A stretch of DNA of 64,000 nt from Flavobacteriales bacterium (GTDB taxonomy: Bacteria > Bacteroidota > Bacteroidia > Flavobacteriales_F > PHOS-HE28). The stretch covers positions 310,001 to 374,000 of the forward strand of contig JAHBUK010000003.1 in assembly GCA_019638115.1 (NCBI GenBank), read 5' to 3'. Below the pieces are notes generated by a model. That model ran no database searches. It saw nothing but the letters and a program-made list of their open reading frames with translations, and was not told the origin of the DNA. Below are positions 1-64,000 of the stretch, piece after piece; the first letter of the stretch is position 1, and every line of letters begins with the position of its first letter. Both the position numbers and the translations under genes were made by a program.

Positions 1-1
1 C

Positions 2-1039
2 CACAACGGTGTGGAGTGGCAACCCTACGGCAACATCGCTGGTGGGTCAATCCGTAAACTCCGTGTGCTTGATGGCGAGCTTTATGCGGTAGGTGGCTTT
101 AACGTGGTCGATGGCCAGCCAGCTTCTGGTGTGGCCAAGCGCGTGGGAGGTTCATGGGAACCTGTTGGATTCTTCAATAATGTTTCCAGTATTCTGGACA
201 TTGCGAAGTACAACGGGAACGTAGTTGTGATCGGCAGTGGTGTGGCCATTAATGGTGGAACGGACATAGCGGAATGGGATGGTGAAGAATGGCACTTGTT
301 GGGTCCCGGCATCATCAACCCGATGTCGGGTGCGCACTGCTTGGCTGTATACCAAGGCGATCTATACGTAGGTGGCCAAATCGCCATTGCCCCCGGCAAC
401 CCTGGGCAGAACATCATGCGCTGGGATGGCACCCAGTTCAATGCTTTGGGGCAGGGGGTGCAACAATGGCTGGGAAATACCACTGCGATAGCCACGGTGT
501 TGACCATGGCAGAGCACAACGGAAAGCTCTTCGTCGGGGGCGGATTCCGTGCCGCCGGAGGCATTGAGGCCATGGGCCTCGCCAGTTGGGATGGCACGGA
601 ATGGTGCAGTGTGCTTGGGGATTTTCAGGCTTCAGGAGGAGTCCGCTCCATGGATTTCTACCTCGATACGCTTTTTGTGTCCTGCGGTGTCGTGCTGGAT
701 GGTGATTCGGTGAACAGGGCGGCCAAGTTTATTGGTGAGGTGTATGAAGCGGAGTGCAGCGGGCCGGTGGGTGTGGAGGAGGAACCACTTACCCAAGCCA
801 CCTTCACCCTCCACCCCAACCCCACCACCGGCCTACTCCACGTGGCGTTGAACGGCTTGCGCGCCCGAGAGGTATTCGTCGCCGACGCCCTGGGCCGCGA
901 GGTACTGCGCCAAGGGGCTCCGCATTCGAACACAGGCCCGCTAATTCTTGATCTGGCCCCGCTAAGCCCCGGCGCGTACCTGGTAACGGTGGTGGATGAA
1001 CAAGGCATGCACTATACGCAACGGGTGCTAAGGGAATGA
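2..1039 (+). CDS. T9SS type A sorting domain protein, 5'-truncated by window edge
   Basis: The frame is already open at the first complete codon, so the real start lies left of the window. The body contains recurring WDG-type segments (WDGEEWHLLG, WDGTQFNALG, WDGTEWCSV) about 50-60 residues apart, which suggests a beta-propeller or kelch-like repeat fold. The last ~80 residues are a T9SS type A sorting domain: an HPNPTTGLLHV strand, an ADALGREV segment, and a final YLVTVVDEQG...RVLRE strand. In this family the domain directs export across the outer membrane and is then removed. The protein is paralogous to the next gene, and the last ~157 coding bases plus ~42 bases after the stop are nearly identical to it. 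Substrate or ligand is unknown. Confidence 0.85.
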   Translation, partial: HNGVEWQPYGNIAGGSIRKLRVLDGELYAVGGFNVVDGQPASGVAKRVGGSWEPVGFFNNVSSILDIAKYNGNVVVIGSGVAINGGTDIAEWDGEEWHLLGPGIINPMSGAHCLAVYQGDLYVGGQIAIAPGNPGQNIMRWDGTQFNALGQGVQQWLGNTTAIATVLTMAEHNGKLFVGGGFRAAGGIEAMGLASWDGTEWCSVLGDFQASGGVRSMDFYLDTLFVSCGVVLDGDSVNRAAKFIGEVYEAECSGPVGVEEEPLTQATFTLHPNPTTGLLHVALNGLRAREVFVADALGREVLRQGAPHSNTGPLILDLAPLSPGAYLVTVVDEQGMHYTQRVLRE

Positions 1040-1081
1040 ACACGCACGGCATACCGGGGATCAGGGTCTCCTGCGCAAGAC
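883..1081 (+). repeat. 199-bp repeat, copy 1 (T9SS domain end plus 3' flank)
   Basis: This block matches 2499-2697 base for base except two substitutions that I counted by eye, near 1015 and 1076. It covers the second half of the sorting domain, the stop codon and ~42 bp of following non-coding DNA. Upstream of it the two genes are clearly diverged. Confidence 0.95.
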
Positions 1082-1197
1082 ACTGCGGAGGTTAGAGGTC
1101 TACTTAGGCTCTCATTGAAAGAACAGTCACCGGGTGTGTATGCTTTGATCGCCCGCCATAGCTCAAGTCCGGCATTTACCGTCAAACTCTTCCGACC

Positions 1198-2655
1198 ATG
1201 AGGTCTATCATTCTGGCATTGCTGTTACTCGGGTTTAGCGCGAACAGCTCAGCGCAACATTGGAAGTCATTGGCCCGGGGCAAATCACCTTGGGGGGCAA
1301 CGACGATAAACTGTTTGTATGGTGATACCATCACAGATAGACTCTTGGTAGGCGGTAGCTTTTCGCGGATGTTGAATTGGGAGGATACGGTGACGGCGTT
1401 AGGTATCGCTGCGTGGGATGGCGAACGATGGGATACGATCGCGCATCGGATCAATTATTGGGAGGGAAGTAATTCCGTGGGTTCTGTGCAATGGTTCCTT
1501 CGATATGAAGAAGATCTATACGCTGTAGGGACTTTCGTGAATTATGATTCGCTGGAGGAACGCTGGGTACATACATGGGCGAGGCTTGATGCGACGGAAC
1601 AGCGCTGGAAGGCCATCACCGATTGCGAGTTGGATGTGACAAACAGCCTTCAAAATTTGAGCCCGCGTGAGCCCACGGACCTCTTGTATGTGACCGGTTT
1701 TCCGGATACCCTTTGCGGTCCCGAGTATGGGCAGGTGTTCACCTACGATGGAGCTACCTTCAGCAAGTGGACCCCCTTCGATGAGATCCCTTTTTCACAA
1801 GGCTACACCTACACCGGCTTGGTCTTTACCTACCAGAACAAGACCTACGTTACCGGGGCATTTGTAGATCCCTATACCGGGGCGTTCACCTCCATGATGC
1901 GGTATAACGGAGTGCAATGGGAGACCATACCAGGATGGAATAACAATGGCCCCATAAAGGATTTTACAATAGAGAACGACACGCTCTACCTATGCGGTGC
2001 TTTTCGCCAGGACGAAGGCGCACCCGGCAATCTTGTGGTGGCTTACGATGGCGAGAACTGGAACGACCTGGGCGGTGGTCTCACCTTTCCCTCGCCCATC
2101 GCCGCTGTAGCCCTGGAAATTCTGCGCTGGCGAGGTGAACTGTATGCATGCGGGGTCTTCTCCGATGCCGGTGGTATTCCGGTGGACCGACTCGCTAAGT
2201 GGAACGGAAGGCAGTGGTGCCGACTACCAGGAAATTTCTCGAACAACGGTGCGCTGAGCGAAATGGCTGTTTGGCGGGACAGCCTCTACATCGCTGGCGG
2301 CTTCATTACCATAGATGGTGATACCATGAACACCATAGCCCAATGGATCGGCGGTGATGCAGTGGAAGCGTGTAGCGCACCGGTTGGTGTGGTGGAACAC
2401 AGGCGCAAATTCCACTTTTCCCTTTACCCCAACCCCACCAACGGCCTGCTATACATGACTTTGAAAGACGCCCTGCGCTCCCGCGAACTCTTCGTAAGCG
2501 ACGCCCTGGGCCGCGAGGTACTGCGCCAAGGGGCTCCGCATTCGAACACAGGCCCGCTAATTCTTGATCTGGCCCCGCTAAGCCCCGGCGCGTACCTGGT
2601 AACGGTGGTGGATGAACAAGGCATGCACTACACGCAACGGGTGCTAAGGGAATGA
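1198..2655 (+). CDS. T9SS type A sorting domain protein (beta-propeller-like)
   Basis: A 485-residue secreted protein. Residues 1-20 (MRSIILALLLLGFSANSSAQ) form a Sec signal peptide. The body has repeated WDG/YDG segments (WDGERWDTI, YDGATFSKW, YNGVQWETI, YDGENWNDLG, WNGRQWCRLPG), like the blades of a propeller. Residues ~400-485 are a T9SS type A sorting domain starting FHFSLYPNPTNGLLYMTL and ending RVLRE. By family knowledge the mature protein is exported by T9SS to the surface or medium. It is a tandem paralogue of the preceding gene, separated by 158 bp, and shares its 3' end almost perfectly. The biological role is not evident. Confidence 0.88.
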   Translation: MRSIILALLLLGFSANSSAQHWKSLARGKSPWGATTINCLYGDTITDRLLVGGSFSRMLNWEDTVTALGIAAWDGERWDTIAHRINYWEGSNSVGSVQWFLRYEEDLYAVGTFVNYDSLEERWVHTWARLDATEQRWKAITDCELDVTNSLQNLSPREPTDLLYVTGFPDTLCGPEYGQVFTYDGATFSKWTPFDEIPFSQGYTYTGLVFTYQNKTYVTGAFVDPYTGAFTSMMRYNGVQWETIPGWNNNGPIKDFTIENDTLYLCGAFRQDEGAPGNLVVAYDGENWNDLGGGLTFPSPIAAVALEILRWRGELYACGVFSDAGGIPVDRLAKWNGRQWCRLPGNFSNNGALSEMAVWRDSLYIAGGFITIDGDTMNTIAQWIGGDAVEACSAPVGVVEHRRKFHFSLYPNPTNGLLYMTLKDALRSRELFVSDALGREVLRQGAPHSNTGPLILDLAPLSPGAYLVTVVDEQGMHYTQRVLRE

Positions 2656-2697
2656 ACACGCACGGCATACCGGGGATCAGGGTCTCCTGCGGAAGAC
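2499..2697 (+). repeat. 199-bp repeat, copy 2 (T9SS domain end plus 3' flank)
   Basis: Second copy of 883-1081, at an offset of 1616 bp. The identity continues through the stop codon into non-coding DNA and ends abruptly around 2697. Selection on the protein alone cannot explain that; recent duplication or gene conversion would. Confidence 0.95.
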
Positions 2698-2864
2698 CTA
2701 TCCGAGCCTATGTTCGGAACGGACCAGGGGGGCCATAAGTCCCTTAGGGCTTGCTTCGCTATCTGCGGAGTAGGTTCACCCCCGGTCCGGCTCAGTTCTC
2801 TTCAGTGGTCCATCCTTCACGAGGTGAATTCCAAGTACAGGTGCAAGGCTGGAGCCTGCGCAGC

Positions 2865-3263
2865 TGTGAGTGCAAATATTTTGGTGATAGTTGCAACAGC
2901 GCTGGCCGCGGATGCATATCGCCAGCCTTCCAATACGATCGGTGATGCCGCACTTGCGGCAGTAAACCATGTAGGTGCATAGGCAGCTCGTGTGCATGCT
3001 ACAGGAACTTTTGCAGCTGCATACATTGGCCATGCATGTGCAACTGGTCCTTATGCATGCGTATGGAGGCTTGATGCATTTGCGTGCAACATACAGGCAA
3101 ATGCCCGGCTTGTTCGTGTATGTTCAGGCAAGTACTATGCAAGCGCCGCGTGCATTGTGGCGATCGCAATAGCATCCTCGGCATCCGCGCATTTTGGGGG
3201 TGCAAATGCAACCCACAGATATCAGGGCACGTTTCAGGTCATACAACGCATAACACCTACTGA
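2865..3263. repeat. Degenerate 21-bp tandem array with palindromic TGYRNNYGCA core
   Basis: When the sequence is cut into rows of 21 bases from 2865, about 17 good units (to 3221) and two decaying ones line up. Columns 1-10 read TGYRNNYGCA: column 2 is G in 15/17, column 3 pyrimidine in 17/17, column 4 purine in 16/17, column 7 pyrimidine in 17/17, column 8 G in 15/17, column 9 C in 16/17 (hand counts). Columns 11-21 look unrelated from unit to unit. TGCANNTGCA is its own reverse complement, so the core is dyad symmetric, and 21 bp is about two helical turns. TGCA occurs 17 times between 2842 and 3210. Every reading frame I checked across the array is broken by a stop, so it is probably not coding. 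The array ends at the start of the FN3 gene at 3266. Confidence 0.85.
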
Positions 3264-3265
3264 AC

Positions 3266-3886
3266 ATGGCCAAGGTAAAGGCAGGTCTCCGGGGCTTAAG
3301 CCCTTTGGGTAAGCAGAACAGGGCAGCTATCGTTCATGGCCGGATGAACGGCAATCCGAACTTTCCGAGTCCCTCGCCCAGCATGCTCGAATTCCATGCG
3401 GCCTACATCGAGTTGAAGGCGGCCAACCTGGCAGCGCTGGACCGCGGTCGCATGGCCCTTGCCCGCAGGGACCGAGCGGTGAAGCGCATCGACAATTACC
3501 TCACACGCTTGGCGGGATATGTGAACAGTGAGTGCCTTGGGGATACCCTGAAACTGATGGGGTCCGGCTTCCCCCTGGTGAAGGAAGCAGTGCCCATCAG
3601 TTCACTGCCTCAGCCCTTGGGTCTACAGGCTCGCCCCACGGCATATCCTGGGCAGGTGAAGCTCCGTTGGAACCGCGTACCTGGTACCCTTGTCTACCAA
3701 GTGGAACGTGCTCTGCAAGCACCTGAAGAGACCGATAACTGGGTATTCGTGTCCCTTACCTCGCGCCCCCAATTGATCGTTGAAGGCCTTCCATCGTATG
3801 AGCCACAACGTTTCCGGATCTGCGCAGTAGGCACCAAGGACAATAAAAGTCCATACAGCGCTGTGGCTTTCGGCAAAGCCGCTTAA
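3266..3886 (+). CDS. Small FN3-domain protein of unknown function
   Basis: A 206-residue protein without a signal peptide. Residues ~1-95 are helical and basic, with a GNPNFPSPSPSM segment at ~30-41 followed by an FHAAYIELKAANLAAL helix and a TRLAGYVNSECLGD segment. Residues ~108-203 have the spacing of a fibronectin type III domain (LRWNRVPGTLVYQVE, then FVSLTSRPQLIVEGL, FRICAVGTKDNKSPYS). I recognise this as a Bacteroidota family of ~200-residue FN3 proteins, often multi-copy, with no function I know of. The start follows directly after the 21-bp palindromic array; no -7 box or ribosome binding site is obvious between them. The array could therefore be its control region or a partner locus. 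Confidence 0.8.
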   Translation: MAKVKAGLRGLSPLGKQNRAAIVHGRMNGNPNFPSPSPSMLEFHAAYIELKAANLAALDRGRMALARRDRAVKRIDNYLTRLAGYVNSECLGDTLKLMGSGFPLVKEAVPISSLPQPLGLQARPTAYPGQVKLRWNRVPGTLVYQVERALQAPEETDNWVFVSLTSRPQLIVEGLPSYEPQRFRICAVGTKDNKSPYSAVAFGKAA

Positions 3887-4086
3887 GGCATGCCTGCAGG
3901 CTACAGCTCCAAACCTGCAAAGGCTTCATGCGGTGTTCGTTGTGCGGTAAGCAACCGTCAGCAGGCATAGGCCATCGGCTAAAAGCTGCTGGTGGCCGCT
4001 GAGGAAGTTTGCTCCCCATGCCCAGCACCGTCAGTTCACCCGCAGCCCAAGCAACCATCAACAGTCATAAGCCAGGAGCCGCCCCC

Positions 4087-6612
4087 TCACCCCTGCACAT
4101 ACACCCGCTTCACACGTTGTGCGATGCCGGTGAGCGCTTCGTAGGGGATGGTGCCCATGGCCTCGGCGAACTCGGTGATGGGGTGCGTGGCATTGAAGAG
4201 CACGGCCATGTCGCCTGCGGTGCAGGGGATGTCGCTTACGTCCACCATCACCATGTCCATGCACACCTTGCCCACGATGGCTGCGGGCCGGCCGTGTATC
4301 CATACGCGGCCCACGCCGTTGCTGAGCCTGCGCGATAGGCCGTCCGCATAGCCGATGGGCAGCGTGGCGATGCGCCGTTCACGCTCCGTGCGCCAGCTGC
4401 GCCCGTAACCCACGGTGGCGCCGGGCTGCAGGGTCTTCACCTGCGCAATGGGTGATCGCAGCGCGGCAACGGGACGCAGTAGTGCGCTTTCGGCGGCGTT
4501 GCAGCCCACCCCGTGCAAGCCGATGCCCAGGCGTACCATGTCCAGGTGTGCTTCGGGAAAACGGCTGATGGCGGCGGTGTTGGCGATGTGGCGCAATGGC
4601 CGGTAGCCGAGCACGGCATCGATGCGGTCGGCCATGTGCGCGAACTGCGCGAGCTGTGCGTGCGTGAAGGTGTCGTGCGCGGGATCCTCGCTGCCCACCA
4701 GGTGCGAGAACACACTGGCCACACGCAGCTTGTGCGCCTGGCCCAGTTGTGTGAGCAGCTCCGGCAGTTCTTCGGCCGTGAAGCCCAGGCGGTGCATGCC
4801 GGTATCGAGCTTCAGGTGTACGGGTGGCATCTCCGGGTGTGCGGCTGCGAAGGCGGCGGCCTCCGCCAGGCTGCGGGCGTCGTAGAGTTCGGCCTCCAGG
4901 CGGTAGCGCAGCATCACCTCGAAGGGCACGGGCTCGGGGTTCATCACCAGGATCGGCAATTGGATGCCCTGTTGCCGAAGTTCCACACCTTCGTCGGCAT
5001 AGGCCACGCCGAGGTAGTGGACCTGCTCATGCGCGAAGAGCCGCGCAAGTTCCACGGCACCACTGCCGTATCCGAAGGCCTTCACCATGGCCATGATCTT
5101 GACGCCTTCGGTGCGCCTCCCTTCGTCCCGATGCCTATCGGGACCGCTCGGGGCAGGTGCAAGGGATACCAGCGCGCGGTAGTGGTTCAGGTTGTGGCGC
5201 AAGGCTTCGAGGTCGATCTCCAGCACGGTGCCGTGCACCTGCCGCTGCCAGCGTTGCACCACCTGTTCCAGCGCGAAACTGCGTGCACCCTTCACCAGCA
5301 CGGCATGGCCGCCGAGCGCTTGCGTGTCGAAGGCGGCCAGCAAGGCCTGCGCATCGGCGAAGCTGCGCATGCCCGGCCCGAAGCGTGCGGCATGGGCCTG
5401 CATGTGCGGTCCCACCCCTAGGATGGTGGATACACCGGCACGCTTCAACAGCTCGGCCACGCGGGTGTAGAGCAGATCCGGCGCATCGCCACTGCCGGCG
5501 ATGTCGGAGAGCACGATGGCCTTGGGCCGGCCACCCGCCACCAGGCCCAGGTGGTCCAGCGCGATGGCGAGCGAGGCCAGGTCGTTGCTGTAGGCATCGT
5601 TCACCAGGGTGCTGCCATGCAGGCCTTCCACGGTCTCCAGCCGCATGGCCACGGGCGCCAGGTGGGGCATGCGTTCGGCGATCCACTGCGGGCCGTGGCC
5701 CAGGTGCAGCAGCAGGGTAACGCAGTGCAGGGCGTTCTCCACGGAGGCCTGGTCGGTGAAGGGGATGCTGAAATCGAAGGAGACGGCATCGTTGATGACG
5801 GTGATGCGGGTGCCTTGCGCGCTGCGTTGCTCGTGCACCACGTGCAGCCAGCCGTTGCGCTCGCGGCTCCACCCGCGCAGGGCCACGCGCTGGTCCAGTG
5901 CGCTCTTGTCCAAGGCCGCGCACACGGCGGGGTGGTCGGCGCAGTACACCAGGGCTTCGGCATCGTTGAAGAGTCGGGCCTTCTCCAGCGCTTTTTCCAG
6001 GTCGCTGTGGAAGTTCTCGCCGTGCGCCGGGCCGATGTTGGTGAACACGCCGATGGTGGGCTTGATGGTGGCGCGCAGGCGGTCCATCTCGCCGGGTTGG
6101 CTGATGCCGGCCTCGAAGATGCCGAGACTGTGTTCGGGGCGCATCTCCCACACGCTAAGCGGCACACCCACCTGCGAGTTCCAGCTGCCGGGGCTGCGCA
6201 CGATGTGCTCGTGGCCGCGCAGGAGCTGGAAGAGCCACTCCTTCACCACGGTCTTGCCGTTGCTGCCCGTGATGCCGATCACCGGTGCGCGGAACTGGCT
6301 GCGGTGCCAGCCGGCCAGGCGTTGCAGGGCGTCCATCGTGTCGCGCACCACCAGCAGGTTGCAGTCGTCGGGGGTGGTCGTGTGGTGGTCCGCCAGCACC
6401 AGGAAGTTGCACACGCCGCGCTGCCGCAGTTCGGGGATGTAGCGGTGCCCATCGTGGCGGTGTCCGCGCAGGGCGATGAAGAGCGTGCTGCCTGCCGGGA
6501 AGGGTTTGCGGGAATCGATGGAAAGGTGCTCGATGCGTGCGTCGCCATCGCCGTGCAGTGTGGCACCCAGCACTTCGGCCAGTTGCGCAAGCCGGTAGCC
6601 GGGGGCGCTCAT
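4087..6612 (-). CDS. murF-alr: Bifunctional MurF / alanine racemase
   Basis: An 841-residue fusion for peptidoglycan precursor synthesis. Residues 1-~455 are MurF, which adds D-Ala-D-Ala to UDP-MurNAc-tripeptide using ATP: the P-loop GITGSNGKT is at 113-121 and [12 protein letters not shown] at ~337. Residues ~460-841 are a PLP-dependent alanine racemase with the PLP lysine in [10 protein letters not shown] (K511). Start chosen at 6612 because [11 protein letters not shown] matches a MurF N-terminus and its ATG overlaps the tdk stop as ATGA, suggesting translational coupling. Oddity: residues ~485-502 ([18 protein letters not shown]), between the first Alr strand and the PLP-lysine strand, look inserted and are encoded by a palindrome at 5125-5144. 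The MurF-Alr fusion is usual in Bacteroidota. Confidence 0.95.
5108..5158. repeat. Palindromic insertion inside the alr domain
   Basis: The core 5125-5144 reads gtcccgat-gcct-atcgggac, an 8-bp perfect inverted repeat. It sits in frame in a segment of murF-alr where racemases normally have only a short loop. The surrounding ~50 bp encode a low-complexity insert. It resembles short palindromes dispersed in many Bacteroidota genomes. Confidence 0.6.
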
Positions 6613-7202
6613 GCTGTTGCGGGGTTGGCCGCGCTCGCTGCCTCGAAACAGGCGCGGCACAGCGGCTCGTAGCTGTCGGTCTCGCCCAGCAGCACCAGTT
6701 CGCGGCCCGGTGCGTTGCGGTGGCTGAAGTTGGCGAGGTCGCCGCAGCGCATGCAGATGGCGTGCACCTTGGTCACGTATTCGGCCATGGCCATCAGTTG
6801 CGGCATGGGGCCGAAGGGGCGCCCCTGGTAGTCCATGTCGAGCCCCGCCACGATCACGCGCACGCCCTGCGCGGCCAGTTGTGCGCACACCTGCGGAAGG
6901 CCATCGTCGAAGAACTGCGCTTCGTCCACGCCCACCACCTCGATGTGCGCGGCGAGCAGGAGCAGGTTGCTGCTACTGGGCACGGGGGTGCTACGGATGC
7001 TGCGCGCATCGTGGCTCACCACCTCCACCTCGGAGTAGCGGGTATCCACGCCGGGCTTGAAGATCTCCACCCGTTGTTTGGCGAACTCGGCGCGGCGCAG
7101 GCGGCGGATGAGCTCCTCGGTCTTGCCGGAGAACATGCTGCCGCAGATCACCTCGATCCAGCCTTTGCGGGAACCTTGGCTGCCGGTCTGCTCCAGGAAC
7201 AT
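6609..7202 (-). CDS. tdk: Thymidine kinase
   Basis: A 197-residue type II thymidine kinase (thymidine + ATP to dTMP + ADP; salvage; cytoplasmic). The N-terminus MFLE...[18 protein letters not shown] carries the P-loop (GSMFSGKT) at ~21-28. [12 protein letters not shown] at ~89-100 is the Walker B/catalytic region. The lasso and zinc region follow with C150/C153 (ICMRCGD) and C182/C185 (LCRAC), matching a four-cysteine structural zinc site. The MFLE start is the one used by this family. Its TGA overlaps the murF-alr ATG by the ATGA arrangement, so the two genes are probably one operon. It is divergent from the gene at 7303. Confidence 0.96.
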
Positions 7203-7302
7203 TTGTGGGGGAACTGCGGTGCGCTTGACGAAGCGCGTTTTGCAGGTGGTGCGAAAATAGGGATCTTCGCGTTGCATCCTGAGCACATCAAGCATTCCGC
7301 AC

Positions 7303-8031
7303 ATGGGGAAAGACAAGGGTTTCCGAACGATGAACGACCTGGTGGAAGCACTGGCTGAGGCTGGTCGTGGCCTGGGCCGAGGCGACTTGGACTTGCAGGG
7401 ATTGGAGACGGCATGCGCCGATGCGCGCGAGCTGTATGAACGCCTGGTGGTGCTGCGCCACAAGGCCCGCGAAGGCAAGCACGCAGCCGCAGCGCCTGCA
7501 CCTGCCGAGGCCCCCAAGCCCGCAGCCACCGAGGCCGTGAACAGTCCGCGCAAGGCCGAGCCTGCACCCGCCGAGGCCGTGGTATCCGAGCCTGCCGCCA
7601 TCCGTTTGGATACCCGTCCGGTGGAGGTCTCGCCACGCCAGGTATCGCTGATCGAGGCGATCGAAGCGAGCGAGGAAGCACCAGCACCCAAGCCCAGCCC
7701 GGAACCCGCACCGAAAAAGGCGGCTGCCACCAAGGCCGAAGCGCCAAGTGCCGGCAAAGCCCCCGCTACCCTGGCGGAGAAGCTGGAGAAAGCCTCCATC
7801 CAGGACCTGGGCAAGGCGATCTCGCTCAGCCACAAGTTCTGGTTCGTGGCCGAGCTCTTCAATGGCGACCGCATCGGCTACGACAAGACCATCATGCGCC
7901 TCAACGAGCAGTCCGATCTGGCCAGCGCCATGACCTACCTGGAGCAGGAGGTGATCGTGAAGCTGAACAAACCCGCCGACCCCGAAGCCCTGGCCACCTT
8001 CACCGAACTGCTGCAACGCCGCTACGCCTGA
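7303..8031 (+). CDS. Conserved hypothetical protein with disordered Ala/Pro linker
   Basis: A 242-residue cytoplasmic protein. Residues 1-60 are helical and charged ([19 protein letters not shown]). Residues ~60-155 are a low-complexity Ala/Pro/Glu/Lys linker. Residues ~160-242 form a conserved-looking domain ([21 protein letters not shown], then [15 protein letters not shown]) of a kind I have seen in Bacteroidota hypothetical proteins, with no assigned role. The start could also be M10. The stop TGA overlaps the ATG of the M28 peptidase by one base, so the two are co-transcribed. I do not propose a function. Confidence 0.75.
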
Positions 8032-9296
8032 TGCGCTCGATCCAACTGCTCGCCCTGCTCGCGCTGGTGCCCTTCACCCACGCGCAAGACCACGGCCTGT
8101 TGGTGGCACAGGCACGCGCCCACCTGGACACGCTCACCTCACCCTCCTTCCACGGCCGTGGCTACGTGAACGGCGGCGATGCCCGCGCTGCGGAATACAT
8201 CGCCGCGCAGTTCAAGCGCATCGGTCTGAAGCCGGTGAAGACGGACTTCTTCCAGCCCTTCACCTTCAACGTGAACAGCTTCCCGGACAGTATCGGTGTG
8301 ACCATCGATGGGCGCGTGCTGGTGCCCGGCGTGGACTACCTGGTGGCGCCCGAAAGCGGCAGCGCGGAAGGCAGCTTCACCTTGGTGCACATCACCGCTG
8401 AGGACCTGCTCACGCCCGAGCGCCGCAACATGACCATGGGGGTGCTTTCCGGCAATGCCGCGTGCCTGCACCTGCCCGCCACCACCGACCGCGACCTGCT
8501 GGCGCGCTACGCGGAACTGGAGCGCGACCTGCTGCTCTACGTACCGGTGATCAAGCCCGTGGAGGGCAAGCTCATGTGGAGCGTGGCACAGGACAACCTG
8601 CCCAATCCGCTCATTGAAGTGGCGGCACACCTGCTCACCGACAGCAGCAGCACGCTGGACCTGCACGTGCGCAACCGCATGCTGGTGCGCCACCAGGCGC
8701 GCAACGTGCTGGGCATGGTGAAGGGCAAGAGCAAGCAGTGGGTGATCATCGGTGCGCACTACGATCACCTGGGTCGCATGGGGCCTGATGCGCTTTTTCC
8801 CGGTGCCAACGACAATGCCAGCGGGGTGGCCATGCTGCTGAGCCTGGCGGAGTGGTTCGCAAAGCACAGCCCGAAGTACAACCTCCTCTTCGTGGCCTTC
8901 GCCGGTGAGGAGGTGGGCCTGCTCGGCAGCGAGTGGTGCGCCGTGGACCGTCCGATCGACTTCTCACAAGTGAAGCTGATGCTCAACCTCGACATCCTGG
9001 GCACCGGAGACGACGGCATCACCGTGGTGAACGCCACCGCACAGCCCGCCGTGTACGATCGTTTGGTGGCCATCAACAACGCCAAGGGCTACCTGCCGCA
9101 GGTGAAGTCGCGCGGGCCGGCCTGCAACAGCGATCACTGCCCCTTCGTGAAGCGTGGCATGCCGGGCATCTTCATCTACACCCTGGGCGGTGTGGCGCAC
9201 TACCACGATGTGAACGACCGCGCGGCATCGCTGCCCCTCACCAAGTACGCCGACCTGTACGAGCTGCTGAAGGAGTTCATCGCCACGATGAAGTAA
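8031..9296 (+). CDS. Secreted M28-family zinc metallopeptidase
   Basis: A 421-residue exported peptidase with the signal peptide [19 protein letters not shown]. Residues ~85-200 are an insert where PA domains sit in this family. The M28 catalytic domain follows at ~225-421, with the expected ligands of a co-catalytic di-zinc aminopeptidase: GAHYDH, GANDNASG, FAGEEVGLLGS, LNLDILG and AHYHDVND. M28 enzymes release N-terminal amino acids or act as carboxypeptidases; the substrate here is unknown. It overlaps the preceding gene by one base and lies 15 bp before rsmI, so it is part of a plus-strand operon. Confidence 0.9.
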   Translation: MRSIQLLALLALVPFTHAQDHGLLVAQARAHLDTLTSPSFHGRGYVNGGDARAAEYIAAQFKRIGLKPVKTDFFQPFTFNVNSFPDSIGVTIDGRVLVPGVDYLVAPESGSAEGSFTLVHITAEDLLTPERRNMTMGVLSGNAACLHLPATTDRDLLARYAELERDLLLYVPVIKPVEGKLMWSVAQDNLPNPLIEVAAHLLTDSSSTLDLHVRNRMLVRHQARNVLGMVKGKSKQWVIIGAHYDHLGRMGPDALFPGANDNASGVAMLLSLAEWFAKHSPKYNLLFVAFAGEEVGLLGSEWCAVDRPIDFSQVKLMLNLDILGTGDDGITVVNATAQPAVYDRLVAINNAKGYLPQVKSRGPACNSDHCPFVKRGMPGIFIYTLGGVAHYHDVNDRAASLPLTKYADLYELLKEFIATMK

Positions 9297-9311
9297 CCCC
9301 TCTGCGCCGCC

Positions 9312-10025
9312 ATGTCAGCCACCCGTTCCGCGCTCACGCTCGTTCCAACGCCCATCGGCAACCTGGACGACATCACCCTGCGCGCGGCCAAGGTCTTCGC
9401 CGAGGTGGATGCGGTGGTGGCGGAGGACACGCGCGTAACGGGCCGCCTGTTGCAGCACCTGGGCGTGGGCAAGCCGCTGATCAGTTTCCACGGCAACAAC
9501 GAGCACCGCATGGTGGAGCAACTGGTGAAGCGCCTGCTCGCCGGTGAACGCTTCGCCTTGGTCACCGATGCGGGCACACCGGGCATCAGCGATCCGGGTT
9601 TCCTGCTCGTGCGTGCAGCGGTGAAGGAAGGGGTGAGCGTGGAGTGCCTGCCCGGCGCCACGGCCTTCGTGCCTGCTTTGGTGGTGAGCGGCCTGCCCTG
9701 CGATCGGTTCGTGTTCGAGGGTTTCCTGCCGATGAAAAAGGGGCGCCGCACTCGCCTGGCAATGCTTGCGCAGGAGCCGCGCACGGTCGTGCTCTACGAG
9801 AGCCCGCACCGCCTGCCGCGCACCTTGAAGGAGCTTGCAGAGGCCTTCGGTGCAGCGCGCGCCGCAAGCGTCAGCCGCGAGATCAGCAAGATGCACGAGG
9901 AAACCCGACGGGGTGCGCTCGCCGAGTTGGCGGAGCACTTCAACACGCAAGCCGCACGCGGGGAGTTCGTGCTGGTGATCGCAGGCACCGCACACGGTGA
10001 AGCGCACGAGGCCGGCGAGGAATAG
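9312..10025 (+). CDS. rsmI: 16S rRNA (cytidine-1402-2'-O)-methyltransferase
   Basis: A 237-residue SAM-dependent tetrapyrrole-methylase-fold enzyme that methylates C1402 of 16S rRNA at the 2'-O. Family motifs are clear: LVPTPIGNLDDITLRA at the N-terminus, AEDTRVTGRLL, the strongly conserved SFHGNNEHR, VTDAGTPGISDPG, CLPGATAFVPALVVSGL and YESPHRL. The length is about 40 residues shorter than E. coli RsmI, mostly at the C-terminus, as in many Bacteroidota. It sits 15 bp downstream of the peptidase gene in the same orientation. Confidence 0.95.
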   Translation: MSATRSALTLVPTPIGNLDDITLRAAKVFAEVDAVVAEDTRVTGRLLQHLGVGKPLISFHGNNEHRMVEQLVKRLLAGERFALVTDAGTPGISDPGFLLVRAAVKEGVSVECLPGATAFVPALVVSGLPCDRFVFEGFLPMKKGRRTRLAMLAQEPRTVVLYESPHRLPRTLKELAEAFGAARAASVSREISKMHEETRRGALAELAEHFNTQAARGEFVLVIAGTAHGEAHEAGEE

Positions 10026-10057
10026 ATCCCGCAGGAGCGATACCCGTTCCACGCGCT

Positions 10058-10065
10058 TACCTTCA
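10058..10065 (+). promoter_or_regulatory. Candidate -7 box (TACCTTCA) 4 nt from ATG
   Basis: TAnnTTnn box of the Bacteroidota type, ending 4 nt before the ATG at 10070. At this spacing transcription would begin at or next to the start codon. No convincing -33 TTG was seen. Confidence 0.4.
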
Positions 10066-10069
10066 TGCC

Positions 10070-10648
10070 ATGCAACGCCTCACGAAGGCCATCCTGCTTC
10101 TGCTCATCACGTCGTTCGTTGGCGTGGCCGAAGCGCAGCTCACCATCTACCACACACCTGCCCAATACCAAGCGGGCGGCGGCGAGGATGTAGGCGACTT
10201 CGTGGACATCGTGCCGGTGATGGGACAGTACAACCTGAGCCTCTTGCGCGATGGCGAGAAGCACCGGGTGCGCTGCAAGGACATCTGGGGCTTCAGCTAC
10301 AAAGGGGTGCTTTTCCGGATCACGGAGGAAGGCCACCTGCCGGTGAGGCTGATGACCAAGGGAGCGCTGTGCTACTACGAGAACGGCTTCGCGCACCTGG
10401 TGATGCAACGCGATGGCACCGAGCTGGAGTCCTTCGATGTGGGCAACCGGTCCTACCTCAGCAGGCACCTGGAAGGGGAGGTGGTGCCCGCCGTGTTCAA
10501 AGAAGGGGACACGCGCAGTTCCAGCGCCCGCTTCCGGCAGGCACACCAACAGTTCGAGCCCTTGTTCCAGTGCATCGGCGATCGCGATGACCTGGAGCAT
10601 ACCCGCCAATGCGTGGTGGACTTCGAGGTGGCCCTGGAGGGTCGCTGA
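10070..10648 (+). CDS. Secreted protein of unknown function
   Basis: A 192-residue exported protein with the signal peptide MQRLTKAILLLLITSFVGVAEAQ. The mature part is mixed beta/alpha with DIWGFSYKGVLFRI, LCYYENGFAHLVM and a Cys-containing C-terminal stretch (FQCIGDRDDLEHTRQCV). I do not recognise a named domain. A TACCTTCA box lies 4 nt upstream of the ATG, so it probably has its own start of transcription despite following rsmI by 44 bp. Confidence 0.7.
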   Translation: MQRLTKAILLLLITSFVGVAEAQLTIYHTPAQYQAGGGEDVGDFVDIVPVMGQYNLSLLRDGEKHRVRCKDIWGFSYKGVLFRITEEGHLPVRLMTKGALCYYENGFAHLVMQRDGTELESFDVGNRSYLSRHLEGEVVPAVFKEGDTRSSSARFRQAHQQFEPLFQCIGDRDDLEHTRQCVVDFEVALEGR

Positions 10649-10669
10649 GCTTGGGCGGGCCATGCGCCG

Positions 10670-10677
10670 TACCTTGA
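10670..10677 (+). promoter_or_regulatory. Candidate -7 box (TACCTTGA) 6 nt from ATG
   Basis: The box lies just before the dehydrogenase start at 10684, again implying a very short or absent 5' leader. Confidence 0.4.
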
Positions 10678-10683
10678 GCCGAC

Positions 10684-11700
10684 ATGAAAGCTTGGACCCT
10701 TACCGCGCACGGTGATCCGCGCACTTCCTTTGCGTTGCACGAGCATCCCGATCCCGTTCCCACCAGCAACCAGGTGCTGATCCGGAGCGAAGGCTTCGGG
10801 CTGAATTATGCGGATGTGATGGCCGCCAAAGGGCTTTACCGCGATGCGCCGCCGCTGCCTTCGATCCTGGGCTATGAGGTGGTGGGCCGCGTGGTGCAGG
10901 CCGGTGCCGATGTGCCGCCGCACATGATCGGCAAGCGCGTGGTGGCCATGACACGTTTCGGTGGTTACGGCCAGTTGGTGACCACGGACCATCGGGCTTG
11001 TGCGGAGCTGCCGGATGATGTTCCCTTGGGCGAAGCGGCCGCCCTGGCCACGCAGGGATGCACGGCCTGGTTCGCGGCGCACCTCCTGTGCCCGCTGATG
11101 CCCGGGCAGCAGGTGCTGGTGCACAGTGCGGCCGGTGGCGTTGGACAACTGTTGGTGCAGATCGCTTTGCAGGCCGGGTGCACCGTGTATGCCGTGGCCA
11201 AGGGCGCCTTGAAGATGCAGCAGCTCAAAGCCCTCGGTGCGCAGCACGTGATCGATCGTGGTGCGGGCAACTATGCGGATGCCGTGCGTGCGGCCCTGGG
11301 CGATCGGCGTCTGGATGTGAGCTTCAACGCGGTGGGCGGATCGAGCTTCAAGCAGGACATGGCCTTGCTCGGCAGCCACGGACGCATCGTGCTCTACGGC
11401 GGTGCGGAACGTGGTGGCATCGCGCCCTTCGGCACCCTGCGTTTCGTGTGGCGCATGGGGCTGGTGCTGCCCATCTTCCTGATGATGAAGAGCCAGAGCA
11501 TCCTGGGGCTGAACATGCTGCGCATCAGCGAGAACAAGCCCGAGTTGATCGCGCACTGCCTGCAGGCCGTGGTGGAGGCGCAGCGCACAGGCCGCCTGAA
11601 GGCTCACGTGCATGCCACCTATCCGGCCGATCAACTGGCGGAAGCCCACGTGGCCCTTGCCGGTGGCCGCACCATGGGCAAGGTGGCGGTGGCCTGGTGA
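10684..11700 (+). CDS. Zinc-type alcohol dehydrogenase-like / quinone oxidoreductase
   Basis: A 338-residue medium-chain dehydrogenase/reductase, by family an NAD(P)H-dependent quinone or enone reductase. The N-terminal catalytic GroES-like domain (FGLNYADVMAAKGLY, LGYEVVGRVVQAGADV) lacks the cysteine/histidine ligands of catalytic zinc. The Rossmann motif is VHSAAGGVGQLLVQIA at ~143-158, followed by LKALGAQHVIDRG and the conserved FNAVGG. It therefore belongs to the zinc-free QOR branch. It faces the convergent menD gene, 93 bp away. The substrate cannot be told from sequence. Confidence 0.88.
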   Translation: MKAWTLTAHGDPRTSFALHEHPDPVPTSNQVLIRSEGFGLNYADVMAAKGLYRDAPPLPSILGYEVVGRVVQAGADVPPHMIGKRVVAMTRFGGYGQLVTTDHRACAELPDDVPLGEAAALATQGCTAWFAAHLLCPLMPGQQVLVHSAAGGVGQLLVQIALQAGCTVYAVAKGALKMQQLKALGAQHVIDRGAGNYADAVRAALGDRRLDVSFNAVGGSSFKQDMALLGSHGRIVLYGGAERGGIAPFGTLRFVWRMGLVLPIFLMMKSQSILGLNMLRISENKPELIAHCLQAVVEAQRTGRLKAHVHATYPADQLAEAHVALAGGRTMGKVAVAW

Positions 11701-11793
11701 GCTGCGTGCTCGGTCAGATGCGGTACTCCAAGGTGCAGTTCAAGGTGATGGTAGGCGAACCATGTCTTTGTCCGGGCCGTGGGTCCGTTGTCA

Positions 11794-13485
11794 TCACTTC
11801 TGTGGGCGCAGTGCCTTGAAGTAGTCGCGCAGCACCTTCGGGCTCAGTTCCGTGGAAGTGCGCAACACCAGCACGGCGGGTCCATCGTGCGGGCTGTAGA
11901 GGGCGTCCAGTGCATCGCGCAGGCTGGCGCGGTCGGTGGCTTCGTAGGCGGTGATGCCATAGCTTTTCACCAGGGCCAGGGGATCGCGGCCGTGTGGTGC
12001 ATCGAACCAGTGGAGCAACGCGGGATCCTTGTCCGGTCCTTCGATGTAGCGGAAGATGTTGCCTCCGCCATTGTCGATGACGATCACGCGCAGGTGCTCG
12101 CTGAGGTGCCGGTTCCAAAAGGCGTTGCTGTCGTAGAGGAACGCGGTGTCGCCCGTGATCAGTGTGGTGGGGCGCTCGCTCACGTAGGCCGCACCCGCGG
12201 CGGTGCTGGTGCAGCCATCGATGCCGCTGGTGCCGCGGTTGCTGAAGTAGCGCATGCCTTCACCGCGCTCGAAGAGCTGGGCATAGCGCGCGGGAGTGCT
12301 GTTGGCCAGGTGGATGTCGCTGCCCGCCGGAATGCGCTGCAGGATCCGCTCGAAGGCCGTGAGGTCGCAGAAGGGCGCTGCTTGCAGGAACTGGTGGTGC
12401 AGTGCCGTGGTCATGCCGTCCAGGTGGTCCCACATGGCATGGTAGCCGCTCTCGGCGGGCTTCACCTGTGGTGCCACTTGCGCGAAGAAGATCTCGGGGC
12501 TTACCGCGATGTCGTGCGTGAGGCTTTGGTAGGTGTCGTAGTGCCGCTGGCCTGCATCGATGTGCCAGTGCTGCGCGGCCTTCCAATTGCGCAGGAGCGT
12601 TTTCACACGCTTGCTCACCACGGCCCCGCCGAAGGTCACCAGCACCTCGGGCACCAACTCCGAGTCGGGATCGAGTGGGATCGCCTCCAGTACTCGGTCA
12701 ATGCACTGCACGAATGCGGGGTCGGCCAGGTTGGAGGTGGCCTCGGTGAGCACGGCCACTTGGGGCATCATGGCCAGGTTGCGCAACTGAGCATGCATCT
12801 CCTTGCTCCATTCGCCCTGCCCGGCCAGGATCAGCACCTTGCGCTTGGTGGAGAGTTGGTGGATGAGCCAGCGCGCATGCTCGGGCAGGATGAACGATTC
12901 GGTCATCACTTGCGCGATGCTGCGCGCGCTCGTTCCACTTTCCTCGGTGGTGTTGTAGAGCGGCTCGGCGAAGGGCACGTTCACGTGCACCGGTCCGGGC
13001 ACGGGCAGCAGCGTGGCATCGATGGCCTCGTTAATGAGCCGGCCGCCGTGCCAACGCGCGAGCTCATCGTTCACCAGCCGCGGCAACTGCACGCTCTTTT
13101 TCATGTGCAGCGCCAGCACACCCTGTTGCCGGATGGCCTGGCCCTCGCCCTGGTCCACCCATTCCTCGGGCCGGTCGGCGGTGATCACCAGCAGTGGGAT
13201 GCGTTGGTAGTAGGCTTCGGCGATGGCGGGACCGTAGTTGAGCACGGCACTGCCGCTGGTGCAGATCAGTGCCACAGGGGCATGCAGCTGCTGGGCCATG
13301 CCCATGGCGAAGAAGGCCGCGCTGCGTTCATCGATCACCTGAAGGCACTGCATGCCTTCCTGTTGGTTGAAGGCGATCACCAGGGGTGCGCTGCGCGAGC
13401 CGGGGCTGATCACGGCGTGGCGGATGCCTTTGGCAACACACAGGCGGGCCAGCTCGGCGGCGGTGTAATGGTCTGAAGTGGGCAT
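11794..13485 (-). CDS. menD: SEPHCHC synthase, menaquinone biosynthesis
   Basis: A 563-residue thiamine-diphosphate enzyme that joins 2-oxoglutarate and isochorismate in menaquinone synthesis. Start MPTSDHYTAAELARLC (13485) matches the family N-terminus. Visible motifs: VISPGSRSAPLV at ~26-37, the ThDP-activating glutamate in QVIDERSAAFFA, CTSGSAVLNYGPAIAEA, and a C-terminal ThDP/metal-binding domain with GDTAFLYDSNAF and VIDNGGGNIFRYIEG. It lies 11 bp after menF on the same strand, and the operon order is thioesterase-menF-menD. The length is normal. Confidence 0.96.
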   Translation of the reverse strand: MPTSDHYTAAELARLCVAKGIRHAVISPGSRSAPLVIAFNQQEGMQCLQVIDERSAAFFAMGMAQQLHAPVALICTSGSAVLNYGPAIAEAYYQRIPLLVITADRPEEWVDQGEGQAIRQQGVLALHMKKSVQLPRLVNDELARWHGGRLINEAIDATLLPVPGPVHVNVPFAEPLYNTTEESGTSARSIAQVMTESFILPEHARWLIHQLSTKRKVLILAGQGEWSKEMHAQLRNLAMMPQVAVLTEATSNLADPAFVQCIDRVLEAIPLDPDSELVPEVLVTFGGAVVSKRVKTLLRNWKAAQHWHIDAGQRHYDTYQSLTHDIAVSPEIFFAQVAPQVKPAESGYHAMWDHLDGMTTALHHQFLQAAPFCDLTAFERILQRIPAGSDIHLANSTPARYAQLFERGEGMRYFSNRGTSGIDGCTSTAAGAAYVSERPTTLITGDTAFLYDSNAFWNRHLSEHLRVIVIDNGGGNIFRYIEGPDKDPALLHWFDAPHGRDPLALVKSYGITAYEATDRASLRDALDALYSPHDGPAVLVLRTSTELSPKVLRDYFKALRPQK

Positions 13486-13496
13486 GTGCGGCAAAG

Positions 13497-14570
13497 CTAT
13501 CCGCCGCTGTGCAGTGCGTGGATCATCCGGGTCCAGGTGGCGGCTTTGCGTTCCACTTCCTCGCATTCCGCATCGGGGTCGCTGTCCCCGGTGATGCCGG
13601 CGCCCACGTGCAACAGCGCTTCTCCGGGGAACAACTCCATGCAGCGGAGGTTCACGAAAAGCTGGGTGTGCTGTGCGTCATGCGGCCCCCAGTAACCGGC
13701 GTAAAGGCTGCGCGGGCGGGGTTCCAATGTGTGTATGAGCGATAGTGCCGCATCGGAAGGCGTGCCGCCCACGGCCGGGGTGGGATGGAGCATGCGTGCC
13801 AGTTCCAAGGGGTCGAGGTCCTTGGCCGATCCGGTGATGCGCGTGTGCAGGTGTGCCACGGGGCCGGCCTGTTTCACCAGCGGCCCATGGGTCTGTATGT
13901 TTTGCACACCCGCTCGTGCCAAGGTATCCAGCACCATGCGGGTCACCCAGGCTTGTTCCTCGCGCTCCTTGTCGCCCCAGGCTTGCGCTTCGGTGGGTGC
14001 GCTGGCGCTGGGCAGGGTGCCCGCCAGGGAATCCACTTCCACCGTGCCCTGGTGGAACTGGACGAGGCGCTCCGGTGAAGCACCCAGCCACAGGCAGTAG
14101 CGCTCGGTGCGCACAAGGGCCACGAAAGCGTTGGGGAGCATTGTGGCGGCCGCTTCGAAGAGTGCGCCGGGTGTGGTGGTCTGAAGTCCGATACGCAGGG
14201 TGCGTGCAAGCACCACCTTACTGGCCTCGCCGCGTTGGATGGCCTCCACGGCTCGGGCAACGGCAGCGCGGTAGGTGCTCCGGTCCATCCCTTCGCGCAA
14301 AGTGTTGTTCCCGGTGGATGCAGGAACATGCTTGCCACTTGCTGCAGCGCTTGCGCCGTTCAAGCGCAACACTTCGTCCGCACGGATGCACAACGGAGCA
14401 GAGCCCGCATGCTCGAAGGGCGCCAGCACGAAGGAGTGGAGCTTGCTCTCCACAGCACCCAAAGCAACGTCATGTTGCAGGTAGGCCACAGCGTCCTCGC
14501 CCGGTATGCGGAACGCGGCGAAGGTGGCCTCTTGGCCGATCAGTTCATCGATGTGTCGTGCCAGGCTCAC
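13497..14570 (-). CDS. menF: Isochorismate synthase
   Basis: A 357-residue chorismate-utilising enzyme that converts chorismate to isochorismate, the first step of menaquinone synthesis. The catalytic domain shows KVVLARTLRIGL, LWLGASPERLV, DSLAGTLPSA, HLHTRITG, LHPTPAVGGTPSDAAL and a final HVGAGITGDSDPDAECEEVERKA, with the expected Mg-binding glutamates. Start chosen as GTG at 14570, which overlaps the TGA of the upstream thioesterase (GTGA). The ATG further upstream would run into that gene. The N-terminal ~100 residues are reduced compared with E. coli MenF, as is usual in this phylum. Confidence 0.93.
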   Translation of the reverse strand: MSLARHIDELIGQEATFAAFRIPGEDAVAYLQHDVALGAVESKLHSFVLAPFEHAGSAPLCIRADEVLRLNGASAAASGKHVPASTGNNTLREGMDRSTYRAAVARAVEAIQRGEASKVVLARTLRIGLQTTTPGALFEAAATMLPNAFVALVRTERYCLWLGASPERLVQFHQGTVEVDSLAGTLPSASAPTEAQAWGDKEREEQAWVTRMVLDTLARAGVQNIQTHGPLVKQAGPVAHLHTRITGSAKDLDPLELARMLHPTPAVGGTPSDAALSLIHTLEPRPRSLYAGYWGPHDAQHTQLFVNLRCMELFPGEALLHVGAGITGDSDPDAECEEVERKAATWTRMIHALHSGG

Positions 14571-14986
14571 CGGCGCTCGATCACCATGTTGGTCAAGCGG
14601 CACACGGCCACCAGTTGCCCGGCCTCGTCGCGCACGCGGATGTCCCACACATGGGTGCTGCGGCCGTGGTGCAGCAGTTCGCCGGTGGCGGTTACGCGTC
14701 CGCTGCGCACCCCTTTCAGGTGGTTGGCGCTTACCTCAATGCCCACCACGGCCTGGCGCTCGCGGTCCACCAGCAGCCACGATGCAACGCTGCCGAGCGA
14801 CTCGGCCAAAGCGGCACTGGCGCCACCGTGCAGAAGCCCCATGGGTTGGTGCGTGCGCTGGTCCACCGGCATGGAGGCGGTAAGGCGCCCTTCGGTATCC
14901 ACGTGGAAGCGGATGTCCAGGTGCCCCACCAGGGTGTTGGCGGAGAAGGTGTTGGCCAGGTCGGCGTCCTCTTGGGTGTATGGCAT
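14567..14986 (-). CDS. Hotdog-fold thioesterase, probable DHNA-CoA hydrolase
   Basis: A 139-residue PaaI/4HBT-type acyl-CoA thioesterase. The hotdog motif MGLLHGGASAALAESLGSVAS (~60-80) contains the catalytic-region HGG and the glutamate of the long helix. GIEVSANHLKGVRSGRV is the typical second half. Family knowledge together with its place in front of menF and menD suggests that it hydrolyses 1,4-dihydroxy-2-naphthoyl-CoA (the MenI step); this is inferred from context. Start MPYTQEDADLAN at 14986 lies 4 nt after a perfect TACCTTTG box, so the operon transcript may be leaderless. The 3' end overlaps menF by 4 bp. Confidence 0.88.
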   Translation of the reverse strand: MPYTQEDADLANTFSANTLVGHLDIRFHVDTEGRLTASMPVDQRTHQPMGLLHGGASAALAESLGSVASWLLVDRERQAVVGIEVSANHLKGVRSGRVTATGELLHHGRSTHVWDIRVRDEAGQLVAVCRLTNMVIERR

Positions 14987-14990
14987 GGGC

Positions 14991-14998
14991 CAAAGGTA
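14991..14998 (-). promoter_or_regulatory. -7 box TACCTTTG, 4 nt from the operon's ATG
   Basis: Perfect match to the Bacteroidota -7 element TAnnTTTG on the minus strand, with only four bases before the ATG at 14986. A -33 TTG at canonical spacing is not clear. Confidence 0.55.
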
Positions 14999-15030
14999 GC
15001 CGGGGCCCATCTTTGCACTTTGCAAGCACC

Positions 15031-15726
15031 ATGGCCGAGAAGCATCGCATCCTGTTGGTGGAGGACGAGGAATCCCTGCGCCTGCCCTTGAAGCTGAACT
15101 TCGAGCTGGAGGGCTATGACGTGAGCATGGCCACGAACGGCCCTGATGCGCTGGAACGCATGCGGGGAGCACGCTTCGATCTGGTGGTGATGGATGTGAT
15201 GCTGCCGGGCATGGACGGCTACAGCGTGGTGGAGACCGCCCGTTTGGAAGGCAACAACACGCCGGTGCTCTTCCTCACCGCCCGCAACAGCCCGGCCGAT
15301 CGCATCCGTGGCCTGCGCACCGGGGACGACCACCTGGGCAAACCCTTCGAGCTGGAGGAGCTCCTGTTGCGCGTTTCCAAACTGGTGCAACGGGCTGAGC
15401 CGGTTTCCACAGGAGTGCTCGCCAGCACCTATGCGTTCAGCGGCAACCGCATCGACTTCAACAGCTACGAGGTGCACTGCCAGGACGGTCGGACCAGGAC
15501 CTTGAGCCAACGGGAGATCATGCTGTTGCGCCTGCTGATCGAGCGGGCCGGGCAGGTGGTGAGCCGCGAGGAGATCCTGCAGAAGGTCTGGGGCTACAAC
15601 GTGTTCCCCACCACCCGCACGGTGGATAATTTCATTGTGGCCTTCCGCAAGTATTTCGAACCCGAACCCCGCGCCCCGAGGCACTTCCATTCCATCCGGG
15701 GGGTGGGGTACAAGTTCACCCCCTGA
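15031..15726 (+). CDS. OmpR/PhoB-family response regulator, orphan
   Basis: A 231-residue two-component response regulator. The receiver domain (1-~120) has acidic D12/E13, phospho-acceptor D55 in VVMDVMLPGMDG, T83 and K104 (GKPF). In place of the usual GADDYxxKPF it reads TGDDHLGKPF. Residues ~135-231 are a winged-helix DNA-binding domain (LSQREIMLLRLLIERAGQVV, RTVDNFIVAFRKY, SIRGVGYKF). Start MAEKHRILLVEDEE was chosen over the in-frame upstream ATG, which lies inside the divergent thioesterase. No histidine kinase is adjacent. It is followed by a terminator at 15838. Confidence 0.93.
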   Translation: MAEKHRILLVEDEESLRLPLKLNFELEGYDVSMATNGPDALERMRGARFDLVVMDVMLPGMDGYSVVETARLEGNNTPVLFLTARNSPADRIRGLRTGDDHLGKPFELEELLLRVSKLVQRAEPVSTGVLASTYAFSGNRIDFNSYEVHCQDGRTRTLSQREIMLLRLLIERAGQVVSREEILQKVWGYNVFPTTRTVDNFIVAFRKYFEPEPRAPRHFHSIRGVGYKFTP

Positions 15727-15837
15727 AATTTTTTTTCCGGGAGGTGGCAACCCTCTTTCGGAGGCGCCGTCTTCCTTCCGACCTTGATCGACTTCCTGGT
15801 CCGGGTCTGGTTCCATAATCCTTGCAGGTTTACCGCG

Positions 15838-15870
15838 CAGGGGCCCCTCCCGGGCCCCTGTTCGGTTTTT
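15838..15870 (+). terminator. Rho-independent terminator after the response regulator
   Basis: A 9-bp GC-rich stem (caggggccc / gggcccctg, 15838-15860) with a 5-nt loop, followed by ttcggttttt. It lies 112 bp after the response regulator stop. Confidence 0.75.
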
Positions 15871-15936
15871 GAGCGGGCCCTACTTCAGGATCCAAAGGGT
15901 GATGGAACTCGGCTTGCAACACGATACAAAGCACAT

Positions 15937-15943
15937 TACCTTG
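15937..15943 (+). promoter_or_regulatory. Possible promoter (TTG at 15914, TACCTTG at 15937)
   Basis: TTG at 15914-15916, then a 20-nt spacer, then TACCTTG, which is one T short of the consensus. It would give a ~60-nt leader for the T9SS gene at 16009. The rest of the 15727-16008 gap holds only the terminator and no gene I can support. Confidence 0.3.
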
Positions 15944-16008
15944 CAGCCTCGCCAGAGGGCATTGATCCTCAGTCATAACCGAGAACACCTACCTAAAGAC
16001 ACACGATC

Positions 16009-16782
16009 ATGAAGCGTCTTTTCTCCCGATCGATCTTGTTTGCCGCAGTTGCGCTACTCACCCTGCCTGCGGCTGTTTCAGCGCAAAGCCCGGTCGATAT
16101 CGCCTTGTACCGCAATGGCGGAATGCTGGACGTGACGGTGCGCCCGTCCGCTGATTTTAATGGCATCTTCTCCGCTGTGGTGTTCACCATCAAGTGGGAT
16201 GGTTCGACCGGTGCCACCTTGGGCCAATTGACCCAGCAGGAAGCCGTTGCCGATGTGATGAACATCCGTCGCTCCGGTGGAGTGCGTGAGCAGGGTTCAC
16301 TGAAATACCAAGTGTATGCGGGCTTCGGCATGACCCCCATGACCGCAACGCCCTGGGTGGCCGGCAAGGAGTATGTGATCGCTTCCATCCCCTACACCGG
16401 CAAAGCGGATTTCGAACTCGTGAACGATGCCTTCACGCACGAGCCCACCAACAACGCGGACTACTTCGTGTCCCTCGGTGGTGTTGACCGCACGGGCATC
16501 ATCTACAAGGGTCTCGCCAGCGCTGATGAGGACAACGGTGTTTCCGTGCTCCCCAACCCGAACAACGGCCAGTTCACCTTCACCTTCAACAACCTTGATG
16601 CGGTGGATACCACGGTGGAACTGGTGAACAGCCTGGGCCAGATCGTCTTCACCGACCAGGTGACCGCCCTGAAGGGTACCTATCGCCGCGACATGAACGT
16701 GAGCGGCATGGGTGCTGGTGCCTACTTCCTGAAGATCCGCCGCGGCGAGGATACCTCCGTTACCAAGGTGGTGGTGCAGTAA
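16009..16782 (+). CDS. T9SS type A sorting domain protein
   Basis: A 257-residue secreted protein. Residues 1-26 (MKRLFSRSILFAAVALLTLPAAVSAQ) are the signal peptide. A ~150-residue beta-rich domain follows (YRNGGMLDVTVRPSADFNG, VVFTIKWDGSTGATLG), reminiscent of cohesin-like folds, though that is a guess. Residues ~180-257 are a type A sorting domain (SVLPNPNNGQFTFTF, VELVNSLGQIVF, GAYFLKI, VTKVVVQ). It is a single gene bounded by strong terminators on both sides, so probably monocistronic. Confidence 0.85.
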   Translation: MKRLFSRSILFAAVALLTLPAAVSAQSPVDIALYRNGGMLDVTVRPSADFNGIFSAVVFTIKWDGSTGATLGQLTQQEAVADVMNIRRSGGVREQGSLKYQVYAGFGMTPMTATPWVAGKEYVIASIPYTGKADFELVNDAFTHEPTNNADYFVSLGGVDRTGIIYKGLASADEDNGVSVLPNPNNGQFTFTFNNLDAVDTTVELVNSLGQIVFTDQVTALKGTYRRDMNVSGMGAGAYFLKIRRGEDTSVTKVVVQ

Positions 16783-16808
16783 GGCGCACACCTCGATCGA
16801 AGATGATG

Positions 16809-16838
16809 CAGGGAGGCTTCGGCCTCCCTGTTCTTTTT
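16809..16838 (+). terminator. Strong Rho-independent terminator, TTCG tetraloop
   Basis: A 9-bp perfect stem (cagggaggc / gcctccctg) closed by a TTCG tetraloop and followed by ttcttttt, 27 bp after the T9SS gene stop and just before the convergent nuclease gene ends at 16847. The T-run is on the plus-strand side only. Confidence 0.93.
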
Positions 16839-16846
16839 GCGCCCGA

Positions 16847-19585
16847 TCAAGACCCGATGCAGCAGGCGCACCAGGTGCTTTCGGGGTCATGGCGGAAAGG
16901 CGACGCTGGATCGCGGATCTCATCCACCAAGGTCATGAGCAATGAGGCCATGGCAGGCAGCTGATCGCGGTGTAGTTCATCGCTCCCGTCCACCTTCAGG
17001 AACAGGCCCTCGCTGGCGGATGCACGCTGCAAGGGAATGATACCCGCCCGCACACGCTCCACTTCCGGGTTGTTCGCCAGATAGGCATAGGCATAGACCA
17101 GTAGTTGCAGGGCGTAGCGGTGTTCGGTTCGCAACTCGTCGCGCTCCAGTGAAGCCAGCGCCAGGTCCTTGGCGTCCACCTTGCCGGTCTTCAGGTCCAA
17201 CACATGGTGCAGGCCATCGCGCACTTCAATGCGGTCGCAGCGTCCGCGTACCAGCACACCGGGTAGCAGCTCGGCTTTAAGGTCCAGTTCATTGGCAATG
17301 GGGGTGGTGATCTCCGCACCACAACGTGCGGCCTCTGCCCGCAGGTAATTGGCCACCGCACGTGAAGCCAGCTCAATGCGCAAGCGGAAGTGCCCAACCG
17401 CCAGCGTCTCTGCTGGGAACTTCTCCAGCAGCACCCGGGTCAGTGCCGCTTCCGCAAGATCCGCGTGGCGCAATAGCAATTCGGTGGTCAAGGGCTTACC
17501 GATGGACTCGGCATAGACATCCTCCACCACGCGGTGCACGGCCTCGCCCAGCACGTCGCTCCCGAGCTTCCCATCCACCTCGTCCGGTGCACGCAGGCGC
17601 AGCACTTGGGTGAAATAGAGGTCGAGTGGGCAACGCAGCCAGGTACCGAGCGCGGAAGGGGAGATGCCGCGTTCAAGCAGCTGCTGCACCCGGGCCAGCA
17701 CAGCAGGGGTCTTGTGCACTTCCACCACGGGCGTTTCGCGGGAGGGATAGGCGGCGGTGTACACCCGATCGTGCCAGCGTGTAGCGCTTTTGCCCAGCAC
17801 CTCGTGGCGCCATTGGGCAATGAAGCGCGAAGGTTCACCGGCGCCATCGGCTGCGGTGGCCGGATGGATCAGGTGCAGGTCGCTGGCGAATTGGGCCAGC
17901 CGGTTGAAGTGGTAGGCCCCGATGGAAGCCATGTCCGCCGGCAAAGGCAACTTGTAATGGCGGCGCAGGTCGAAGGGGATCCAGCTGGATGACTCGTTGG
18001 CCCTGGGCAGATGGCCTTCGCTCGCGCCCAGCACCAGCACCCGGGCATGGTCGATGGCGCGGGTCTCCAACAGGCCCATCACCTGCAGGCCTTGCAAGGG
18101 CTCGCCGTAGAGGTCGATGCGCTCTTCGCGTAGCAGCCGTTTGCGCAGTTCGGCGTAGCTCCGCAGGTCGGGCAGCGGAACAGCGGCCTGCTCCAACTCG
18201 CGGGCCAGACGGCTGTGTAATTGGGCCAGGCGGTAGAGCTGCTCCTTGGCGAAGGGGTCGTTGCCACGCAATACCACGGCCACGCTGAGCAGTTCGCTCA
18301 ATTGCCGCGGCAGCTCCGCGATCTCCGGCAGGGGGCTGAGCAGGCGCTTGAGTTGCTCGGTGTGCCGCATGCCGGCATCGGTGGCGGCTTTCAGGACGGT
18401 GGCCAGACGCGGCCGCGGATCGCCGCTTTCCCGCAGGGTGCCGATGGTGCCCGAGGTGGCCGAGCCTTGGTGCATGAAGGGATGGAGCAGCAAGGCTTCC
18501 ACGCGGTCCAGTGGCAGGGTGCTTCCGCTGGATGTGCCGATCGCTTCCTGCAGGTGCAGCCAATGCTCCACCAGGCCGTTCACCGGCAGGGTGTGCAGGG
18601 GGAGGCCCATAGTGACGTTGATGGCATCGATCTCCGGTGGAAGCGCGGTGAGCAGGGTGGGCAGCAGCTCCTCGTCGGCCAGCACCACCACGGTGTCGGA
18701 GCGTTCTTCCGGAGCAAGGTCGGCCAGGAGCTGTGCAGCATAGCGCGCTTGCGCCACGGGGGCCGGTACGCTCACCACATGCAGGTCACGCCCCTTCTCC
18801 CGGATGCTGTTGGCCGGGGCCAGCAAGCCCTTACCGAGCGTTGCGATGGAGCGCCGCAAGTAGGCGCCGGCCTCCTGTTGCGGGTCGTCCAGGTAGTGCT
18901 TGTCGGCATCCCAGGCCACCTTGGCCAGGCCGCGCTTCTGCAGGCGGTCCACCACGGTGAGGTATGCGGGTTCCAAGGCATTGAGACCGGCGAACCAAAC
19001 GGCCTTCCACGGCAGGTGCAACTGATCCTTCAGGGCCAGTTCCGCGGCCTCGCGAGCCAGGGAGCCCGAGGTGCCGATGCCGAGCTGGGCCATGTGTTCG
19101 TGCAGGGCGCGATGCAGTTCGCCGGTGGCGCGCCATTGGCCGCGTAGGCGTTCCTGGCCCGCGCTCAAGGGGTCCAGCAGGAAGCTCCAGTTGTCGATCT
19201 CGTGGTAGTTGCGCAGATCGCGGTAGAGCAGGTCGAGGTCCAGCAGGTGGTTGTCCACCTCGCTCATGTCGCGCAGGGTGGTGGGTGCCCATTGCAGGAA
19301 TTCGCTGAGCTCATCGGCGCGGTCGCCTTCGCGCTGCTGGTGGAGCTGGTGCAGGAGGAAGAGCAGTTCCAGGCTGCCGGCCTGGCGCTTGCCGGTAAGG
19401 CGCTGCATGAAGGCACCCATGTCCAGCAGGTCGGGGCTCCAGAACGGTTTGTTCAAGGCTTCGGCCAGGTACCTTCGCAGCACCATGCCCGCCCGGCGAC
19501 CGGGTAGCACCACGGCGATTTGCTCCAGCTCGTTGCCGTGTGCTTCCAACAGGGCCGTGGCCAAACGTTTCAGAAAAGGATCCAT
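16847..19585 (-). CDS. PD-(D/E)XK nuclease family protein, AddB-like
   Basis: A 912-residue protein resembling the AddB subunit of the AddAB recombination helicase-nuclease. The N-terminal half is an inactivated helicase-like module (VVLPGRRAGMVLRRYLAEAL at ~26). The C-terminal RecB-type nuclease (~620-912) has SALGTWLRCPLDLYFTQVL, a GRCDRIE segment and the catalytic LDLKTGKVDAKD. C in LRCPLDLYF plus the terminal WCACC are candidate ligands of the Fe-S staple known in AddB. The partner AddA-like gene is ~5.4 kb away on the same strand, not adjacent. Start MDPFLKRLATALLEA at 19585 shares its CATG with the divergent gene at 19584. Confidence 0.88.
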   Translation of the reverse strand: MDPFLKRLATALLEAHGNELEQIAVVLPGRRAGMVLRRYLAEALNKPFWSPDLLDMGAFMQRLTGKRQAGSLELLFLLHQLHQQREGDRADELSEFLQWAPTTLRDMSEVDNHLLDLDLLYRDLRNYHEIDNWSFLLDPLSAGQERLRGQWRATGELHRALHEHMAQLGIGTSGSLAREAAELALKDQLHLPWKAVWFAGLNALEPAYLTVVDRLQKRGLAKVAWDADKHYLDDPQQEAGAYLRRSIATLGKGLLAPANSIREKGRDLHVVSVPAPVAQARYAAQLLADLAPEERSDTVVVLADEELLPTLLTALPPEIDAINVTMGLPLHTLPVNGLVEHWLHLQEAIGTSSGSTLPLDRVEALLLHPFMHQGSATSGTIGTLRESGDPRPRLATVLKAATDAGMRHTEQLKRLLSPLPEIAELPRQLSELLSVAVVLRGNDPFAKEQLYRLAQLHSRLARELEQAAVPLPDLRSYAELRKRLLREERIDLYGEPLQGLQVMGLLETRAIDHARVLVLGASEGHLPRANESSSWIPFDLRRHYKLPLPADMASIGAYHFNRLAQFASDLHLIHPATAADGAGEPSRFIAQWRHEVLGKSATRWHDRVYTAAYPSRETPVVEVHKTPAVLARVQQLLERGISPSALGTWLRCPLDLYFTQVLRLRAPDEVDGKLGSDVLGEAVHRVVEDVYAESIGKPLTTELLLRHADLAEAALTRVLLEKFPAETLAVGHFRLRIELASRAVANYLRAEAARCGAEITTPIANELDLKAELLPGVLVRGRCDRIEVRDGLHHVLDLKTGKVDAKDLALASLERDELRTEHRYALQLLVYAYAYLANNPEVERVRAGIIPLQRASASEGLFLKVDGSDELHRDQLPAMASLLMTLVDEIRDPASPFRHDPESTWCACCIGS

Positions 19586-19862
19586 GAGCGCGGCGGAAGA
19601 TAGCCCAGCCACTTCGTCCAACGGCCCGGAGGCTTTCCCCCAGTACCGCGCAACCGCGGACGGGCGGCATTATTACCGCATCGATGGGCCACGGGCCTTC
19701 GTGGAGGTGCAGGTGGTGGGTAAGCGCCGTTGGGTGCACCGGGTGGAAGCCAAAGCGTACCCGGAAATGCTGCGGATACAAGAGATGCTGAGCGGCGCGG
19801 AAGGTCGCTACCGGACCCTGAGCGAGCAGGAGTGGGTGGCGGTGGAAGGGCCCGGTGATTGA
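19584..19862 (+). CDS. Small conserved hypothetical protein
   Basis: A 92-residue protein. Residues ~18-75 (FPQYRATADGRHYYRIDG, FVEVQVVGKRRWVHRVEAK, YPEMLRIQEML) look like a compact beta-beta-alpha domain that I recognise from unnamed small Bacteroidota proteins. There is no signal peptide or membrane segment. The ATG at 19584 lies in the same CATG as the start of the divergent AddB-like gene. Unless one start is downstream of the annotated one, the two genes have no intergenic DNA and each promoter lies inside the other gene. Confidence 0.65.
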   Translation: MSAAEDSPATSSNGPEAFPQYRATADGRHYYRIDGPRAFVEVQVVGKRRWVHRVEAKAYPEMLRIQEMLSGAEGRYRTLSEQEWVAVEGPGD

Positions 19863-19940
19863 CCTCGCTTTTTCGTGCCCATGCAAAGCCGCGAGGCACG
19901 CTCGGGCAACGTCCCTGGTAGGCCATGTCGTCCAAAGGGA

Positions 19941-19948
19941 TATCTTGG
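19941..19948 (+). promoter_or_regulatory. Candidate -7 box (TATCTTGG) 4 nt from ATG
   Basis: Located directly before the ATG at 19953, with a spacing of four bases as at several other genes in the window. Confidence 0.4.
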
Positions 19949-19952
19949 AGCC

Positions 19953-21824
19953 ATGTCCCTGAAAGTTCTACTTCGTTCGCTGGTCCTTCTCCCGGTCCTC
20001 GTATCCATTTCAAGCCACGCCACCCACATTGTTGGTGGTGAGATGTTCTACGACCATTTGGGCGGAAGTCAGTACCAGATCACGGTAAAGCTCTACCGGG
20101 ACTGCACGGGTATCGCATTCGATGACCCGATCAACGTGGGGATCTACTCGGGAACCGGAGCGTTCATTGAATACGCCACGATCGTTTATCCGGGAGGCAC
20201 CTTCGTGCCGGTGGAATTGGACAGTCCCTGCCTGACGCTGCCGCCGAACATCTGCGTGCAGACCGCCTCGTACATCACCGTGGTGAACTTGCCACCCACC
20301 CCGGATGGCTACATCCTGAGCTATCAGCGCTGCTGCCGCACGGGCATCATCATCAACCTGCCCAACCCCGGCAACTTGGGCCTCACCGTGATGACACGCG
20401 TACCCGGTCAGGCCAACGCGGCGAACAGTTCCGCGCGCTTCAATGAACTGCCGCCCATCGCACTTTGCCTCAACGAACCTTTGGTGTTCGACCATTCGGC
20501 TACCGACCCCGATGGCGACCAGCTCATCTACGAGCTCTGCACCCCCTATAACGGTGGAACTTCCACCATCCCCAACCCGGTGCCATCCACCGCCACCGAG
20601 CCACCCTACAACTTCCTTCCTTGGGGGCCGGGGTACTCGGAGGGATATCCCATCAACTCCAACCCGGCCATCGCCATCAACCCCACCACGGGTCTGCTCA
20701 CCCTTACGCCTACACAGTTGGGCAACTATGTGGTGGGTGTTTGCGTGAGCGAGTACCGCAACGGCGAATTGCTCGGGATCACACGGCGTGATTTCCTTTT
20801 CAATGTGGTGGCCTGCGATGCCTCCGTGGTATCGGCCATCTTCCCCCAAGGACAGTTCTGCAACGGCCTTTCGGCCACCTTCGGCAACAACAGCATGGGT
20901 GCGCAGGCATACAGCTGGGATTTCGGAGACCCCACCACGGACCAGGACGTTTCCACCTTGTCCAACCCCAGCTGGACCTACTCGGCTCCGGGCGATTACA
21001 CCGTGATGCTGGTCGCCAACCCCGGAACGGTATGCGCCGATACGGCCTATCAGGTTTTCCAGATGTACGATAACCCGGTGCCCTTCTTCACCACGCCCGA
21101 TACGCTCTGTGGACCTTCGGAGATCTCCTTCCTGGCGGAGGGCAGTTATTACCCCACGGCATCGGTGAACTGGAATTTCGGCAGTGGTGCCACGCCTCCC
21201 ACCGCACAAGGGGTTGAGGCTACGGCCGCTTTTGGTACCTCGGGCAGCCAAATGGTCACCTTGTCCGTTACGCAGAACGGATGCACCGGCCTTTACTCGG
21301 CGCCGGTGTTCGTGTATCCGCAACCGGAGGCCTTCTTCGTTACCGATCCGCTCAGCCCCCAATTGGCGGGCACGGTGGTGAACCTTTTCGATCAATCGCA
21401 AGCCAACGGCGGCACTTTGGTGAATTGGGAATGGGTGGCCAACGGCGTACCCATCGGGGCCGGGCCCAATGTGGTCTGGGACAATACGCTGCCCGGTCAG
21501 TACGCCATCAGCCTTACGGTCACCACGGCCTTTGGCTGCACGGATGAATACATCCTGTATTACCAGATCATTCCCGGGGACGTGGACATCCCCAACGTGT
21601 TCAGCCCCAATGGCGATGGTGTGAACGACTTTTTCGTGATCGAGAACGCCCAGTTCTGGGTGAACACGCTCACCATCTTCAACCGTTGGGGCATGCCGAT
21701 CTACGAGACGAACAACTACAAGAACAACTGGCGCGGGCTCGACGTTCCCGACGGTACTTACTACTACGTGTTCGCGCTGAACGATGGACGCGAATTCACC
21801 GGGCACGTAACGATCTTGCGTTAA
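19953..21824 (+). CDS. Gliding-motility-type protein with PKD domain and T9SS type B sorting domain
   Basis: A 623-residue surface protein. The signal peptide (~1-25) leads to HATHIVGGEMFYDHLGGSQY, a conserved N-terminal beta domain with paired cysteines (CLTLPPNICV, YQRCCRTG). A PKD-like domain lies at ~315-375 (YSWDFGDPTT, NPSWTYSAPGDYTVML). The C-terminal ~85 residues are the CHU_C/type B sorting domain: VFSPNGDGVNDFFVIEN, LTIFNRWGMPIYE, GTYYYVFALNDG, GHVTILR. Type B domains send proteins through T9SS to surface retention or release; the function is often adhesion. It is a tandem paralogue of the next gene. Confidence 0.9.
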   Translation: MSLKVLLRSLVLLPVLVSISSHATHIVGGEMFYDHLGGSQYQITVKLYRDCTGIAFDDPINVGIYSGTGAFIEYATIVYPGGTFVPVELDSPCLTLPPNICVQTASYITVVNLPPTPDGYILSYQRCCRTGIIINLPNPGNLGLTVMTRVPGQANAANSSARFNELPPIALCLNEPLVFDHSATDPDGDQLIYELCTPYNGGTSTIPNPVPSTATEPPYNFLPWGPGYSEGYPINSNPAIAINPTTGLLTLTPTQLGNYVVGVCVSEYRNGELLGITRRDFLFNVVACDASVVSAIFPQGQFCNGLSATFGNNSMGAQAYSWDFGDPTTDQDVSTLSNPSWTYSAPGDYTVMLVANPGTVCADTAYQVFQMYDNPVPFFTTPDTLCGPSEISFLAEGSYYPTASVNWNFGSGATPPTAQGVEATAAFGTSGSQMVTLSVTQNGCTGLYSAPVFVYPQPEAFFVTDPLSPQLAGTVVNLFDQSQANGGTLVNWEWVANGVPIGAGPNVVWDNTLPGQYAISLTVTTAFGCTDEYILYYQIIPGDVDIPNVFSPNGDGVNDFFVIENAQFWVNTLTIFNRWGMPIYETNNYKNNWRGLDVPDGTYYYVFALNDGREFTGHVTILR

Positions 21825-21914
21825 GATCAATGTGCCAATGGCAATGCGGCAGCTCTTGAACAACGAAATGCAAGCCCGGGCAACCTGTAGGGTACCCGAA
21901 GAGGTCACTCGATC

Positions 21915-24545
21915 ATGAGGCACACGGCGCTCTCCTTGATGCTGGTCCTTGCGACCTGTGGTGGTCTTCGGGCTACGCACATCATTGGGGGGGAGATGTA
22001 CTACGATGACCTCGGTAGCAACCAGTACCGGATCACCTTGGACCTGTACCGCGATTGTGGGCCGTCCAACACCAACAGCACCGGTTTCGATCAGCAGGTC
22101 ACCATCGGGGTCTTCAACGGCAATGGCGTGTTCCAATTCAGCCAGACGCTCAACTACAATGGCGAGCAGATCGTGCCGGTGGTGATCAGCAACCCCTGCC
22201 TGATCGCCCCTCCGAACATCTGCATCGCCACCACGCGCTACCAAGGCATCTTCAACCTGCCGCCCTCTGCCAGTGGTTATCACTTGAGCTTCCAGCGCTG
22301 CTGCAGGACCCCCGCGCTGCTCAATCTGCAACAGGCCGGGATACAGGGCCTGACCTGTACGGTGCAGGTGCCTGGCACGCCGAACAACTTGAACGGAAGC
22401 CCACGCTTCACCAACTACCCGCCGCCGGGACTCTGTATTGGGGAATTGTTGGAGTTCGACCACAGTGCCACCGATCCGGATGGTGATGAGCTGGTGTATG
22501 AACTGTGCTCACCCTTGCAAGGCGGCACCAACCTGAACCCGGTACCCATTCCACCCACTGCGCCGCCATACACACCGGTTCCTTGGGCGGCTGGCTATTC
22601 GGCCCTGCAACCCATGCCATCCCTGCCCCCGGTCTCCATCGATCCGGTAACGGGCCTGCTCACCGTGCAACCTACGCAGGCGGGCATCTACCAGGTGGCG
22701 GTATGCGTGAGCGAGTACCGCAACGGTGTGCTGCTGGGCCGCACCAGCCGCGATTTCATGTTCACCGTGGTGGCCTGTGATCCGAACATTCAGGCGGTGG
22801 TGCCGGCCCAAGCGCCAGGCGCACCGTGCAATGGGCTTACTCAACAGTTCGGCAACCAAAGCATCAATGGCCAATTCTGGTTTTGGGATTTCGGCGACCC
22901 GACCACATCGGCGGACACCGCCAACATTGCAAATCCAAGTTGGACCTACGCGCAGCCCGGCTCTTACACGGTAACCTTGGTGGCCAACCCCGGCTGGCCC
23001 TGTGCAGATACCACCACGGCCGTTTACGAGGCTTACCTGCCCATCGATCCGGTGTTCACGCCTCCGCCGCCACTTTGCGGACCCGGCAACGTGGAACTCA
23101 CCTTGAACGGCAACTTCACCAACGCCGCCACAATTGCGTGGAACTTGGGAGCGGGTGCAAACCCTGCAACGGCGCAGACCGTGGTGGCGAACGCGGCCTT
23201 CGCTACGCTGGGTGCGCAACCCGTTACCGTTACAGTAAGCGAGAACGGATGCACGGAGAGCTTCACGGACAACGTGGAAGTGTATCCCATTCCGGTGCCC
23301 TCCATCGTACCGCAGAGCGTGTTCTGCGAAAGCCTCACCATGGCCTTTGCGCACAACAGCACCGGGGCCACAACGGTCGCATGGGATTTCGGCGATCCGA
23401 GCACGGAACTCGATGTGTCCACGTCCAACACGCCCACTTGGACCTATGCCGGGCCGGGCAACTATACCGTGCAGCTGGTAGCCGATCCGCTGGGTCCTTG
23501 TCCGGCCAGTACCACTGCAAACTTCCAGGTCTATGTGAACCTCGATCCGAGCTTCGCTTCACCATCCATACTCTGCCCCGGACAAGGCGTGGTGCTTAAC
23601 GTGCAGGGAACGCTCTTCGGCGCTGGTGCGAACGTTAGTTGGGACTTCGGTGCCGTGGCCTCGCCGTCCGTTGCGGTCGGTGCACAAGCTGGCACCGCAT
23701 TCACGCTGGTGGGCGAACACCCGGTGACCGTGGTCGTTAGCGAGAACGGCTGCACGGGCTCCTTCACCGGTCTGGTGGAAGTGCATCCCTTCCCGGTGGC
23801 CGCGTTGATGAGCGACTCCCGCGCCTGTGTGGGCAACCTCTTCGGATTCGAGAACCTGTCCGTGGCCTTGACACCCATGAGCTATGAATGGGAGTTCGGT
23901 GATGGCACGACCTCAACGGAAGAAGCCCCGATCCACTTGTATGAACAGCCCGGCCTGTATACCGTTACCCTGACGGCCAGCACCAGCACGGGCTGTATTG
24001 CGAGCAATACCGTGGTGATGCCCGCCCAGGTGGAGGTGTTCCCCCTGCCGATACCGGGCTTCAGCGCGTTGCCGCGCGAGGTGAGCGTGTTCGACCCCAA
24101 GATAGAAGTTGAGGATGGCGCGCAGAACGCCGTGCAATGGGCCTACACGGTGGAAGGACAGCAGTTCCTGGTGCCGAGCTTCCCGTACTACTTCGAGGAG
24201 GGTGGGCAGTTCACCATTTGGCAAGTGGTTACCAGCGCCGATGGATGCGTGGACAGTACCAGCCGTGTGGTTTTCGTGAGCGACCACATCTTCTGGGCGC
24301 CCAACGCCTTCACACCCGACGGCGATGGCCAGAACGATGAATGGTTGCCCACCGTGATCGGCGCCCGCAACTATCTCCTGGAGATCTTCGATCGTTATGG
24401 TCAGCTGCGTTTCAGCACCACCGATCCCAAACAGGGGTGGAGCGGCGAAGGACTGCCCACGAGCATGTACACTTACAAGGTGTGGATCAAGGAATGGGGC
24501 GCCCTGAGCAAGGAGTACATCGGGCACTTCACCCTGCTGCGCTGA
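21915..24545 (+). CDS. Large PKD-domain protein with T9SS type B sorting domain
   Basis: An 876-residue paralogue of the preceding gene with the same N-terminal module after the signal peptide (RATHIIGGEMYYDDLGSNQY). At least three PKD-like repeats follow (FWFWDFGDPTT, TVAWDFGDPSTE, SYEWEFGDGTTSTEE) with intervening immunoglobulin-like segments that each end in SENGCT. A CHU_C domain closes the protein: NAFTPDGDGQNDEWLPT, LEIFDRYGQLRFS, GHFTLLR. By family it is a surface or extracellular adhesin-like protein. Its last 17 bp overlap the tail of the convergent GNAT gene. Confidence 0.9.
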   Translation: MRHTALSLMLVLATCGGLRATHIIGGEMYYDDLGSNQYRITLDLYRDCGPSNTNSTGFDQQVTIGVFNGNGVFQFSQTLNYNGEQIVPVVISNPCLIAPPNICIATTRYQGIFNLPPSASGYHLSFQRCCRTPALLNLQQAGIQGLTCTVQVPGTPNNLNGSPRFTNYPPPGLCIGELLEFDHSATDPDGDELVYELCSPLQGGTNLNPVPIPPTAPPYTPVPWAAGYSALQPMPSLPPVSIDPVTGLLTVQPTQAGIYQVAVCVSEYRNGVLLGRTSRDFMFTVVACDPNIQAVVPAQAPGAPCNGLTQQFGNQSINGQFWFWDFGDPTTSADTANIANPSWTYAQPGSYTVTLVANPGWPCADTTTAVYEAYLPIDPVFTPPPPLCGPGNVELTLNGNFTNAATIAWNLGAGANPATAQTVVANAAFATLGAQPVTVTVSENGCTESFTDNVEVYPIPVPSIVPQSVFCESLTMAFAHNSTGATTVAWDFGDPSTELDVSTSNTPTWTYAGPGNYTVQLVADPLGPCPASTTANFQVYVNLDPSFASPSILCPGQGVVLNVQGTLFGAGANVSWDFGAVASPSVAVGAQAGTAFTLVGEHPVTVVVSENGCTGSFTGLVEVHPFPVAALMSDSRACVGNLFGFENLSVALTPMSYEWEFGDGTTSTEEAPIHLYEQPGLYTVTLTASTSTGCIASNTVVMPAQVEVFPLPIPGFSALPREVSVFDPKIEVEDGAQNAVQWAYTVEGQQFLVPSFPYYFEEGGQFTIWQVVTSADGCVDSTSRVVFVSDHIFWAPNAFTPDGDGQNDEWLPTVIGARNYLLEIFDRYGQLRFSTTDPKQGWSGEGLPTSMYTYKVWIKEWGALSKEYIGHFTLLR

Positions 24546-24996
24546 GCCCCGCCGTGTGGATCATGTCCACGTGCGGAATGCCGTCCAGGTCGTAGTCCAG
24601 CCCCATGCGTTGGAAGCCGTGCTTGTTGTAGAAGCCTTCCAAGTGGCTTTGTGCTGAAAGGCATACGGTGAGCCCCGGATGGGCTTGTTCCGCCACCGTC
24701 ATGGCCTCCCGCATGAGCGCATGGGCCAGGCCACGTCCGCGTTGCGCGGGATGCACCACCACACGACCGATGTGCGGATGACCATCACCATGCGGTGGCA
24801 GGATGCGGGCATAGGCGATCAAGGCACCGCCCTCGTCCGTGCCAAGCAGGTGGAGCGCTTCCTGGTCCAGGCCATCGAGGTCCGGGTACACGCACTGCTG
24901 CTCCACCACGAACACGTCCGATCGCAGGCGCAACAGGTCGTGCAATTCATGCACGCTCAAGGCATCGAAGGGCTTCGTGCGCCACTGGATGTTCAT
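24529..24996 (-). CDS. ElaA-like GNAT N-acetyltransferase
   Basis: A 155-residue acetyl-CoA-dependent acyltransferase of the ElaA type. MNIQWRTKPFDALSVHELHDLLRLRSDVFVVEQQC matches the ElaA N-terminus. IGRVVVHPAQRGRGLAHALM is the acetyl-CoA-binding motif A (QRGRGLA), and FYNKHGF is the C-terminal motif. The substrate is unknown. The ATG at 24996 overlaps the TGA of the AddA-like gene as ATGA, so it is translated from the same mRNA. The 3' end overlaps the convergent T9SS gene by 17 bp. Confidence 0.9.
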   Translation of the reverse strand: MNIQWRTKPFDALSVHELHDLLRLRSDVFVVEQQCVYPDLDGLDQEALHLLGTDEGGALIAYARILPPHGDGHPHIGRVVVHPAQRGRGLAHALMREAMTVAEQAHPGLTVCLSAQSHLEGFYNKHGFQRMGLDYDLDGIPHVDMIHTAGLSAAG

Positions 24997-27900
24997 GGGG
25001 AAACAGGTTCGAGTTCGCCGCTGCGGACGTAGAGCAGCGCGCCTTCCACGTTCGGGTGGCCCATGTCCGCCAGTTGGTGCATGTAGTTGCGCACTTGTTC
25101 GTGGTGGCTGGCCATGGGCGCGCCGGTCTTGATGTCCAGGATGCGCACCTGCCCGCCATCGAACACCACGCGGTCCGGCCGCAGGGCCTTGCCTTGCCGG
25201 GTGATGAGCGTGGCCTCGTTGCGGATCACCAAGCCCGGACCGAACCAAGGCCGAAGGGCGGGGCGCTGCAAGAGTTCGCCGAGCAGCTTCTCCAAGGCTT
25301 TCGCTTGTCCATCATCCAGCATGCCCTGGCCGTTCACCGCAGCGATCGATTTGGGCAGTTCCTCGGGCGTGTTCACCAAGGCAAGCACCTCGTGCACCGC
25401 GTTGCCGAACCCGCGCATCACGTCCTCGCTCATGGGGTCCCAGTCCTCGGGTGCTTCGCGCCGGAAGTGCAGCCGGTCGAAGGCATCGGTACCGGCCACG
25501 TCGCGCAATTGCCAGGGGCTCGAAGCCTCCTTCCGGCCCTCCTGCGGAAGCGCTTCGCCGAGCAGCAAACGGTCGTCGGCGCCATGGGCTTGCACGTATG
25601 CTGCAAGCGCCTTGGTCACTTCATCGGTGCGGTCCACGGGCACCAAGGCGTGCAGGCGTTGCACCGGTCGCGTGAAGGCCACGTAGAGCAAGTTCAAGCC
25701 GTCCAAGGTGCGCAGGGCGGCTTCCTCCTGAAGCTCCGGCAGCTCGGCCGTTTCGCGCAGCAGTTTCTTGTCGCGCACCAAAGCACTGCCCAACTCAGGC
25801 ACAGTGGGTCTCGGATCGATCCACAGGCGATCATCGTTGCGCGTGCCGATCATCTGTGCATCGGTCATGATCACCACGGGGAACTCAAGGCCTTTCGCCT
25901 TGTGCACGGTCATCACCTGCACGGCCTGGCTGTGTGCCGGTGGTGATATGCTGCGCTGGCTGCCGCGGCGGTCCCAGTAGTCGAGAAAGCCGCCGAGGTC
26001 CTGGCCATGTTCCGCGGACCAGGTGTGCACTTCGTCCAGCAAGGTGAGCACCTGCGTATCCTCTGTCGGAAGGATGCCGTTGGCGCGGGCCAGTTGGTCA
26101 ACCAGGGCGCTGAGCGTGGTGCGCAGGCGCGGTGCGCCGTGGTCGCGCAGCCAGGTGCGCAGGAGCTTGGACGGTTCGGGCAATTCATCCGCCTGGTCGG
26201 CGAAAGGGTCCACGTTGCTGCGGCCTTGCGCATGGAGCATGGCCTGGTATTGCAGCACGCGGGCAGCGGCGGTGGCGTCGCCACTGTACTGGAATCGCAG
26301 CAGGTCGATGAGCAGCTCGATCACCGGGTCGCCGCTCAGCTTCAGGCCATCGGGCGAGACCACGGCAAAGCCCATGGAGAGGATGTGCGCGGCTGCCTCG
26401 GCACCACGCCTTGCCGTGCGCACCAGTACCGCTACATCGCCGGGCACAAAACCGTCCTGCAGGGCTTTCCGGAGCGCCTCTTCCAGGAAGTCGGTGCGCG
26501 CCGCGCTGCGTGCATCGGGATCGGCTCCGCGTTCCATCAGTTGCAGGTGCACATAGCCCGTCTGTTGACGCCGTTGCTGCTGTGCATGTTCGTGGTAGAT
26601 GGGCTGCAGCGCGTCGGTGAGCGTGGTGGCCAGTTCGCCGAAAAGCGCGTTGTTGAAGGACACGATGGTGGCGCTGCTGCGGTAGTTGTGCAGCAGTGGT
26701 TGCGCTGGTTTGTAGGCTTCCACCAGTTTGCGTTCGCGACGTGCTTCCTCCTCATCCTCCGGATCGCGGCCGAAGAGCTTGGGCAGATCGCGGAACAGCC
26801 GCACCTCACCATTGCGCCAGCGGTAAATGGCCTGCTTGGCATCGCCCACCAGCAATGCGCTGCCGTTGCTGCCGAGGGCTTCGTCAATGAGCGGGAGCAG
26901 GCTGTTCCATTGCAGCAACGAGGTGTCCTGGAACTCGTCGATGAGGTAGTGCCTGTAACGGTCGCCCATGCGCTCGTGGATGAAGGGCACGGGTTCGCGT
27001 TTCACCACTTGCGCCACCTTGCGGGTGAGGTCGCTGAAGAAGGTCACGCCGTCCCTGAGCTTCACCAGTTCCAGTTGTTCTTCGAGGGCATGCAGCGTGT
27101 AAGCGGTCAGCAGCTCTTCCGCCACGGCATCGCGGATCAGGTAGGCCTTGTAACCGGTGTTGCGCAGTTCGTTGGCTGCATGGAACAGCTCCGTGAGTTT
27201 GCCGCTGATGGCCTCCAAAGCGCTTTGCGCCTGTGCGGATGCTTTTCCGCTGTGCCACTTGCCGCCCTCAATGGGCTTCTGCACCTGCACTCCGGGAGCA
27301 TCCCATACATCCTCGAAGCGCGCCACCTTCCGGAACCAGCCGAGTATCCCGTTCTTGCCATTCGCCATCTCCGCCTCGCCGATCCCCACGCTGCTGATGG
27401 TGGCCAGGGCTTCTTCGCCGATGCGGTTCACACTGCTCCGGAATTGGGCGTTCGTTGTGCGCAGCTCCTTGATCAACGCGCTGACCCGCTCCGGTGCCAG
27501 GGTGGCCAATTGCAGCAGCGGGCCGATGGAGCTTTCCTTGTTCAGTTCCTTGCTCAGGTCGTTCAGCGGTTTGGCGGGGTCCCAGGGGCGTTCATCATCC
27601 AGCAGTTGCAGGCAGGCTTCGGTGAGCAGTCCGGTTATCGTGGGTTCCACGCCAGCCTGTGCGATCAGTTCATCCACCGAAAGCCCGAGGTAATGGTCCT
27701 GCTCGGTGGTCATGCGCAGCTCATGGTCGAGCTTCAGGTCGCGGGTGAAAGGGCGCACCACGCGCCGCGTGAAGGAGTCGATGGTGCTGATGGCCACGTC
27801 GCCCCAGTGGTGCAGCATGTGGCGGAGGGTGGCCTCGGCGCGTTCGGCCAGCTGTTCCGCATCGATGCCTGCGCCCTTCGTGAGGTGTTCCACCACGTCG

Positions 27901-28115
27901 TCGATCTGGGCGCTGCCCTGCTCGCGTGCCGCAATACGTTCCAGGTATTGGAGCACACGCTCCTTCATTTCCCCTGCGGCCTTGTTGGTGAAGGTGAGCG
28001 CCAACACCCTGCGGTAGGCACCGGGGTCCTCGTTACGCACACAATGGGTCAGGTAGTGCTTTACCAATGCGTGGGTCTTGCCCGCACCGGCACCGCTATG
28101 GAGCACTTGGAACAT
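24993..28115 (-). CDS. UvrD/RecB-type helicase-nuclease, AddA-like
   Basis: A 1040-residue superfamily 1A helicase fused to a RecB-type nuclease, by family processing double-strand DNA ends for recombination with an AddB partner. Walker A is HSGAGAGKTHALV at ~6-18; other helicase motifs are VLALTFTNKAAGEMKERV, YLIDEFQDTSLLQW, LVGDAKQAIYRWR, VMTVHKAKGLEFPVVI and LNLLYVAFTRPVQRL. The C-terminal nuclease shows PDRVVFDGGQVRILDIKTG with the catalytic D and K. The start MFQVLHSGAGAGKT at 28115 lies 4 nt after a TATCTTCC box. It is probably paired functionally with the AddB-like gene at 16847, which has the same kind of upstream box. Confidence 0.92.
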   Translation of the reverse strand: MFQVLHSGAGAGKTHALVKHYLTHCVRNEDPGAYRRVLALTFTNKAAGEMKERVLQYLERIAAREQGSAQIDDVVEHLTKGAGIDAEQLAERAEATLRHMLHHWGDVAISTIDSFTRRVVRPFTRDLKLDHELRMTTEQDHYLGLSVDELIAQAGVEPTITGLLTEACLQLLDDERPWDPAKPLNDLSKELNKESSIGPLLQLATLAPERVSALIKELRTTNAQFRSSVNRIGEEALATISSVGIGEAEMANGKNGILGWFRKVARFEDVWDAPGVQVQKPIEGGKWHSGKASAQAQSALEAISGKLTELFHAANELRNTGYKAYLIRDAVAEELLTAYTLHALEEQLELVKLRDGVTFFSDLTRKVAQVVKREPVPFIHERMGDRYRHYLIDEFQDTSLLQWNSLLPLIDEALGSNGSALLVGDAKQAIYRWRNGEVRLFRDLPKLFGRDPEDEEEARRERKLVEAYKPAQPLLHNYRSSATIVSFNNALFGELATTLTDALQPIYHEHAQQQRRQQTGYVHLQLMERGADPDARSAARTDFLEEALRKALQDGFVPGDVAVLVRTARRGAEAAAHILSMGFAVVSPDGLKLSGDPVIELLIDLLRFQYSGDATAAARVLQYQAMLHAQGRSNVDPFADQADELPEPSKLLRTWLRDHGAPRLRTTLSALVDQLARANGILPTEDTQVLTLLDEVHTWSAEHGQDLGGFLDYWDRRGSQRSISPPAHSQAVQVMTVHKAKGLEFPVVIMTDAQMIGTRNDDRLWIDPRPTVPELGSALVRDKKLLRETAELPELQEEAALRTLDGLNLLYVAFTRPVQRLHALVPVDRTDEVTKALAAYVQAHGADDRLLLGEALPQEGRKEASSPWQLRDVAGTDAFDRLHFRREAPEDWDPMSEDVMRGFGNAVHEVLALVNTPEELPKSIAAVNGQGMLDDGQAKALEKLLGELLQRPALRPWFGPGLVIRNEATLITRQGKALRPDRVVFDGGQVRILDIKTGAPMASHHEQVRNYMHQLADMGHPNVEGALLYVRSGELEPVSP

Positions 28116-28119
28116 GGGC

Positions 28120-28127
28120 GGAAGATA
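28120..28127 (-). promoter_or_regulatory. Candidate -7 box (TATCTTCC) 4 nt from ATG
   Basis: On the minus strand before the addA-like start at 28115. The same octamer precedes the addB-like start (19595-19602, 9 nt from the ATG), so the two halves of the complex may share a promoter type. Confidence 0.4.
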
Positions 28128-28173
28128 GCAGCGCAGGTGACGGAACTCACGGCAAAGCCGGTGGTGCAGGCCA

Positions 28174-28181
28174 TACCTTTG
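28174..28181 (+). promoter_or_regulatory. -7 box TACCTTTG of the MbnP/peroxidase operon
   Basis: Perfect TAnnTTTG box ~80 bp upstream of the ATG at 28263, the only good promoter element in this divergent gap. It implies a leader of about 75 nt. Confidence 0.45.
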
Positions 28182-28262
28182 CCCTACACATGTCAATCCG
28201 GCTCCGGTGGCGTGCTCGAACCACAAGCATCACAGGTCCGTTCAATAGCAGTGAACATTGCC

Positions 28263-29024
28263 ATGAAAAAGTTCGCCCTTCTTCTTCCGATCGTACTTGT
28301 GCTGGTGGCCTGCACCAAGCCGGAAAAGCCTACGCCGCCCACGCCCGTACCGCCAGCCCCGAACACGGGTACGCTGCGTATCACCTTGGTGCCTGAGTGG
28401 GAGGGGCAGCCGCTGCAGTTCTTCACCGAGTACCGCAACTTCATGGACTACCGCGCCACGGTGGAACTGGTGAAGATGTACTTCGGCAACATCAGCATGG
28501 TGGAAGGAACGGACACGCTGCTGGTGAAGGATGTGGCCTTGTTCGATCTGGCCAATGCCGCAACGGTGGATATACCGGTGCCTGAAGGGGCCTGGTCCAC
28601 TATGCACGCCATGTTGGCCGTGCCTGCTGAACTGAACTATGCGGACCCGGCCTTGTACGGGTCTGGGCATCCGCTGAGCGTGAGCAACGGCACTTACTGG
28701 ACCTGGGCCACGGGCTACCGCTACGTGATGTTCGAGGGGCGCTACGATGCGGACCCACAAAGCACCGCCACGCTCACGAGCGCTTATGCCTTGCATCCGG
28801 GCATGGAGCCCAGCTTGGTGGAGTTCGGGCTTTCGCCGAGTTCGGGGATCACCATCGTGAAGGGGCAGACCACGGAACTCCAAGTGCGTGTTGCGGTGGA
28901 CCGCTTCTTCCATTCGGATGAATTCCAGATCGACCTGGCCACCGAGCACACCGCCCACGGCAACAACATTCCGCTGCAGTGGAAGTTGGTGAACAACGTG
29001 GTGAAGAGCATGAGCTTGGAATGA
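28263..29024 (+). CDS. MbnP-family copper-binding lipoprotein
   Basis: A 253-residue lipoprotein: MKKFALLLPIVLVLVAC gives a lipobox cysteine at 17, then a Pro-rich linker. The MbnP domain has GTLRITLVPEWEGQPLQF, YRATVELVKMYFGNIS, the family hallmark TYWTWATGYRYVMFEGRY (~144-160) and a C-terminal FFHSDEFQIDL. Known members bind copper in the periplasm, and in the methanobactin-associated prototype a tryptophan is oxidised to kynurenine by a partner di-haem enzyme. W146 or W148 could play that part here (inference). Its TGA overlaps the ATG of a di-haem peroxidase gene, consistent with the MbnP/MbnH pairing. Confidence 0.87.
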   Translation: MKKFALLLPIVLVLVACTKPEKPTPPTPVPPAPNTGTLRITLVPEWEGQPLQFFTEYRNFMDYRATVELVKMYFGNISMVEGTDTLLVKDVALFDLANAATVDIPVPEGAWSTMHAMLAVPAELNYADPALYGSGHPLSVSNGTYWTWATGYRYVMFEGRYDADPQSTATLTSAYALHPGMEPSLVEFGLSPSSGITIVKGQTTELQVRVAVDRFFHSDEFQIDLATEHTAHGNNIPLQWKLVNNVVKSMSLE

Positions 29025-30031
29025 TCCGCGGGCTCCATATCGGGCTGTTGCTGCTGCTCCTGGTGGGCTGCCGGAAGGACCCCGGTCTGGATACGCCCGA
29101 ACAGGACCGCCCCTTTGCCTTGGAGCTGCCGCCCGGCTTCAGCATGCCCCCGATCCCGGCGGACAATCCCCTCACCGAGGCATCCGTGCAACTCGGCAAG
29201 GCGCTGTTCTTCGATACCCGGCTTTCGCGCGACAATTCCATCAGCTGCGCCAGCTGCCACCTGCCGGACCGTGCCTTCAGCGACATCACCGCGGTGAGCG
29301 TGGGCGTTGATGGTCGCACCGGTTTCCGCAATTCGCCCACGCTGGCCAACGTGGGCTACCACACCCGCTTCTTCCGCGACGGGGGAGTGCCCACGCTGGA
29401 ACAACAGGTCATCGCACCCATCCATGATCCGGTGGAGATGGACCACAACATCCAGGTGGCCGCCGCCAACTTGCGCGATGTGGAACCCTACCGCCGCCTG
29501 AGCCTACTGGCCTACGGAAAGCCCTTGGACGCCTGGGTGCTCTCGCGGGCCGTAGCCAACTACCAGCGCACGCTCATCAGTGGTTGGAGCCGCTGGGACC
29601 GTTGGATGCAAGGCCAAGCCAGTGCACTGAACCCCTCGGAAGTGCGGGGCTGGCAGCTCTTCAGCAGCGAAGCTCTCAACTGCCTGGCCTGCCACGGTGG
29701 CAACGACCTCAGCGATCACGACTTCCACAACGTGGGGCAATACTTGGACTACGCCGATCCCGGTCGTGAACGGATCACCCTGCAGAGCGGCGACCTGGGC
29801 AAGTTCAAGACGCCCACCCTGCGCAACATCGCGCTTACGGCGCCGTACATGCACGACGGCACCATGGCCACGTTGGGTGAGGTGCTCGATCATTTCGCCA
29901 GCGGCGGCCTGTCCCACCCGGCGCGCAGCCCTGAAATGCGCACCTTCGTATTATCGCCGCAGGACAAGGCGGACCTGATCGCCTTCCTGAACGCGCTCAC
30001 GGACGAACGACCCTTGGATCAAGTACGATGA
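29021..30031 (+). CDS. Di-haem cytochrome c peroxidase / MbnH-type lipoprotein
   Basis: A 336-residue MauG/CcpA-family protein. MIRGLHIGLLLLLLVGC is a lipoprotein signal. Two haem-c motifs are visible: CASCH at 76-80 and CLACH at 221-225. KFKTPTLRNIALTAPYMHDG is the conserved C-terminal signature. By family it oxidises a partner using peroxide, or installs a modification as MbnH does. Its start overlaps the MbnP gene by 4 bp and its stop overlaps a second peroxidase by 4 bp, giving a tightly coupled three-gene operon. Confidence 0.92.
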   Translation: MIRGLHIGLLLLLLVGCRKDPGLDTPEQDRPFALELPPGFSMPPIPADNPLTEASVQLGKALFFDTRLSRDNSISCASCHLPDRAFSDITAVSVGVDGRTGFRNSPTLANVGYHTRFFRDGGVPTLEQQVIAPIHDPVEMDHNIQVAAANLRDVEPYRRLSLLAYGKPLDAWVLSRAVANYQRTLISGWSRWDRWMQGQASALNPSEVRGWQLFSSEALNCLACHGGNDLSDHDFHNVGQYLDYADPGRERITLQSGDLGKFKTPTLRNIALTAPYMHDGTMATLGEVLDHFASGGLSHPARSPEMRTFVLSPQDKADLIAFLNALTDERPLDQVR

Positions 30032-31152
30032 AGATGCTTCGCAACATTCCATTCGCCGCACTGCTTGTAGTGCTGTTCGCTCAAGTGGCTTGCAAACCCG
30101 ATCCCGAGGGACCCGAAGCACCCGGGCCAGGTGGGCACAACCCCACGCCCTACGCGCTGGAGATCCCGCCCAATTTCCCGCCCATGCCCATCCCGGCGGA
30201 TAATCCGATCACGGTGGAGGGGGTGCTGTTGGGGCGCCACCTTTTCTATGAGAAGCGGCTCTCGGGCAACAACACCATGAGCTGCGCCACCTGCCACCTA
30301 CAGACCCATGCCTTCGCCGATCCGGCCACCACCAGCGTGGGCATCGATGGCATAGCGGGAACCCGCAACAGCATGGCCTTGATCAACTTGGGTTGGGAGC
30401 AGCGCTTCTTCTGGGACGGACGTGCCATGAGCCTGGAAGAGCAGATCTTCTTCCCGGTGCGCGACCCCATTGAGATGCACGAGACCTGGCCCAACGCCGT
30501 GGCCAAGCTGCAAGCCGATCCCGCGTACGTGAGCCTGTTCGGCGCGGCTTTCGGCACCACCACCATCGATTCGGTGCTCACCTCCAAGGCCATGGCGCAG
30601 TTCCTGCGCACGCTCATCAGCGGCAACTCCAAGTTCGACAAGTGGTCGCGTGGCGAGGTGGCGTTGACCCCGGAAGAACAGGGGGGCTTCGTGCTTACAT
30701 TTTTAGAAGGTGGTGACCCCGCGGTGTTTCCGGGTGGCCAGTTCGGTGCGGACTGCTTCCATTGCCACCCGCATGGTGGTGGCCGATTCACCGACGGTCT
30801 GATGCGCAACAATGGTCTTGATTTCGAGGAGGACTGGACGGACCTGGGACTGGCTGGGATTACCGGCCTCCCTCAGGACCGGGCCAAATTCAAGACGCCC
30901 ACCTTACGGAACGTAGCCCTTACCGCACCCTATATGCACGATGGCCGGTTCCAGACCTTGGAAGAGGTTATCGAGCATTATAACAGCGGAGGAAAACCCT
31001 CGCCAACAGTGGATCCCAACATGAAGTACACCCAGGGTGGGCTCGGGTTGACGCCGGAGAAGAAGGCACAGCTGGTGGCTTTCCTCAACACCCTCACGGA
31101 TTGGGATTTCGTGAACGATGTGCGCTTCACCGACCCCGGTGCGCCCAACTGA
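30028..31152 (+). CDS. Second di-haem cytochrome c peroxidase-family lipoprotein
   Basis: A 374-residue paralogue of the preceding gene. The lipobox is VLFAQVAC (C22), followed by a Pro/Gly linker. Haem-c motifs are CATCH at 86-90 and CFHCH at 243-247, and the family signature KFKTPTLRNVALTAPYMHDG is present. Compared with its neighbour it has an extra ~20 residues before the second haem (FLEGGDPAVFPGGQFGAD) and a loop with GLDFEEDWTDLG. The ATGA overlap with the upstream stop indicates translational coupling. Two peroxidases with one MbnP suggest different maturation or electron-transfer roles. Confidence 0.92.
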   Translation: MKMLRNIPFAALLVVLFAQVACKPDPEGPEAPGPGGHNPTPYALEIPPNFPPMPIPADNPITVEGVLLGRHLFYEKRLSGNNTMSCATCHLQTHAFADPATTSVGIDGIAGTRNSMALINLGWEQRFFWDGRAMSLEEQIFFPVRDPIEMHETWPNAVAKLQADPAYVSLFGAAFGTTTIDSVLTSKAMAQFLRTLISGNSKFDKWSRGEVALTPEEQGGFVLTFLEGGDPAVFPGGQFGADCFHCHPHGGGRFTDGLMRNNGLDFEEDWTDLGLAGITGLPQDRAKFKTPTLRNVALTAPYMHDGRFQTLEEVIEHYNSGGKPSPTVDPNMKYTQGGLGLTPEKKAQLVAFLNTLTDWDFVNDVRFTDPGAPN

Positions 31153-31305
31153 TTGTCGACCTGAGCAAGGCTTTGTTCCGAAGGCCGGAACGTGGTGAGC
31201 CACACTGGTCGTTCCTGGGCGACCGGTCCTCAAAACACGTGTCACTTTTCCCTGGCGCCTGCGTTGAAGTTGCTGGCCGGTGCGATCATTCGCCGGCATG
31301 GCACC

Positions 31306-31851
31306 ATGGCATTGCGCATCTCCTTCAAACCCGGCATGCGCCAGTCGCAGCAAGCGGCGCGCTATTTCCACACCACGGTCGGTGCTTTGGTAGGCGACCT
31401 GGTGGAGCAACTCCACGAGCGCAGCTACCTGATCGCTGCGGAGAAAGGGCCATCGCTGCAACTACGCGCCTGGACCAAGGATGAATTGGATGAGGCCAAC
31501 CTGCACGAACTTCTCGATTGGTTGCTGAACCTGCGGGCCGACATCCATGCCCTGCATGAAGCCCCCGGTACTTCGGACCAAATGGCGCAAGTGGTGACCA
31601 ACTGGCTTGCGGCCCGACTGAACGGGGCGGACCTCTTTGTGGAACTCACCCTTGTTGAACCCGATGGACGGGTGCAAGAGCAAGCTGAGTTCTCCCTCTG
31701 CATGATGCGCGGCAGGACCGTGATGCTCAGCACCAACATGCTGCTCTTCACCTGGTTGGACCAAGACATTTTCGGCCTATCCCTGGCCGGGCATGGCAGC
31801 TATCTGCTGGAGCTGCAGGAAGAGGCGCACGGGTACCGCAAGGCCTCCTGA
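31306..31851 (+). CDS. Hypothetical protein
   Basis: A 181-residue soluble protein. It has a helical N-terminal half (QAARYFHTTVGALVGDLVEQL, LHELLDWLLNLRADIHAL) and a beta-strand-rich C-terminal half (FVELTLVEPDGRVQEQAEF, RTVMLSTNMLLFTWL). No signal peptide and no recognised family. The start MALRISFKPG was taken as the first ATG giving a compact protein; an in-frame ATG at 31192 would add 38 residues of poor composition. It is separate from the peroxidase operon by 153 bp that contain no other gene. Confidence 0.6.
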   Translation: MALRISFKPGMRQSQQAARYFHTTVGALVGDLVEQLHERSYLIAAEKGPSLQLRAWTKDELDEANLHELLDWLLNLRADIHALHEAPGTSDQMAQVVTNWLAARLNGADLFVELTLVEPDGRVQEQAEFSLCMMRGRTVMLSTNMLLFTWLDQDIFGLSLAGHGSYLLELQEEAHGYRKAS

Positions 31852-31944
31852 CGCCCTGCCATTGCAACGCATGTTGCTCCGGCCCAAGGGCTTTCGCCAT
31901 CTTCGCGGCCCCGTTCGCGGCACTTGGCCGGTCGGGACACTGCC

Positions 31945-32391
31945 ATGATGAAAGGGATCGCCATCAGCCGAAAGCTGCTCGGAGCCACGCCGGACATGAG
32001 CTTGAAAGAGCTGAGCACGCTCTACAAGGGCCTCATGAAGAAGCACCATCCGGACCGTTTCCAGGATGAAACGGAGCGTCAGGAGGCTGAGGTGATGAGC
32101 CAGCAGATCATTGGTGCGTACAAGCTGCTCGAGAGCATGCACCCGGAGACCTTGGCCGCCCAACAGGAGGACCTGGAGAAGGCCCTGGCGAGCAACGTGG
32201 CCAACTGGGACTACAAAGGCATCGTGCTCTCCATCCATTTCGGCAACGGCAGCGAATATGCCTTCTACGGTGTGCAGCGCAACACCTACAACAAGTTCGT
32301 GGCCACCAATGGTACGGCGCGTTTCGTGAAACGCAACCTGGTGGGCTCGTTCACCTACCGCCGCGTTACCGGTGCTCGGGCGGAGGAGTAG
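31945..32391 (+). CDS. J-domain-like plus KTSC domain protein
   Basis: A 148-residue protein. Residues ~15-60 form a short J-domain-like helical hairpin with the hallmark HPD in LMKKHHPDRFQDE. Residues ~90-140 are a KTSC-type domain (GIVLSIHFGNGSEYAFYGV, FVKRNLVGSFTYRRV). KTSC domains are suspected to bind nucleic acids, and J-domains recruit DnaK; how this protein combines the two is not known. The start was chosen at the ATG-ATG pair 31945/31948. Confidence 0.8.
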   Translation: MMKGIAISRKLLGATPDMSLKELSTLYKGLMKKHHPDRFQDETERQEAEVMSQQIIGAYKLLESMHPETLAAQQEDLEKALASNVANWDYKGIVLSIHFGNGSEYAFYGVQRNTYNKFVATNGTARFVKRNLVGSFTYRRVTGARAEE

Positions 32392-32402
32392 GGATCTGGA
32401 GC

Positions 32403-33038
32403 TTAGCTGATGGACCGATCACCGTCATGTCCACCCGTTGAGGTGTGTGGCCGGTCCGTGCTGTCGGACAGATCTTCCGGCATTTCCAGCAACCCGCTTT
32501 CATGACGTGCCCTGCGGATCTCATCCCAATAGCGGTGGTGCATGCGGCGGGCCAGTGCCAGCAGGTCCTCGTGTGCCATGCGCTCCGGATGCAACTGGAT
32601 GGGCCTGCGCTCTTCGAAAACCCGTCCCATTTCGTCCACCGTGTATAGGCCGGCGTATGGCGGAAGACGCAAGGGCGGGCCAGTGCGCAACACCTGGCAC
32701 GGCATGGCGAAGCAGAAGTAGTTGGGTCTGCGGCATGCGGTCGCTCCGGCTTTTTCACGGGCTGCTTCGCGCGCTTCCGCAGCTGTGCGCCCAACGCCAG
32801 CGGGCTTGATCGGGAAACTGCCGTTCAGCAGCAGGCCCTGGCTGTGTTTGGCTTTCAGCAGGTCCTGCTTCAGGTCGTTGCGGCTGATCTTGATCTCCAC
32901 CTCGCACACGTGGCCTTCCGGGGTAACGGTGAGCAGGTCGCTCTCCCACGCGAAGAGGTGCGCGTTGGGCGTGATCCACTCGTGCCGTAAGCTCGCTGCA
33001 TACAAGCGCATATGCCAGGCAATGTCGGCGGCGGTCAT
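32403..33038 (-). CDS. MmcB-like putative endonuclease-fold protein
   Basis: A 211-residue protein. FAWESDLLTVTPEGHVCEVEIKISRNDLKQDLLKAK (~29-64) has the spaced E/D...E-x-K residues of a PD-(D/E)XK-like core, and similar proteins occur in phage genomes and as MmcB-type DNA repair factors. A second conserved stretch is NYFCFAMPCQVL...PPYAGLYTVDEMG. The C-terminus (DRPHTSTGGHDGDRSIS) is probably disordered. The substrate is unknown; the phage resemblance may mean past acquisition, but no other phage genes are nearby. Confidence 0.6.
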   Translation of the reverse strand: MTAADIAWHMRLYAASLRHEWITPNAHLFAWESDLLTVTPEGHVCEVEIKISRNDLKQDLLKAKHSQGLLLNGSFPIKPAGVGRTAAEAREAAREKAGATACRRPNYFCFAMPCQVLRTGPPLRLPPYAGLYTVDEMGRVFEERRPIQLHPERMAHEDLLALARRMHHRYWDEIRRARHESGLLEMPEDLSDSTDRPHTSTGGHDGDRSIS

Positions 33039-33110
33039 GGTGCGGATGGAAAAGCCGTCAAGGGGCAGCGCTCAAGGTATGCAGAGGCGGCTTGGAACCG
33101 GCGCCCCGGC

Positions 33111-33118
33111 TACCTTTG
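33111..33118 (+). promoter_or_regulatory. -7 box TACCTTTG, 6 nt from ATG
   Basis: Perfect TAnnTTTG followed by six bases and the ATG of the DAHP synthase gene. A TTG lies at 33092-33094 (16-nt spacer, slightly short). It predicts a leaderless or nearly leaderless mRNA. Confidence 0.55.
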
Positions 33119-33124
33119 TACCGC

Positions 33125-34279
33125 ATGGTGAAAGCGGCATCCAGCCCCCTGAAAGCCTTGCCCTTTTCCCAATGGGGCATGGGCTTGGACCGCCCCCTGT
33201 TGGTGGCCGGCCCGTGCAGTGCCGAAAGTGAGGAACAGGTGATGCTGGCCGCGCAGGGCTTGAAAGCCGGTGGCCGTGCCCAGATCTTCCGTGCCGGCCT
33301 GTGGAAACCCCGAACCCGACCAGGCCAATTCGAGGGTGCTGGATTGGAGGCACTGCCTTGGTTGCAGCGCGTGAAGGCCGAGACCGGTCTGCTCACCATG
33401 ACCGAAGTGGCGACCGCCGAGCATGTGGAAGCCTGCCTGAAGGCCGGGGTGGACCTGCTTTGGGTCGGTGCCCGCACCACGCCCAACCCCTTCAGTGTGC
33501 AGGAGATCGCCGATGCACTGCGCGGAGTGGACATTCCGGTGTTGGTGAAGAACCCCATCAACCCCGACCTGCAGCTGTGGATCGGTGCCTTGGAACGTTT
33601 GGCCGGTGCCGGTCTTTCGCGTTTGGCCGCCGTGCATCGCGGTTTCAGTTGGTTCGAGCGCACGCCCTACCGGAACAGCCCCATGTGGGAGTTCCCCATC
33701 CGTTTGAAGGCCGGTTTCCCCGAGTTGGAAGTCTTGTGCGACCCGAGCCACATCGCAGGTAGCCGCGAACGCCTTGGCCAGGTGGCCCAGCAAGCGTTGG
33801 ACCTGGGGCTCAGCGGACTGATGCTGGAGGTGCATCCGGATCCCGATAATGCATGCAGCGATGCCCAGCAGCAGGTTACCCCGGAAGCCTATGGCGAGTT
33901 GGTGGATAGTCTCATCTTCCGTCAGGCAAGGCCTACGGCCACCATGCTTGACCGGCTCCAAGGTTTCCGCGACCTGATAGACCAGCTGGATGAGGAGATC
34001 GCCCAGAAGTTGGGTGCGCGCATGGACATCGCCGAGCGGATAGGTGAAGAGAAGCGCATCCAACAGGTCGCCATTCTGCAACCCGAGCGCTGGGAGCTGA
34101 TCATGCAGCGCTTGCTTGGCATGGCGCCACACTTGGGTCTGAGCGCCCAGTTCGTGAAGGAAATGATGGATGCCGTGCACCGCGAGAGCATCCGCCGCCA
34201 AACCCTCGGTTCCGCCGAATTGGAAGGTCATTCCGCCTCAGGATCTCCACTTTACCCCGGGAATGGCACAAGCCTCTAA
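33125..34279 (+). CDS. Bifunctional DAHP synthase / chorismate mutase (AroQ)
   Basis: A 384-residue shikimate-pathway fusion. Residues ~15-265 are a type Ib (KDO8P-like) DAHP synthase joining PEP and erythrose 4-phosphate: LLVAGPCSAESEEQV, FRAGLWKPRTRPGQFEG, WVGARTTPNPFSVQEI, PVLVKNPINPDLQLW, CDPSHIAGSRE, LMLEVHPDPDNACSDA. Residues ~280-365 are an AroQ chorismate mutase (LQGFRDLIDQLDEEIAQKLGAR, EEKRIQQVAI), converting chorismate to prephenate. The fused mutase often mediates feedback control. This arrangement is common in Bacteroidota. The start follows a TACCTTTG box by 6 nt. Confidence 0.95.
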   Translation: MVKAASSPLKALPFSQWGMGLDRPLLVAGPCSAESEEQVMLAAQGLKAGGRAQIFRAGLWKPRTRPGQFEGAGLEALPWLQRVKAETGLLTMTEVATAEHVEACLKAGVDLLWVGARTTPNPFSVQEIADALRGVDIPVLVKNPINPDLQLWIGALERLAGAGLSRLAAVHRGFSWFERTPYRNSPMWEFPIRLKAGFPELEVLCDPSHIAGSRERLGQVAQQALDLGLSGLMLEVHPDPDNACSDAQQQVTPEAYGELVDSLIFRQARPTATMLDRLQGFRDLIDQLDEEIAQKLGARMDIAERIGEEKRIQQVAILQPERWELIMQRLLGMAPHLGLSAQFVKEMMDAVHRESIRRQTLGSAELEGHSASGSPLYPGNGTSL

Positions 34280-34350
34280 GTAGGGAACCCCCTACCTTGT
34301 GCGACCTGCAACGGATCTGGAACAAACTGCTTTCAACCTTTCTCAACAAC

Positions 34351-37185
34351 ATGCAACGATCGTTACCCCTTTGGGCCTTGGCGATGCTCGCGCTGCCGCT
34401 TACTTCCACAGCGCAGATCGGCTTCACCAACGCCTCCAACCTGCTCAGCAACGTTACCACCAGTGGTGGATGCATGGGCGTGGTGGACATGAACGGTGAT
34501 GGCCTGGACGACATCTGCAAACTGCACAACAGCCGCATCTTCCAGGTGGATTACCAGAACGCCGACGGAACCTTCACGCTGGTCGATTACGGATCCGTGA
34601 GCAGCTCCGGGCAGTGGGGCATGACCATTGGCGATATCAGCAACAACGGCCACAAGGACCTGATCAGCGGTGGTAGTTACGATGGCACTCACTATCTCCG
34701 TATCCCGGAGGTGGGCGTAAGCAGCTTGGTGGACCTCAACAACGGCAACCTCTTCACGCAGTGTGTGAACATCGCCGACATCAACAACGATGGCCACAAC
34801 GACTACTGGGCCTGCCACGATGATGGCGCACCCCGCCAGTGGCTCAACAACGGCAGTGGTACGCTCACTTATGCGGACATCATTGATTACACGACCAACC
34901 CTGCGAGCGACATGAGCGGGAACTACGGCAGCGTGTGGATCGATTTTGACAATGATGGAGACCTGGACCTGTATATCGCCCATTGCCGCCAAGGCGTGAA
35001 CAACCCCGATGATCCACGCCGTTGGAACCGCCTCTTTGTGAACGATGGCAACGGCAACTACACGGATCGCGCCGCGGAGTTCGGCGTTCAGATCCGCAAC
35101 CAGAGCTGGACCGCCGATTTCGGCGACATCGACAACGATGGTGACCTGGACCTGGTGGTGACCAACCACGATGCCACCATCCAGCTCTTCGAGAACGATG
35201 GGACCGGCAACTACACGGAGATCACCAACGGTAGCGGCCTGCAAGTGACGGGCTTCTTCCTGCAGAGCAAGTTCGTGGACCTGGACAACGACGGCTTCAT
35301 CGATCTGTTGATCGCGGGCGGCAGCGGTGCAGCGTACACCTTCCGGAACACCGGCAACAAGACCTTCGTGGCGGTGCCCAACGTCTTCCCCGCTCCCAAG
35401 GCCATGCACAGCTTCGCCACGGGCGACCTCAACAACGACGGTTTCGTGGATGTGTGGGCCAACTATGGCAGCAGCTACATCAACGCCGATCAGAACAACC
35501 CGGATCGTCTGTGGATGAACAATGGCAACAGCAACCATTGGTTCACGGTACGCCTGCAAGGCACGGTGAGCAACCGCGATGCCATCGGCGCCCGCGTAAC
35601 GATCACCGGTCCTTGGGGAACGCAGATCCGCGAGGTGCGCGCCGGTGAGAGCTATGGCATGGTCACCACTTTCGCAGCGATGTTCGGATTGGGTCAGCAC
35701 ACCGTGGTGCCCACCGTTACCGTTAACTGGCCCAGTGGCCTGGTGGAGACCTTCACCAACCTGGATGCCGACCAGACGATCACCATCATTGAAGGCACCT
35801 GCATCAGCCCGCAGGCCCAGATATCCGGTGAGAGTTTCGCGGTGTGTGGCAATGGTGAGAGCATCACCCTCACTACCAACAACGGCTTCAACTACCTGTG
35901 GAGCACGGGCGAAACCACCCAAAGCATACAGGTGAGCCAACCCGGTAACTACAGCGTTACCATTGACGATGGTCAGGGATGCTCCGGCGTTACCAGCGTG
36001 TTCGTGCAGGAAAGCCCGGATGAGACCCCGACCATCTCCGCAATGGGCGATCTGCTCTTCTGCGAAGGCAGTGAAGTGGTCCTGACCTCCACGCCCGCTC
36101 AGTCATACACATGGAGCAATGGCGCCACGGGGCAAAGCGTTGCCGTTTCGGATGCTGGCACGTATTCAGTTACGATCCAAGGCTTCTGTGGCGCGTTCAC
36201 CAGCGGCACCATTACGGTGGAAGTGCTGGATGGCCCTGATGCGCCGATCGCCGACAATGTCACCATCCCCGTGCCTGGAAGTGCCACCCTTACGGCGATC
36301 GGGGATAACATCCAGTGGTACGATGTGGCATCCGGCGGAAGTCCCATCGGATCCGGGAACGTTTTCAATACCCCTCCTGTTAGCGGCGCCACCAGCTTCT
36401 GGGCTACGGCTTCCGTGCAGTACGGCGGTGGTGAGGCTTTCGGTGCCAGGACCGATCGTGATCCCGATAATGGCATCAACCACACCAACACGACCAACTA
36501 CCAGTTCTTCACGGCCTACGAGCCGTTCGTGATCCGTTCCGTGAAGGTGTACTCCGGCGCCGATGGGAACCGCACCATCAGCGTTATCGATCGCAGCAAT
36601 GGTGAAACCGTGGCAGAGGGTGTGTTCAACATTCCCACCGGTGAAAGCCGTGTGCAGATCGACCTTGAGGTGCCGGCCGCAGGTGATTACGGCCTGCGTT
36701 GCGTGGGCGGCAACCCCAACCTGTGGCGCGATGGCCTGAACAGCGTGCAGAACTATCCCTATCCCTTGGGTACCATGGGTGCTGTTACGAGCAGCAGCGT
36801 GGCCGGCAACAATGCCACGGCTTACTACTACTTCTTCTACGATTGGGAGGTGGAAGCACCCAGCACCATCTGCGAGAGCGAGCCCACCGAAGTGTTGGTG
36901 AACATCGGTAGCGTTGGTTTGGATGAGCTTGCTGCGGGTGGCGTGCACGTGTGGCCCAACCCTGCCGTGGACCGCCTGAACATCGCCTTCGGCGAGCAGG
37001 TGCGTGGCCAGGTGGTGGTCGAACTCTTCGATGTGACCGGTCGTGCGGTGCGTAGCACCCAGGCCGATGCCATGGCACAGGGCGGTATCATGGATCTGAA
37101 CGTACAGGGCATCGCCGGTGGCGAATACCTGGTGCGTGTGCGCCACGATGCAGGCAGCAGCATGCACCGTGTGGTGATCCGCTGA
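34351..37185 (+). CDS. VCBS/FG-GAP and ASPIC/UnbV protein with T9SS type A sorting domain
   Basis: A 944-residue secreted protein with the signal peptide MQRSLPLWALAMLALPLTSTAQ. Residues ~30-390 carry FG-GAP/VCBS repeats with calcium-binding-like loops (DMNGDGLDDI, DINNDGHNDYW, DFDNDGDLDLYI, DIDNDGDLDLVV, DLDNDGFIDLLI, DLNNDGFVDVW). An ASPIC/UnbV domain follows (DAIGARVTITGPWGTQI, GLGQHTVVPTVTVNWPSG). Then two or three immunoglobulin-like modules, and a type A sorting domain at the end (VHVWPNPAVDRLNIAF, VVIR). Likely a surface-exposed integrin-like propeller. It shares its core architecture with the gene at 60199. A TACCTTGT box at ~34292 may be its promoter. Confidence 0.9.
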   Translation: MQRSLPLWALAMLALPLTSTAQIGFTNASNLLSNVTTSGGCMGVVDMNGDGLDDICKLHNSRIFQVDYQNADGTFTLVDYGSVSSSGQWGMTIGDISNNGHKDLISGGSYDGTHYLRIPEVGVSSLVDLNNGNLFTQCVNIADINNDGHNDYWACHDDGAPRQWLNNGSGTLTYADIIDYTTNPASDMSGNYGSVWIDFDNDGDLDLYIAHCRQGVNNPDDPRRWNRLFVNDGNGNYTDRAAEFGVQIRNQSWTADFGDIDNDGDLDLVVTNHDATIQLFENDGTGNYTEITNGSGLQVTGFFLQSKFVDLDNDGFIDLLIAGGSGAAYTFRNTGNKTFVAVPNVFPAPKAMHSFATGDLNNDGFVDVWANYGSSYINADQNNPDRLWMNNGNSNHWFTVRLQGTVSNRDAIGARVTITGPWGTQIREVRAGESYGMVTTFAAMFGLGQHTVVPTVTVNWPSGLVETFTNLDADQTITIIEGTCISPQAQISGESFAVCGNGESITLTTNNGFNYLWSTGETTQSIQVSQPGNYSVTIDDGQGCSGVTSVFVQESPDETPTISAMGDLLFCEGSEVVLTSTPAQSYTWSNGATGQSVAVSDAGTYSVTIQGFCGAFTSGTITVEVLDGPDAPIADNVTIPVPGSATLTAIGDNIQWYDVASGGSPIGSGNVFNTPPVSGATSFWATASVQYGGGEAFGARTDRDPDNGINHTNTTNYQFFTAYEPFVIRSVKVYSGADGNRTISVIDRSNGETVAEGVFNIPTGESRVQIDLEVPAAGDYGLRCVGGNPNLWRDGLNSVQNYPYPLGTMGAVTSSSVAGNNATAYYYFFYDWEVEAPSTICESEPTEVLVNIGSVGLDELAAGGVHVWPNPAVDRLNIAFGEQVRGQVVVELFDVTGRAVRSTQADAMAQGGIMDLNVQGIAGGEYLVRVRHDAGSSMHRVVIR

Positions 37186-37203
37186 TCGCTGGAACGAACG
37201 TTG

Positions 37204-37246
37204 CAAGCCCCGGTTCTCCATGCGAGAGCCGGGGCTTGTGTTTTTG
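37204..37246 (+). terminator. Rho-independent terminator after the VCBS protein
   Basis: A 15-bp stem (37204-37218 with 37224-37238, one G-T wobble) with the 5-nt loop catgc, followed by tgtgttttt. Nineteen bases after the stop at 37185. Confidence 0.92.
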
Positions 37247-37309
37247 TATCCTTTGCCGCCATGGTGCGTTACAAGCGCCCGATGCGGCCACCAGGTCGCC
37301 ACCCCACTG

Positions 37310-37798
37310 ATGCGCTATTTCGCGACCGGCCTTCTGGCCACCACGCTACTGCTCACCGCTTGTGTGAAGGATACCAAGGAGATCGCCCAGGACGTGGGCC
37401 TGCTTCCCGCTGGATGCGGCAGTGCAGGAGCCCGTCTGCAGGTCGATGAAGGAGGCAACACCTTCTGCGCCGACATGCAGTTGATCGCCACGGGTGATGG
37501 GAGCAGTGTGATCATCACCGGAGTGGACTTGGGTGCGAACAGCGTGGTGTTGCAGGTCGAAGATCTGGCGGTGGGCGAGCACCCCATGACCGAGGCGGCC
37601 AATGGCGTGTTGTACATGCGCTCCGGCGTCGCATACACCGTGGCAACCGGTGCGGAAGGCACCCTGAACATCCTGGAGCATGATGCGGAGAACCGCCGTC
37701 TGCGCGCGAGCTTCAGCGCACCGGTCTTCAACGAGCTGAACGGAATTACGCGCCAACTGCAAGGCCAGGTGGAAGTGACCTACACGGTTGGTGGCTGA
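37310..37798 (+). CDS. Lipoprotein of unknown function (paralogue 1)
   Basis: A 162-residue lipoprotein: MRYFATGLLATTLLLTAC. The mature domain begins with GCGSAGARLQVDEGGNTFCADMQLIA and is mostly beta strands (SVIITGVDLGANSVVLQVEDL, GTLNILEHDAENRRLRASF). The same layout (C-G-x-x-GA-x-L...FCA...) occurs in the next gene, so the pair is a tandem duplication. It resembles Bacteroidota lipoproteins with DUF-type beta sandwiches; no function can be given. A ttgtatcctttg promoter-like stretch lies just after the terminator at ~37244-37255. Confidence 0.78.
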   Translation: MRYFATGLLATTLLLTACVKDTKEIAQDVGLLPAGCGSAGARLQVDEGGNTFCADMQLIATGDGSSVIITGVDLGANSVVLQVEDLAVGEHPMTEAANGVLYMRSGVAYTVATGAEGTLNILEHDAENRRLRASFSAPVFNELNGITRQLQGQVEVTYTVGG

Positions 37799-37860
37799 GG
37801 TGTTTGCAGTCGCTGATCGGCACGACCTTCGCTTGGCCGCGAAGCAACTCCAACAACAGC

Positions 37861-38337
37861 ATGATGCGCACCAGCTTTCTCCTGATACCAGCACTTCTCC
37901 TTGTTGCTTGCAGCAAGGACGACGATGCGCCGCTCGCACCACAACCAGCACCTGCCGTCTGCGGCATTGATGGTGCCCGTTTGGAAGCCACGTTCGATGG
38001 CGGTGCTTTCTGCGCGAACGCCAGCCTTTTCGCCTCCCAAGCCGTGTCAATGACCATCAACGGCATCAGCCAACAAGGGGCGACGTTGACACTAGAGCTC
38101 GATTCCGTCAGCGTGGGAACACATGCCATTTCGGAGATCACCAATTCGATCCTCTTTACCACGCAGTTGGCCATGGCCTATCAATCCACGGACGCAACGC
38201 CCGGCACGCTCACCATCACCAGCCACGATACCGCTGCGAAGCGGATCCGGGGCAGCTTCTCCGCAACGCTATCCAACCAGATCGGCCTGCCGTCGGCGGC
38301 CATCGCTGGCAACTTCGATCTGTACTACGTGGAGTAA
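37861..38337 (+). CDS. Lipoprotein of unknown function (paralogue 2)
   Basis: A 158-residue lipoprotein: MMRTSFLLIPALLLVAC, then an acidic/proline linker (SKDDDAPLAPQPAPA). The mature domain VCGIDGARLEATFDGGAFCANASL...GTLTITSHDTAAKRIRGSF parallels the preceding gene module by module. The start is the first of two adjacent ATGs (37861 or 37864). The gap to paralogue 1 is 62 bp without a terminator, so they are probably co-transcribed. Confidence 0.78.
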   Translation: MMRTSFLLIPALLLVACSKDDDAPLAPQPAPAVCGIDGARLEATFDGGAFCANASLFASQAVSMTINGISQQGATLTLELDSVSVGTHAISEITNSILFTTQLAMAYQSTDATPGTLTITSHDTAAKRIRGSFSATLSNQIGLPSAAIAGNFDLYYVE

Positions 38338-38344
38338 GCGGTCC

Positions 38345-38352
38345 TAACTTGG
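38345..38352 (+). promoter_or_regulatory. Candidate -7 box (TAACTTGG) 4 nt from ATG
   Basis: Eight bases with the TAnnTTnG pattern, four bases before the ATG at 38357, at the head of the molybdenum cofactor operon. Confidence 0.35.
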
Positions 38353-38356
38353 CGGC

Positions 38357-39085
38357 ATGTCCGCCGAACAGCCTGCTTTCCGCATTGCCGTGGTTGGTGC
38401 CGGAGCAACCGGCACAGCCCTGCTGCCCATGCTTGCGGTCATGCCCCAGGTGCACATCACGATCGTTGATGGCGACACGGTGGATGCCACCAACCTGGGC
38501 CGACAGCTCCTTTACACGGCCTCCGATGTCGGGCGCATGAAAGTGCTTGTGGCGCGCGACAGGCTTCTGGAACGCGGTGCGCTGGCCAAGCTCGAGGTGG
38601 AAGCTTGTTTCATCGACTCAGGGAATGCCAGCGACTTGCTCCATGGAATGGACCTGGTCTGCGATTGCACCGACGATCTTCCGGCTAGGCTCTTGATCGA
38701 TCGGACCTGTGGAGCGCATGGCATCGCATTGGTGAGCGGCGCCGTGCACGGCAGGCAGGTGCAGGTGGCCACCTTGCATGTGGCCGGTCACCATCCGGCC
38801 ACGGGCTTGCGCGAGTTCTTTCCCGGTCGCACTGCGGAAGAGCAGGAGGGATGCCTGATGCAACAAGTACCAGCACACGTGACCACGCTTGCTGCAGCGG
38901 TGATGGCTGAGCATATCAACGCGATCATCCAGGGCGATCGCTCGCGGGCCGGTGTGTTGGAGCTGATCGATGTGGGCGATGGGCGCTGGTTGCGCATCCG
39001 TGCACCACGTCCGCTGCAGGATGATGAGCTCATTGCTGATAGCGTATCAGGAACGGCCAAAGCATCGCGACATGATCGAGGTTGA
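38357..39085 (+). CDS. ThiF/MoeB-family adenylyltransferase-like protein
   Basis: A 242-residue E1-like protein at the head of the Moco operon. It has the nucleotide-binding IAVVGAGATGTALLPML, the hallmark IVDGDTVDATNLGRQLLY and the LVCDCTDDLPARLLID segment. In MoeB the enzyme adenylates the C-terminal GG of MoaD. The CxxC pairs for zinc usual in MoeB are not evident here, so it may be a divergent or non-canonical member. Its last 14 bp overlap the moeA start, and moaD is 1.8 kb downstream in the same operon. Confidence 0.82.
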   Translation: MSAEQPAFRIAVVGAGATGTALLPMLAVMPQVHITIVDGDTVDATNLGRQLLYTASDVGRMKVLVARDRLLERGALAKLEVEACFIDSGNASDLLHGMDLVCDCTDDLPARLLIDRTCGAHGIALVSGAVHGRQVQVATLHVAGHHPATGLREFFPGRTAEEQEGCLMQQVPAHVTTLAAAVMAEHINAIIQGDRSRAGVLELIDVGDGRWLRIRAPRPLQDDELIADSVSGTAKASRHDRG

Positions 39086-40256
39086 AGCGGCACGGAACAT
39101 CCTGCTGCGCACCGTCCAACCGACCGCCAGTTCGGAGCAGGACCTCTTCACGGCGGCAGGGCATCGGCTGGCACGTGCGGTGCACGCGGTGCATGATCAT
39201 CCGCTGTTCGATATGAGCGCGGTGGACGGTTATGCCTTCGCGTTCACCAGCGGTGCCGCATCGTGGCGCGTGGTGGTTGAACTGGCCGCAGGCGATGCCA
39301 TAGGCAAGGCCTTGTTGCCCGGTGAATGTGCACGCATCTTCACCGGTGCCATGATGCCACTGGGTGCGGACACCGTGGTGATGCAGGAGCATGTGGAACG
39401 CAAGGGGGACACGATCACCCACCACGACGAAGGCTTACGCAGTGGAGGCAATGTGCGACGAAAAGGGGAGCAATTGCGCACGGGCGATCCACTCCTGCAG
39501 GCTGGTGTGAACCTTGGGCCTGCGGAGATCGGGTTGCTGGCTTCCGCAGGCATAAGAGCGGTGCAAGTGCATGCTAGGCCCAGCGTGAGCATCGTACGTA
39601 CCGGAGGGGAGTTCACGGACGCTTCAAGCCCGGAGCAAGGGAGGATCTTCAGTAGCAATGATGCAATGTTGGCAGCAGCACTGATGCAGGAGGGAATCTC
39701 CACATCTGGGCGACTGTTCACTCCGAAGGATGAGCGACGGGAATTGCTGAACGACCTGCAACTGGCCATGGACAGCAGCGATGTGGTGATCACCACTGGC
39801 GGTGTTTCGGTGGGCGAACACGATCTGGTGCGTTCCTGTCTGGAGGAACTCGGTGCTGAAGTACTCTTCCACGGAGTGCGCCAGAAACCCGGCAAGCCGA
39901 TGCTTTTAGCGCGCTTGGGCAACACGGCCATTTTTGGGCTTCCAGGCAATCCCCGCGCGGTGATGATCGCTTGGTACGAGTATGTGCTGCCCTACCTGCG
40001 GGCCATGCAGGGCGCCATCGATCCGTGGTTGCGCAGTGAACGCTTGCCGATTTCCGCTGCGGTACAACTCAAAGGAGCGCGTGCCGAGTTCCGTGCTGCC
40101 GAGGTGAGCCGCGGTGTGGTCCACTTGCTGGCCGACCAAGGCTCGCACATGCTTTCCAACCTGATCGCTGCACAGGCGATCGCGTATTTCCCCAGCAGCA
40201 TTCGCGCACTCGAAGCCGGCGACCCGGTGGAGCTGCATTACCTACCCGAACGATGA
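39072..40256 (+). CDS. moeA: Molybdopterin molybdotransferase
   Basis: A 394-residue enzyme that inserts molybdate into adenylylated molybdopterin. Family motifs: DMSAVDGYAF near the N-terminus, GECARIFTGAMMPLGADTVVMQEH, IVRTGGEFTD, ITTGGVSVGEHDLV, FHGVRQKPGKPMLLARLG and FGLPGNPRAVMIAWYEYV. Start MIEVEAARNIL at 39072 overlaps the upstream gene by 14 bp, and the stop overlaps mobA as ATGA. The length is normal for MoeA. Confidence 0.95.
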   Translation: MIEVEAARNILLRTVQPTASSEQDLFTAAGHRLARAVHAVHDHPLFDMSAVDGYAFAFTSGAASWRVVVELAAGDAIGKALLPGECARIFTGAMMPLGADTVVMQEHVERKGDTITHHDEGLRSGGNVRRKGEQLRTGDPLLQAGVNLGPAEIGLLASAGIRAVQVHARPSVSIVRTGGEFTDASSPEQGRIFSSNDAMLAAALMQEGISTSGRLFTPKDERRELLNDLQLAMDSSDVVITTGGVSVGEHDLVRSCLEELGAEVLFHGVRQKPGKPMLLARLGNTAIFGLPGNPRAVMIAWYEYVLPYLRAMQGAIDPWLRSERLPISAAVQLKGARAEFRAAEVSRGVVHLLADQGSHMLSNLIAAQAIAYFPSSIRALEAGDPVELHYLPER

Positions 40257-40819
40257 ACGGAACAGGATGGACCGGTGTGGTACTCGCTGGCGGGCGCAGC
40301 TCGCGCATGGGGCGCGACAAAGCGTTGGTCGAGATTGACGGTAGAAGCTTGTTGGACCGGGCGCTTGATCGCTTGGAGCCCCATGTGCAGGAGCTGCTCG
40401 TGATCGGGGACCCCGAGAAATACGGCCATGTGGGCCCCTTCGTGGTGGCTGACGACATTCCCGGCGTCGGGCCCTTGGGAGGCATCCTTACCGCCATGCG
40501 CTATGCCAGCAACGACCGTTTATTGGTGCTCGCCTGCGACATGCCGAACGTTACGGCACGCTTGTTCGAGGAGTTGAAGAAAGGATTGGTGGGCGACCGC
40601 AGCGCCTTCGTTCCCGCATGCGATGGCAAGCTGGAACCCTTGGCTGCAGCGTATCACCGCCGATGCAGATCCACCTTTGAGGCTTGCGTTGCGCAAGGTG
40701 CCTGGAAGGTGAGTGATGCCTTGGAGCAGGTGAACGCCACCTTTGTCCAAATATGCCCAGGTGAGGATGGATGGCCCGACACGCTATTCCGGAACATCAA
40801 CGCGCCGGGCGATCTTTGA
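40253..40819 (+). CDS. mobA: Molybdenum cofactor guanylyltransferase
   Basis: A 188-residue nucleotidyltransferase that attaches GMP to Moco to form the guanine dinucleotide cofactor of DMSO-reductase-family enzymes such as formate dehydrogenase. Signature VLAGGRSSRMGRDKALVEIDG at ~11-30, VADDIPGVGPLGGILTAM, LACDMPNVT and VPACDGKLEPLAAAYHR are all present. ATGA overlap with moeA. Confidence 0.94.
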   Translation: MNGTGWTGVVLAGGRSSRMGRDKALVEIDGRSLLDRALDRLEPHVQELLVIGDPEKYGHVGPFVVADDIPGVGPLGGILTAMRYASNDRLLVLACDMPNVTARLFEELKKGLVGDRSAFVPACDGKLEPLAAAYHRRCRSTFEACVAQGAWKVSDALEQVNATFVQICPGEDGWPDTLFRNINAPGDL

Positions 40820-40853
40820 TGCGGCCGCACATTGAACAGGAGATACCAAGAGC

Positions 40854-41078
40854 ATGGAAGTGTTGTTGTTCGGAATGATCGCTGAGAAGGCTGGTGTGGA
40901 CCGAATGAAAGTGCACGCGGCATCCACCCATGCACTGCGTCAATTGCTGGCGGAGAAGATCCAAGGTTTGGAAGCGCTCAGCTATTCCATCGCGGTCGAT
41001 CGCACCATCGTACACAATGATGTGCCGCTCCAAGGTCATGAAGAGATCGCCGTGTTACCCCCATTCGCAGGCGGATGA
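40854..41078 (+). CDS. moaD: Molybdopterin synthase sulfur carrier subunit
   Basis: A 74-residue ubiquitin-like protein (MEVLLFGMIAEKAG...) ending in PPFAGG, the C-terminal diglycine that carries the thiocarboxylate. VLPPFAGG is typical. It pairs with MoaE, whose start overlaps its stop as ATGA. Confidence 0.94.
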   Translation: MEVLLFGMIAEKAGVDRMKVHAASTHALRQLLAEKIQGLEALSYSIAVDRTIVHNDVPLQGHEEIAVLPPFAGG

Positions 41079-41584
41079 GCGAGCACAAGCCACATAGGAT
41101 CAAGGACATCTTCGTGGACGGACCGATCGATCCGGCCTTCATTGCCACGAGCATTGCCAAGCACGCCACGCGCACGGACATCGGCGCGCACGAGATTTTT
41201 CTCGGGCAGGTGCGGGCGGACGCCGTGGAAAGGGCGAATGGCGAAGCCAATGCTGGTGCGACTCCGGGTCAAGCCCGGAGTGACAATGCCCAGGTGACCG
41301 CCATCGAATACACCGCCTACCGCGACATGGCCTTGGAGCGCATGACCGCCATCCGCGAGGAAGCCTTCACGAAATGGCCCAGCATGACCTGTCTGCACGT
41401 GCACCACAGTTTGGGAACCATCAAGGCCGGCGAGCTCTGCTTCATGGTCTTCGCCAGTGCGCCGCATCGCGTGGCTGCACGCGAGGCCGTGGCCTGGGTG
41501 GTGGACCGTATCAAGGCGGAGCTGCCGATCTTCGGACGCGAGGTTCTATCGGACAGCACTCATCTTTGGAAAACCAATTCTTGA
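41075..41584 (+). CDS. moaE: Molybdopterin synthase catalytic subunit (with in-frame insert)
   Basis: A 169-residue MoaE that, with MoaD, converts cPMP to molybdopterin. Conserved parts: EIFLGQVRADAV, TAIEYTAYRDMALERM, CLHVHHSLGTIKAGE, SAPHRVAAREAVAWVVDRIKAELPIFGRE. Between GQVRADAVE and VTAIEY, where MoaE normally has a short loop, ~20 extra residues (RANGEANAGATPGQARSDNA) are encoded by a palindrome-bearing insert (41236-41290). The frame is kept and downstream motifs are intact, so the protein is probably active. Confidence 0.93.
   Translation: MSEHKPHRIKDIFVDGPIDPAFIATSIAKHATRTDIGAHEIFLGQVRADAVERANGEANAGATPGQARSDNAQVTAIEYTAYRDMALERMTAIREEAFTKWPSMTCLHVHHSLGTIKAGELCFMVFASAPHRVAAREAVAWVVDRIKAELPIFGREVLSDSTHLWKTNS
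41232..41290. repeat. Palindromic insertion inside moaE
   Basis: Contains the 7-bp inverted repeat ctccggg-tcaag-cccggag (41262-41280), preceded by ggcgaatggcgaagcc, which resembles the GAATGGCGAATGG intergenic repeats at 41586 and 46060. It is inserted in frame at a loop of the enzyme. Confidence 0.6.
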
Positions 41585-41585
41585 G

Positions 41586-41660
41586 GTGAATGGCCATTGC
41601 TGAATAGCGAATGGGCCCGAGACGGAGCCCATTCACCAATTACCATTCGCGATTCGCCTG
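41586..41660. repeat. Intergenic GAATGG/CCATTC inverted repeat, copy A
   Basis: The moaE-moaC gap is filled by an imperfect palindrome whose core is gaatgggc / gcccattc (41609-41616 and 41627-41634). Its right half (cattcaccaattaccattcg) matches the copy at 46105-46122 with one difference. Confidence 0.7.
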
Positions 41661-41666
41661 AGTTCC

Positions 41667-42584
41667 ATGATCGACATCACCCACAAACCCACCACCCTGC
41701 GCGAGGCCACGGCCACGGCGCTGATTACCGTTAGCGATCCTGCCACCATCGCTGCGCTGAAGCAGAAGCGCGTGCCCAAGGGCGATGTGCTGGAGAGTGC
41801 AAGAGTTGCTGCCTTGTTCGGGGTGAAGAAGACCCACGAGCTGATACCCGACTGCCACCCACTGCCCATCGAGCATGCGGAGTGCACGTTCGTGGTGGGG
41901 GAAATGGAGGTCATCGTCACCATGCGGGTGCGCACCATCTACCGCACCGGGGTGGAAGTGGAGGCCATGCACGGCGCCAGTGTGGCTGCGCTCACGATCT
42001 ACGATATGCTCAAGCCCATCGACAAGGGCGTGGTGATCGCGGGCATCAAGCTGCTGGAGAAGAAGGGCGGCAAGAGCGATTGGAAGGACCGCTTCGATGG
42101 GCCCGTGAAGGCGGCGGTGCTCGTGATCAGTGATAGCGTGAGCGCTGGGAAGAAGGAGGACAAGGGAGGGGTTGCTGTGGTTGAGCGGTTGACGAGGTTG
42201 GGGGTTGAGTGCGGAGGAACGACGGTGGTCCCTGACGAACCCGATGCGATCGCGGCGCAGGTGAAAGCGTGGGCAAGCGAAGGCCTTGACCTCATCCTCA
42301 CCACCGGCGGCACGGGCCTCTCACCGCGCGACCGCACACCCGAGGCCATCGCACCCATCCTGGACCGCGAGGTGCCCGGCATCATGGAAGCAGCACGTAG
42401 CTTCGGCCAGGAGCGCATGCCTTGGGCCATGATGAGCAGGGGCATCGCGGGCATGATCGGAAGGACGTTGGTGATCACCCTCCCCGGCTCCACGCGTGGT
42501 GCGCAGGAAACGATGGATGCGCTCTTCCCCTTTGTGCTGCATGTGGTGAAGGTGCAGGAGATGGCGTTCAGGCATGGAGGGTAA
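41667..42584 (+). CDS. moaCB: Bifunctional MoaC / MoaB (MogA-like) fusion
   Basis: A 305-residue fusion. Residues ~1-145 are MoaC, cyclic pyranopterin monophosphate synthase: VPKGDVLESARVAALFGVKKT, ELIPDCHPLPIEHAE, GVEVEAMHGASVAALTIYDM. Residues ~146-305 are a MoaB/MogA molybdopterin adenylyltransferase: AAVLVISDSVSAGKKEDKGG, DLILTTGGTGLSPRDRTPEA, SRGIAGMIGRTLVITLPGS. Both halves keep their motifs. The fusion couples an early and a late step of Moco synthesis. Its stop is followed at once by a REPIN-like palindrome. Confidence 0.95.
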   Translation: MIDITHKPTTLREATATALITVSDPATIAALKQKRVPKGDVLESARVAALFGVKKTHELIPDCHPLPIEHAECTFVVGEMEVIVTMRVRTIYRTGVEVEAMHGASVAALTIYDMLKPIDKGVVIAGIKLLEKKGGKSDWKDRFDGPVKAAVLVISDSVSAGKKEDKGGVAVVERLTRLGVECGGTTVVPDEPDAIAAQVKAWASEGLDLILTTGGTGLSPRDRTPEAIAPILDREVPGIMEAARSFGQERMPWAMMSRGIAGMIGRTLVITLPGSTRGAQETMDALFPFVLHVVKVQEMAFRHGG

Positions 42585-42663
42585 TGTCCCACCGGCTTCC
42601 AGCCGGTGGCTTCGATCCAACGGCTGCAAGCCGGTGGGTTCATGGAAGCCGGTGGGGCATTAC
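42581..42663. repeat. REPIN-like palindrome 1
   Basis: Outer arms 42581-42601 (gtaatgtcccaccggcttcc...) and 42643-42663 are reverse complements with one mismatch. Each arm carries the CACCGGCTTCCAGCCGGTG-type hairpin core. The right arm contains the stop codon of the RAYT gene. Confidence 0.88.
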
Positions 42664-43277
42664 AACTCCCGCCTCTCCACCAACGCCCCCTGCTCCTCGT
42701 GCGCAAGGATGTATGCCGCGATCCGGTCCAAACTCGCCTCCGACCGCACAAGGTGATCATGGCTTTCATCCTGCCACAAAATCCCTTTATGCCCTATTGC
42801 CCGGTTGATCGCATTGGCGGTGAAAGACTTCCAGCTATGGAGGATATCTGAAAGCTCGAAACCGGTGGAAGGCACGACCAATACATGTACGTGGTTGCCG
42901 GCGATAGCGAAGCTTCCCAGTTCGTAGCGTGTGCCGTTGAAGTGATGCAGTGCATCGCGCATGATCCGCCGTGCTTCGGGATAGCGGAGCACGCACGAGC
43001 CATTGCCCGCATCCAACCAGCGCTGGACACGTTCGTGGAACAGCTTGTTGTAGCGCTTCAGCAACAGCTCCGTCAGGTTGGTAGTGGCCGGGTCTCCATA
43101 AGCCTTTATGAACGCTTCGCGCTCACGCCGCAATTCATCGCGCTTTTCTTTGGCAATGCTGTCCGCCTGCCGCCATGTCACGAAGTACAGCTTACCTTCT
43201 TGTCTCCAATGCGGAAGGTTTCGATGACGAACGCTCACCTCTTCAAAGGGGTCGAAGAGCAGGTCAATATCGAGCAT
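42660..43277 (-). CDS. REP-associated tyrosine transposase (RAYT)
   Basis: A 205-residue Y1/HUH transposase of the IS200/IS605-like RAYT type. LPHWRQEGKLYFVTWRQADS is the characteristic N-terminal strand. The HUH metal site is H129-V-H131 in AIAGNHVHVLVVP, and the catalytic tyrosine is probably Y189 in RIAAYILAHE. SWKSFTANAINRAIGHKGIL and LWQDESHDHLVRSE are typical of the family. RAYTs are domesticated single-copy transposases that process REP/REPIN palindromes. This one is bracketed immediately by two such palindromes and has a third copy 1.1 kb away. Start MLDIDLLFDPFEEV at 43277. Confidence 0.93.
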   Translation of the reverse strand: MLDIDLLFDPFEEVSVRHRNLPHWRQEGKLYFVTWRQADSIAKEKRDELRREREAFIKAYGDPATTNLTELLLKRYNKLFHERVQRWLDAGNGSCVLRYPEARRIMRDALHHFNGTRYELGSFAIAGNHVHVLVVPSTGFELSDILHSWKSFTANAINRAIGHKGILWQDESHDHLVRSEASLDRIAAYILAHEEQGALVERREL

Positions 43278-43282
43278 GCTCG

Positions 43283-43352
43283 AAGGTAATGTTCCACCGG
43301 CTTCCCGCTGGTGGATCCAAACCACCGGCTGGAAGCCGGTGGGACATTGAAC
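43283..43352. repeat. REPIN-like palindrome 2
   Basis: ggtaatgttccaccggcttc at the left pairs with gaagccggtgggacatt at the right, with a second inner pair around accaccggct. It lies between the RAYT start and the nucleoid-associated protein start. Confidence 0.88.
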
Positions 43353-43355
43353 CGA

Positions 43356-43363
43356 TACCTTCG
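43356..43363 (+). promoter_or_regulatory. Candidate -7 box (TACCTTCG) 4 nt from ATG
   Basis: Directly follows the REPIN and precedes the ATG at 43368 by four bases. Confidence 0.4.
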
Positions 43364-43367
43364 CCGC

Positions 43368-44390
43368 ATGATCAACGGCAAGGAAGCCATGGTGGAGGAG
43401 TTCGTGCTCCACCGCATCGGAACGGAAGGTGCACCCAGCATACTCAGCGACTACAGCGCGGTGCTGCAAGGTTTGGAGGAGCAGGAGTTCCTGCGGAAGC
43501 TGTTCCTGCGTCCCTTCTCCACACTGGTGCAGACCAATGAGTTCGCGGTGGTGGAAGGGGAGAAGGATAACCTGCTGCAGCAGCTTTGCGCCAAGGTGGA
43601 AAAGGGGAAAGACCTGGTGGGCGTATCGCGCGCCATGGCCAAGCACCTGATCGATGTGGCGGCCAACTACGAGGTGCGCACGGGCGACTTCTTCGTGGTG
43701 CGATTCCACGCCGTGGAGATGGGCGGCGCGCAGTACGATGGGGTCGGCCTCTACAAGTTCGACGACAAGGACGTGTTCCTCGAAAGCCGCGCCGAGGCGG
43801 ACAAGATCGCCATGCAACTGAAACGCGGGCTGGGCGGACGCAAGCCGGACCAGGCACTGCTCGTGCTCTTCACGCCGCTGGCACACACCCTCTTCGTGAT
43901 CGACGACAAGCCGCAGACCGGCTTCTGGCAGCAGGGCTTCATCGGCCTGCAACCCAAGAAGGACCACGTGTACAGCACCAACAACGTGCTGGAGATGACC
44001 AAGCACTTCATCACCGACCAGCTGCCGCAGGACTACGAGATCCCCAAGGCGGACCAGATCGACCTGCTGAACCGTTCGGTGCAGTTCTTCAAGGAGAACA
44101 CCGAGTTCGATCGCGAACGCTTCGCGCAGGAGGTGTTCCAGACCGATGCTGTCATCGATTCCTTCCAACGCTATGGTGATCGCTACCAGGAAGAGCGGCA
44201 CGTGGACCTGCAGGACAACTTCGCGATCAGCTCCGATGCTGTGAAGAAGCAGGCCCGCGTGTTCAAGAGCGTGCTGAAGCTGGACAAGAACTTCCACATC
44301 TACATCCACGGCGACCGCAACAAGATCGAGCAGGGCGTGGACGAGAACGGCCGGAAGTTCTACAAGATCTATTACGAGCAGGAGTTATAG
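43368..44390 (+). CDS. Nucleoid-associated protein, NdpA/YejK family
   Basis: A 340-residue protein of the 37-kDa nucleoid-associated family. It begins MINGKEAMVEEFVLHRIGTEG and includes EFLRKLFLRPFSTLVQTNEF, AKHLIDVAANYEVRTGDFFV, LKRGLGGRKPDQALLVLF, YSTNNVLEMTKHFI and a C-terminal FHIYIHGDRNKIEQGVDENG. Members bind the nucleoid in gammaproteobacteria; the role in Bacteroidota is not established. The start at 43368 was chosen because the extra upstream in-frame codons translate the adjacent REPIN. Confidence 0.85.
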   Translation: MINGKEAMVEEFVLHRIGTEGAPSILSDYSAVLQGLEEQEFLRKLFLRPFSTLVQTNEFAVVEGEKDNLLQQLCAKVEKGKDLVGVSRAMAKHLIDVAANYEVRTGDFFVVRFHAVEMGGAQYDGVGLYKFDDKDVFLESRAEADKIAMQLKRGLGGRKPDQALLVLFTPLAHTLFVIDDKPQTGFWQQGFIGLQPKKDHVYSTNNVLEMTKHFITDQLPQDYEIPKADQIDLLNRSVQFFKENTEFDRERFAQEVFQTDAVIDSFQRYGDRYQEERHVDLQDNFAISSDAVKKQARVFKSVLKLDKNFHIYIHGDRNKIEQGVDENGRKFYKIYYEQEL

Positions 44391-44446
44391 TCGCACCGGC
44401 TTCCAGCCGGTGGCCTGAACACCGGCTGGAAGCCGGTGCGACATTA
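44389..44446. repeat. REPIN-like palindrome 3
   Basis: gtcgcaccggcttccagccg on the left and its exact reverse complement on the right, separated by a few bases; same core as palindromes 1 and 2. It fills the gap between two convergent genes and includes the moaA stop. Confidence 0.9.
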
Positions 44447-45439
44447 CCCACCAATACTCACCATCGGCCTTGCGCTCAGGTCGTGCAGCACTTCCTCCTG
44501 CTTCTCCGGTTTGAATTGCGGCAGCCCGCCCAGCATCGCATGTTTCCCCAGCACGTTGGCTTCGATCAAGGGTGCGATGTCCTCTCCGCGTCGCAACGCT
44601 GAAAGCAGGTCCGTTTCCTCTCGGGCGAAGAGGCAGTTCCGCATTTTCCCTTCCGCAGTGATGCGCAGGCGATCGCAGTTGCCGCAAAAGGGTTCGGTCA
44701 CCGTGCTGATCACCGCGAAGGTGCCTTTCCAATCGGGTACGCGATACGCTTTCGCGGTGCTGTGCGGATCGTCGGTGAGCTTCTCGAAGCTGTGCACGCT
44801 GCCGATGTGGCCCAGCATTTCGGCGTAGGTGTACACGCGCTCGCGGCCCCAGTGGTTGCCAGCGAAGGGCATGAACTCGATGAAGCGCACGTGGATGTCG
44901 TGGTCGCGGGTCAGTTCCACGAAACGCAGCAACTCGTCGTCGTTCAAGCCGCGCATCACCACCATGTTCACCTTCACACGCAGACCGCGCTGCAGGGCGA
45001 GCATGATGTTGGCATGCACGGTGTCGAAACCATCGCGCCGTGTGATCTTACGGAAGCGTTCCGCATCGAAGGTGTCCAGGCTGATGTTGATGCTCTTCAA
45101 CCCGGCATCGTTGAGGCCATCGAGGTGTTTGTGCAGGCTGAGCGCGTTGGTGGTAAGGCCGAGCGAGACACCGAGCTGTGCCATGTCGCGTACGATGTCC
45201 ACGGCATCGGGGCGCACAAGGGGTTCGCCGCCGGTGAGCCGGATCTTGCTCACACCATAACGCTCCACGAAGAGCCGCGCTATGGTGGTGACCTCCTCGC
45301 GCGTCATCAGTTCCTCGCGCTTCAGGAAGTGCTGGTCCTCCGGCATGCAGTAGGTGCAGCGCAGGTCGCACTTGTCCACGATGCTGATACGCAGGCTGCG
45401 GTGGACCCTGTTGTGACGGTCGGTGAGCGGCTGAGACAC
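44444..45439 (-). CDS. moaA: GTP 3',8-cyclase, molybdenum cofactor synthesis
   Basis: A 331-residue radical-SAM enzyme converting GTP to 3',8-cyclo-7,8-dihydro-GTP, the first step of Moco synthesis. The SAM cluster is C24-x3-C28-x2-C31 (DKCDLRCTYC). The second cluster is FCGNCDRLR...RNC near residues 253-270. The protein ends in SIGG, the catalytic GG tail. The start is GTG at 45439, four nt from a TAACTTGC box. It is on the opposite strand to the other Moco genes and divergent from tag. Confidence 0.95.
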   Translation of the reverse strand: MSQPLTDRHNRVHRSLRISIVDKCDLRCTYCMPEDQHFLKREELMTREEVTTIARLFVERYGVSKIRLTGGEPLVRPDAVDIVRDMAQLGVSLGLTTNALSLHKHLDGLNDAGLKSINISLDTFDAERFRKITRRDGFDTVHANIMLALQRGLRVKVNMVVMRGLNDDELLRFVELTRDHDIHVRFIEFMPFAGNHWGRERVYTYAEMLGHIGSVHSFEKLTDDPHSTAKAYRVPDWKGTFAVISTVTEPFCGNCDRLRITAEGKMRNCLFAREETDLLSALRRGEDIAPLIEANVLGKHAMLGGLPQFKPEKQEEVLHDLSARPMVSIGG

Positions 45440-45443
45440 GCCC

Positions 45444-45457
45444 GCAAGTTACCTTGA
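45444..45457. promoter_or_regulatory. Overlapping divergent -7 boxes for moaA and tag
   Basis: gcaagttaccttga contains TAACTTGC on the minus strand (4 nt from the moaA GTG) and TACCTTGA on the plus strand (15 nt from the tag ATG). The two boxes share the central TTA/TA bases, so only one direction could be used at a time. Confidence 0.4.
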
Positions 45458-45472
45458 GCGCACCAGCTTGCC

Positions 45473-46063
45473 ATGAAAATCATCACGACCGATCCGGGCC
45501 TCGTACGCTGCTCCTGGTGCCTGAAGGACGACCTCTACAAGCACTACCACGACACCGTTTGGGGCGTGCCCGAACACGATGATCGGCGGCTCTTCGCCAA
45601 GCTGGTCCTCGATGGTGCGCAGGCGGGGCTCAGTTGGTACACCATTCTCATCCGCACCGAGAGCTACGCCAAGGCTTTCGACAATTGGAACGCGGAGAAG
45701 ATCGCGCGCTATGGGCCGAAGGACATCGCTCGCCTGATGAACGATCCGGGCATCATCCGCAATCGGGCCAAGGTGGAGAGCGCCATCAAGAACGCCCAGG
45801 CCTACCTACGCATCATGGAGAGCGGTAAAGGTTCTTTCAACGACTTCCTCTGGAAGCACGTGGGTCACGAACCGATCGTGAACCACTGGACGGAGTTGGA
45901 ACAAGTGCCGGCAAGCACACCCATCTCCGATGCCCTGAGCAAGGATCTGAAAAAGGCCGGCTTCAGCTTCGTGGGCACCACCATCGTCTACGCCTTCATG
46001 CAAGCCGTGGGAATGGTGGACGATCACTTGGTGACATGCTGGCGGAGAACAGGGAAGGTGTGA
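45473..46063 (+). CDS. tag: DNA-3-methyladenine glycosylase I
   Basis: A 196-residue base-excision repair glycosylase that removes 3-methyladenine. The N-terminal VRCSWCLKDDLYKHYHDTVWGVPEHDDRRLF has the structural-zinc Cys/His and the conserved Trp. The C-terminal DDHLVTCW supplies the other zinc ligands. The catalytic-region motif is LDGAQAGLSWYTIL, with Asp where E. coli Tag has Glu (LEGQQAGLSW). FSFVGTTIVYAFMQAVGMVDDH is typical of the family. Confidence 0.94.
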   Translation: MKIITTDPGLVRCSWCLKDDLYKHYHDTVWGVPEHDDRRLFAKLVLDGAQAGLSWYTILIRTESYAKAFDNWNAEKIARYGPKDIARLMNDPGIIRNRAKVESAIKNAQAYLRIMESGKGSFNDFLWKHVGHEPIVNHWTELEQVPASTPISDALSKDLKKAGFSFVGTTIVYAFMQAVGMVDDHLVTCWRRTGKV

Positions 46064-46136
46064 ATGGGAGTTGGTGAATGGCGAATGGACCCTGCTCGGT
46101 ACCATTCACCAATGACCATTCGCCATTCACCCGCGT
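46060..46136. repeat. Intergenic GAATGG/CCATTC inverted repeat, copy B
   Basis: gtgaatggcgaatgg at 46074-46088 is the exact reverse complement of 46116-46130 (15 bp). Further partial pairing surrounds it. Same family as copy A at 41586. It overlaps the last codons of tag. Confidence 0.8.
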
Positions 46137-46139
46137 TCC

Positions 46140-46147
46140 TACCTTTC
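46140..46147 (+). promoter_or_regulatory. Candidate -7 box (TACCTTTC) 4 nt from ATG
   Basis: Four bases before the fdhD ATG at 46152, right after the inverted repeat. Confidence 0.4.
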
Positions 46148-46151
46148 CACC

Positions 46152-46964
46152 ATGCCAGGCCCCGTTACCTCCACACGCATCCTCCGCCATGAGAACGGCG
46201 CGTTCCAGGATGCTGACGACATCCTGGTGACGGAGGAGCCGCTGGAGATCCGCCTGGGCCATGGACCGCTGGACGAGCGCAAGGAGTTCCGCTTGAGCGT
46301 GACCATGCGCACACCGGGGCATGATGCGGAATTGGCGCTTGGCTTCCTATACACGGAGGGCATCATCACAGCGCCCGATGAGCTGTTGCGTGTGGAGCAT
46401 TGCGCCAACGTGAAGCCCGAGGAACGCGGCAACGTGGTGCGCGCCGAACTGCGGCCGGAGGTGGAACTCGATGCGGCCCGCTGGCAGCGGAACTTCTACA
46501 CCACCAGCAGTTGCGGGGTATGTGGCAAGAGCAGCCTGGAAGCGGTGCATGCCCAGTGCAGGCTGCGCATCGAACCTTGGGGAACGATCGATGCAGCCGT
46601 GATGACCGCGCTGCCTGAGCGTATGCGCGAAGCACAGACCGTGTTCAAGCACACCGGTGGCATCCATGCAGCGGCCCTGTTCGATCGGGCGGGCAAGCTG
46701 TTGTTGCTGCGCGAGGACATCGGTCGCCACAACGCCGTTGACAAGCTCATCGGAGCGGCCTTGCATGGACGCCTGACAACCGACAACTGTCAACTGCTCG
46801 TCAGCGGCCGCGCCGGTTTCGAGCTGGTGCAGAAGTGCGTGGTGGCGGGCATTCCGCTCATGGCAGCGGTGGGTGCGCCTTCCTCCATTGCAGTGGAACT
46901 GGCCCGCCAGCATGGCCTAACCCTGGTCGGATTCCTGCGCGGTGAACGCTTCAATGTGTATTGA
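46152..46964 (+). CDS. fdhD: Formate dehydrogenase accessory sulfurtransferase
   Basis: A 270-residue FdhD, which transfers sulfur from a cysteine desulfurase to the Mo-bis-MGD cofactor so that formate dehydrogenase becomes active. The catalytic loop SSCGVCGKSSLE gives C121 and C124. MRTPGHDAELALGFLYTEGII, FKHTGGIHAAALFD, EDIGRHNAVDKLIG and VSGRAGFELVQKC are family signatures. It implies that the cell makes a molybdenum formate dehydrogenase, which fits the Moco cluster here and the NuoEF-type subunit at 62271. Confidence 0.95.
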   Translation: MPGPVTSTRILRHENGAFQDADDILVTEEPLEIRLGHGPLDERKEFRLSVTMRTPGHDAELALGFLYTEGIITAPDELLRVEHCANVKPEERGNVVRAELRPEVELDAARWQRNFYTTSSCGVCGKSSLEAVHAQCRLRIEPWGTIDAAVMTALPERMREAQTVFKHTGGIHAAALFDRAGKLLLLREDIGRHNAVDKLIGAALHGRLTTDNCQLLVSGRAGFELVQKCVVAGIPLMAAVGAPSSIAVELARQHGLTLVGFLRGERFNVY

Positions 46965-46990
46965 TCGCTGATAGCGCTTAGAATTGTGGT

Positions 46991-47566
46991 ATGGAGAAGC
47001 GGATGGAACAGCGGATCAAGGCCTTGAGCAAGGAAGAGATCGCCATTGTGCCCCATGATCCCCAATGGGCCGCACAAGCGCTGGAGTTGGAGAAGGGCCT
47101 CAAGCGCATCATCCCGCGCATGCTCATGCTCCGCATTTGCCACATCGGTAGCACGGCGATCCCGGGAATCAGCGCCAAGCCGATCATCGACATACAGGTG
47201 GAGGTGAGCGACATGGAAGCGATACGCACGCAAGTGGTGCCCTTGATGGAAGGTGCCGGGTACGAGTTCATCTGGCGGCCCACCATGGGCGACGATGAGC
47301 CCTTCTATGCGTGGTTCATTCTGCGCAACGAGGCCGGGCAGCGTGTGGCGCATGTACACATGGTGCGTCCCGGGCAGGCCAGTGTGGACCGCATCATCTT
47401 CCGCGATCACCTGCGCAACGACCCCGAGTCCGCCAAGCGCTACGAGGTTTTGAAACTGGAGCTCGCCACGCGCTTCCGCCGCAACCGCATCGCGTACACC
47501 GAGCAGAAGACCGACTTCATCAACGAGATCCTCGCCAAAGCCCGCCGCGAGAAGATGAAGCGATGA
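46991..47566 (+). CDS. GrpB family protein (UPF0157)
   Basis: A 191-residue protein of the GrpB/nucleotidyltransferase-fold family. IAIVPHDPQWAAQALELE, HIGSTAIPGISAKPIIDIQV and FRDHLRNDPESAKRYEVLK are the family hallmarks, and the GS...D-x-D pattern hints at nucleotidyl transfer, which has not been shown generally. The start could also be the ATG at 47003. It is 26 bp after fdhD. Confidence 0.88.
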   Translation: MEKRMEQRIKALSKEEIAIVPHDPQWAAQALELEKGLKRIIPRMLMLRICHIGSTAIPGISAKPIIDIQVEVSDMEAIRTQVVPLMEGAGYEFIWRPTMGDDEPFYAWFILRNEAGQRVAHVHMVRPGQASVDRIIFRDHLRNDPESAKRYEVLKLELATRFRRNRIAYTEQKTDFINEILAKARREKMKR

Positions 47567-47576
47567 GCCGAACACC

Positions 47577-47978
47577 ATGAGAACACCCATCACGCTCGCA
47601 CTGCTCTTGTTCACTTGGTGTGCAGCACAGGCACAGCGCAGTTTCGAAGTCACCATCGCGGACAGCACCTACCACATGAAGCAGTACTGGTTCGTGCTCT
47701 ACACTGCGGGCGATGGCCCTGCGTTGGACAGCCTGACCGCGGCCACGCTGCAAGCCGAGCACCTGGCCCACCAAGATGCGCAGGGCAAGCGGGGCCTCAT
47801 CGTGATGGCCGGACCCTACGGGAAGAACGATGCCGGATGGCGCGGCATGCTGCTCTACGATTGCGATACGCGTGAAGAAGTGGAAGGCTATCTGCAACAG
47901 GACCCCTTCGTGAAGATCGGTCGCCTGAAGTATGCGATCCACCCGTGGTGGGGTGCGGTGGGTACGCGCCTGCCGTGA
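47577..47978 (+). CDS. Secreted YCII-related domain protein
   Basis: A 133-residue protein with the signal peptide MRTPITLALLLFTWCAAQAQ. The rest resembles a YCII dimeric alpha/beta barrel (QYWFVLYTAGDGPA, QAEHLAHQDAQGKRGLIVMAGPYG, EVEGYLQQDPFVKIGRLKYAIHPWW), with the His and Asp typical of YCII. YCII domains are usually cytoplasmic, so a signal peptide is a modest oddity. It ends exactly where the convergent gene ends (47978/47979). Confidence 0.78.
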   Translation: MRTPITLALLLFTWCAAQAQRSFEVTIADSTYHMKQYWFVLYTAGDGPALDSLTAATLQAEHLAHQDAQGKRGLIVMAGPYGKNDAGWRGMLLYDCDTREEVEGYLQQDPFVKIGRLKYAIHPWWGAVGTRLP

Positions 47979-48437
47979 TCAGGGCTGCACTTCCACGGGC
48001 GCGGCGATCGCATCGTAGCGTGTGAGCAAGTCTTCCAGCAGACAGATACCGGCCCATTTGCGGCATGCTTCCAGGCAGAGGTCCGCATCAGGCTTTTTGG
48101 CTTTGCTCTTTTCCGCTTTGCAGGTTTTCCGCAGCCCCTTGTCCCACATCTTCTGCTCGCGGTCGAAGGCTTTGCGTTCCTGCTCGGTGCCCAGTACCTC
48201 CCGGTAGGCTGCGCGCATGTTCCGGATCAAGCGGTAGAGGTTTTCGTTCTCCGCTCTGGCGACCTTCAAAGGCGGAATGGCGAACAGGCTCCCATCGCAA
48301 CCGATCGATACTGAGCGGCCTGCGCTCCGGAGTTCAACCGCCTTGCCGAATGATCGTTCGCATTGGGCCTGCGCGCTGCGCAGCGACAGTAGCAAGATCG
48401 CACAGGTCAGCCAACGCATGCCGCTGAAAGGCATCAT
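47979..48437 (-). CDS. Secreted LprI/DUF1311-like protein
   Basis: About 146-152 residues with a signal peptide (MRWLTCAILLLSLRSAQAQ). Mature residues LYRLIRNMRAAYREVLGTEQERKAFDREQKMWDKGLRKTC...C resemble the lysozyme-inhibitor LprI N-terminal (DUF1311) helix pair with a terminal cysteine pattern. The similarity is by eye only. The ATG at 48437 overlaps the upstream gene's TGA (TGATG); 48434 and 48419 are alternative starts, the last giving the cleanest signal peptide. Likely an operon with the MORN-repeat gene. Confidence 0.68.
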   Translation of the reverse strand: MMPFSGMRWLTCAILLLSLRSAQAQCERSFGKAVELRSAGRSVSIGCDGSLFAIPPLKVARAENENLYRLIRNMRAAYREVLGTEQERKAFDREQKMWDKGLRKTCKAEKSKAKKPDADLCLEACRKWAGICLLEDLLTRYDAIAAPVEVQP

Positions 48438-50089
48438 CACCGGCGGCCACCAGGCACCTGGGATGGTGTTGCACTTCCTTTCGGTGCGGCGGGTGGCGCG
48501 GCCTTCTTCACCTGTCCGTCCTCGTACTCCACGGTCTTGGTGGGCTTGCCACTGCGATCGAAGAAGGTCATGGTGCCGTGCAGACGCCCGTTGCGGTAGT
48601 TCATTTCCTGCACCAGCCTGCCGCGTTGGTCGTACACCTTGCACGCGCCGTGCGGGTCGCCGTTCACCAGGGTGAGCTCGCGCATTTTCACACCGGCATC
48701 GTCGTAGTAGGTCCATGCACCGGTGGCGCGGCCGTCCTTGTAGCTGCCTTCGGAAGTGGGCGCACCTTGCAGGTTGAAGGTGGTCCACCGACCGCTCTTT
48801 TTGCCGGCGGCGTAGCTGCCCTGCTCGCGCACACGACCGCCGAGGTTGCGTCCTTCGGGGCTTTCGTGGAAGAGTTTCCAGGGGCCGTGCTTCAGGTCGT
48901 CCTTGTAGCTGCCTTCATAGTCGGGGTCGCCGTTGGGCAGCCAGCCGCGCCACAAGCCATCCATGCGGCCTGCCTTGAAAGAGCCAATGCTCTGTTCCTT
49001 TCCATTGGCGAACCAACTGGTCCACTGGCCGTCCTCCTTGCCGTTCACGAAGGGACCTTCCTGCAGTTTCTGGCCGCTCTCGAAACGCGTGGTCCAGATG
49101 CCGGTGCGCAGGCCTTTGTCGAAGGAGCCTTTCTTCCACAGCTGCCCGCCCTCGTAGTAGTACACCCACTCGCCCTGCTCCAGGTCGTTCTGGAAGGTGC
49201 CAGCGCTGTTCAGTTGTTCGTTGGGGTACCACGCTCGCCACAGCCCTTCGCGCTTGCCCACGCGGAAGCTGCCTTCCATCTCCTTGCGGCCATCGGCCCG
49301 GTGCCAGGTCCACAGGCTGTCCTTGGCGCCGTTGCGGTGCCATCCGCTCACGTCCAGCTCCTCGTTCTTCTGCCAGCGTGTGTATTCGCCGTGCAGTTCG
49401 CCGCGTTGGTAGGCTTCGCGCTTCTCGGGTTTGCCGTTGGTGGTCCAGTACTCCCACAGCCCGTCCTTCACGCCACTGCGGTATTCGCCTTTGAAGCGCA
49501 CGTTTCCTGCGGGCCAATAGGCCATGCTGGGCCCGCTCTTCACGCCCATCACATAGCTGCTTTCCTCCTCAAGCGTGCCGCTGGCGTAGTAGGTGCGCAG
49601 TTTGCCATTACCGGCCTCCAGCGTGCGTGTGCCATCGCGATCCCAGGCGTCCACCACTATGGAGAGGCTGTCGTTCCAGCGTTCGGTGAGCATGGGCAGG
49701 CTGTCCGGGTACCAGTACTGCCACAGCCCGGTCTTGCGTCCGGCGCGGTGGTGGCCCTGTTCCATCGGCTTGCCGTTGCGGTAGTAGCTGGTGCGCAGGC
49801 TGTCCTCCAGGCCCCGTTTGAAGTAGCCATCGTGCTGCACCGGGCCTTCCGGGTAGAAGACCTGCACGCGCCCGTCGCGTTCCCCGGCCTTGAATTCGGC
49901 CTGCTCGATGAGCCGCCCGTCGCGGTCGTAGAACTTCCACTCGCCCCATTCGCGGCCGTTCACCAGCAGGCCTTCGCTGCGCTTGATGGTCTTCTTGGCG
50001 TCCCAGTGGTCCACGAAGGGCTCCACGGACTGTGCATGCAGGAGGCCACCGGTCAGTGGCAGCGCGATGCAGAGCAAGGCGATGCGCAT
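48437..50089 (-). CDS. Secreted MORN/YwqK-repeat protein
   Basis: A 550-residue exported protein with the signal peptide MRIALLCIALPLTGGLLHAQ. It is almost entirely built of ~20-24-residue repeats of the G-x-x-x-G-x-W-x-x-(W/F/Y)-x-x-x-G form (VNGREWGEWKFYDRDG, RAGRKTGLWQYWYPDS, YRSGVKDGLWEYWTTNG, NDLEQGEWVYYYEGG, KAGRMDGLWRGWLPNG and more), the MORN_2/YwqK type. Roughly 20 repeats are visible. Such proteins are beta-ribbon solenoids; the name 'YwqK antitoxin' used for them in databases does not establish a toxin partner here. Confidence 0.9.
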   Translation of the reverse strand: MRIALLCIALPLTGGLLHAQSVEPFVDHWDAKKTIKRSEGLLVNGREWGEWKFYDRDGRLIEQAEFKAGERDGRVQVFYPEGPVQHDGYFKRGLEDSLRTSYYRNGKPMEQGHHRAGRKTGLWQYWYPDSLPMLTERWNDSLSIVVDAWDRDGTRTLEAGNGKLRTYYASGTLEEESSYVMGVKSGPSMAYWPAGNVRFKGEYRSGVKDGLWEYWTTNGKPEKREAYQRGELHGEYTRWQKNEELDVSGWHRNGAKDSLWTWHRADGRKEMEGSFRVGKREGLWRAWYPNEQLNSAGTFQNDLEQGEWVYYYEGGQLWKKGSFDKGLRTGIWTTRFESGQKLQEGPFVNGKEDGQWTSWFANGKEQSIGSFKAGRMDGLWRGWLPNGDPDYEGSYKDDLKHGPWKLFHESPEGRNLGGRVREQGSYAAGKKSGRWTTFNLQGAPTSEGSYKDGRATGAWTYYDDAGVKMRELTLVNGDPHGACKVYDQRGRLVQEMNYRNGRLHGTMTFFDRSGKPTKTVEYEDGQVKKAAPPAAPKGSATPSQVPGGRR

Positions 50090-50313
50090 GGCGTACCCTG
50101 CGGTCCGTGTGCGTCTGGTGAAGGTGGCCTGATACCGGATCATGGGCACGAAAGTAGGCGTGGTGCACAGCCTCATCGGACAGCTTCAACGCAACACTTT
50201 CCACGATCCGCATGTGTGCCCGTACGGGTGGTGTGCGAACGATGCCCGTAGCTGCTTTGTTGAAGGATGCGAAGGATGACATCGCGTGGTCAGCCCGCGC
50301 CCGTGGCCACGCG

Positions 50314-50321
50314 TAACTTGC
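50314..50321 (+). promoter_or_regulatory. Candidate -7 box (TAACTTGC) 8 nt from ATG
   Basis: In the 240-bp divergent gap 50090-50329, just before the cytochrome start. Nothing else recognisable was seen in that gap. Confidence 0.35.
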
Positions 50322-50329
50322 GCAGCGCA

Positions 50330-52285
50330 ATGCAACAGCATCGAGCCCTTCCCAAACGCGGCCTCCTGCTCGGCGGACTGCTCGGGCTCGTGTTCCTGTT
50401 CGCAGCCTGGAACGAGGCCACCCGTCCGGTGCTCGGTCCGCATGGCCGCTTGGAACTCGGCTTGTTGCGCAGCACGGACAGCCTGGCGGTGTACATCGGC
50501 ACCTACTTCACCACGGCCGGGCGCTGCGCCGGTTGCCATGGCCGCGATCTGCAGGGCTACGCCAGTGTGGATGCCAATGGCAACGACGTGAACGTGGTGG
50601 ACGATTGGCGCAGCACCATGATGGCCAACAGCGCGCGCGATCCCTTCTTCCGCGCCAAGATGAGCCATGAGGTGCTGGTGAACCCGCAACATCAAGGAGC
50701 CATCGAGGGCACCTGCCTGAGCTGCCATGCGCCCCTGGGCTACCACGAGGAACGCATGCTCGGCCACGCACCCTTCACCGCCGCCATGCTCGATACCAGC
50801 CGCCTGGGCCTGGACGGTGTGAGCTGCCTGAGCTGCCACATGCAGAGCGAAGCACTCGCAGGTACCTTCTTTTCGGGCCAGTTGGAGTTCGATTCGGCAC
50901 GGGTCTATGGACCCTATGCGGACGATCAGATCAACCCCGCGATCATGGAGTTTTTCGTGCGCTTCACGCCGGGCTTCGGCGAGCACATCGTGAACAGCAA
51001 GGTCTGTGCAGGCTGCCACACCCTGATCACCCACACCTTGGACCTGGACGGCGTGCCCACCGGCGACGCGTTCGTGGAGCAAGCCACCTACCACGAATGG
51101 CTCAACAGCATCTACAGCTCGAACGGCACGCAGTGCAACACCTGCCACATGCCGCGCATCGATGACCCGATCATCCTGGCTGCGGAATACGCCTTCCTCG
51201 ATCCCCAGACACCCTTCGGCAAACACCACCTGACCGGAGCCAACGTACACATGTTGCAACTGCTGAAGGAGAACCGCGAGGCGCTGGGCATACCGGCCAC
51301 CGAAGCGCAGTTCGACAGCACCATTGCGCGCACCCTGACCTTGCTCACCGAGCGCACGCTGTTCGCCGAGCTGAGCCTGCACGACCGCACTGCGGACACC
51401 GCCTACTACGTCCTATACCTGGAGAACCTGGTGGGCCATCGCTTCCCGAGCGGATATCCCTCACGTCGAGCCTTCGTCACCTTCGTGCTGTTGGATGCGG
51501 CGGGCGATACGGTCTTCAAGAGCGGCCTGCTGCGCAGCGATCTGGAGGTGGAAGGGCATGACGCCACCTACGAGCCGCACTACGACGTGATCAATGATCC
51601 CGGGCAGGTGCAGATCTACGAGATGGTGATGGGCGATGTGAACGGCAACATGACCACCGTGCTGGAGCGCGCCAAGGAACCCTTGAAGGACAATCGTTTG
51701 GTGCCGCGCGGCTTCACCACCAGCCATCCGGTGTACGATACCACGCTCATTGCCGGTGTTCCTGCGAGCGACCTGGATTTCAACCGCGATGCGTTGAGCT
51801 TTGAAGGCACCGGTGCCGATGTGGTGCGCTACCACGTGCCGTTGAACGGCTACGCCGGTGCCTTGCGGGCCTATGCCAGTGTGTATTACCAGCCGGTGCC
51901 TCCGGCCTGGAACGCGGAGATGTTCGCCTATGAGTCGCCGCAGATCGATGCCTTCCGCAGCATGCTCGCCGCGAGCGATGGCACACCTACCCTGGTGGTG
52001 GCCGATTCGCTGGTAGTTGGTCCCGTGGGCATCGCCGAGCGCATGGCCGACCGCGTGCAGGTGTTCCCGAACCCCACGGTGGACGGTTGGGTGACGGTCG
52101 CTGCACCCGCTGGTGTTCCTTTGGAAGTACTGGCGCTTTATGACGTGGGTGGTAAACGCTTGGCCTTCCTTAATGAAGCGACAGCGCGCGGCAGGCGGGT
52201 GCTGCTGCCCGAAGTGCCGGGCACCTATGTGCTGCACCTGCGTGTTTCCGGAAGTGACGTGCTGAAGCGTGTGGTGCGCCGATGA
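50330..52285 (+). CDS. Five-haem c-type cytochrome with T9SS type A sorting domain
   Basis: A 651-residue protein. Residues ~8-28 (KRGLLLGGLLGLVFLFAAWN) are a signal/anchor. Five CXXCH motifs bind haem c: CAGCH 66-70, CLSCH 129-133, CLSCH 166-170, CAGCH 226-230, CNTCH 269-273. The middle (~290-560) is beta-rich (YYVLYLENLVGHRFPSGYPSRRAFV) as in cytochrome c554-like/multihaem proteins. The last ~80 residues read VQVFPNPTVDGWVTVAA...YVLHLRVSG...VVRR, a T9SS type A sorting domain. If both readings hold, a multihaem cytochrome is displayed at or beyond the cell surface. The MOSC gene overlaps its stop (ATGA). Confidence 0.88.
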   Translation: MQQHRALPKRGLLLGGLLGLVFLFAAWNEATRPVLGPHGRLELGLLRSTDSLAVYIGTYFTTAGRCAGCHGRDLQGYASVDANGNDVNVVDDWRSTMMANSARDPFFRAKMSHEVLVNPQHQGAIEGTCLSCHAPLGYHEERMLGHAPFTAAMLDTSRLGLDGVSCLSCHMQSEALAGTFFSGQLEFDSARVYGPYADDQINPAIMEFFVRFTPGFGEHIVNSKVCAGCHTLITHTLDLDGVPTGDAFVEQATYHEWLNSIYSSNGTQCNTCHMPRIDDPIILAAEYAFLDPQTPFGKHHLTGANVHMLQLLKENREALGIPATEAQFDSTIARTLTLLTERTLFAELSLHDRTADTAYYVLYLENLVGHRFPSGYPSRRAFVTFVLLDAAGDTVFKSGLLRSDLEVEGHDATYEPHYDVINDPGQVQIYEMVMGDVNGNMTTVLERAKEPLKDNRLVPRGFTTSHPVYDTTLIAGVPASDLDFNRDALSFEGTGADVVRYHVPLNGYAGALRAYASVYYQPVPPAWNAEMFAYESPQIDAFRSMLAASDGTPTLVVADSLVVGPVGIAERMADRVQVFPNPTVDGWVTVAAPAGVPLEVLALYDVGGKRLAFLNEATARGRRVLLPEVPGTYVLHLRVSGSDVLKRVVRR

Positions 52286-53109
52286 ACCTGCACCTCGCCT
52301 CCATCCACATCCATCCGATCAAATCGCTCGGCGGCTTTGCGGTGCAGGAGGCGAGTCTCACCGATCGCGGCCTGGAGCATGACCGCCGCTGGATGCTGGT
52401 GGATGCGGACGGACGTTTCATCACACAACGTGAATTGCCGGTGATGGCTTGCCTGCATTGCGAGCCGCTTGGAACGGGTTTCCGGGTTATCGATCGCCGT
52501 GATGGTGCCATGCTCGATCTGCCTTGGGCGATCACTGCGAATGAAAGCGTCATGAGCAACGTGTGGAGCGATCGCGTGCGCACCCTGGCCGGCGATGCCG
52601 TATGGAGCAAATGGTTCAGCGAGCGGCTGGATCGCCCGGTCTCGCTGGTCTTCATGCCCGATGCCACCAAGCGCCGCACCGATGGGCGCTATGCCAAGGG
52701 GCTCACCTCGCTCAGCGATGGCTTTCCCTACCTCGTCGTTTCGCAGGCCTCGCTCGATGAGCTGAACTCGCGCGGTGCTTCATGGGCACAAGAGAACGGC
52801 ACCATGTGGACACCCATCGCCATGGACCGCTTTCGTCCGAACCTGGTGATCGGCGGTGGTGCGGCCTTCCAGGAGGATCACTGGCAGAGCATCACCATAG
52901 GAGCGGCCCGCTTCCAGCTGGTGAAGCCCTGTGCGCGCTGCGTGATCATCACCACCGATCAGAACAGCGGCGTGCGAAGCAAAGAGCCCTTGCGCACATT
53001 GGCCACCTTCCGCAGCAAAGGCAACAAGGTGCTGTTCGGTGTGAACGCGGTGGGGGAGGAGCGGGGTGCCGTGGAGGTGGGTACATCAGTCATCATCGTG
53101 GCAGCATGA
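52282..53109 (+). CDS. MOSC-domain protein (YcbX-like)
   Basis: A 275-residue protein. Residues 1-~120 are the MOSC N-terminal beta-barrel (IHIHPIKSLGGFAVQEASL, GLEHDRRWMLVDADGRFITQRE), and the MOSC domain follows (DRFRPNLVIGGGAAFQEDHW, LVKPCARCVIITTDQNSG). The cysteine in KPCARC is the conserved sulfur/Mo-binding residue of the mARC/YcbX group, which uses Moco to reduce N-hydroxylated compounds. This fits the Moco genes in the window. It overlaps the upstream cytochrome by 4 bp, and its TGA overlaps the ATG of a truncated transporter copy. Confidence 0.9.
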   Translation: MNLHLASIHIHPIKSLGGFAVQEASLTDRGLEHDRRWMLVDADGRFITQRELPVMACLHCEPLGTGFRVIDRRDGAMLDLPWAITANESVMSNVWSDRVRTLAGDAVWSKWFSERLDRPVSLVFMPDATKRRTDGRYAKGLTSLSDGFPYLVVSQASLDELNSRGASWAQENGTMWTPIAMDRFRPNLVIGGGAAFQEDHWQSITIGAARFQLVKPCARCVIITTDQNSGVRSKEPLRTLATFRSKGNKVLFGVNAVGEERGAVEVGTSVIIVAA

Positions 53110-53280
53110 ACAACAACATCCTCTCCGACCGCGCCACCCGCCTCTTCCTCGTGCTTGGCGGCTTCTTCGTGGCCAACGCGCTGATCTCCGAGATGATCGG
53201 CGTGAAGCTCTTCCAGTTGGAGCATGTGTTCGGTCTCGCCAAGGCGGACATCACCCTGCTCGGCCAACGCGAGTTGAGCT
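53106..53280 (+). pseudogene. 5' fragment of the queuosine precursor transporter gene
   Basis: Encodes the first ~58 residues of the transporter at 58029, then loses similarity abruptly at 53281 and continues in an unrelated tail until a stop. Of 175 bp, 12 differ from 58029-58203; ten of these are in the first 36 bp, and only two in 53142-53280. The ATG overlaps the MOSC TGA (ATGA), so this is probably the original position of the transporter in a MOSC-transporter operon before the locus was split. Confidence 0.85.
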
Positions 53281-53328
53281 CGGTCTCATTCCGCAGCAAC
53301 CGAGCAGCGCCCCACTTTACCCCTGGGA

Positions 53329-54786
53329 TCAATCCGTCTCGAAGCTCACAAGGATGAGGTCATAGCCACCTTTCGCAATGCCTTGCCACTCCCGTGTAGT
53401 TCCATAGAGACCCCGGCCGATCGGTTTACGCAGGAAACCGTCGCCTCGAAGGGGCCAGATGCCCAACATCGCTTGATGCACTGATATATCTCCGGTGCGG
53501 TCGAAGCTAATGCCATAAGTATCGGGGTGGACCTTCGAAGATGCCCTGGATTCTCCAGGACCCCGCACCCGAGGATCTCCGGACACACACACCCAAAGGT
53601 CATTTTTAATGACCACGGCAACGTGCGACCTTCTGTAAGGATCCTCTCTTATCTGGCATGCGTCCCATTCCTTGGTGCCGTCCGGTCCGAACGATACCGC
53701 CGTCAGATACACCGGCCCTTTGTTAGCAAACACCACTTCCTTATGCGTTGACCCCACCAAGTAGAAGCCTCCATCGGCTCGAGGATGGACGCTCCTGTAC
53801 ACGAAGTTCTTGCAGCTCCATGGGGTCTTCAGAATTCCTTCATCACGACCCACAATACCCAGCCCTTCATCAAACCTGATCCCTAGCGCACCAACAACGG
53901 TTTTTGTATTGGTGGCCGGGTCGACCAGGAAGGCACCAACACAGGGCTGGTCCCCGACCAATGACAGTTGAGCAAGGACTATATCAAGCCCCCCCTTGGG
54001 TTCCACCCGCACGGATGTAATGGACTCGCCTTGCATGCGATATATGTCGTGATCGTAACCAAGCTCGCTCCTGGTGGATCTATTGCGGAACTTGGCACGG
54101 ACCAAGCCATAGGCGACCCCCTCGTTGTTGACCACAACATTTTCGATCATGGTCATGTCCGAATCGAAGGGTATCATGTATGCTCCGGACCATTCAGGTT
54201 GAAAGCGACTATCGAATACGTGCACGGAAAGAACCTGCTCATTCGCTTTGGTGCGCAACTTATCATAGTAGTACAAGATCTTCGAACCATCCTCGCTAAA
54301 TCTCCAATTATGGTCCGACGGCATGGGCGGTTCTTGCATGATATTGACCTTGATCGGTATCGTCCCTATCTGTCGAAATTCGGAGATGACCCGGAATGAA
54401 GGCAGCTCGTACTCCTGCACATTCATGGAAAACTCCTTGCTCTTTTGGTCCCAGTATATAATGACGATAAAGAATACATTGTCGCTCACGAATCTTTTCG
54501 GCCACATAAAGTTCAGGTGGGGCGAACTCTTCACATACGGGTCGGATAACCGTCCCCGCCCCACTTCGGCCCCGGATTTCGCATCAAGCACGACTACTTG
54601 TTGCCCAAAGCCAATGCCCTTTTCACTTTTGGCGGCCACAATGAAATTGTCTCCGGCGAAATACTCTACCTCCTCCTTTTCGCCGAAAGGGCTACGGATC
54701 TCCTTCAAGTCATGTGCCGGCCACTGCGCTTCAGCAACGAGAAGGTGAATGCCAAAAACGAATGCGAGCAGGTTCTTGAGGTTCAT
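53329..54786 (-). CDS. Secreted hypothetical protein, beta-propeller-like, in the inserted segment
   Basis: A 485-residue exported protein with the signal peptide MNLKNLLAFVFGIHLLVAEAQ. The rest is a long series of beta strands with repeated motifs such as VVVLDAKSGAEVGRGRL, RFSEDGSKILYYYDK and GFYLVGSTHKEVV, suggesting a propeller. No sorting domain is visible at the C-terminus and I do not recognise a family. Base composition looks visibly more AT-rich than its neighbours, and it lies in the segment that separates the two transporter copies; both hint at acquisition. The start at 54786 gives the clean signal peptide. Confidence 0.7.
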   Translation of the reverse strand: MNLKNLLAFVFGIHLLVAEAQWPAHDLKEIRSPFGEKEEVEYFAGDNFIVAAKSEKGIGFGQQVVVLDAKSGAEVGRGRLSDPYVKSSPHLNFMWPKRFVSDNVFFIVIIYWDQKSKEFSMNVQEYELPSFRVISEFRQIGTIPIKVNIMQEPPMPSDHNWRFSEDGSKILYYYDKLRTKANEQVLSVHVFDSRFQPEWSGAYMIPFDSDMTMIENVVVNNEGVAYGLVRAKFRNRSTRSELGYDHDIYRMQGESITSVRVEPKGGLDIVLAQLSLVGDQPCVGAFLVDPATNTKTVVGALGIRFDEGLGIVGRDEGILKTPWSCKNFVYRSVHPRADGGFYLVGSTHKEVVFANKGPVYLTAVSFGPDGTKEWDACQIREDPYRRSHVAVVIKNDLWVCVSGDPRVRGPGESRASSKVHPDTYGISFDRTGDISVHQAMLGIWPLRGDGFLRKPIGRGLYGTTREWQGIAKGGYDLILVSFETD

Positions 54787-55125
54787 CGTGAGTTGTAATT
54801 GATGGGTACGAATATGAGCATTCGCTGCGTTATTCATTGCTTCGTGCCTAAAGGAGATGTTAGCCGTTGTTCGGAATACACCTCGTATGCTGGCGATCTC
54901 TCCGAAGCAGGGCCCTCCATCACGTCTTCGGATCGGGCCATATGGAACAATGCATGCACGTGCTCGGAACTGGTGTGGGGCAAGAACTATCCTGCTCGGC
55001 ATAAATTGCGGTATGTGGTGCCCCGGGCACGATACATGTGTGTGACCGTGCCGATGCGCAGTGATCAACATCCATTAACGTTCCTACGATCGAACCTGTA
55101 TCGCATATGGTCATCTTATTCCGGC
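54787..55125. other. Divergent intergenic region, AT-richer, no gene recognised
   Basis: 339 bp between two divergent genes of the inserted segment. In-frame codons continue upstream of the receptor start, but they do not look like protein. No clear TAnnTTTG box, repeat or RNA gene was found. Confidence 0.5.
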
Positions 55126-58002
55126 ATGTGGTATTGTAACAAAGAGTTGATCCGTTCGCTGAGCTTGGTTGCTTTGTTCCTTTCGAACGGGGCATTCATC
55201 CGGGCGCAAGAGTCGTTGTTCGTCACCGGGTCCATCGTGGACAGTCTAACCCGTGAACCACTCCCGTTCGTGAACATCGTGGTCACGGAAGCGAACGACA
55301 GTTCGCGCTGGGTGGGCGGCGCCACGGACATGGACGGCCGATTCCGGATCGGACCGCTGGGCGCGAGCAATTACGTCCTCAGATCCAGTTCGGTGGGTTT
55401 CGCTGCGCTACAGCTTTCCTTTCGTGTGCAACAGGCCCCGATCGATCTCGGCACCCTGTTCATGCGCAGCACCAGCACAGACCTCAAGACCCACACGGTG
55501 GAAGGTGTGCAGACCCGGGTGGAGCAATTCGGTGATACCACCCAATACAACGCCGGTGCCTACAAGACCGCACCCGATGCGAATGCGGAGGACCTGCTGA
55601 AAAAAATGCCCGGCGTTACCCAGGATGCGGAAGGCGTGAAAGTGCTGGGCGAGAACGTGCGGCGTGTGCTGGTGGACGGTAAGGAATTCTTTGGCGACGA
55701 CCCGAACGCGGCCTTGAAGAACCTGCCTGCGGAGATCATCGACAAGATCCAGGTCTTCGAGCGGCTAAGCGACCAGTCGCAATTCAGCGGCTTCGATGAT
55801 GGTTCCGGCAGCATGACCATCAATATCATCACCAAGGAAGGTATGCGCAACGGAATGTTCGGGCGGCTCTACGCCGGGCATGACGCCAACGAATTGTACA
55901 GCACGGGCGGTAATGTGAACATCATGAACGGCGATCGGCGGATCACGATCCTCGGCATGAGCAATAACATCAACCAACAGAACTTCGGTGATCAGGACCT
56001 GCTGGGCGTTGCCAGTGCGAGCAGTGGAGGACGCGGTGGCGGGCAGGGTGGCCGCAGCGGCCGTGGGGCCAGGGGAGGAGCGGGTGGCCAGGGCGGGTCG
56101 GCCAACAATTTTCTTGTGGGGCCGCAGGGTGGAGTGGCCACCACCCATTCGCTCGGCTTCAATTACAGTGATCGGTGGAGCAAGAACACGGAAGTGTCCG
56201 GTTCATACTTCCTGAACATTGCTGAACGCGACCTGTTGACGGAATTGGTGCGCGAGCAGATACTGCCTGGCGACAGTGGCTTGTTCTATAACGAAGCAAA
56301 GCGCAGGAACAGCCGCAACCTCAACCACCGAATGAACCTGCGCTTGGAACACAAACTGGATTCCATGAACTCCTTCGTGCTCACACCGCGCTTGAGCATC
56401 CAGACCAACCGCAGTGACGATGTGACCTTCGGTACCAATGCCTTCCCTTCCGGTGTGGTGGACAGTCGAACCAGCAACGTGAACGGAAGCGATCTTGCGG
56501 GATACACCCTGAACACCGGGTTGCTTTGGCGGCATCGTTTCGCCAAGCCCAAACGCAGCTTCAGCGCACAGACCGATGTGGAAGTGAGTGATCGCCAGAG
56601 CGATCGCCTGCTGTATTCCCTCAACCTCTTCGATCTGCTCACGGACACCAACTTGCTGGACCGCCGTACGGATGAACTGACCAACGGATACAGGGTGGGC
56701 GGGCGCTTCACCTATACCGAACCATTGGGCGAGAAGCACCAGTTGCAGGTGAACTACTCGCCCAATTACACCAGCGGGCTTACCGATCGTGTGGCGAATG
56801 CGCTCGATCCCGAATTCGGGACATACACCCTGCTGGACAGCACGCTCAGCAACCGGTTCGCAAGCACCTACTTCAGCCAGCGTGGCGGAGCCAGCGTTCG
56901 CAGGGGCGGCGAGAAATGGTCGTGGAATCTGGGCCTCGATGCACAATACGCAGTACTTGCCGGTGAGCGGGAATTCCCCCTTGCATTCGTCGTGGACCGC
57001 AGTTTCACCAACCTGTTGCCGAACGCGATGATCGGGTATACACCGGTGAAAGGCACCAGCCTCCGCTTGTCTTACCGCACGGCCACGCGGGAACCATCCA
57101 TCGATCAGTTGCAGGATGTGGTTGACATTTCCAACCCGCTCTTCCTGCGCAGTGGCAACCCACAGCTTGCACAGAGCTATACGCATAACCTGATGGCGCG
57201 CTTCGGACGCACGCAGGCGAGCAAGGGCACCAGCTTTCTCGCATTGATGACCGTGGGCCTCACCGATTCCTATATCGGTACCAGTAGCACGGTGGCCACC
57301 AATGCACCTGTTGTCGTTGACGGCATCACCATTCCCACAGGTGGTCAGCTCAGTCGCCCGGTCAATCTGAACGGTGCTTGGAACGGTCGCAGCTTCCTCA
57401 CCTATGGACTGCCCTTCACCAAGCTCAAGAGCAACTTCAACATCAATGGAGGCTACACCTTCAATCAGTTACCGGCATTGATCAACGAGCAGGTGAACCT
57501 GGCCAACAACCACACCATCAGCCAGGGCGTTGTGCTCAGCAGCAACATCAGCGAAAAGCTCGACTTCACCTTGGGCTACACGGGCAACTGGAGCTTCGTG
57601 CGCAACAGCCTGCAACAGAATGCGGACAATGACTACCTCTCCAGCAACGCCACTTTCCGGCTGCAGTGGACCACGCCCGGGAATGTGGTCATACGCACGA
57701 ACATGACCTACACCCGTTTCGATGGGCTCGCGGAAGGGATCGACGCCGATTACCTGCTTTGGAACGCCTCCGTTGGATATAAGCTGCTGAAAGACCGTTC
57801 GCTTGAAGTGAGCCTCAACTGTTTCGACCTGCTGAACGAGAACAACAGCATTGCGCGCAACATCACCGAGACCTGGATCGAGGACAGTCGCACCAACGTG
57901 CTGGGACGCTACGTGATGCTCAACCTTACCTGGAACATGCGCTATTTCAGGCAGGCACCTGCGCCGAATGAAGCTCCCGAAGGTGGGCGCGGACGTGGGT
58001 GA
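55126..58002 (+). CDS. Outer-membrane beta-barrel protein with carboxypeptidase-regulatory N-domain
   Basis: A 958-residue TonB-receptor-like outer membrane protein. The signal peptide includes SLSLVALFLSNGAFIRAQ. Residues ~32-115 are a carboxypeptidase-D regulatory-like domain (VTGSIVDSLTREPLPFVNIVV, TDMDGRFRIG). A plug-like domain follows (DANAEDLLKKMPGVTQD, VLVDGKEFFGDDPNAALKNL, FSGFDDGSGSMTINIITK), then a long barrel. A Gly/Arg-rich loop (SSGGRGGGQGGRSGRG, ~303-330) and a Gly/Arg C-tail (PEGGRGRG) are notable. The transported substrate is unknown; no SusD is adjacent. The start is uncertain, and 55126 is the ATG giving a signal peptide. Confidence 0.85.
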   Translation: MWYCNKELIRSLSLVALFLSNGAFIRAQESLFVTGSIVDSLTREPLPFVNIVVTEANDSSRWVGGATDMDGRFRIGPLGASNYVLRSSSVGFAALQLSFRVQQAPIDLGTLFMRSTSTDLKTHTVEGVQTRVEQFGDTTQYNAGAYKTAPDANAEDLLKKMPGVTQDAEGVKVLGENVRRVLVDGKEFFGDDPNAALKNLPAEIIDKIQVFERLSDQSQFSGFDDGSGSMTINIITKEGMRNGMFGRLYAGHDANELYSTGGNVNIMNGDRRITILGMSNNINQQNFGDQDLLGVASASSGGRGGGQGGRSGRGARGGAGGQGGSANNFLVGPQGGVATTHSLGFNYSDRWSKNTEVSGSYFLNIAERDLLTELVREQILPGDSGLFYNEAKRRNSRNLNHRMNLRLEHKLDSMNSFVLTPRLSIQTNRSDDVTFGTNAFPSGVVDSRTSNVNGSDLAGYTLNTGLLWRHRFAKPKRSFSAQTDVEVSDRQSDRLLYSLNLFDLLTDTNLLDRRTDELTNGYRVGGRFTYTEPLGEKHQLQVNYSPNYTSGLTDRVANALDPEFGTYTLLDSTLSNRFASTYFSQRGGASVRRGGEKWSWNLGLDAQYAVLAGEREFPLAFVVDRSFTNLLPNAMIGYTPVKGTSLRLSYRTATREPSIDQLQDVVDISNPLFLRSGNPQLAQSYTHNLMARFGRTQASKGTSFLALMTVGLTDSYIGTSSTVATNAPVVVDGITIPTGGQLSRPVNLNGAWNGRSFLTYGLPFTKLKSNFNINGGYTFNQLPALINEQVNLANNHTISQGVVLSSNISEKLDFTLGYTGNWSFVRNSLQQNADNDYLSSNATFRLQWTTPGNVVIRTNMTYTRFDGLAEGIDADYLLWNASVGYKLLKDRSLEVSLNCFDLLNENNSIARNITETWIEDSRTNVLGRYVMLNLTWNMRYFRQAPAPNEAPEGGRGRG

Positions 58003-58028
58003 GCAACATCCGCGTACTTTTCAGCCGC

Positions 58029-58814
58029 ATGAACGGAAACATCCTGGCGGACAAGGCCACCCGTCTCTTCCTCGTGCTTGGCGGCTTCTTCGTGGCCAAC
58101 GCGCTGATCTCCGAGATGATCGGCGTGAAGCTCTTCCAGTTGGAGCATGTGTTCGGTCTCGCCAAGGCGGATATCACCCTGCTTGGCCAACGCGAGTTGA
58201 GCTTCGTGCTCAGTGTGGGTGTGCTGCCCTGGCCCATCGTGTTCATCATGACGGACCTGATCAACGACTACTACGGCGTGCGTGGTGTGCGTTTCCTCAC
58301 GCTGCTCACCACCGGCTTGATCGTGTTCGCGTTCGCGCTTTTCCACCTGGCCATCCACATGCCGCCCGACCAAAGCTGGTGGCTCGGCAGCAGCGCGGCG
58401 CAAGGTGTGCCCAATATGCAGGCAGCGTTCACGGCCATCTTCGGGCAGGGCATGAACATCATCATCGGTTCGCTCGCGGCCTTCGTCATCGGGCAGCTGG
58501 TGGATGCGCTGGTCTTCCGCCGCATCAAGAAGATCACGGGTGACCGTTACATCTGGTTGCGCGCCACAGGTAGCACGGTGGTGAGCCAGCTCATCGACAG
58601 TGTGGTGGTGACCTACGTGGCCTTCTGGGTCTTCCGCGACATGCCCTTCGCCAAGGCCACCGCCCTGGTGATCACCGCCTATGCCTACAAGTTCGTGGTG
58701 GCATTGCTGAGCACACCGCTCATCTACGGGGCGCATTGGGCGATCGAGCGCTACCTGGGCAAGGAGCGTGCGAACGCCATGCGGGCCGAAGCCTTGCGCA
58801 GCCGGAACGACTGA
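58029..58814 (+). CDS. Queuosine precursor transporter, VUT/YhhQ family (intact copy)
   Basis: A 261-residue inner-membrane protein with about six hydrophobic segments. VUT (DUF165) members import queuine-pathway precursors such as preQ0/preQ1; motifs include FVANALISEMIGVKLF, PWPIVFIMTDLINDYYG, IIIGSLAAFVIGQLVDALVF and VSQLIDSVVVTYVAFW. The protein is of normal length. Its first 175 bp are duplicated at 53106, with a 4.7-kb segment between. The intact copy begins 26 bp after the receptor gene stop. Confidence 0.92.
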   Translation: MNGNILADKATRLFLVLGGFFVANALISEMIGVKLFQLEHVFGLAKADITLLGQRELSFVLSVGVLPWPIVFIMTDLINDYYGVRGVRFLTLLTTGLIVFAFALFHLAIHMPPDQSWWLGSSAAQGVPNMQAAFTAIFGQGMNIIIGSLAAFVIGQLVDALVFRRIKKITGDRYIWLRATGSTVVSQLIDSVVVTYVAFWVFRDMPFAKATALVITAYAYKFVVALLSTPLIYGAHWAIERYLGKERANAMRAEALRSRND

Positions 58815-58858
58815 GCGGCCCTACAGGCTTGGTGGTCTTTGCCGAACTTTGCAACGCC

Positions 58859-59035
58859 ATGGCCGCGAAGAAGCGCATCACCAAGAAAGAGCTGGACGCC
58901 ATTGAGCGGGAGGCCAAGCGTGCCGAACAGAAGGAGGCCGGTGCCTTGGATGGGCGCTTCCGCCCCAAGGTGGTGCCGAGCAAGAAGAAGTACTCCCGGA
59001 AGGGCAGGGGACAGGATCCCAATGGTGCGGCCTGA
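58859..59035 (+). CDS. Small basic protein, possibly ArfA-like
   Basis: A 58-residue, highly basic protein. Residues 1-28 are a charged helix (KKRITKKELDAIEREAKRA). The tail reads DGRFRPKVVPSKKKYSRKGRG, which resembles the ArfA ribosome-rescue core (LFRQRV...KKGKGSYMRKG) in order and spacing: an F-R-x-(K/R)-V strand, a lysine cluster, then (S)Y-x-RKG. The resemblance is by eye and short. The gene stands alone between the transporter and a cytochrome, with GAACTTTG 7 nt upstream of the ATG. Conserved small proteins of this look are common in Bacteroidota without a name. Confidence 0.65.
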   Translation: MAAKKRITKKELDAIEREAKRAEQKEAGALDGRFRPKVVPSKKKYSRKGRGQDPNGAA

Positions 59036-59079
59036 TCGTTCAGGCAACGATCCACAATTTAGCCGCGTCTTTGCTCCGT

Positions 59080-60186
59080 ATGCCCAACTCCTTCAGCCCT
59101 AAAGTGCGTGCCCTGCTCCTGATTTTCGGGGTTGTGTTGGCCTTTGTGGGCTGTCGGCGCGATCCGGTGGATCCACCGGCAACGCCCGGGCCACCCTCGG
59201 CCAATGGCTTCGATCCGGCGCAAGGCCCCCTGCCCACGCTTTCTGCCTATGGCTATTTCACCGGTGCCCTGAAGGACCTGCAGGCCCGTCCGGACGTGTT
59301 GCCCTACGACGTGATCAATCCCCTGTTCAGCGACTACGCCAAGAAGCTGCGCCACGTGTGGATGCCCGCCGGTACCCATGCCACTTGGAACGGCGAGGAC
59401 CGGGTGCTGGACTTCCCCAATGGCGCCGTGCTGTTGAAGACCTTCTACTATGATCAGGTGCAACCCAGCATGCAGCGCCGCATTGTGGAAACGCGCATGA
59501 TGTATCGCTGGGAGGACGAGTGGCACTTCGCCAATTACGTGTGGAACAGCGCACAGGATGAAGCCTTCCTGGACCTCGATGGCTCGTTCACCGCGATCGC
59601 TTGGACGGATGACCAGGGTACGCAGCGTCAGGTGGATTACCGCATACCCGCCGGGCCTGAATGCCGCGCCTGCCACAGGACCGACAACCAGCCCATGCCC
59701 ATCGGCCCCAAGCCCCGCAACATGGACCACAGCTACGCCTACCCCGAGGGCAGCCAGGGCCAGTTGCAGCGTTGGGTGCAACAAGGCTACCTGGATCCCG
59801 CACACCCACCGGTGGCCGAGGTGCTGCCCGATTGGAAGGACGCCAATGTGAGCCTGGGCGACCGGGTGCGCGCCTACGTGGACATCAACTGTGGCCATTG
59901 CCATGCACAAGGCAGCTACTGCGATTACCGCCCCATGCGCTTCGCCTGGCACGAGACCGCGGACCCGGTGAATCTGGGCCTATGTGTGGCCCCGCACGAC
60001 CAGATCGCACCCGGAGTTTCGCACATCGTTGCCGCTGGCCGTCCGGACCGCTCCATGATGGCCCATCGCGTGGCTTCCACAGCCGTGGATGTGCGCATGC
60101 CTTTGCTTGGCCGAACACTTGTACACGAGGAAGGCCTACAACTGATCGAGACCTGGATCGCTTCACTTGATCCTCCCTGCCCATAA
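59080..60186 (+). CDS. Di-haem c-type cytochrome lipoprotein (SO_2930-like)
   Basis: A 368-residue lipoprotein: hydrophobic signal ending LAFVGC. Two haem-c motifs: CRACH in AGPECRACHRTDNQPM, and CGHCH in YVDINCGHCHAQGSYC. Conserved stretches include LSAYGYFTGALKDLQARPDVLPYDVINPLFSDYA and PIGPKPRNMDHSYAY, which I associate with the SO_2930-type di-haem cytochrome family. The electron partner is unknown. It lies 12 bp before the VCBS T9SS protein, so the two are likely co-transcribed. Confidence 0.85.
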   Translation: MPNSFSPKVRALLLIFGVVLAFVGCRRDPVDPPATPGPPSANGFDPAQGPLPTLSAYGYFTGALKDLQARPDVLPYDVINPLFSDYAKKLRHVWMPAGTHATWNGEDRVLDFPNGAVLLKTFYYDQVQPSMQRRIVETRMMYRWEDEWHFANYVWNSAQDEAFLDLDGSFTAIAWTDDQGTQRQVDYRIPAGPECRACHRTDNQPMPIGPKPRNMDHSYAYPEGSQGQLQRWVQQGYLDPAHPPVAEVLPDWKDANVSLGDRVRAYVDINCGHCHAQGSYCDYRPMRFAWHETADPVNLGLCVAPHDQIAPGVSHIVAAGRPDRSMMAHRVASTAVDVRMPLLGRTLVHEEGLQLIETWIASLDPPCP

Positions 60187-60198
60187 ACCTGCTGAACC

Positions 60199-62169
60199 AT
60201 GAAGAACATCGTTACACTGCTTGCCTTCGCAAGCCTCGGGTCCGCCGCTTTCGCTCAAGGCGATTGCGCATCTGCCCTGCCCATCAACCTTGGGCTTACC
60301 GTGGTCCCCGTGATCAACGGCATGCCTCCGATCCCGACCTGTGTTGGCAATCCCGCCAGCAATGGCCTTTGGTACCGCTACACCGCAACCGAGGACCAAG
60401 CGCTGCAGATCTCCACCAGCCTGCCCGTGAACGTGGGCCTGGATACCCGCTTCCACGTGTACTCCGGTTCCTGCGCGGCTTTGAGCTGTATTGGTGGTGA
60501 CGATGATAGCGGTTCCGGTTACCTCTCCATTGCCACGGTATCCCTTACCGCGGGCAACAGCTACTACATCGCGTTCGACAACTTCTGGAGCAGCACGGGA
60601 TTCACCGTGGAATTGAGCTTGGGCACCCCTCCTCCGCCTCCGCCCGACAACTACCCCACCTTCACTTCGCAGACGCTCACCTCCGGTTCCGTGTGGGCCA
60701 TCGTTGACATGAACGGGGATCACCGTGATGATGCCGTGCGCGTCAGTGCATCCAGCGTGTTCATCCACGAGCAGCAGGCCAACGGCACCTTCTCCGTAGT
60801 TACCGTGCCCACGCCCCCCGCACTGCACCAACCCTCCTGGAGCCTGGCAGCAGGCGACATCGATGGCAATGGTTGGAACGACCTCATGTACGGCGGTGGC
60901 CAGGGCGTGAGCTTCATGCTGCGGAGCAACGATGGCAACTCCTTCACGCACATCCCCTTCACCCAGTACATCTTCAGCCAGCGCACCAACATGGTGGACA
61001 TCAACAACGATGGTCTGCTGGACGCGTTCGTGTGCCACGACGTGGACGCCAACGTGCACTTCCTGAACATGGGCAATGGACAACTCCAGTTCATCCAAGG
61101 CGGGCTCGGTGAGACCTGCGGGAACTACGGATCGCTCTGGACCGACGTGAACAACGATGGACTGGTGGACCTCTTCGTGGCCAAGTGCGGCTGCGATCCG
61201 GTGGACATCATGATGGAGAACCACGGGTACCAGAACTTCATCAGCACCGCCGTTGCCAACCAGATGGCGGACAGCCACCAAAGCTGGAGCGCCGCTTGGG
61301 GCGACTTCGACAACGACGGCGATATGGACGTGCTGATCGGCAGCAGCTCCAGCAGCTACCACAAGTTGATGCGCAACGATGGCAACGGCAACTTCACGAA
61401 CGTTACGGCCGGTTCAGGATTCGAGGGCTTCAACGGCACCAGCATCGAATGGACCACGCATGATTTCGACAACGACGGCAACCTCGACATCATGGGTGGC
61501 GGCCGAATCATGATGGGCTATGGCGACATGACCTTCGGCGCGCGGCCCGGTAGTGTCAGCAACGGTCCCGTGGGCGACCTCAACAACGACGGGTTCCTCG
61601 ACTACATGAACTCCGGTACGGCTTACATGAACAATGGCAACGACAACCATTGGGTGAAGGTGCATACCGTGGGTACCATCAGCAACACCAACGGCATCGG
61701 TGCCCGCGTGGTGGTCACCACCGCCAGCGGCACCCGCATCCGCGAAGTGCGCAGCGGCGACGGTTTCCGCTTCATGAGCAGCCTTACCACCCACTTCGGA
61801 CTAGGGCAAGACACCCAGATCGAAGAGATCACCGTTTACTGGCCTTCCGGTATCGTGCAGACCATCAGCAACCCGGCCATCGACCAGACGCTGGTGGTGG
61901 TTGAGAGCACCTCCACAAGCATTGCCGAAACGGTGAATGTGGATGCGCTCACCATCCACCCGAACCCCGTGCGCGACCAACTGAACTTGACCGCCACGCA
62001 GGACATCACCGGCGCTCCCTTCCGCGTGATCGATGCCGCTGGCAAACTGGTGCTCGGTGGCCGCATCGCTGGCAACACCATCGATGTTTCCATGCTCCAG
62101 GCCGGTGCCTACACCATCCAGGTGCTCGATCAGCAGGAGCCCATGCTCCAGCGCTTCGTGAAGCAGTGA
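60199..62169 (+). CDS. PPC-domain, VCBS and ASPIC/UnbV protein with T9SS type A sorting domain
   Basis: A 656-residue secreted protein with the signal peptide MKNIVTLLAFASLGSAAFAQ. Residues ~22-135 look like a bacterial pre-peptidase C-terminal-type (PPC) beta domain (GLWYRYTATEDQALQIST, FHVYSGSCAALSCIGGDDD). VCBS/FG-GAP repeats follow (DMNGDHRDDA, DIDGNGWNDLM, DINNDGLLDAFV, DFDNDGDMDVLIG, DLNNDGFLDYMN), then an ASPIC/UnbV domain (NGIGARVVVTTASGTRIREV, GLGQDTQIEEITVYWPSG). The end is a type A sorting domain (LTIHPNPVRDQLNLTA...MLQRFVKQ). It shares architecture with the gene at 34351. A strong terminator follows. Confidence 0.9.
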   Translation: MKNIVTLLAFASLGSAAFAQGDCASALPINLGLTVVPVINGMPPIPTCVGNPASNGLWYRYTATEDQALQISTSLPVNVGLDTRFHVYSGSCAALSCIGGDDDSGSGYLSIATVSLTAGNSYYIAFDNFWSSTGFTVELSLGTPPPPPPDNYPTFTSQTLTSGSVWAIVDMNGDHRDDAVRVSASSVFIHEQQANGTFSVVTVPTPPALHQPSWSLAAGDIDGNGWNDLMYGGGQGVSFMLRSNDGNSFTHIPFTQYIFSQRTNMVDINNDGLLDAFVCHDVDANVHFLNMGNGQLQFIQGGLGETCGNYGSLWTDVNNDGLVDLFVAKCGCDPVDIMMENHGYQNFISTAVANQMADSHQSWSAAWGDFDNDGDMDVLIGSSSSSYHKLMRNDGNGNFTNVTAGSGFEGFNGTSIEWTTHDFDNDGNLDIMGGGRIMMGYGDMTFGARPGSVSNGPVGDLNNDGFLDYMNSGTAYMNNGNDNHWVKVHTVGTISNTNGIGARVVVTTASGTRIREVRSGDGFRFMSSLTTHFGLGQDTQIEEITVYWPSGIVQTISNPAIDQTLVVVESTSTSIAETVNVDALTIHPNPVRDQLNLTATQDITGAPFRVIDAAGKLVLGGRIAGNTIDVSMLQAGAYTIQVLDQQEPMLQRFVKQ

Positions 62170-62191
62170 TCGGACCACGGAATTGGTAAGC

Positions 62192-62226
62192 GAACGGCGC
62201 CCATTGGGCGCCGTTCCTTTTTGTTG
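62192..62226 (+). terminator. Strong Rho-independent terminator
   Basis: An 11-bp perfect stem (gaacggcgccc / gggcgccgttc) with an ATT triloop and a cttttttg tail, 22 bp after the VCBS gene stop. Confidence 0.95.
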
Positions 62227-62256
62227 TCCTGCGGATGCGGTGGTCCGTGCCCGCCT

Positions 62257-62264
62257 TACCTTCG
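62257..62264 (+). promoter_or_regulatory. Candidate -7 box (TACCTTCG) 6 nt from ATG
   Basis: Just before the ATG at 62271, downstream of the terminator, so this gene starts a new transcription unit. Confidence 0.4.
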
Positions 62265-62270
62265 GAACCC

Positions 62271-63983
62271 ATGTCCAAGAACATCTCCTCCCTCTCCGGC
62301 CGGCCCGACAAGGAACTGAAGGATCCCCTGTGGGAACGCCTGCAACAGGCTGCCGAAGCGAACGATGGTTCACCCACGGCCGAGGCCCTCACCCAGGTGG
62401 CCGACGACTTCCTCGTGGGCGAGGCCATCGCCTATGGCACCAGCAGCTTCTACGACTTCCTGCGGCGCGAGAACCACGGCAAGAAGGCCTACGTGTGCAA
62501 CGGCAGCACCTGCCTGGTGGCCGGCACGCAGGACAAGGTGCACCATGCACTGCGCAAGCACTTCAAGGAGGAGGAGATCGGCCACATGTGTTGCCTGGGG
62601 CGCTGCCATGAGAACAGCGCGTTCAATGTGGGTGGGCACAACTACAGTGGTGATGCGGTGGATAGGATCGAGGCGATCATCACCGCTCCTCCGGCACCGT
62701 CGACCCATGCTGAGCGGAGTCGAAGCGGGGTCGACTCCTACCATGTCGGCACCACCATGCCCGCACCCATCCTCACCGCACCCATGCCCCCGCTGGAGGA
62801 ATTCTACGCCTTGTGGGAGCGTGTATTGAGGAGCGATAGCGCCGACATCCTCAACGAGATCAAGACGGCCACCATCCGCGGACGCGGCGGCGCGGGCTTC
62901 CCCATGGGTTTCAAGCTGGAGGCCTGCCGCAACGCCGAGGACGTGAGCGGCGGTGAGGGCACCCGCAAGTACATCGTGTGCAACGCCGATGAGGGCGACC
63001 CCGCCGCCTACAGCGATCGGTACTTGTTGGAGCAACAGCCCCACCGCGTGCTGCTGGGCATGATGATCGCTGGCTACTGCGTGGGTGCCGACACCGGTGT
63101 GCTCTACATCCGCGCCGAGTACCCCGAAGCGGTGGAGATCGTGAAGCAGGCCATTGCCGACCTGGAATCGAAAGGCTGGATCGGTGCCGACATCAAGGGC
63201 AGCGGCTTCAACTGGCGCTTCAAGGTGATCAAGGCTGCCGGTGCATATGTGTGTGGTGAAGAGACCGCCCTGCTCAACAGCATCGAAGGCAAACGTGGTG
63301 AGGTGCGCACGCGTCCGCCGTACCCCGCGCAGCAGGGCCTCTTCAACCGGCCCACGGTGGTGAACAACGTGGAGACGCTGGCCTGTGTGCCCTGGGTGAT
63401 CGAACACGGTGGCGCGGCCTACACCAAGCTCGGCACCGAGAAGACCAATGGCAGCAAGCTGGTTTGTTTGGACAGCGCCTTCAATCGACCCGGCCTCTAC
63501 GAAGTGGAGTGCGGCACACCCTTACGCGTAGTGATCGACGACCTCGGTCAGGGCTTCAGGAAGAAAGTGAAAGCCCTGCACATCGGCGGTCCGCTGGGTG
63601 GCATCGTGCCCATGCACAAGATCGACGCGCTCAGCATCGACTTCGAATCGTTCCAAAAGGAAGGCTTCCTGCTCGGCCACGCCAGCGTGCTCAGCATCCC
63701 GGAGGACTTCCCCATGATCGAATACCTCGAGCACCTCTTCCAGTTCACCGCAGTGGAAAGTTGCGGCAAGTGTTTCCCTTGCCGCATCGGCAGCAAGCGC
63801 GGCGAGGAGCTGCTGCATAAGGCCCGCACCGAGGGCTACAAGATCGACCGCAAGCTCTTCGACGACCTGGTGGAGACCCTGGAGATCGGCAGCCTGTGCG
63901 CACTGGGTGGTGGATTGCCGCTGGGGGTGAAGAACGCGTTGCAGTATTTCAAGGGGGAGTTGGAGGGGTACTTCAACGGGTGA
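62271..63983 (+). CDS. Fused NuoE-NuoF-type subunit, probable NAD-dependent formate dehydrogenase beta subunit
   Basis: A 570-residue protein. Residues ~1-135 are a NuoE-like thioredoxin-fold [2Fe-2S] domain with CNGSTC and CCLGRC as cluster ligands. Residues ~160-570 are NuoF: RGRGGAGFPMGFKLEA (NADH site), CNADEGDPAAYSDRYLLE (FMN site), GAYVCGEETALLNSIEG, and the [4Fe-4S] ligands ESCGKCFPCRIGS plus C545 in GSLCALGG. FdsB-type formate dehydrogenase and HoxF-type subunits share this fusion; the fdhD and Moco genes favour formate dehydrogenase. The linker at ~144-156 is encoded by a palindromic insert. TGATG at the stop may start the next gene (MPEWNA...), cut off by the window. Confidence 0.9.
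   Translation: MSKNISSLSGRPDKELKDPLWERLQQAAEANDGSPTAEALTQVADDFLVGEAIAYGTSSFYDFLRRENHGKKAYVCNGSTCLVAGTQDKVHHALRKHFKEEEIGHMCCLGRCHENSAFNVGGHNYSGDAVDRIEAIITAPPAPSTHAERSRSGVDSYHVGTTMPAPILTAPMPPLEEFYALWERVLRSDSADILNEIKTATIRGRGGAGFPMGFKLEACRNAEDVSGGEGTRKYIVCNADEGDPAAYSDRYLLEQQPHRVLLGMMIAGYCVGADTGVLYIRAEYPEAVEIVKQAIADLESKGWIGADIKGSGFNWRFKVIKAAGAYVCGEETALLNSIEGKRGEVRTRPPYPAQQGLFNRPTVVNNVETLACVPWVIEHGGAAYTKLGTEKTNGSKLVCLDSAFNRPGLYEVECGTPLRVVIDDLGQGFRKKVKALHIGGPLGGIVPMHKIDALSIDFESFQKEGFLLGHASVLSIPEDFPMIEYLEHLFQFTAVESCGKCFPCRIGSKRGEELLHKARTEGYKIDRKLFDDLVETLEIGSLCALGGGLPLGVKNALQYFKGELEGYFNG
62700..62736. repeat. Palindromic insertion inside the NuoE-NuoF linker
   Basis: gtcgaccc at 62700-62707 pairs with gggtcgac at 62729-62736. 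The loop contains atgctgagcggagtcgaagc, a sequence resembling a short repeat dispersed in many Bacteroidota genomes. It is in frame between two domains, encoding about STHAERSRSGVDS. Confidence 0.65.
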
Positions 63984-64000
63984 TGCCGGAATGGAACGCA

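Follow-up and report, generated by a model that had tools for sequence, protein, structure and literature searches.

Tandem arrays of short DNA sites beside a gene of the same locus are known from several systems. The parS arrays of plasmid pSM19035, bound by the ribbon-helix-helix (RHH) protein omega/ParB, contain 7-10 contiguous short sites that overlap promoters of the locus, and full activity needs a minimum number of contiguous sites (PMC9499535). These sites are 7-bp non-palindromic heptads, and the RHH protein has a ParA partner. Iterons of plasmid and chromosome II origins are direct repeats about two helix turns apart, next to the gene of their binding protein (reviewed in PMC4980987). 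PARCELs are tandem repeats with dyad symmetry whose exact sequence varies between loci, in which 75-nt units encode 25-aa repeats of the DUF285/TIGR02167 type (PMC2996958). TIGR-Tas loci have guide-RNA arrays beside one associated protein gene (PMC12045711). The Tas protein carries a Nop domain. Here we describe short, imperfectly palindromic repeats spaced two helix turns apart that lie next to almost every gene of an uncharacterised family of small fibronectin type III (FN3) proteins across the Bacteroidia, and once in Verrucomicrobiota.

The starting point was an array in a 64,000-nucleotide stretch of a Flavobacteriales bacterium contig (JAHBUK010000003.1, positions 310,001 to 374,000; hereafter the window). 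The features at this locus, in window coordinates, are:

2840 to 3262, no strand assigned: non-coding array of about 20 units of 21 bp, with dyad core TGCANNTGCA and the remaining 11 bp nearly unconstrained (mean information 0.96 bit per core position against 0.22 outside it)
2980 to 2982, plus strand: in-frame TAG that interrupts the otherwise open frame across the array
3012 to 3021, no strand assigned: perfect core TGCAGCTGCA
3033 to 3042, no strand assigned: perfect core TGCATGTGCA, exactly 21 bp after the previous one
3201 to 3210, no strand assigned: core TGCAAATGCA, exactly 9 x 21 bp after 3012
3266 to 3886, plus strand: array-linked gene of a 206-aa family protein, with an N-terminal helical domain of unknown type (helical by low-confidence prediction) and a C-terminal FN3 domain

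The sequence-only reading had described 17-19 units at 2865-3263 with TGCA concentrated in two phases of a 21-bp register, and this observation was confirmed. Absence of a 21-bp autocorrelation peak relative to shuffled sequence had been set out beforehand as grounds for rejecting it. We compared 2840-3265 with 500 dinucleotide shuffles and obtained z = 4.3, 6.1, 5.0, 5.2, 3.8 and 3.8 at lags 21, 42, 63, 84, 105 and 126, and 2.8-3.7 at lags offset by 6 (36, 57, 78, 99, 120). TGCA occurred 17 times against 9.1 expected (maximum of 500 shuffles 18), only a modest excess, but 13 of the 17 fell in two phases 6 bp apart, which was seen in 0 of 200,000 random draws. A position weight matrix (PWM) of the core, also proposed in advance as a check, was built only from three homologous loci (L004, L007 and L008; L numbers denote the loci analysed) and found 16 hits in the array against 1.0 expected from the rest of the window. 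Some details required correction. Only three units have both TGCA halves exact (3012/3018, 3033/3039, 3201/3207), while most have one exact and one degenerate half, and the array is slightly longer than first given, ending 3 bp before an ATG. The statement that no frame stays open was nearly but not quite so, as one plus-strand frame is open over the whole array except for the single TAG. Standard repeat finders detected no family because 11 of 21 positions are nearly unconstrained, and Rfam gave no match.

The interpretation offered with that reading was partly supported. An ordered series of dyad sites two helix turns apart is supported, far more strongly by about 100 related loci than by the window itself, whereas its alternative of an RNA with many self-complementary motifs is disfavoured. 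Its statement that the array is not a CRISPR is right, but its comparison with PARCELs as heptad-coding repeats is wrong. It also missed the main point, that the array belongs to the gene starting 3 bp after it and that this pairing is conserved across Bacteroidia.

We next examined the relatives of this gene. One full-length paralogue was found on another contig of the same genome. In the 45 genomes of the family sampled, 32 have members, up to 18 each. Flanks were obtained for 93 loci. By a five-unit criterion, about 84 of 92 homologues in the genus carry a 21- or 22-bp array upstream. When 560-bp flanks were compared, the best period was 21, 22 or 42-44 bp in 77 of 89 upstream flanks but in only 2 of 91 downstream flanks. 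Outside the genus, 19 of 20 loci with usable upstream sequence have a 21-bp array, although some of these are close relatives and not independent, and the twentieth (L194) has about nine units of a 20-bp period at about -580 to -440 from the gene. The Verrucomicrobiota locus (L005) has a 22-bp array. In 22 sequences of at least 5 kb (232 kb in total), all sixteen 21/22-bp arrays lie upstream of a family gene, while tandem arrays of other periods lie mostly elsewhere; one other-period hit upstream of L133 scored 1.00 and may be a run of N. Searches of phage, plasmid and viral-contig collections with single queries returned no relative.

Unit sequence is not conserved between loci, but period and dyad symmetry are. 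A maximum-likelihood tree of 92 proteins placed every 22-bp array of the genus in one clade of 20 (support 100/96), one member of which (L032) instead has a 43-bp composite unit of 21+22 bp. One other locus labelled as 22 bp (L049) has no clear array. Outside this clade, the 22-bp period was found only in the Verrucomicrobiota member. A first palindrome test over whole units was uninformative because half of each unit is unconstrained. We therefore used a profile-based dyad test with a column-permutation null. In the genus, 38 of 78 arrays reached p<0.05 (Fisher p about 3e-41), with a null mirror-symmetry control (p=0.10). The independent set outside the genus repeated this result, with 8 of 18 arrays (Fisher p about 1e-10; mirror control p=0.91). 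Some arrays are related by descent, so the combined p-values are nominal, and about half the arrays lack a significant dyad on their own. In the window clade (L002, L004, L007, L008), in which orthologues of the window gene have 42-65% protein identity, the TGCANNTGCA core is kept while the remaining 11 bp drift and carry little information.

To test whether the sites are private to their locus, we searched genomes for individual cores. All ten exact copies of CGTAAGNNCTTACG, the core of the L092 array, in genome G023 lie within that array, and genome G024 has no exact copy. A second, GC-rich 16-bp pattern gave only scattered near-matches, which do not settle the matter for that array, so privacy was clean for one core only. 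Isolated core sites near the loci showed no excess over those found with the PWMs of other arrays. This argues against an ordinary regulon or a decoy of a global regulator.

The family protein was then examined. Scans of 22 members against Pfam, NCBIfam, PHROGs and PADLOC gave fn3 as the only consistent match (16 of 22 match PF00041 at E<0.01), and Foldseek returned PDB hits to FN3 domains. PADLOC gave one member with a weak match (E 0.0035) and no defence assignment. An AlphaFold model from 3 sequences was fair for the FN3 half and of low confidence for the N-terminal half (mean pLDDT 61), so we make no fold claim for the N-terminal domain. The protein has no recognisable DNA-binding domain and is only mildly basic in both domains.

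Neighbouring genes provided a second set of candidate binders. An XRE-type HTH gene lies just upstream in 12 of 20 22-bp loci (L021, L033, L037, L048, L053, L062, L065, L068, L082, L085, L086, L088), often ending at the first unit, and in 0 of 64 21-bp loci; related HTH ORFs lie on the opposite strand near L024, L057 and L076. A LuxR-type HTH gene lies upstream in 12 of 64 21-bp loci (L003, L027, L029, L031, L043, L054, L055, L063, L067, L077, L080, L081) and in 0 of 20 22-bp loci. ORFs resembling GNAT acetyltransferases, judged by eye, occur downstream in several of the same clade. The window, L004, L005 and the other minimal loci inspected show no obvious HTH gene next to the array, judged from translations and not by a domain search, so no single binder is identified. 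A recurring neighbour ORF family of unknown function (in several, MIV...RSP..NWL) lies beside family genes of different clades (L007, L008, L012, L025, L034, L078, L087).

Taken together, our best reading, in which we have about even confidence, is that the array is one half of a conserved two-part locus, an array of protein-binding DNA sites plus the gene of a small helical-FN3 protein. In this view each unit is a dyad site of up to about 16 bp, and the centre-to-centre spacing of 21 or 22 bp would put all sites on one face of the DNA, so that a dimeric protein made by the locus could load cooperatively into a continuous nucleoprotein array. Recognition would be private to each locus. The analysis demonstrates the association, the period, the dyads, the clade-linked period, the lack of a shared coding or RNA-hairpin signal and the privacy of one core, whereas it is by inference that a protein binds the array, that binding is cooperative and that the consequence is control or marking of the adjacent gene; neither binding nor expression was measured here. 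The binder would be either the FN3-family protein itself, the only gene common to all loci, or, where present, the neighbouring XRE- or LuxR-type regulator, and we do not choose between the two. Against this reading, the FN3-family protein has no recognisable DNA-binding domain, about half the arrays lack a significant dyad on their own, and in the LVKAIARLN clade and L013 the array lies inside an open reading frame. No Bacteroidetes promoter motif (TAnnTTTG) was found before the array or in the gap between array and gene. A TATATA-type AT-rich stretch is enriched shortly upstream of the array in six loci only (L023, L030, L050, L061, L092, L094; 12 occurrences against 0.9 expected), in otherwise GC-rich DNA, and is possibly a promoter before the array.

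The working principle resembles multi-site centromere/operator arrays such as pSM19035 parS and iterons. The units here are 21/22-bp dyads, in many genomic copies, with locus-specific sequence and an FN3-domain gene, and the family was not found in the plasmid collection with the query used. A contiguous array does lie upstream of the gene as in pSM19035, but promoter position and binding were not shown, and no adjacent ParA ATPase or RHH ParB was recognised in the neighbourhoods inspected by eye, observations that leave a ParABS-type arrangement undecided. Unlike iteron origins, the array-linked protein has no Rep match, the units are dyads rather than asymmetric, and up to 18 family genes per genome have arrays of different unit sequence. 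The PARCEL definition does not fit, as the periods are 20-22 bp, are not divisible by 3 in part of the family, the arrays are mostly non-coding, and the two ORFs read across the window array have no Pfam hit. No Nop domain of the TIGR-Tas type was reported in the scans of members, units are near-identical in many arrays, and no RNA signal was seen. The arrays also lack the CRISPR arrangement of conserved repeats separated by unique spacers of about repeat length, since the 21-bp unit of the window has an 11-bp variable part and other arrays, such as L030, have near-identical whole units. No cas genes were recognised among the neighbouring ORFs inspected, which does not decide their absence because no dedicated Cas domain search was run. 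No match to a known system was found, and literature searches combining array, FN3 and Bacteroidetes returned nothing relevant, although these covered only openly licensed papers and a prior description elsewhere is possible. With that caveat, and with binding and function inferred, we regard the pairing as new in kind.

If this reading is true, the loci would give a function to look for in a family, with up to 18 paralogues per genome, that matches nothing but fn3 in the libraries searched. They would offer a natural set of apparently orthogonal DNA sites for protein-DNA recognition and synthetic biology, and a case in which array period, but not sequence, tracks protein clade. A more far-reaching possibility, which we consider less likely than not though not excluded, is that these are a new class of self-contained, mutually orthogonal DNA-recognition pairs, each array a private address read only by the protein(s) of its own locus, with array geometry (20, 21 or 22 bp) co-evolving with the protein clade, spread by cassette exchange across Bacteroidia and Verrucomicrobiota, and using an FN3-type protein in the cytoplasm for a purpose not described before.

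Among the alternatives, it is doubtful that the array is transcribed as a 5' leader or small RNA whose repeat hairpins bind the FN3 protein. The position of every array on the 5' side of its gene, the apparently private recognition and the dyads, which could form hairpins, are consistent with this. However, G-T and A-C dyad mismatches are equally common (496 against 530), within-unit covariation is near expectation (2227 against 2154), and complementarity extends to the centre. The window array folds no better than shuffles on either strand (z -0.17 and -0.45). Tertiary or intermolecular RNA contacts are not excluded by these tests, which argue against RNA hairpins and leave DNA sites for a dimeric protein.

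About equally doubtful is that the array is a recombination or docking site, a boundary at which cassettes carrying the FN3 gene are exchanged. In the L034/L078 pair (L125/L126), from two species, the gene is 99.2% identical, the gap 89%, the array 64% and the 5' flank unrelated, and the block of homology begins at the 3' end of the array and runs about 2.3 kb. Copy number is also high and variable. Cassette exchange at arrays is therefore likely in some cases. However, no recombinase or terminal repeat was seen in the flanks examined, other close pairs (L131/L132, L129/L130) are collinear through the array, and this explanation does not account for dyads plus exact two-turn spacing.

It is unlikely that the array encodes a heptad-repeat peptide (7 codons per 21 bp) whose frame has been lost in the window. 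A continuous conserved protein frame in close homologues had been named as evidence against the site-array reading, and we examined stops and per-phase entropy across loci. The window frame has only one stop, and L004 and L007 have open frames, but L008 has stops in all three forward frames and L005 in all six, and no shared frame or third-position signal was seen. Periods of 20, 22 and 43 bp, with these stops, exclude coding as the shared role. Coding use exists locally, since in the LVKAIARLN clade (L016, L044, L052, L056, L059, L069) and in L013 the array is in frame inside an ORF upstream of the FN3 gene, giving heptads such as KSNDIGAEFNDIG and ELISKARELFSYDR; in the six-locus clade the ORF continues into a further stretch that looks similar between members. 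The dyads persist in coding and non-coding arrays alike.

A neutral satellite produced by slippage and merely hitch-hiking with the gene is very unlikely: unit number varies between close relatives and unit sequences differ between loci, but the arrays occur across a class at one side of one gene family only, the period is held at 21/22 bp while sequences turned over, the dyads are far above the column-permutation null, and the core is conserved against the spacer in the window clade.

Elsewhere in the window, ARAGORN called a tRNA-Phe at 53547-53644, possibly falsely, with anticodon aaa, which is unusual for a bacterium. The 3' ends of two neighbouring genes of similar type (857-1070 and 2480-2695), one with a Por secretion tail match, are nearly identical over about 200 bp and run past the stop codons, suggesting recent gene conversion or duplication.

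Follow-up and report, generated by a model that had tools for sequence, protein, structure and literature searches.

A phased palindromic array and, downstream of it, the gene of a protein with a fibronectin type III (FN3) domain form a compact module (Table 1), which is bounded on one side by a gene for a T9SS-sorted protein and on the other by a murF-alr fusion gene. All coordinates refer to the window, i.e. the whole stretch of 64,000 nucleotides that was analysed. The first core base of the array is position 2865, the same base at which the initial annotation began. In agreement with that annotation, no further gene was found in the gap of about 610 bp between the upstream gene and the FN3 gene. 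The array does not reach to within a few bases of the ATG as had been claimed; the actual distance is 49 bp. Two features of the surrounding genes were also seen. Positions 880-1075 and 2500-2693, each covering the C-terminal sorting domain and 3' flank of a T9SS-sorted beta-propeller gene, are near-identical, suggestive of a recent duplication or of gene conversion. The alanine racemase part of murF-alr contains at about 5100-5165 an in-frame stretch with the palindrome TCCCGATGCCTATCGGGA, possibly an insert.

Table 1. Position of the array, the leader and the FN3 protein gene with its two domains in the window.
Feature	Coordinates	Strand	Remarks
Phased array, 17 units of 21 bp	2860..3216	.	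Dyad core TGCAnnTGCA; register unbroken
Leader, 49 bp, array end to start codon	3217..3265	+	No separate operator palindrome found, unlike some homologues
FN3 protein gene, 206 aa	3266..3886	+	No Pfam, NCBIfam, PHROGs or PADLOC family matched (window member)
N-terminal helical domain	3266..3583	+	Helices 13-27, 38-60, 63-90, 94-98; candidate DNA-binding part
C-terminal fibronectin type III-like domain, residues 129-204	3650..3877	+	Pfam in homologues; predicted fold

The palindromic array reported for this locus is confirmed. With multiples of 21 bp combined, autocorrelation yielded z=12.65, whereas the highest of 1000 dinucleotide-preserving shuffles gave 3.57, and the best shuffle over all lags searched reached 5.02. 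All 17 units match at least 4 of the 8 bases of TGCA..TGCA (mean 6.1). Only these eight positions are kept per unit, and they form a perfect dyad; pairwise unit identity in this degenerate array averages 0.39. Tandem-repeat and repeat finders run on the window did not detect the array because its units are too diverged, and autocorrelation was used instead.

The FN3 domain is borne out by the homologues, 33 of 42 of which matched PF00041 (FN3) at E<=0.1, and by the predicted fold of the window member, whose C-terminal half is FN3-like (best match to FN3 structures, E 2.6e-3). The window member alone is below the reach of Pfam, which gave no FN3 at E<=1. Family members match fn3 and FN3-bearing phage tail families, other matches being scattered and weak. 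No family homologues were found among phages and viral contigs, and a plasmid search returned only FN3-region matches, to a Leptospira peptidase. AlphaFold2 predicts the N-terminal domain to be a helical bundle (mean pLDDT 85.8, pTM 0.74), for which a PDB fold search using Foldseek retrieved no relative (best E 1.7). Neither Pfam nor the fold search recognised a DNA-binding fold in this domain, and a new fold is not excluded; among 42 members, the RHH and HTH families of Pfam gave nothing beyond single weak matches. The most variable block of the protein, residues 61-80, is located on the long third helix. Candidate specificity-determining residues are 63, 66, 67, 55, 58, 9, 10 and others, a list that is only suggestive, given that overall identity is not the same in the two pair sets.

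Search of 58 related genomes identified 106 places, of which 91 were analysed with their surroundings (15 were omitted as truncated, without upstream DNA, or weak). Two of the 91 loci have less than 500 bp upstream, leaving 89 to be counted. Of these homologous genes, 85 (about 95%) have, in the 1 kb upstream, an array with a period of 21, 22 or 42-44 bp. The array score threshold of 7 was set after the controls were seen; it is reached by 1 of 60 control 1-kb window stretches and by 2 of 87 downstream flanks. The downstream flank of L027 holds a second 21-bp periodic stretch near the contig end (score 21.6), which may be part of a further module. The four exceptions are L014, L017, L044 and L067; in genome G022, L044 and L057 are divergent family genes with one 22-bp array in between, nearer L057. 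The start codon is probably misassigned in L002, L017, L024, L058, L078 and L082, shifting their gap lengths.

A fresh set of seven previously unused genomes had an array in 35 of 37 loci, and one of the two array-less loci (L243) has a premature in-frame stop in its gene. Excluded before counting were L249, whose contig stops at the gene, and other places that are partial or lack upstream DNA; L241 was counted as an array by score despite Ns and other repeats that disturb the score (by eye, a 22/44-bp array). In further families of the phylum, five of six relatives score (L092, L094, L095, L096, L099), the sixth (L093) reaching 6.8, and a more distant relative, L116, has an array on its upstream side. 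Flanks of other FN3 proteins reach the score in 4 of 52 cases: one is the L116 flank, and the other three are marginal (7.4-7.5), with two of them at one and the same place. When the phylum was searched with a profile of the whole family, ordinary FN3 proteins dominated the matches, which came from 249 of 395 genomes; in five of these (G180, G309, G246, G089, G307) there are full-length relatives at E<=1e-40 from outside the genus. An unbiased scan of 864 kb of the window genome (10 kb counted twice) detected 21/22/42-44-bp arrays at two places only (score >=9), both of which adjoin a family gene; the array of the second family copy is quite different in sequence from that of the window. Linkage of array and gene is near-exclusive. 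The enrichment of arrays upstream of homologues and the lack of arrays without the gene in this own-genome scan uphold the suggestion of the initial annotation that array and protein form a two-part locus.

Arrays are absent from all seven C-terminal gene remnants, and modules therefore decay. Two such remnants, G000:C2:492699-492836 and G017:C20:38018-38155, hold 46 codons of the family C-terminus. Across the genus, the window module is missing from the equivalent site in 29 of 30 loci (30 of 53 places examined), so modules come and go or move. Loci L018, L019 and L002 have their right flank in common (an unknown protein and GNAT) and different FN3 modules, and apparently represent one chromosomal site with exchanged array-gene cassettes. 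The left flanks of L010, L046, L080 and L081 contain restriction-like neighbours (TaqI_C specificity domain, HNH_2 endonuclease).

Between 10 and 27 units (median 15) were detected per array. The register is strict: the period is matched exactly by 1146 of 1228 unit-to-unit spacings, and the remainder consists mostly of half-unit matches summing to it. Dyad symmetry was found at p<0.05 in 41 of 84 array consensuses (L023, with 43 bp, was omitted from both counts). In 66 loci the units repeat every 21 bp and in another 19 every 22 bp (or 43), and this period is inherited with the protein. On the protein tree it changes once, compared with a shuffled mean of 17.4, and none of 500 shuffles was as low; all 22-bp arrays of the fresh set go with proteins starting (A)NIKL or close variants. 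Orthologues can retain the unit: in the window subfamily, which consists of the window protein with three relatives (42-64% identity), TGCAnnTGCA is common to 69 units from 4 genomes. Its core columns carry 0.41-1.39 bits and its outer columns 0.01-0.14 bits, and the outer bases, with a pairwise identity of 0.24-0.29, are no more alike than random. A second subfamily (77 units, 5 genomes) has the core CCCGnnCGGG at 22 bp, its other bases being near random. Same-genome paralogue pairs at 50-75% protein identity have unrelated units in five of five cases, and over all equal-period pairs the correlation of unit similarity with protein identity is 0.19. Array similarity follows identity of the N-domain only weakly (rho 0.16) and no better than that of the FN3 domain (0.17). 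Judged by these comparisons of sequence, the unit sequence is turning over much faster than the FN3-family protein.

Rapid turnover would also fit a neutral or selfish minisatellite that lies upstream of a fast-turnover gene family by chance. Many arrays are near-homogeneous (L021, L027), as from recent tandem duplication. Nevertheless, such an origin is very improbable: old arrays (unit identity ~0.4) retain register and dyad core while their remaining bases are near random, arrays are found upstream and not downstream of the gene, and the period is locked to the protein clade. In old arrays there is no homogenisation and sequence memory is lost, with register and dyad intact; each site is therefore under selection. 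We conclude that the array units are independently selected, helically phased dimer sites that are functionally tied to the FN3 protein. Least credible of all is a function of the array as RNA or as a coding sequence for 7-residue repeats. A unit of 21 bp has the length of 7 codons, and in some homogeneous arrays (L020, L025) a frame is open, but the 22-bp clade cannot be read as repeats in one frame, by which the coding version is rejected. The window array folds as RNA no better than shuffles do (z -0.98), and loop-less dyads suit double-stranded DNA.

The main rival explanation has a regulator as the reader. The array could be an enhancer-like row of operators for a separate regulator, which may be the XRE or REC-LuxR protein encoded next to it or one encoded elsewhere, with the FN3 protein as the regulated product only. 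A LuxR- or XRE-type regulator gene is present within the fetched 1.5-2 kb in 40 of 91 loci. XRE genes adjoin the array in 14 of 19 loci of the 22-bp type (13 of 18, plus L023) versus 1 of 66 loci of the 21-bp type, and in 13 of those 14 loci of the 22-bp type they lie upstream of the array on the strand of the FN3 gene. Loci with an XRE gene next to the array, almost all of them in the 22-bp clade, include L013, L023, L024, L033, L048, L052, L055, L056, L057, L069, L071, L072, L084 and L089. REC-LuxR-like genes occur near 23 loci of the 21-bp type and near none of the 22-bp type. Both regulators are very diverse, as expected of a co-diversifying reader (mean identity of the GerE part 0.28 over 91 pairs from 14 loci; XRE 0.41-0.60 in one trio), and they diverge to the same degree as the FN3 protein. 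On the other hand, 51 of 91 loci have neither type within 1.5-2 kb (other HTH types were mostly unsought), and the array accompanies the FN3 gene whatever the context. Some loci (L045, L002, L058, L072, L079) also have a palindrome or palindrome pair between array and ATG, which, where regulators exist, is a more natural operator; L072 and L079 share such a palindrome and have different arrays. These locus-specific palindromes are possibly operators of the promoter. At the window locus, nine neighbouring ORFs were tested with Pfam, out to about 12.5 kb on the upstream and 6 kb on the downstream side of the array, and none gave a transcription-regulator domain, so the window pair appears self-sufficient. 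Taken over the family, a separate regulator as the reader is unlikely, though by no means negligible; it remains a live alternative where a LuxR- or XRE-type neighbour is present (40 of 91 loci) and is weak for the window.

The FN3 protein itself is most likely the binder of the array, an inference made without binding data. We favour, with modest confidence, an explanation in which phased palindromic sites are bound by the neighbouring FN3 protein to form a fibre; binding and function are both inferred. The array would be a row of palindromic binding sites exactly two helical turns apart, and with this spacing all sites face one side of the DNA. Dimers of the N-domain (dimerisation is likewise inferred) would occupy each dyad core. 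Neighbouring dimers would be locked at 21 bp, or at 22 bp in one clade, by protein-protein contacts of a geometry that the family inherits. About 10-27 dimers would presumably line up in this way into a regular nucleoprotein fibre, placed upstream of the promoter from which the FN3 protein is made. Autoregulation of the FN3 gene is the least that would be expected of this fibre, which could also act as a DNA-anchored scaffold or positioning site; any such role is inferred. Spacing would be set by the protein-protein contacts and sequence by the contact residues. Exact spacing together with free sequence is what a cooperative dimer oligomer on one DNA face requires. With geometry as the only fixed element, the protein and its recognition sequence can drift in step and same-genome paralogues can gain private arrays, while tight linkage may keep site and reader together. 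The earlier suggestions that the array is recognised by, or diversifies with, its gene fit these data, but DNA binding by the protein remains an inference.

Several findings count against binding by the FN3 protein. The N-domain has no recognised DNA-binding fold, and array similarity follows it only weakly and no better than the FN3 domain. The unrelated arrays of paralogues at 50-75% protein identity mean that the model needs very fast specificity change. Regulator genes adjoin 40 of 91 loci, and the 22-bp period coincides with the XRE type.

If the protein does read its own array, Bacteroidota contain over a hundred natural protein-DNA pairs of the same geometry and different codes, a natural experiment on the evolution of DNA specificity and a source of orthogonal DNA scaffolds. 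A function would then be sought for a protein family unnamed in Pfam and NCBIfam. The arrays also illustrate that strongly selected regulatory or structural DNA can escape repeat finders because only phase and dyad survive. In the searchable literature (open-licence PMC papers only), no description of such an array-FN3 system was found, and the protein-DNA array system is apparently undescribed so far. A broader interpretation is possible, although we hold it only tentatively: an undescribed class of chromosomal nucleoprotein arrays in Bacteroidota with inherited geometry and free sequence, in which FN3 proteins would form fibres on private arrays, with up to about 18 orthogonal pairs per genome. 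The two partners of a pair would arise together, move between sites as a cassette and disappear together. Each pair would be a self-contained module, whether centromere-like, scaffold or selfish, with a recognition code that co-diversifies with the protein.

Two familiar kinds of repeat locus were rejected as candidates. A CRISPR-like array is incompatible with contiguous 21/22-bp units without spacers, and no cas-type Pfam family was found among the neighbours tested. A REP/RAYT or MITE element was rejected on the grounds that the exact doubled motif TGCAnnTGCA-N11-TGCAnnTGCA has a single occurrence in the 4.06-Mb genome, without mismatch and inside the window array, and that the neighbours tested contain no transposase domain. 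The sopC repeats of the F plasmid and replication iterons are phased rows of repeats of about 22 or 43 bp, each with an inverted repeat. Unlike these, the FN3 arrays are chromosomal and unconserved in sequence between copies, and no Rep or SopB relative was found. We know of no relation between StbA of plasmid R388 and the FN3 protein. StbA acts via two sets of direct repeats (stbDRs) just upstream of its own gene, which are plasmid-borne 9-bp repeats two bases apart (PMC3098194), unlike the 21/22-bp chromosomal FN3 arrays. BrickBuilt of Porphyromonas gingivalis, a minisatellite-MITE with a 23-nucleotide repeat region, does lie on a Bacteroidota chromosome (PMC4596501). It differs from the FN3 arrays in being a transposable element, whose single repeat family is present at 19 places beside varied genes, and the word 'fibronectin' has 0 occurrences in the paper (PMC4596501).

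Another close comparison is with the partition loci of plasmids. The FN3 modules differ from them in lacking a motor NTPase of the ParA, ParM or TubZ type in the nine window ORFs and in 10 recurrent-neighbour proteins, and the FN3 protein has no recognised RHH or HTH fold. They are also chromosomal, with many private copies per genome and dyad sites at 21/22 bp, unlike the plasmid loci. In type Ib/II par loci (parC, pSM19035 parS, TP228 parH), a small centromere-binding protein binds tandem sites that precede its gene and represses its own promoter, with multi-dimer assembly on phased repeats (PMC5016525). The likeness lies in the cis-acting repeat array upstream of the gene, which the FN3 family also has.
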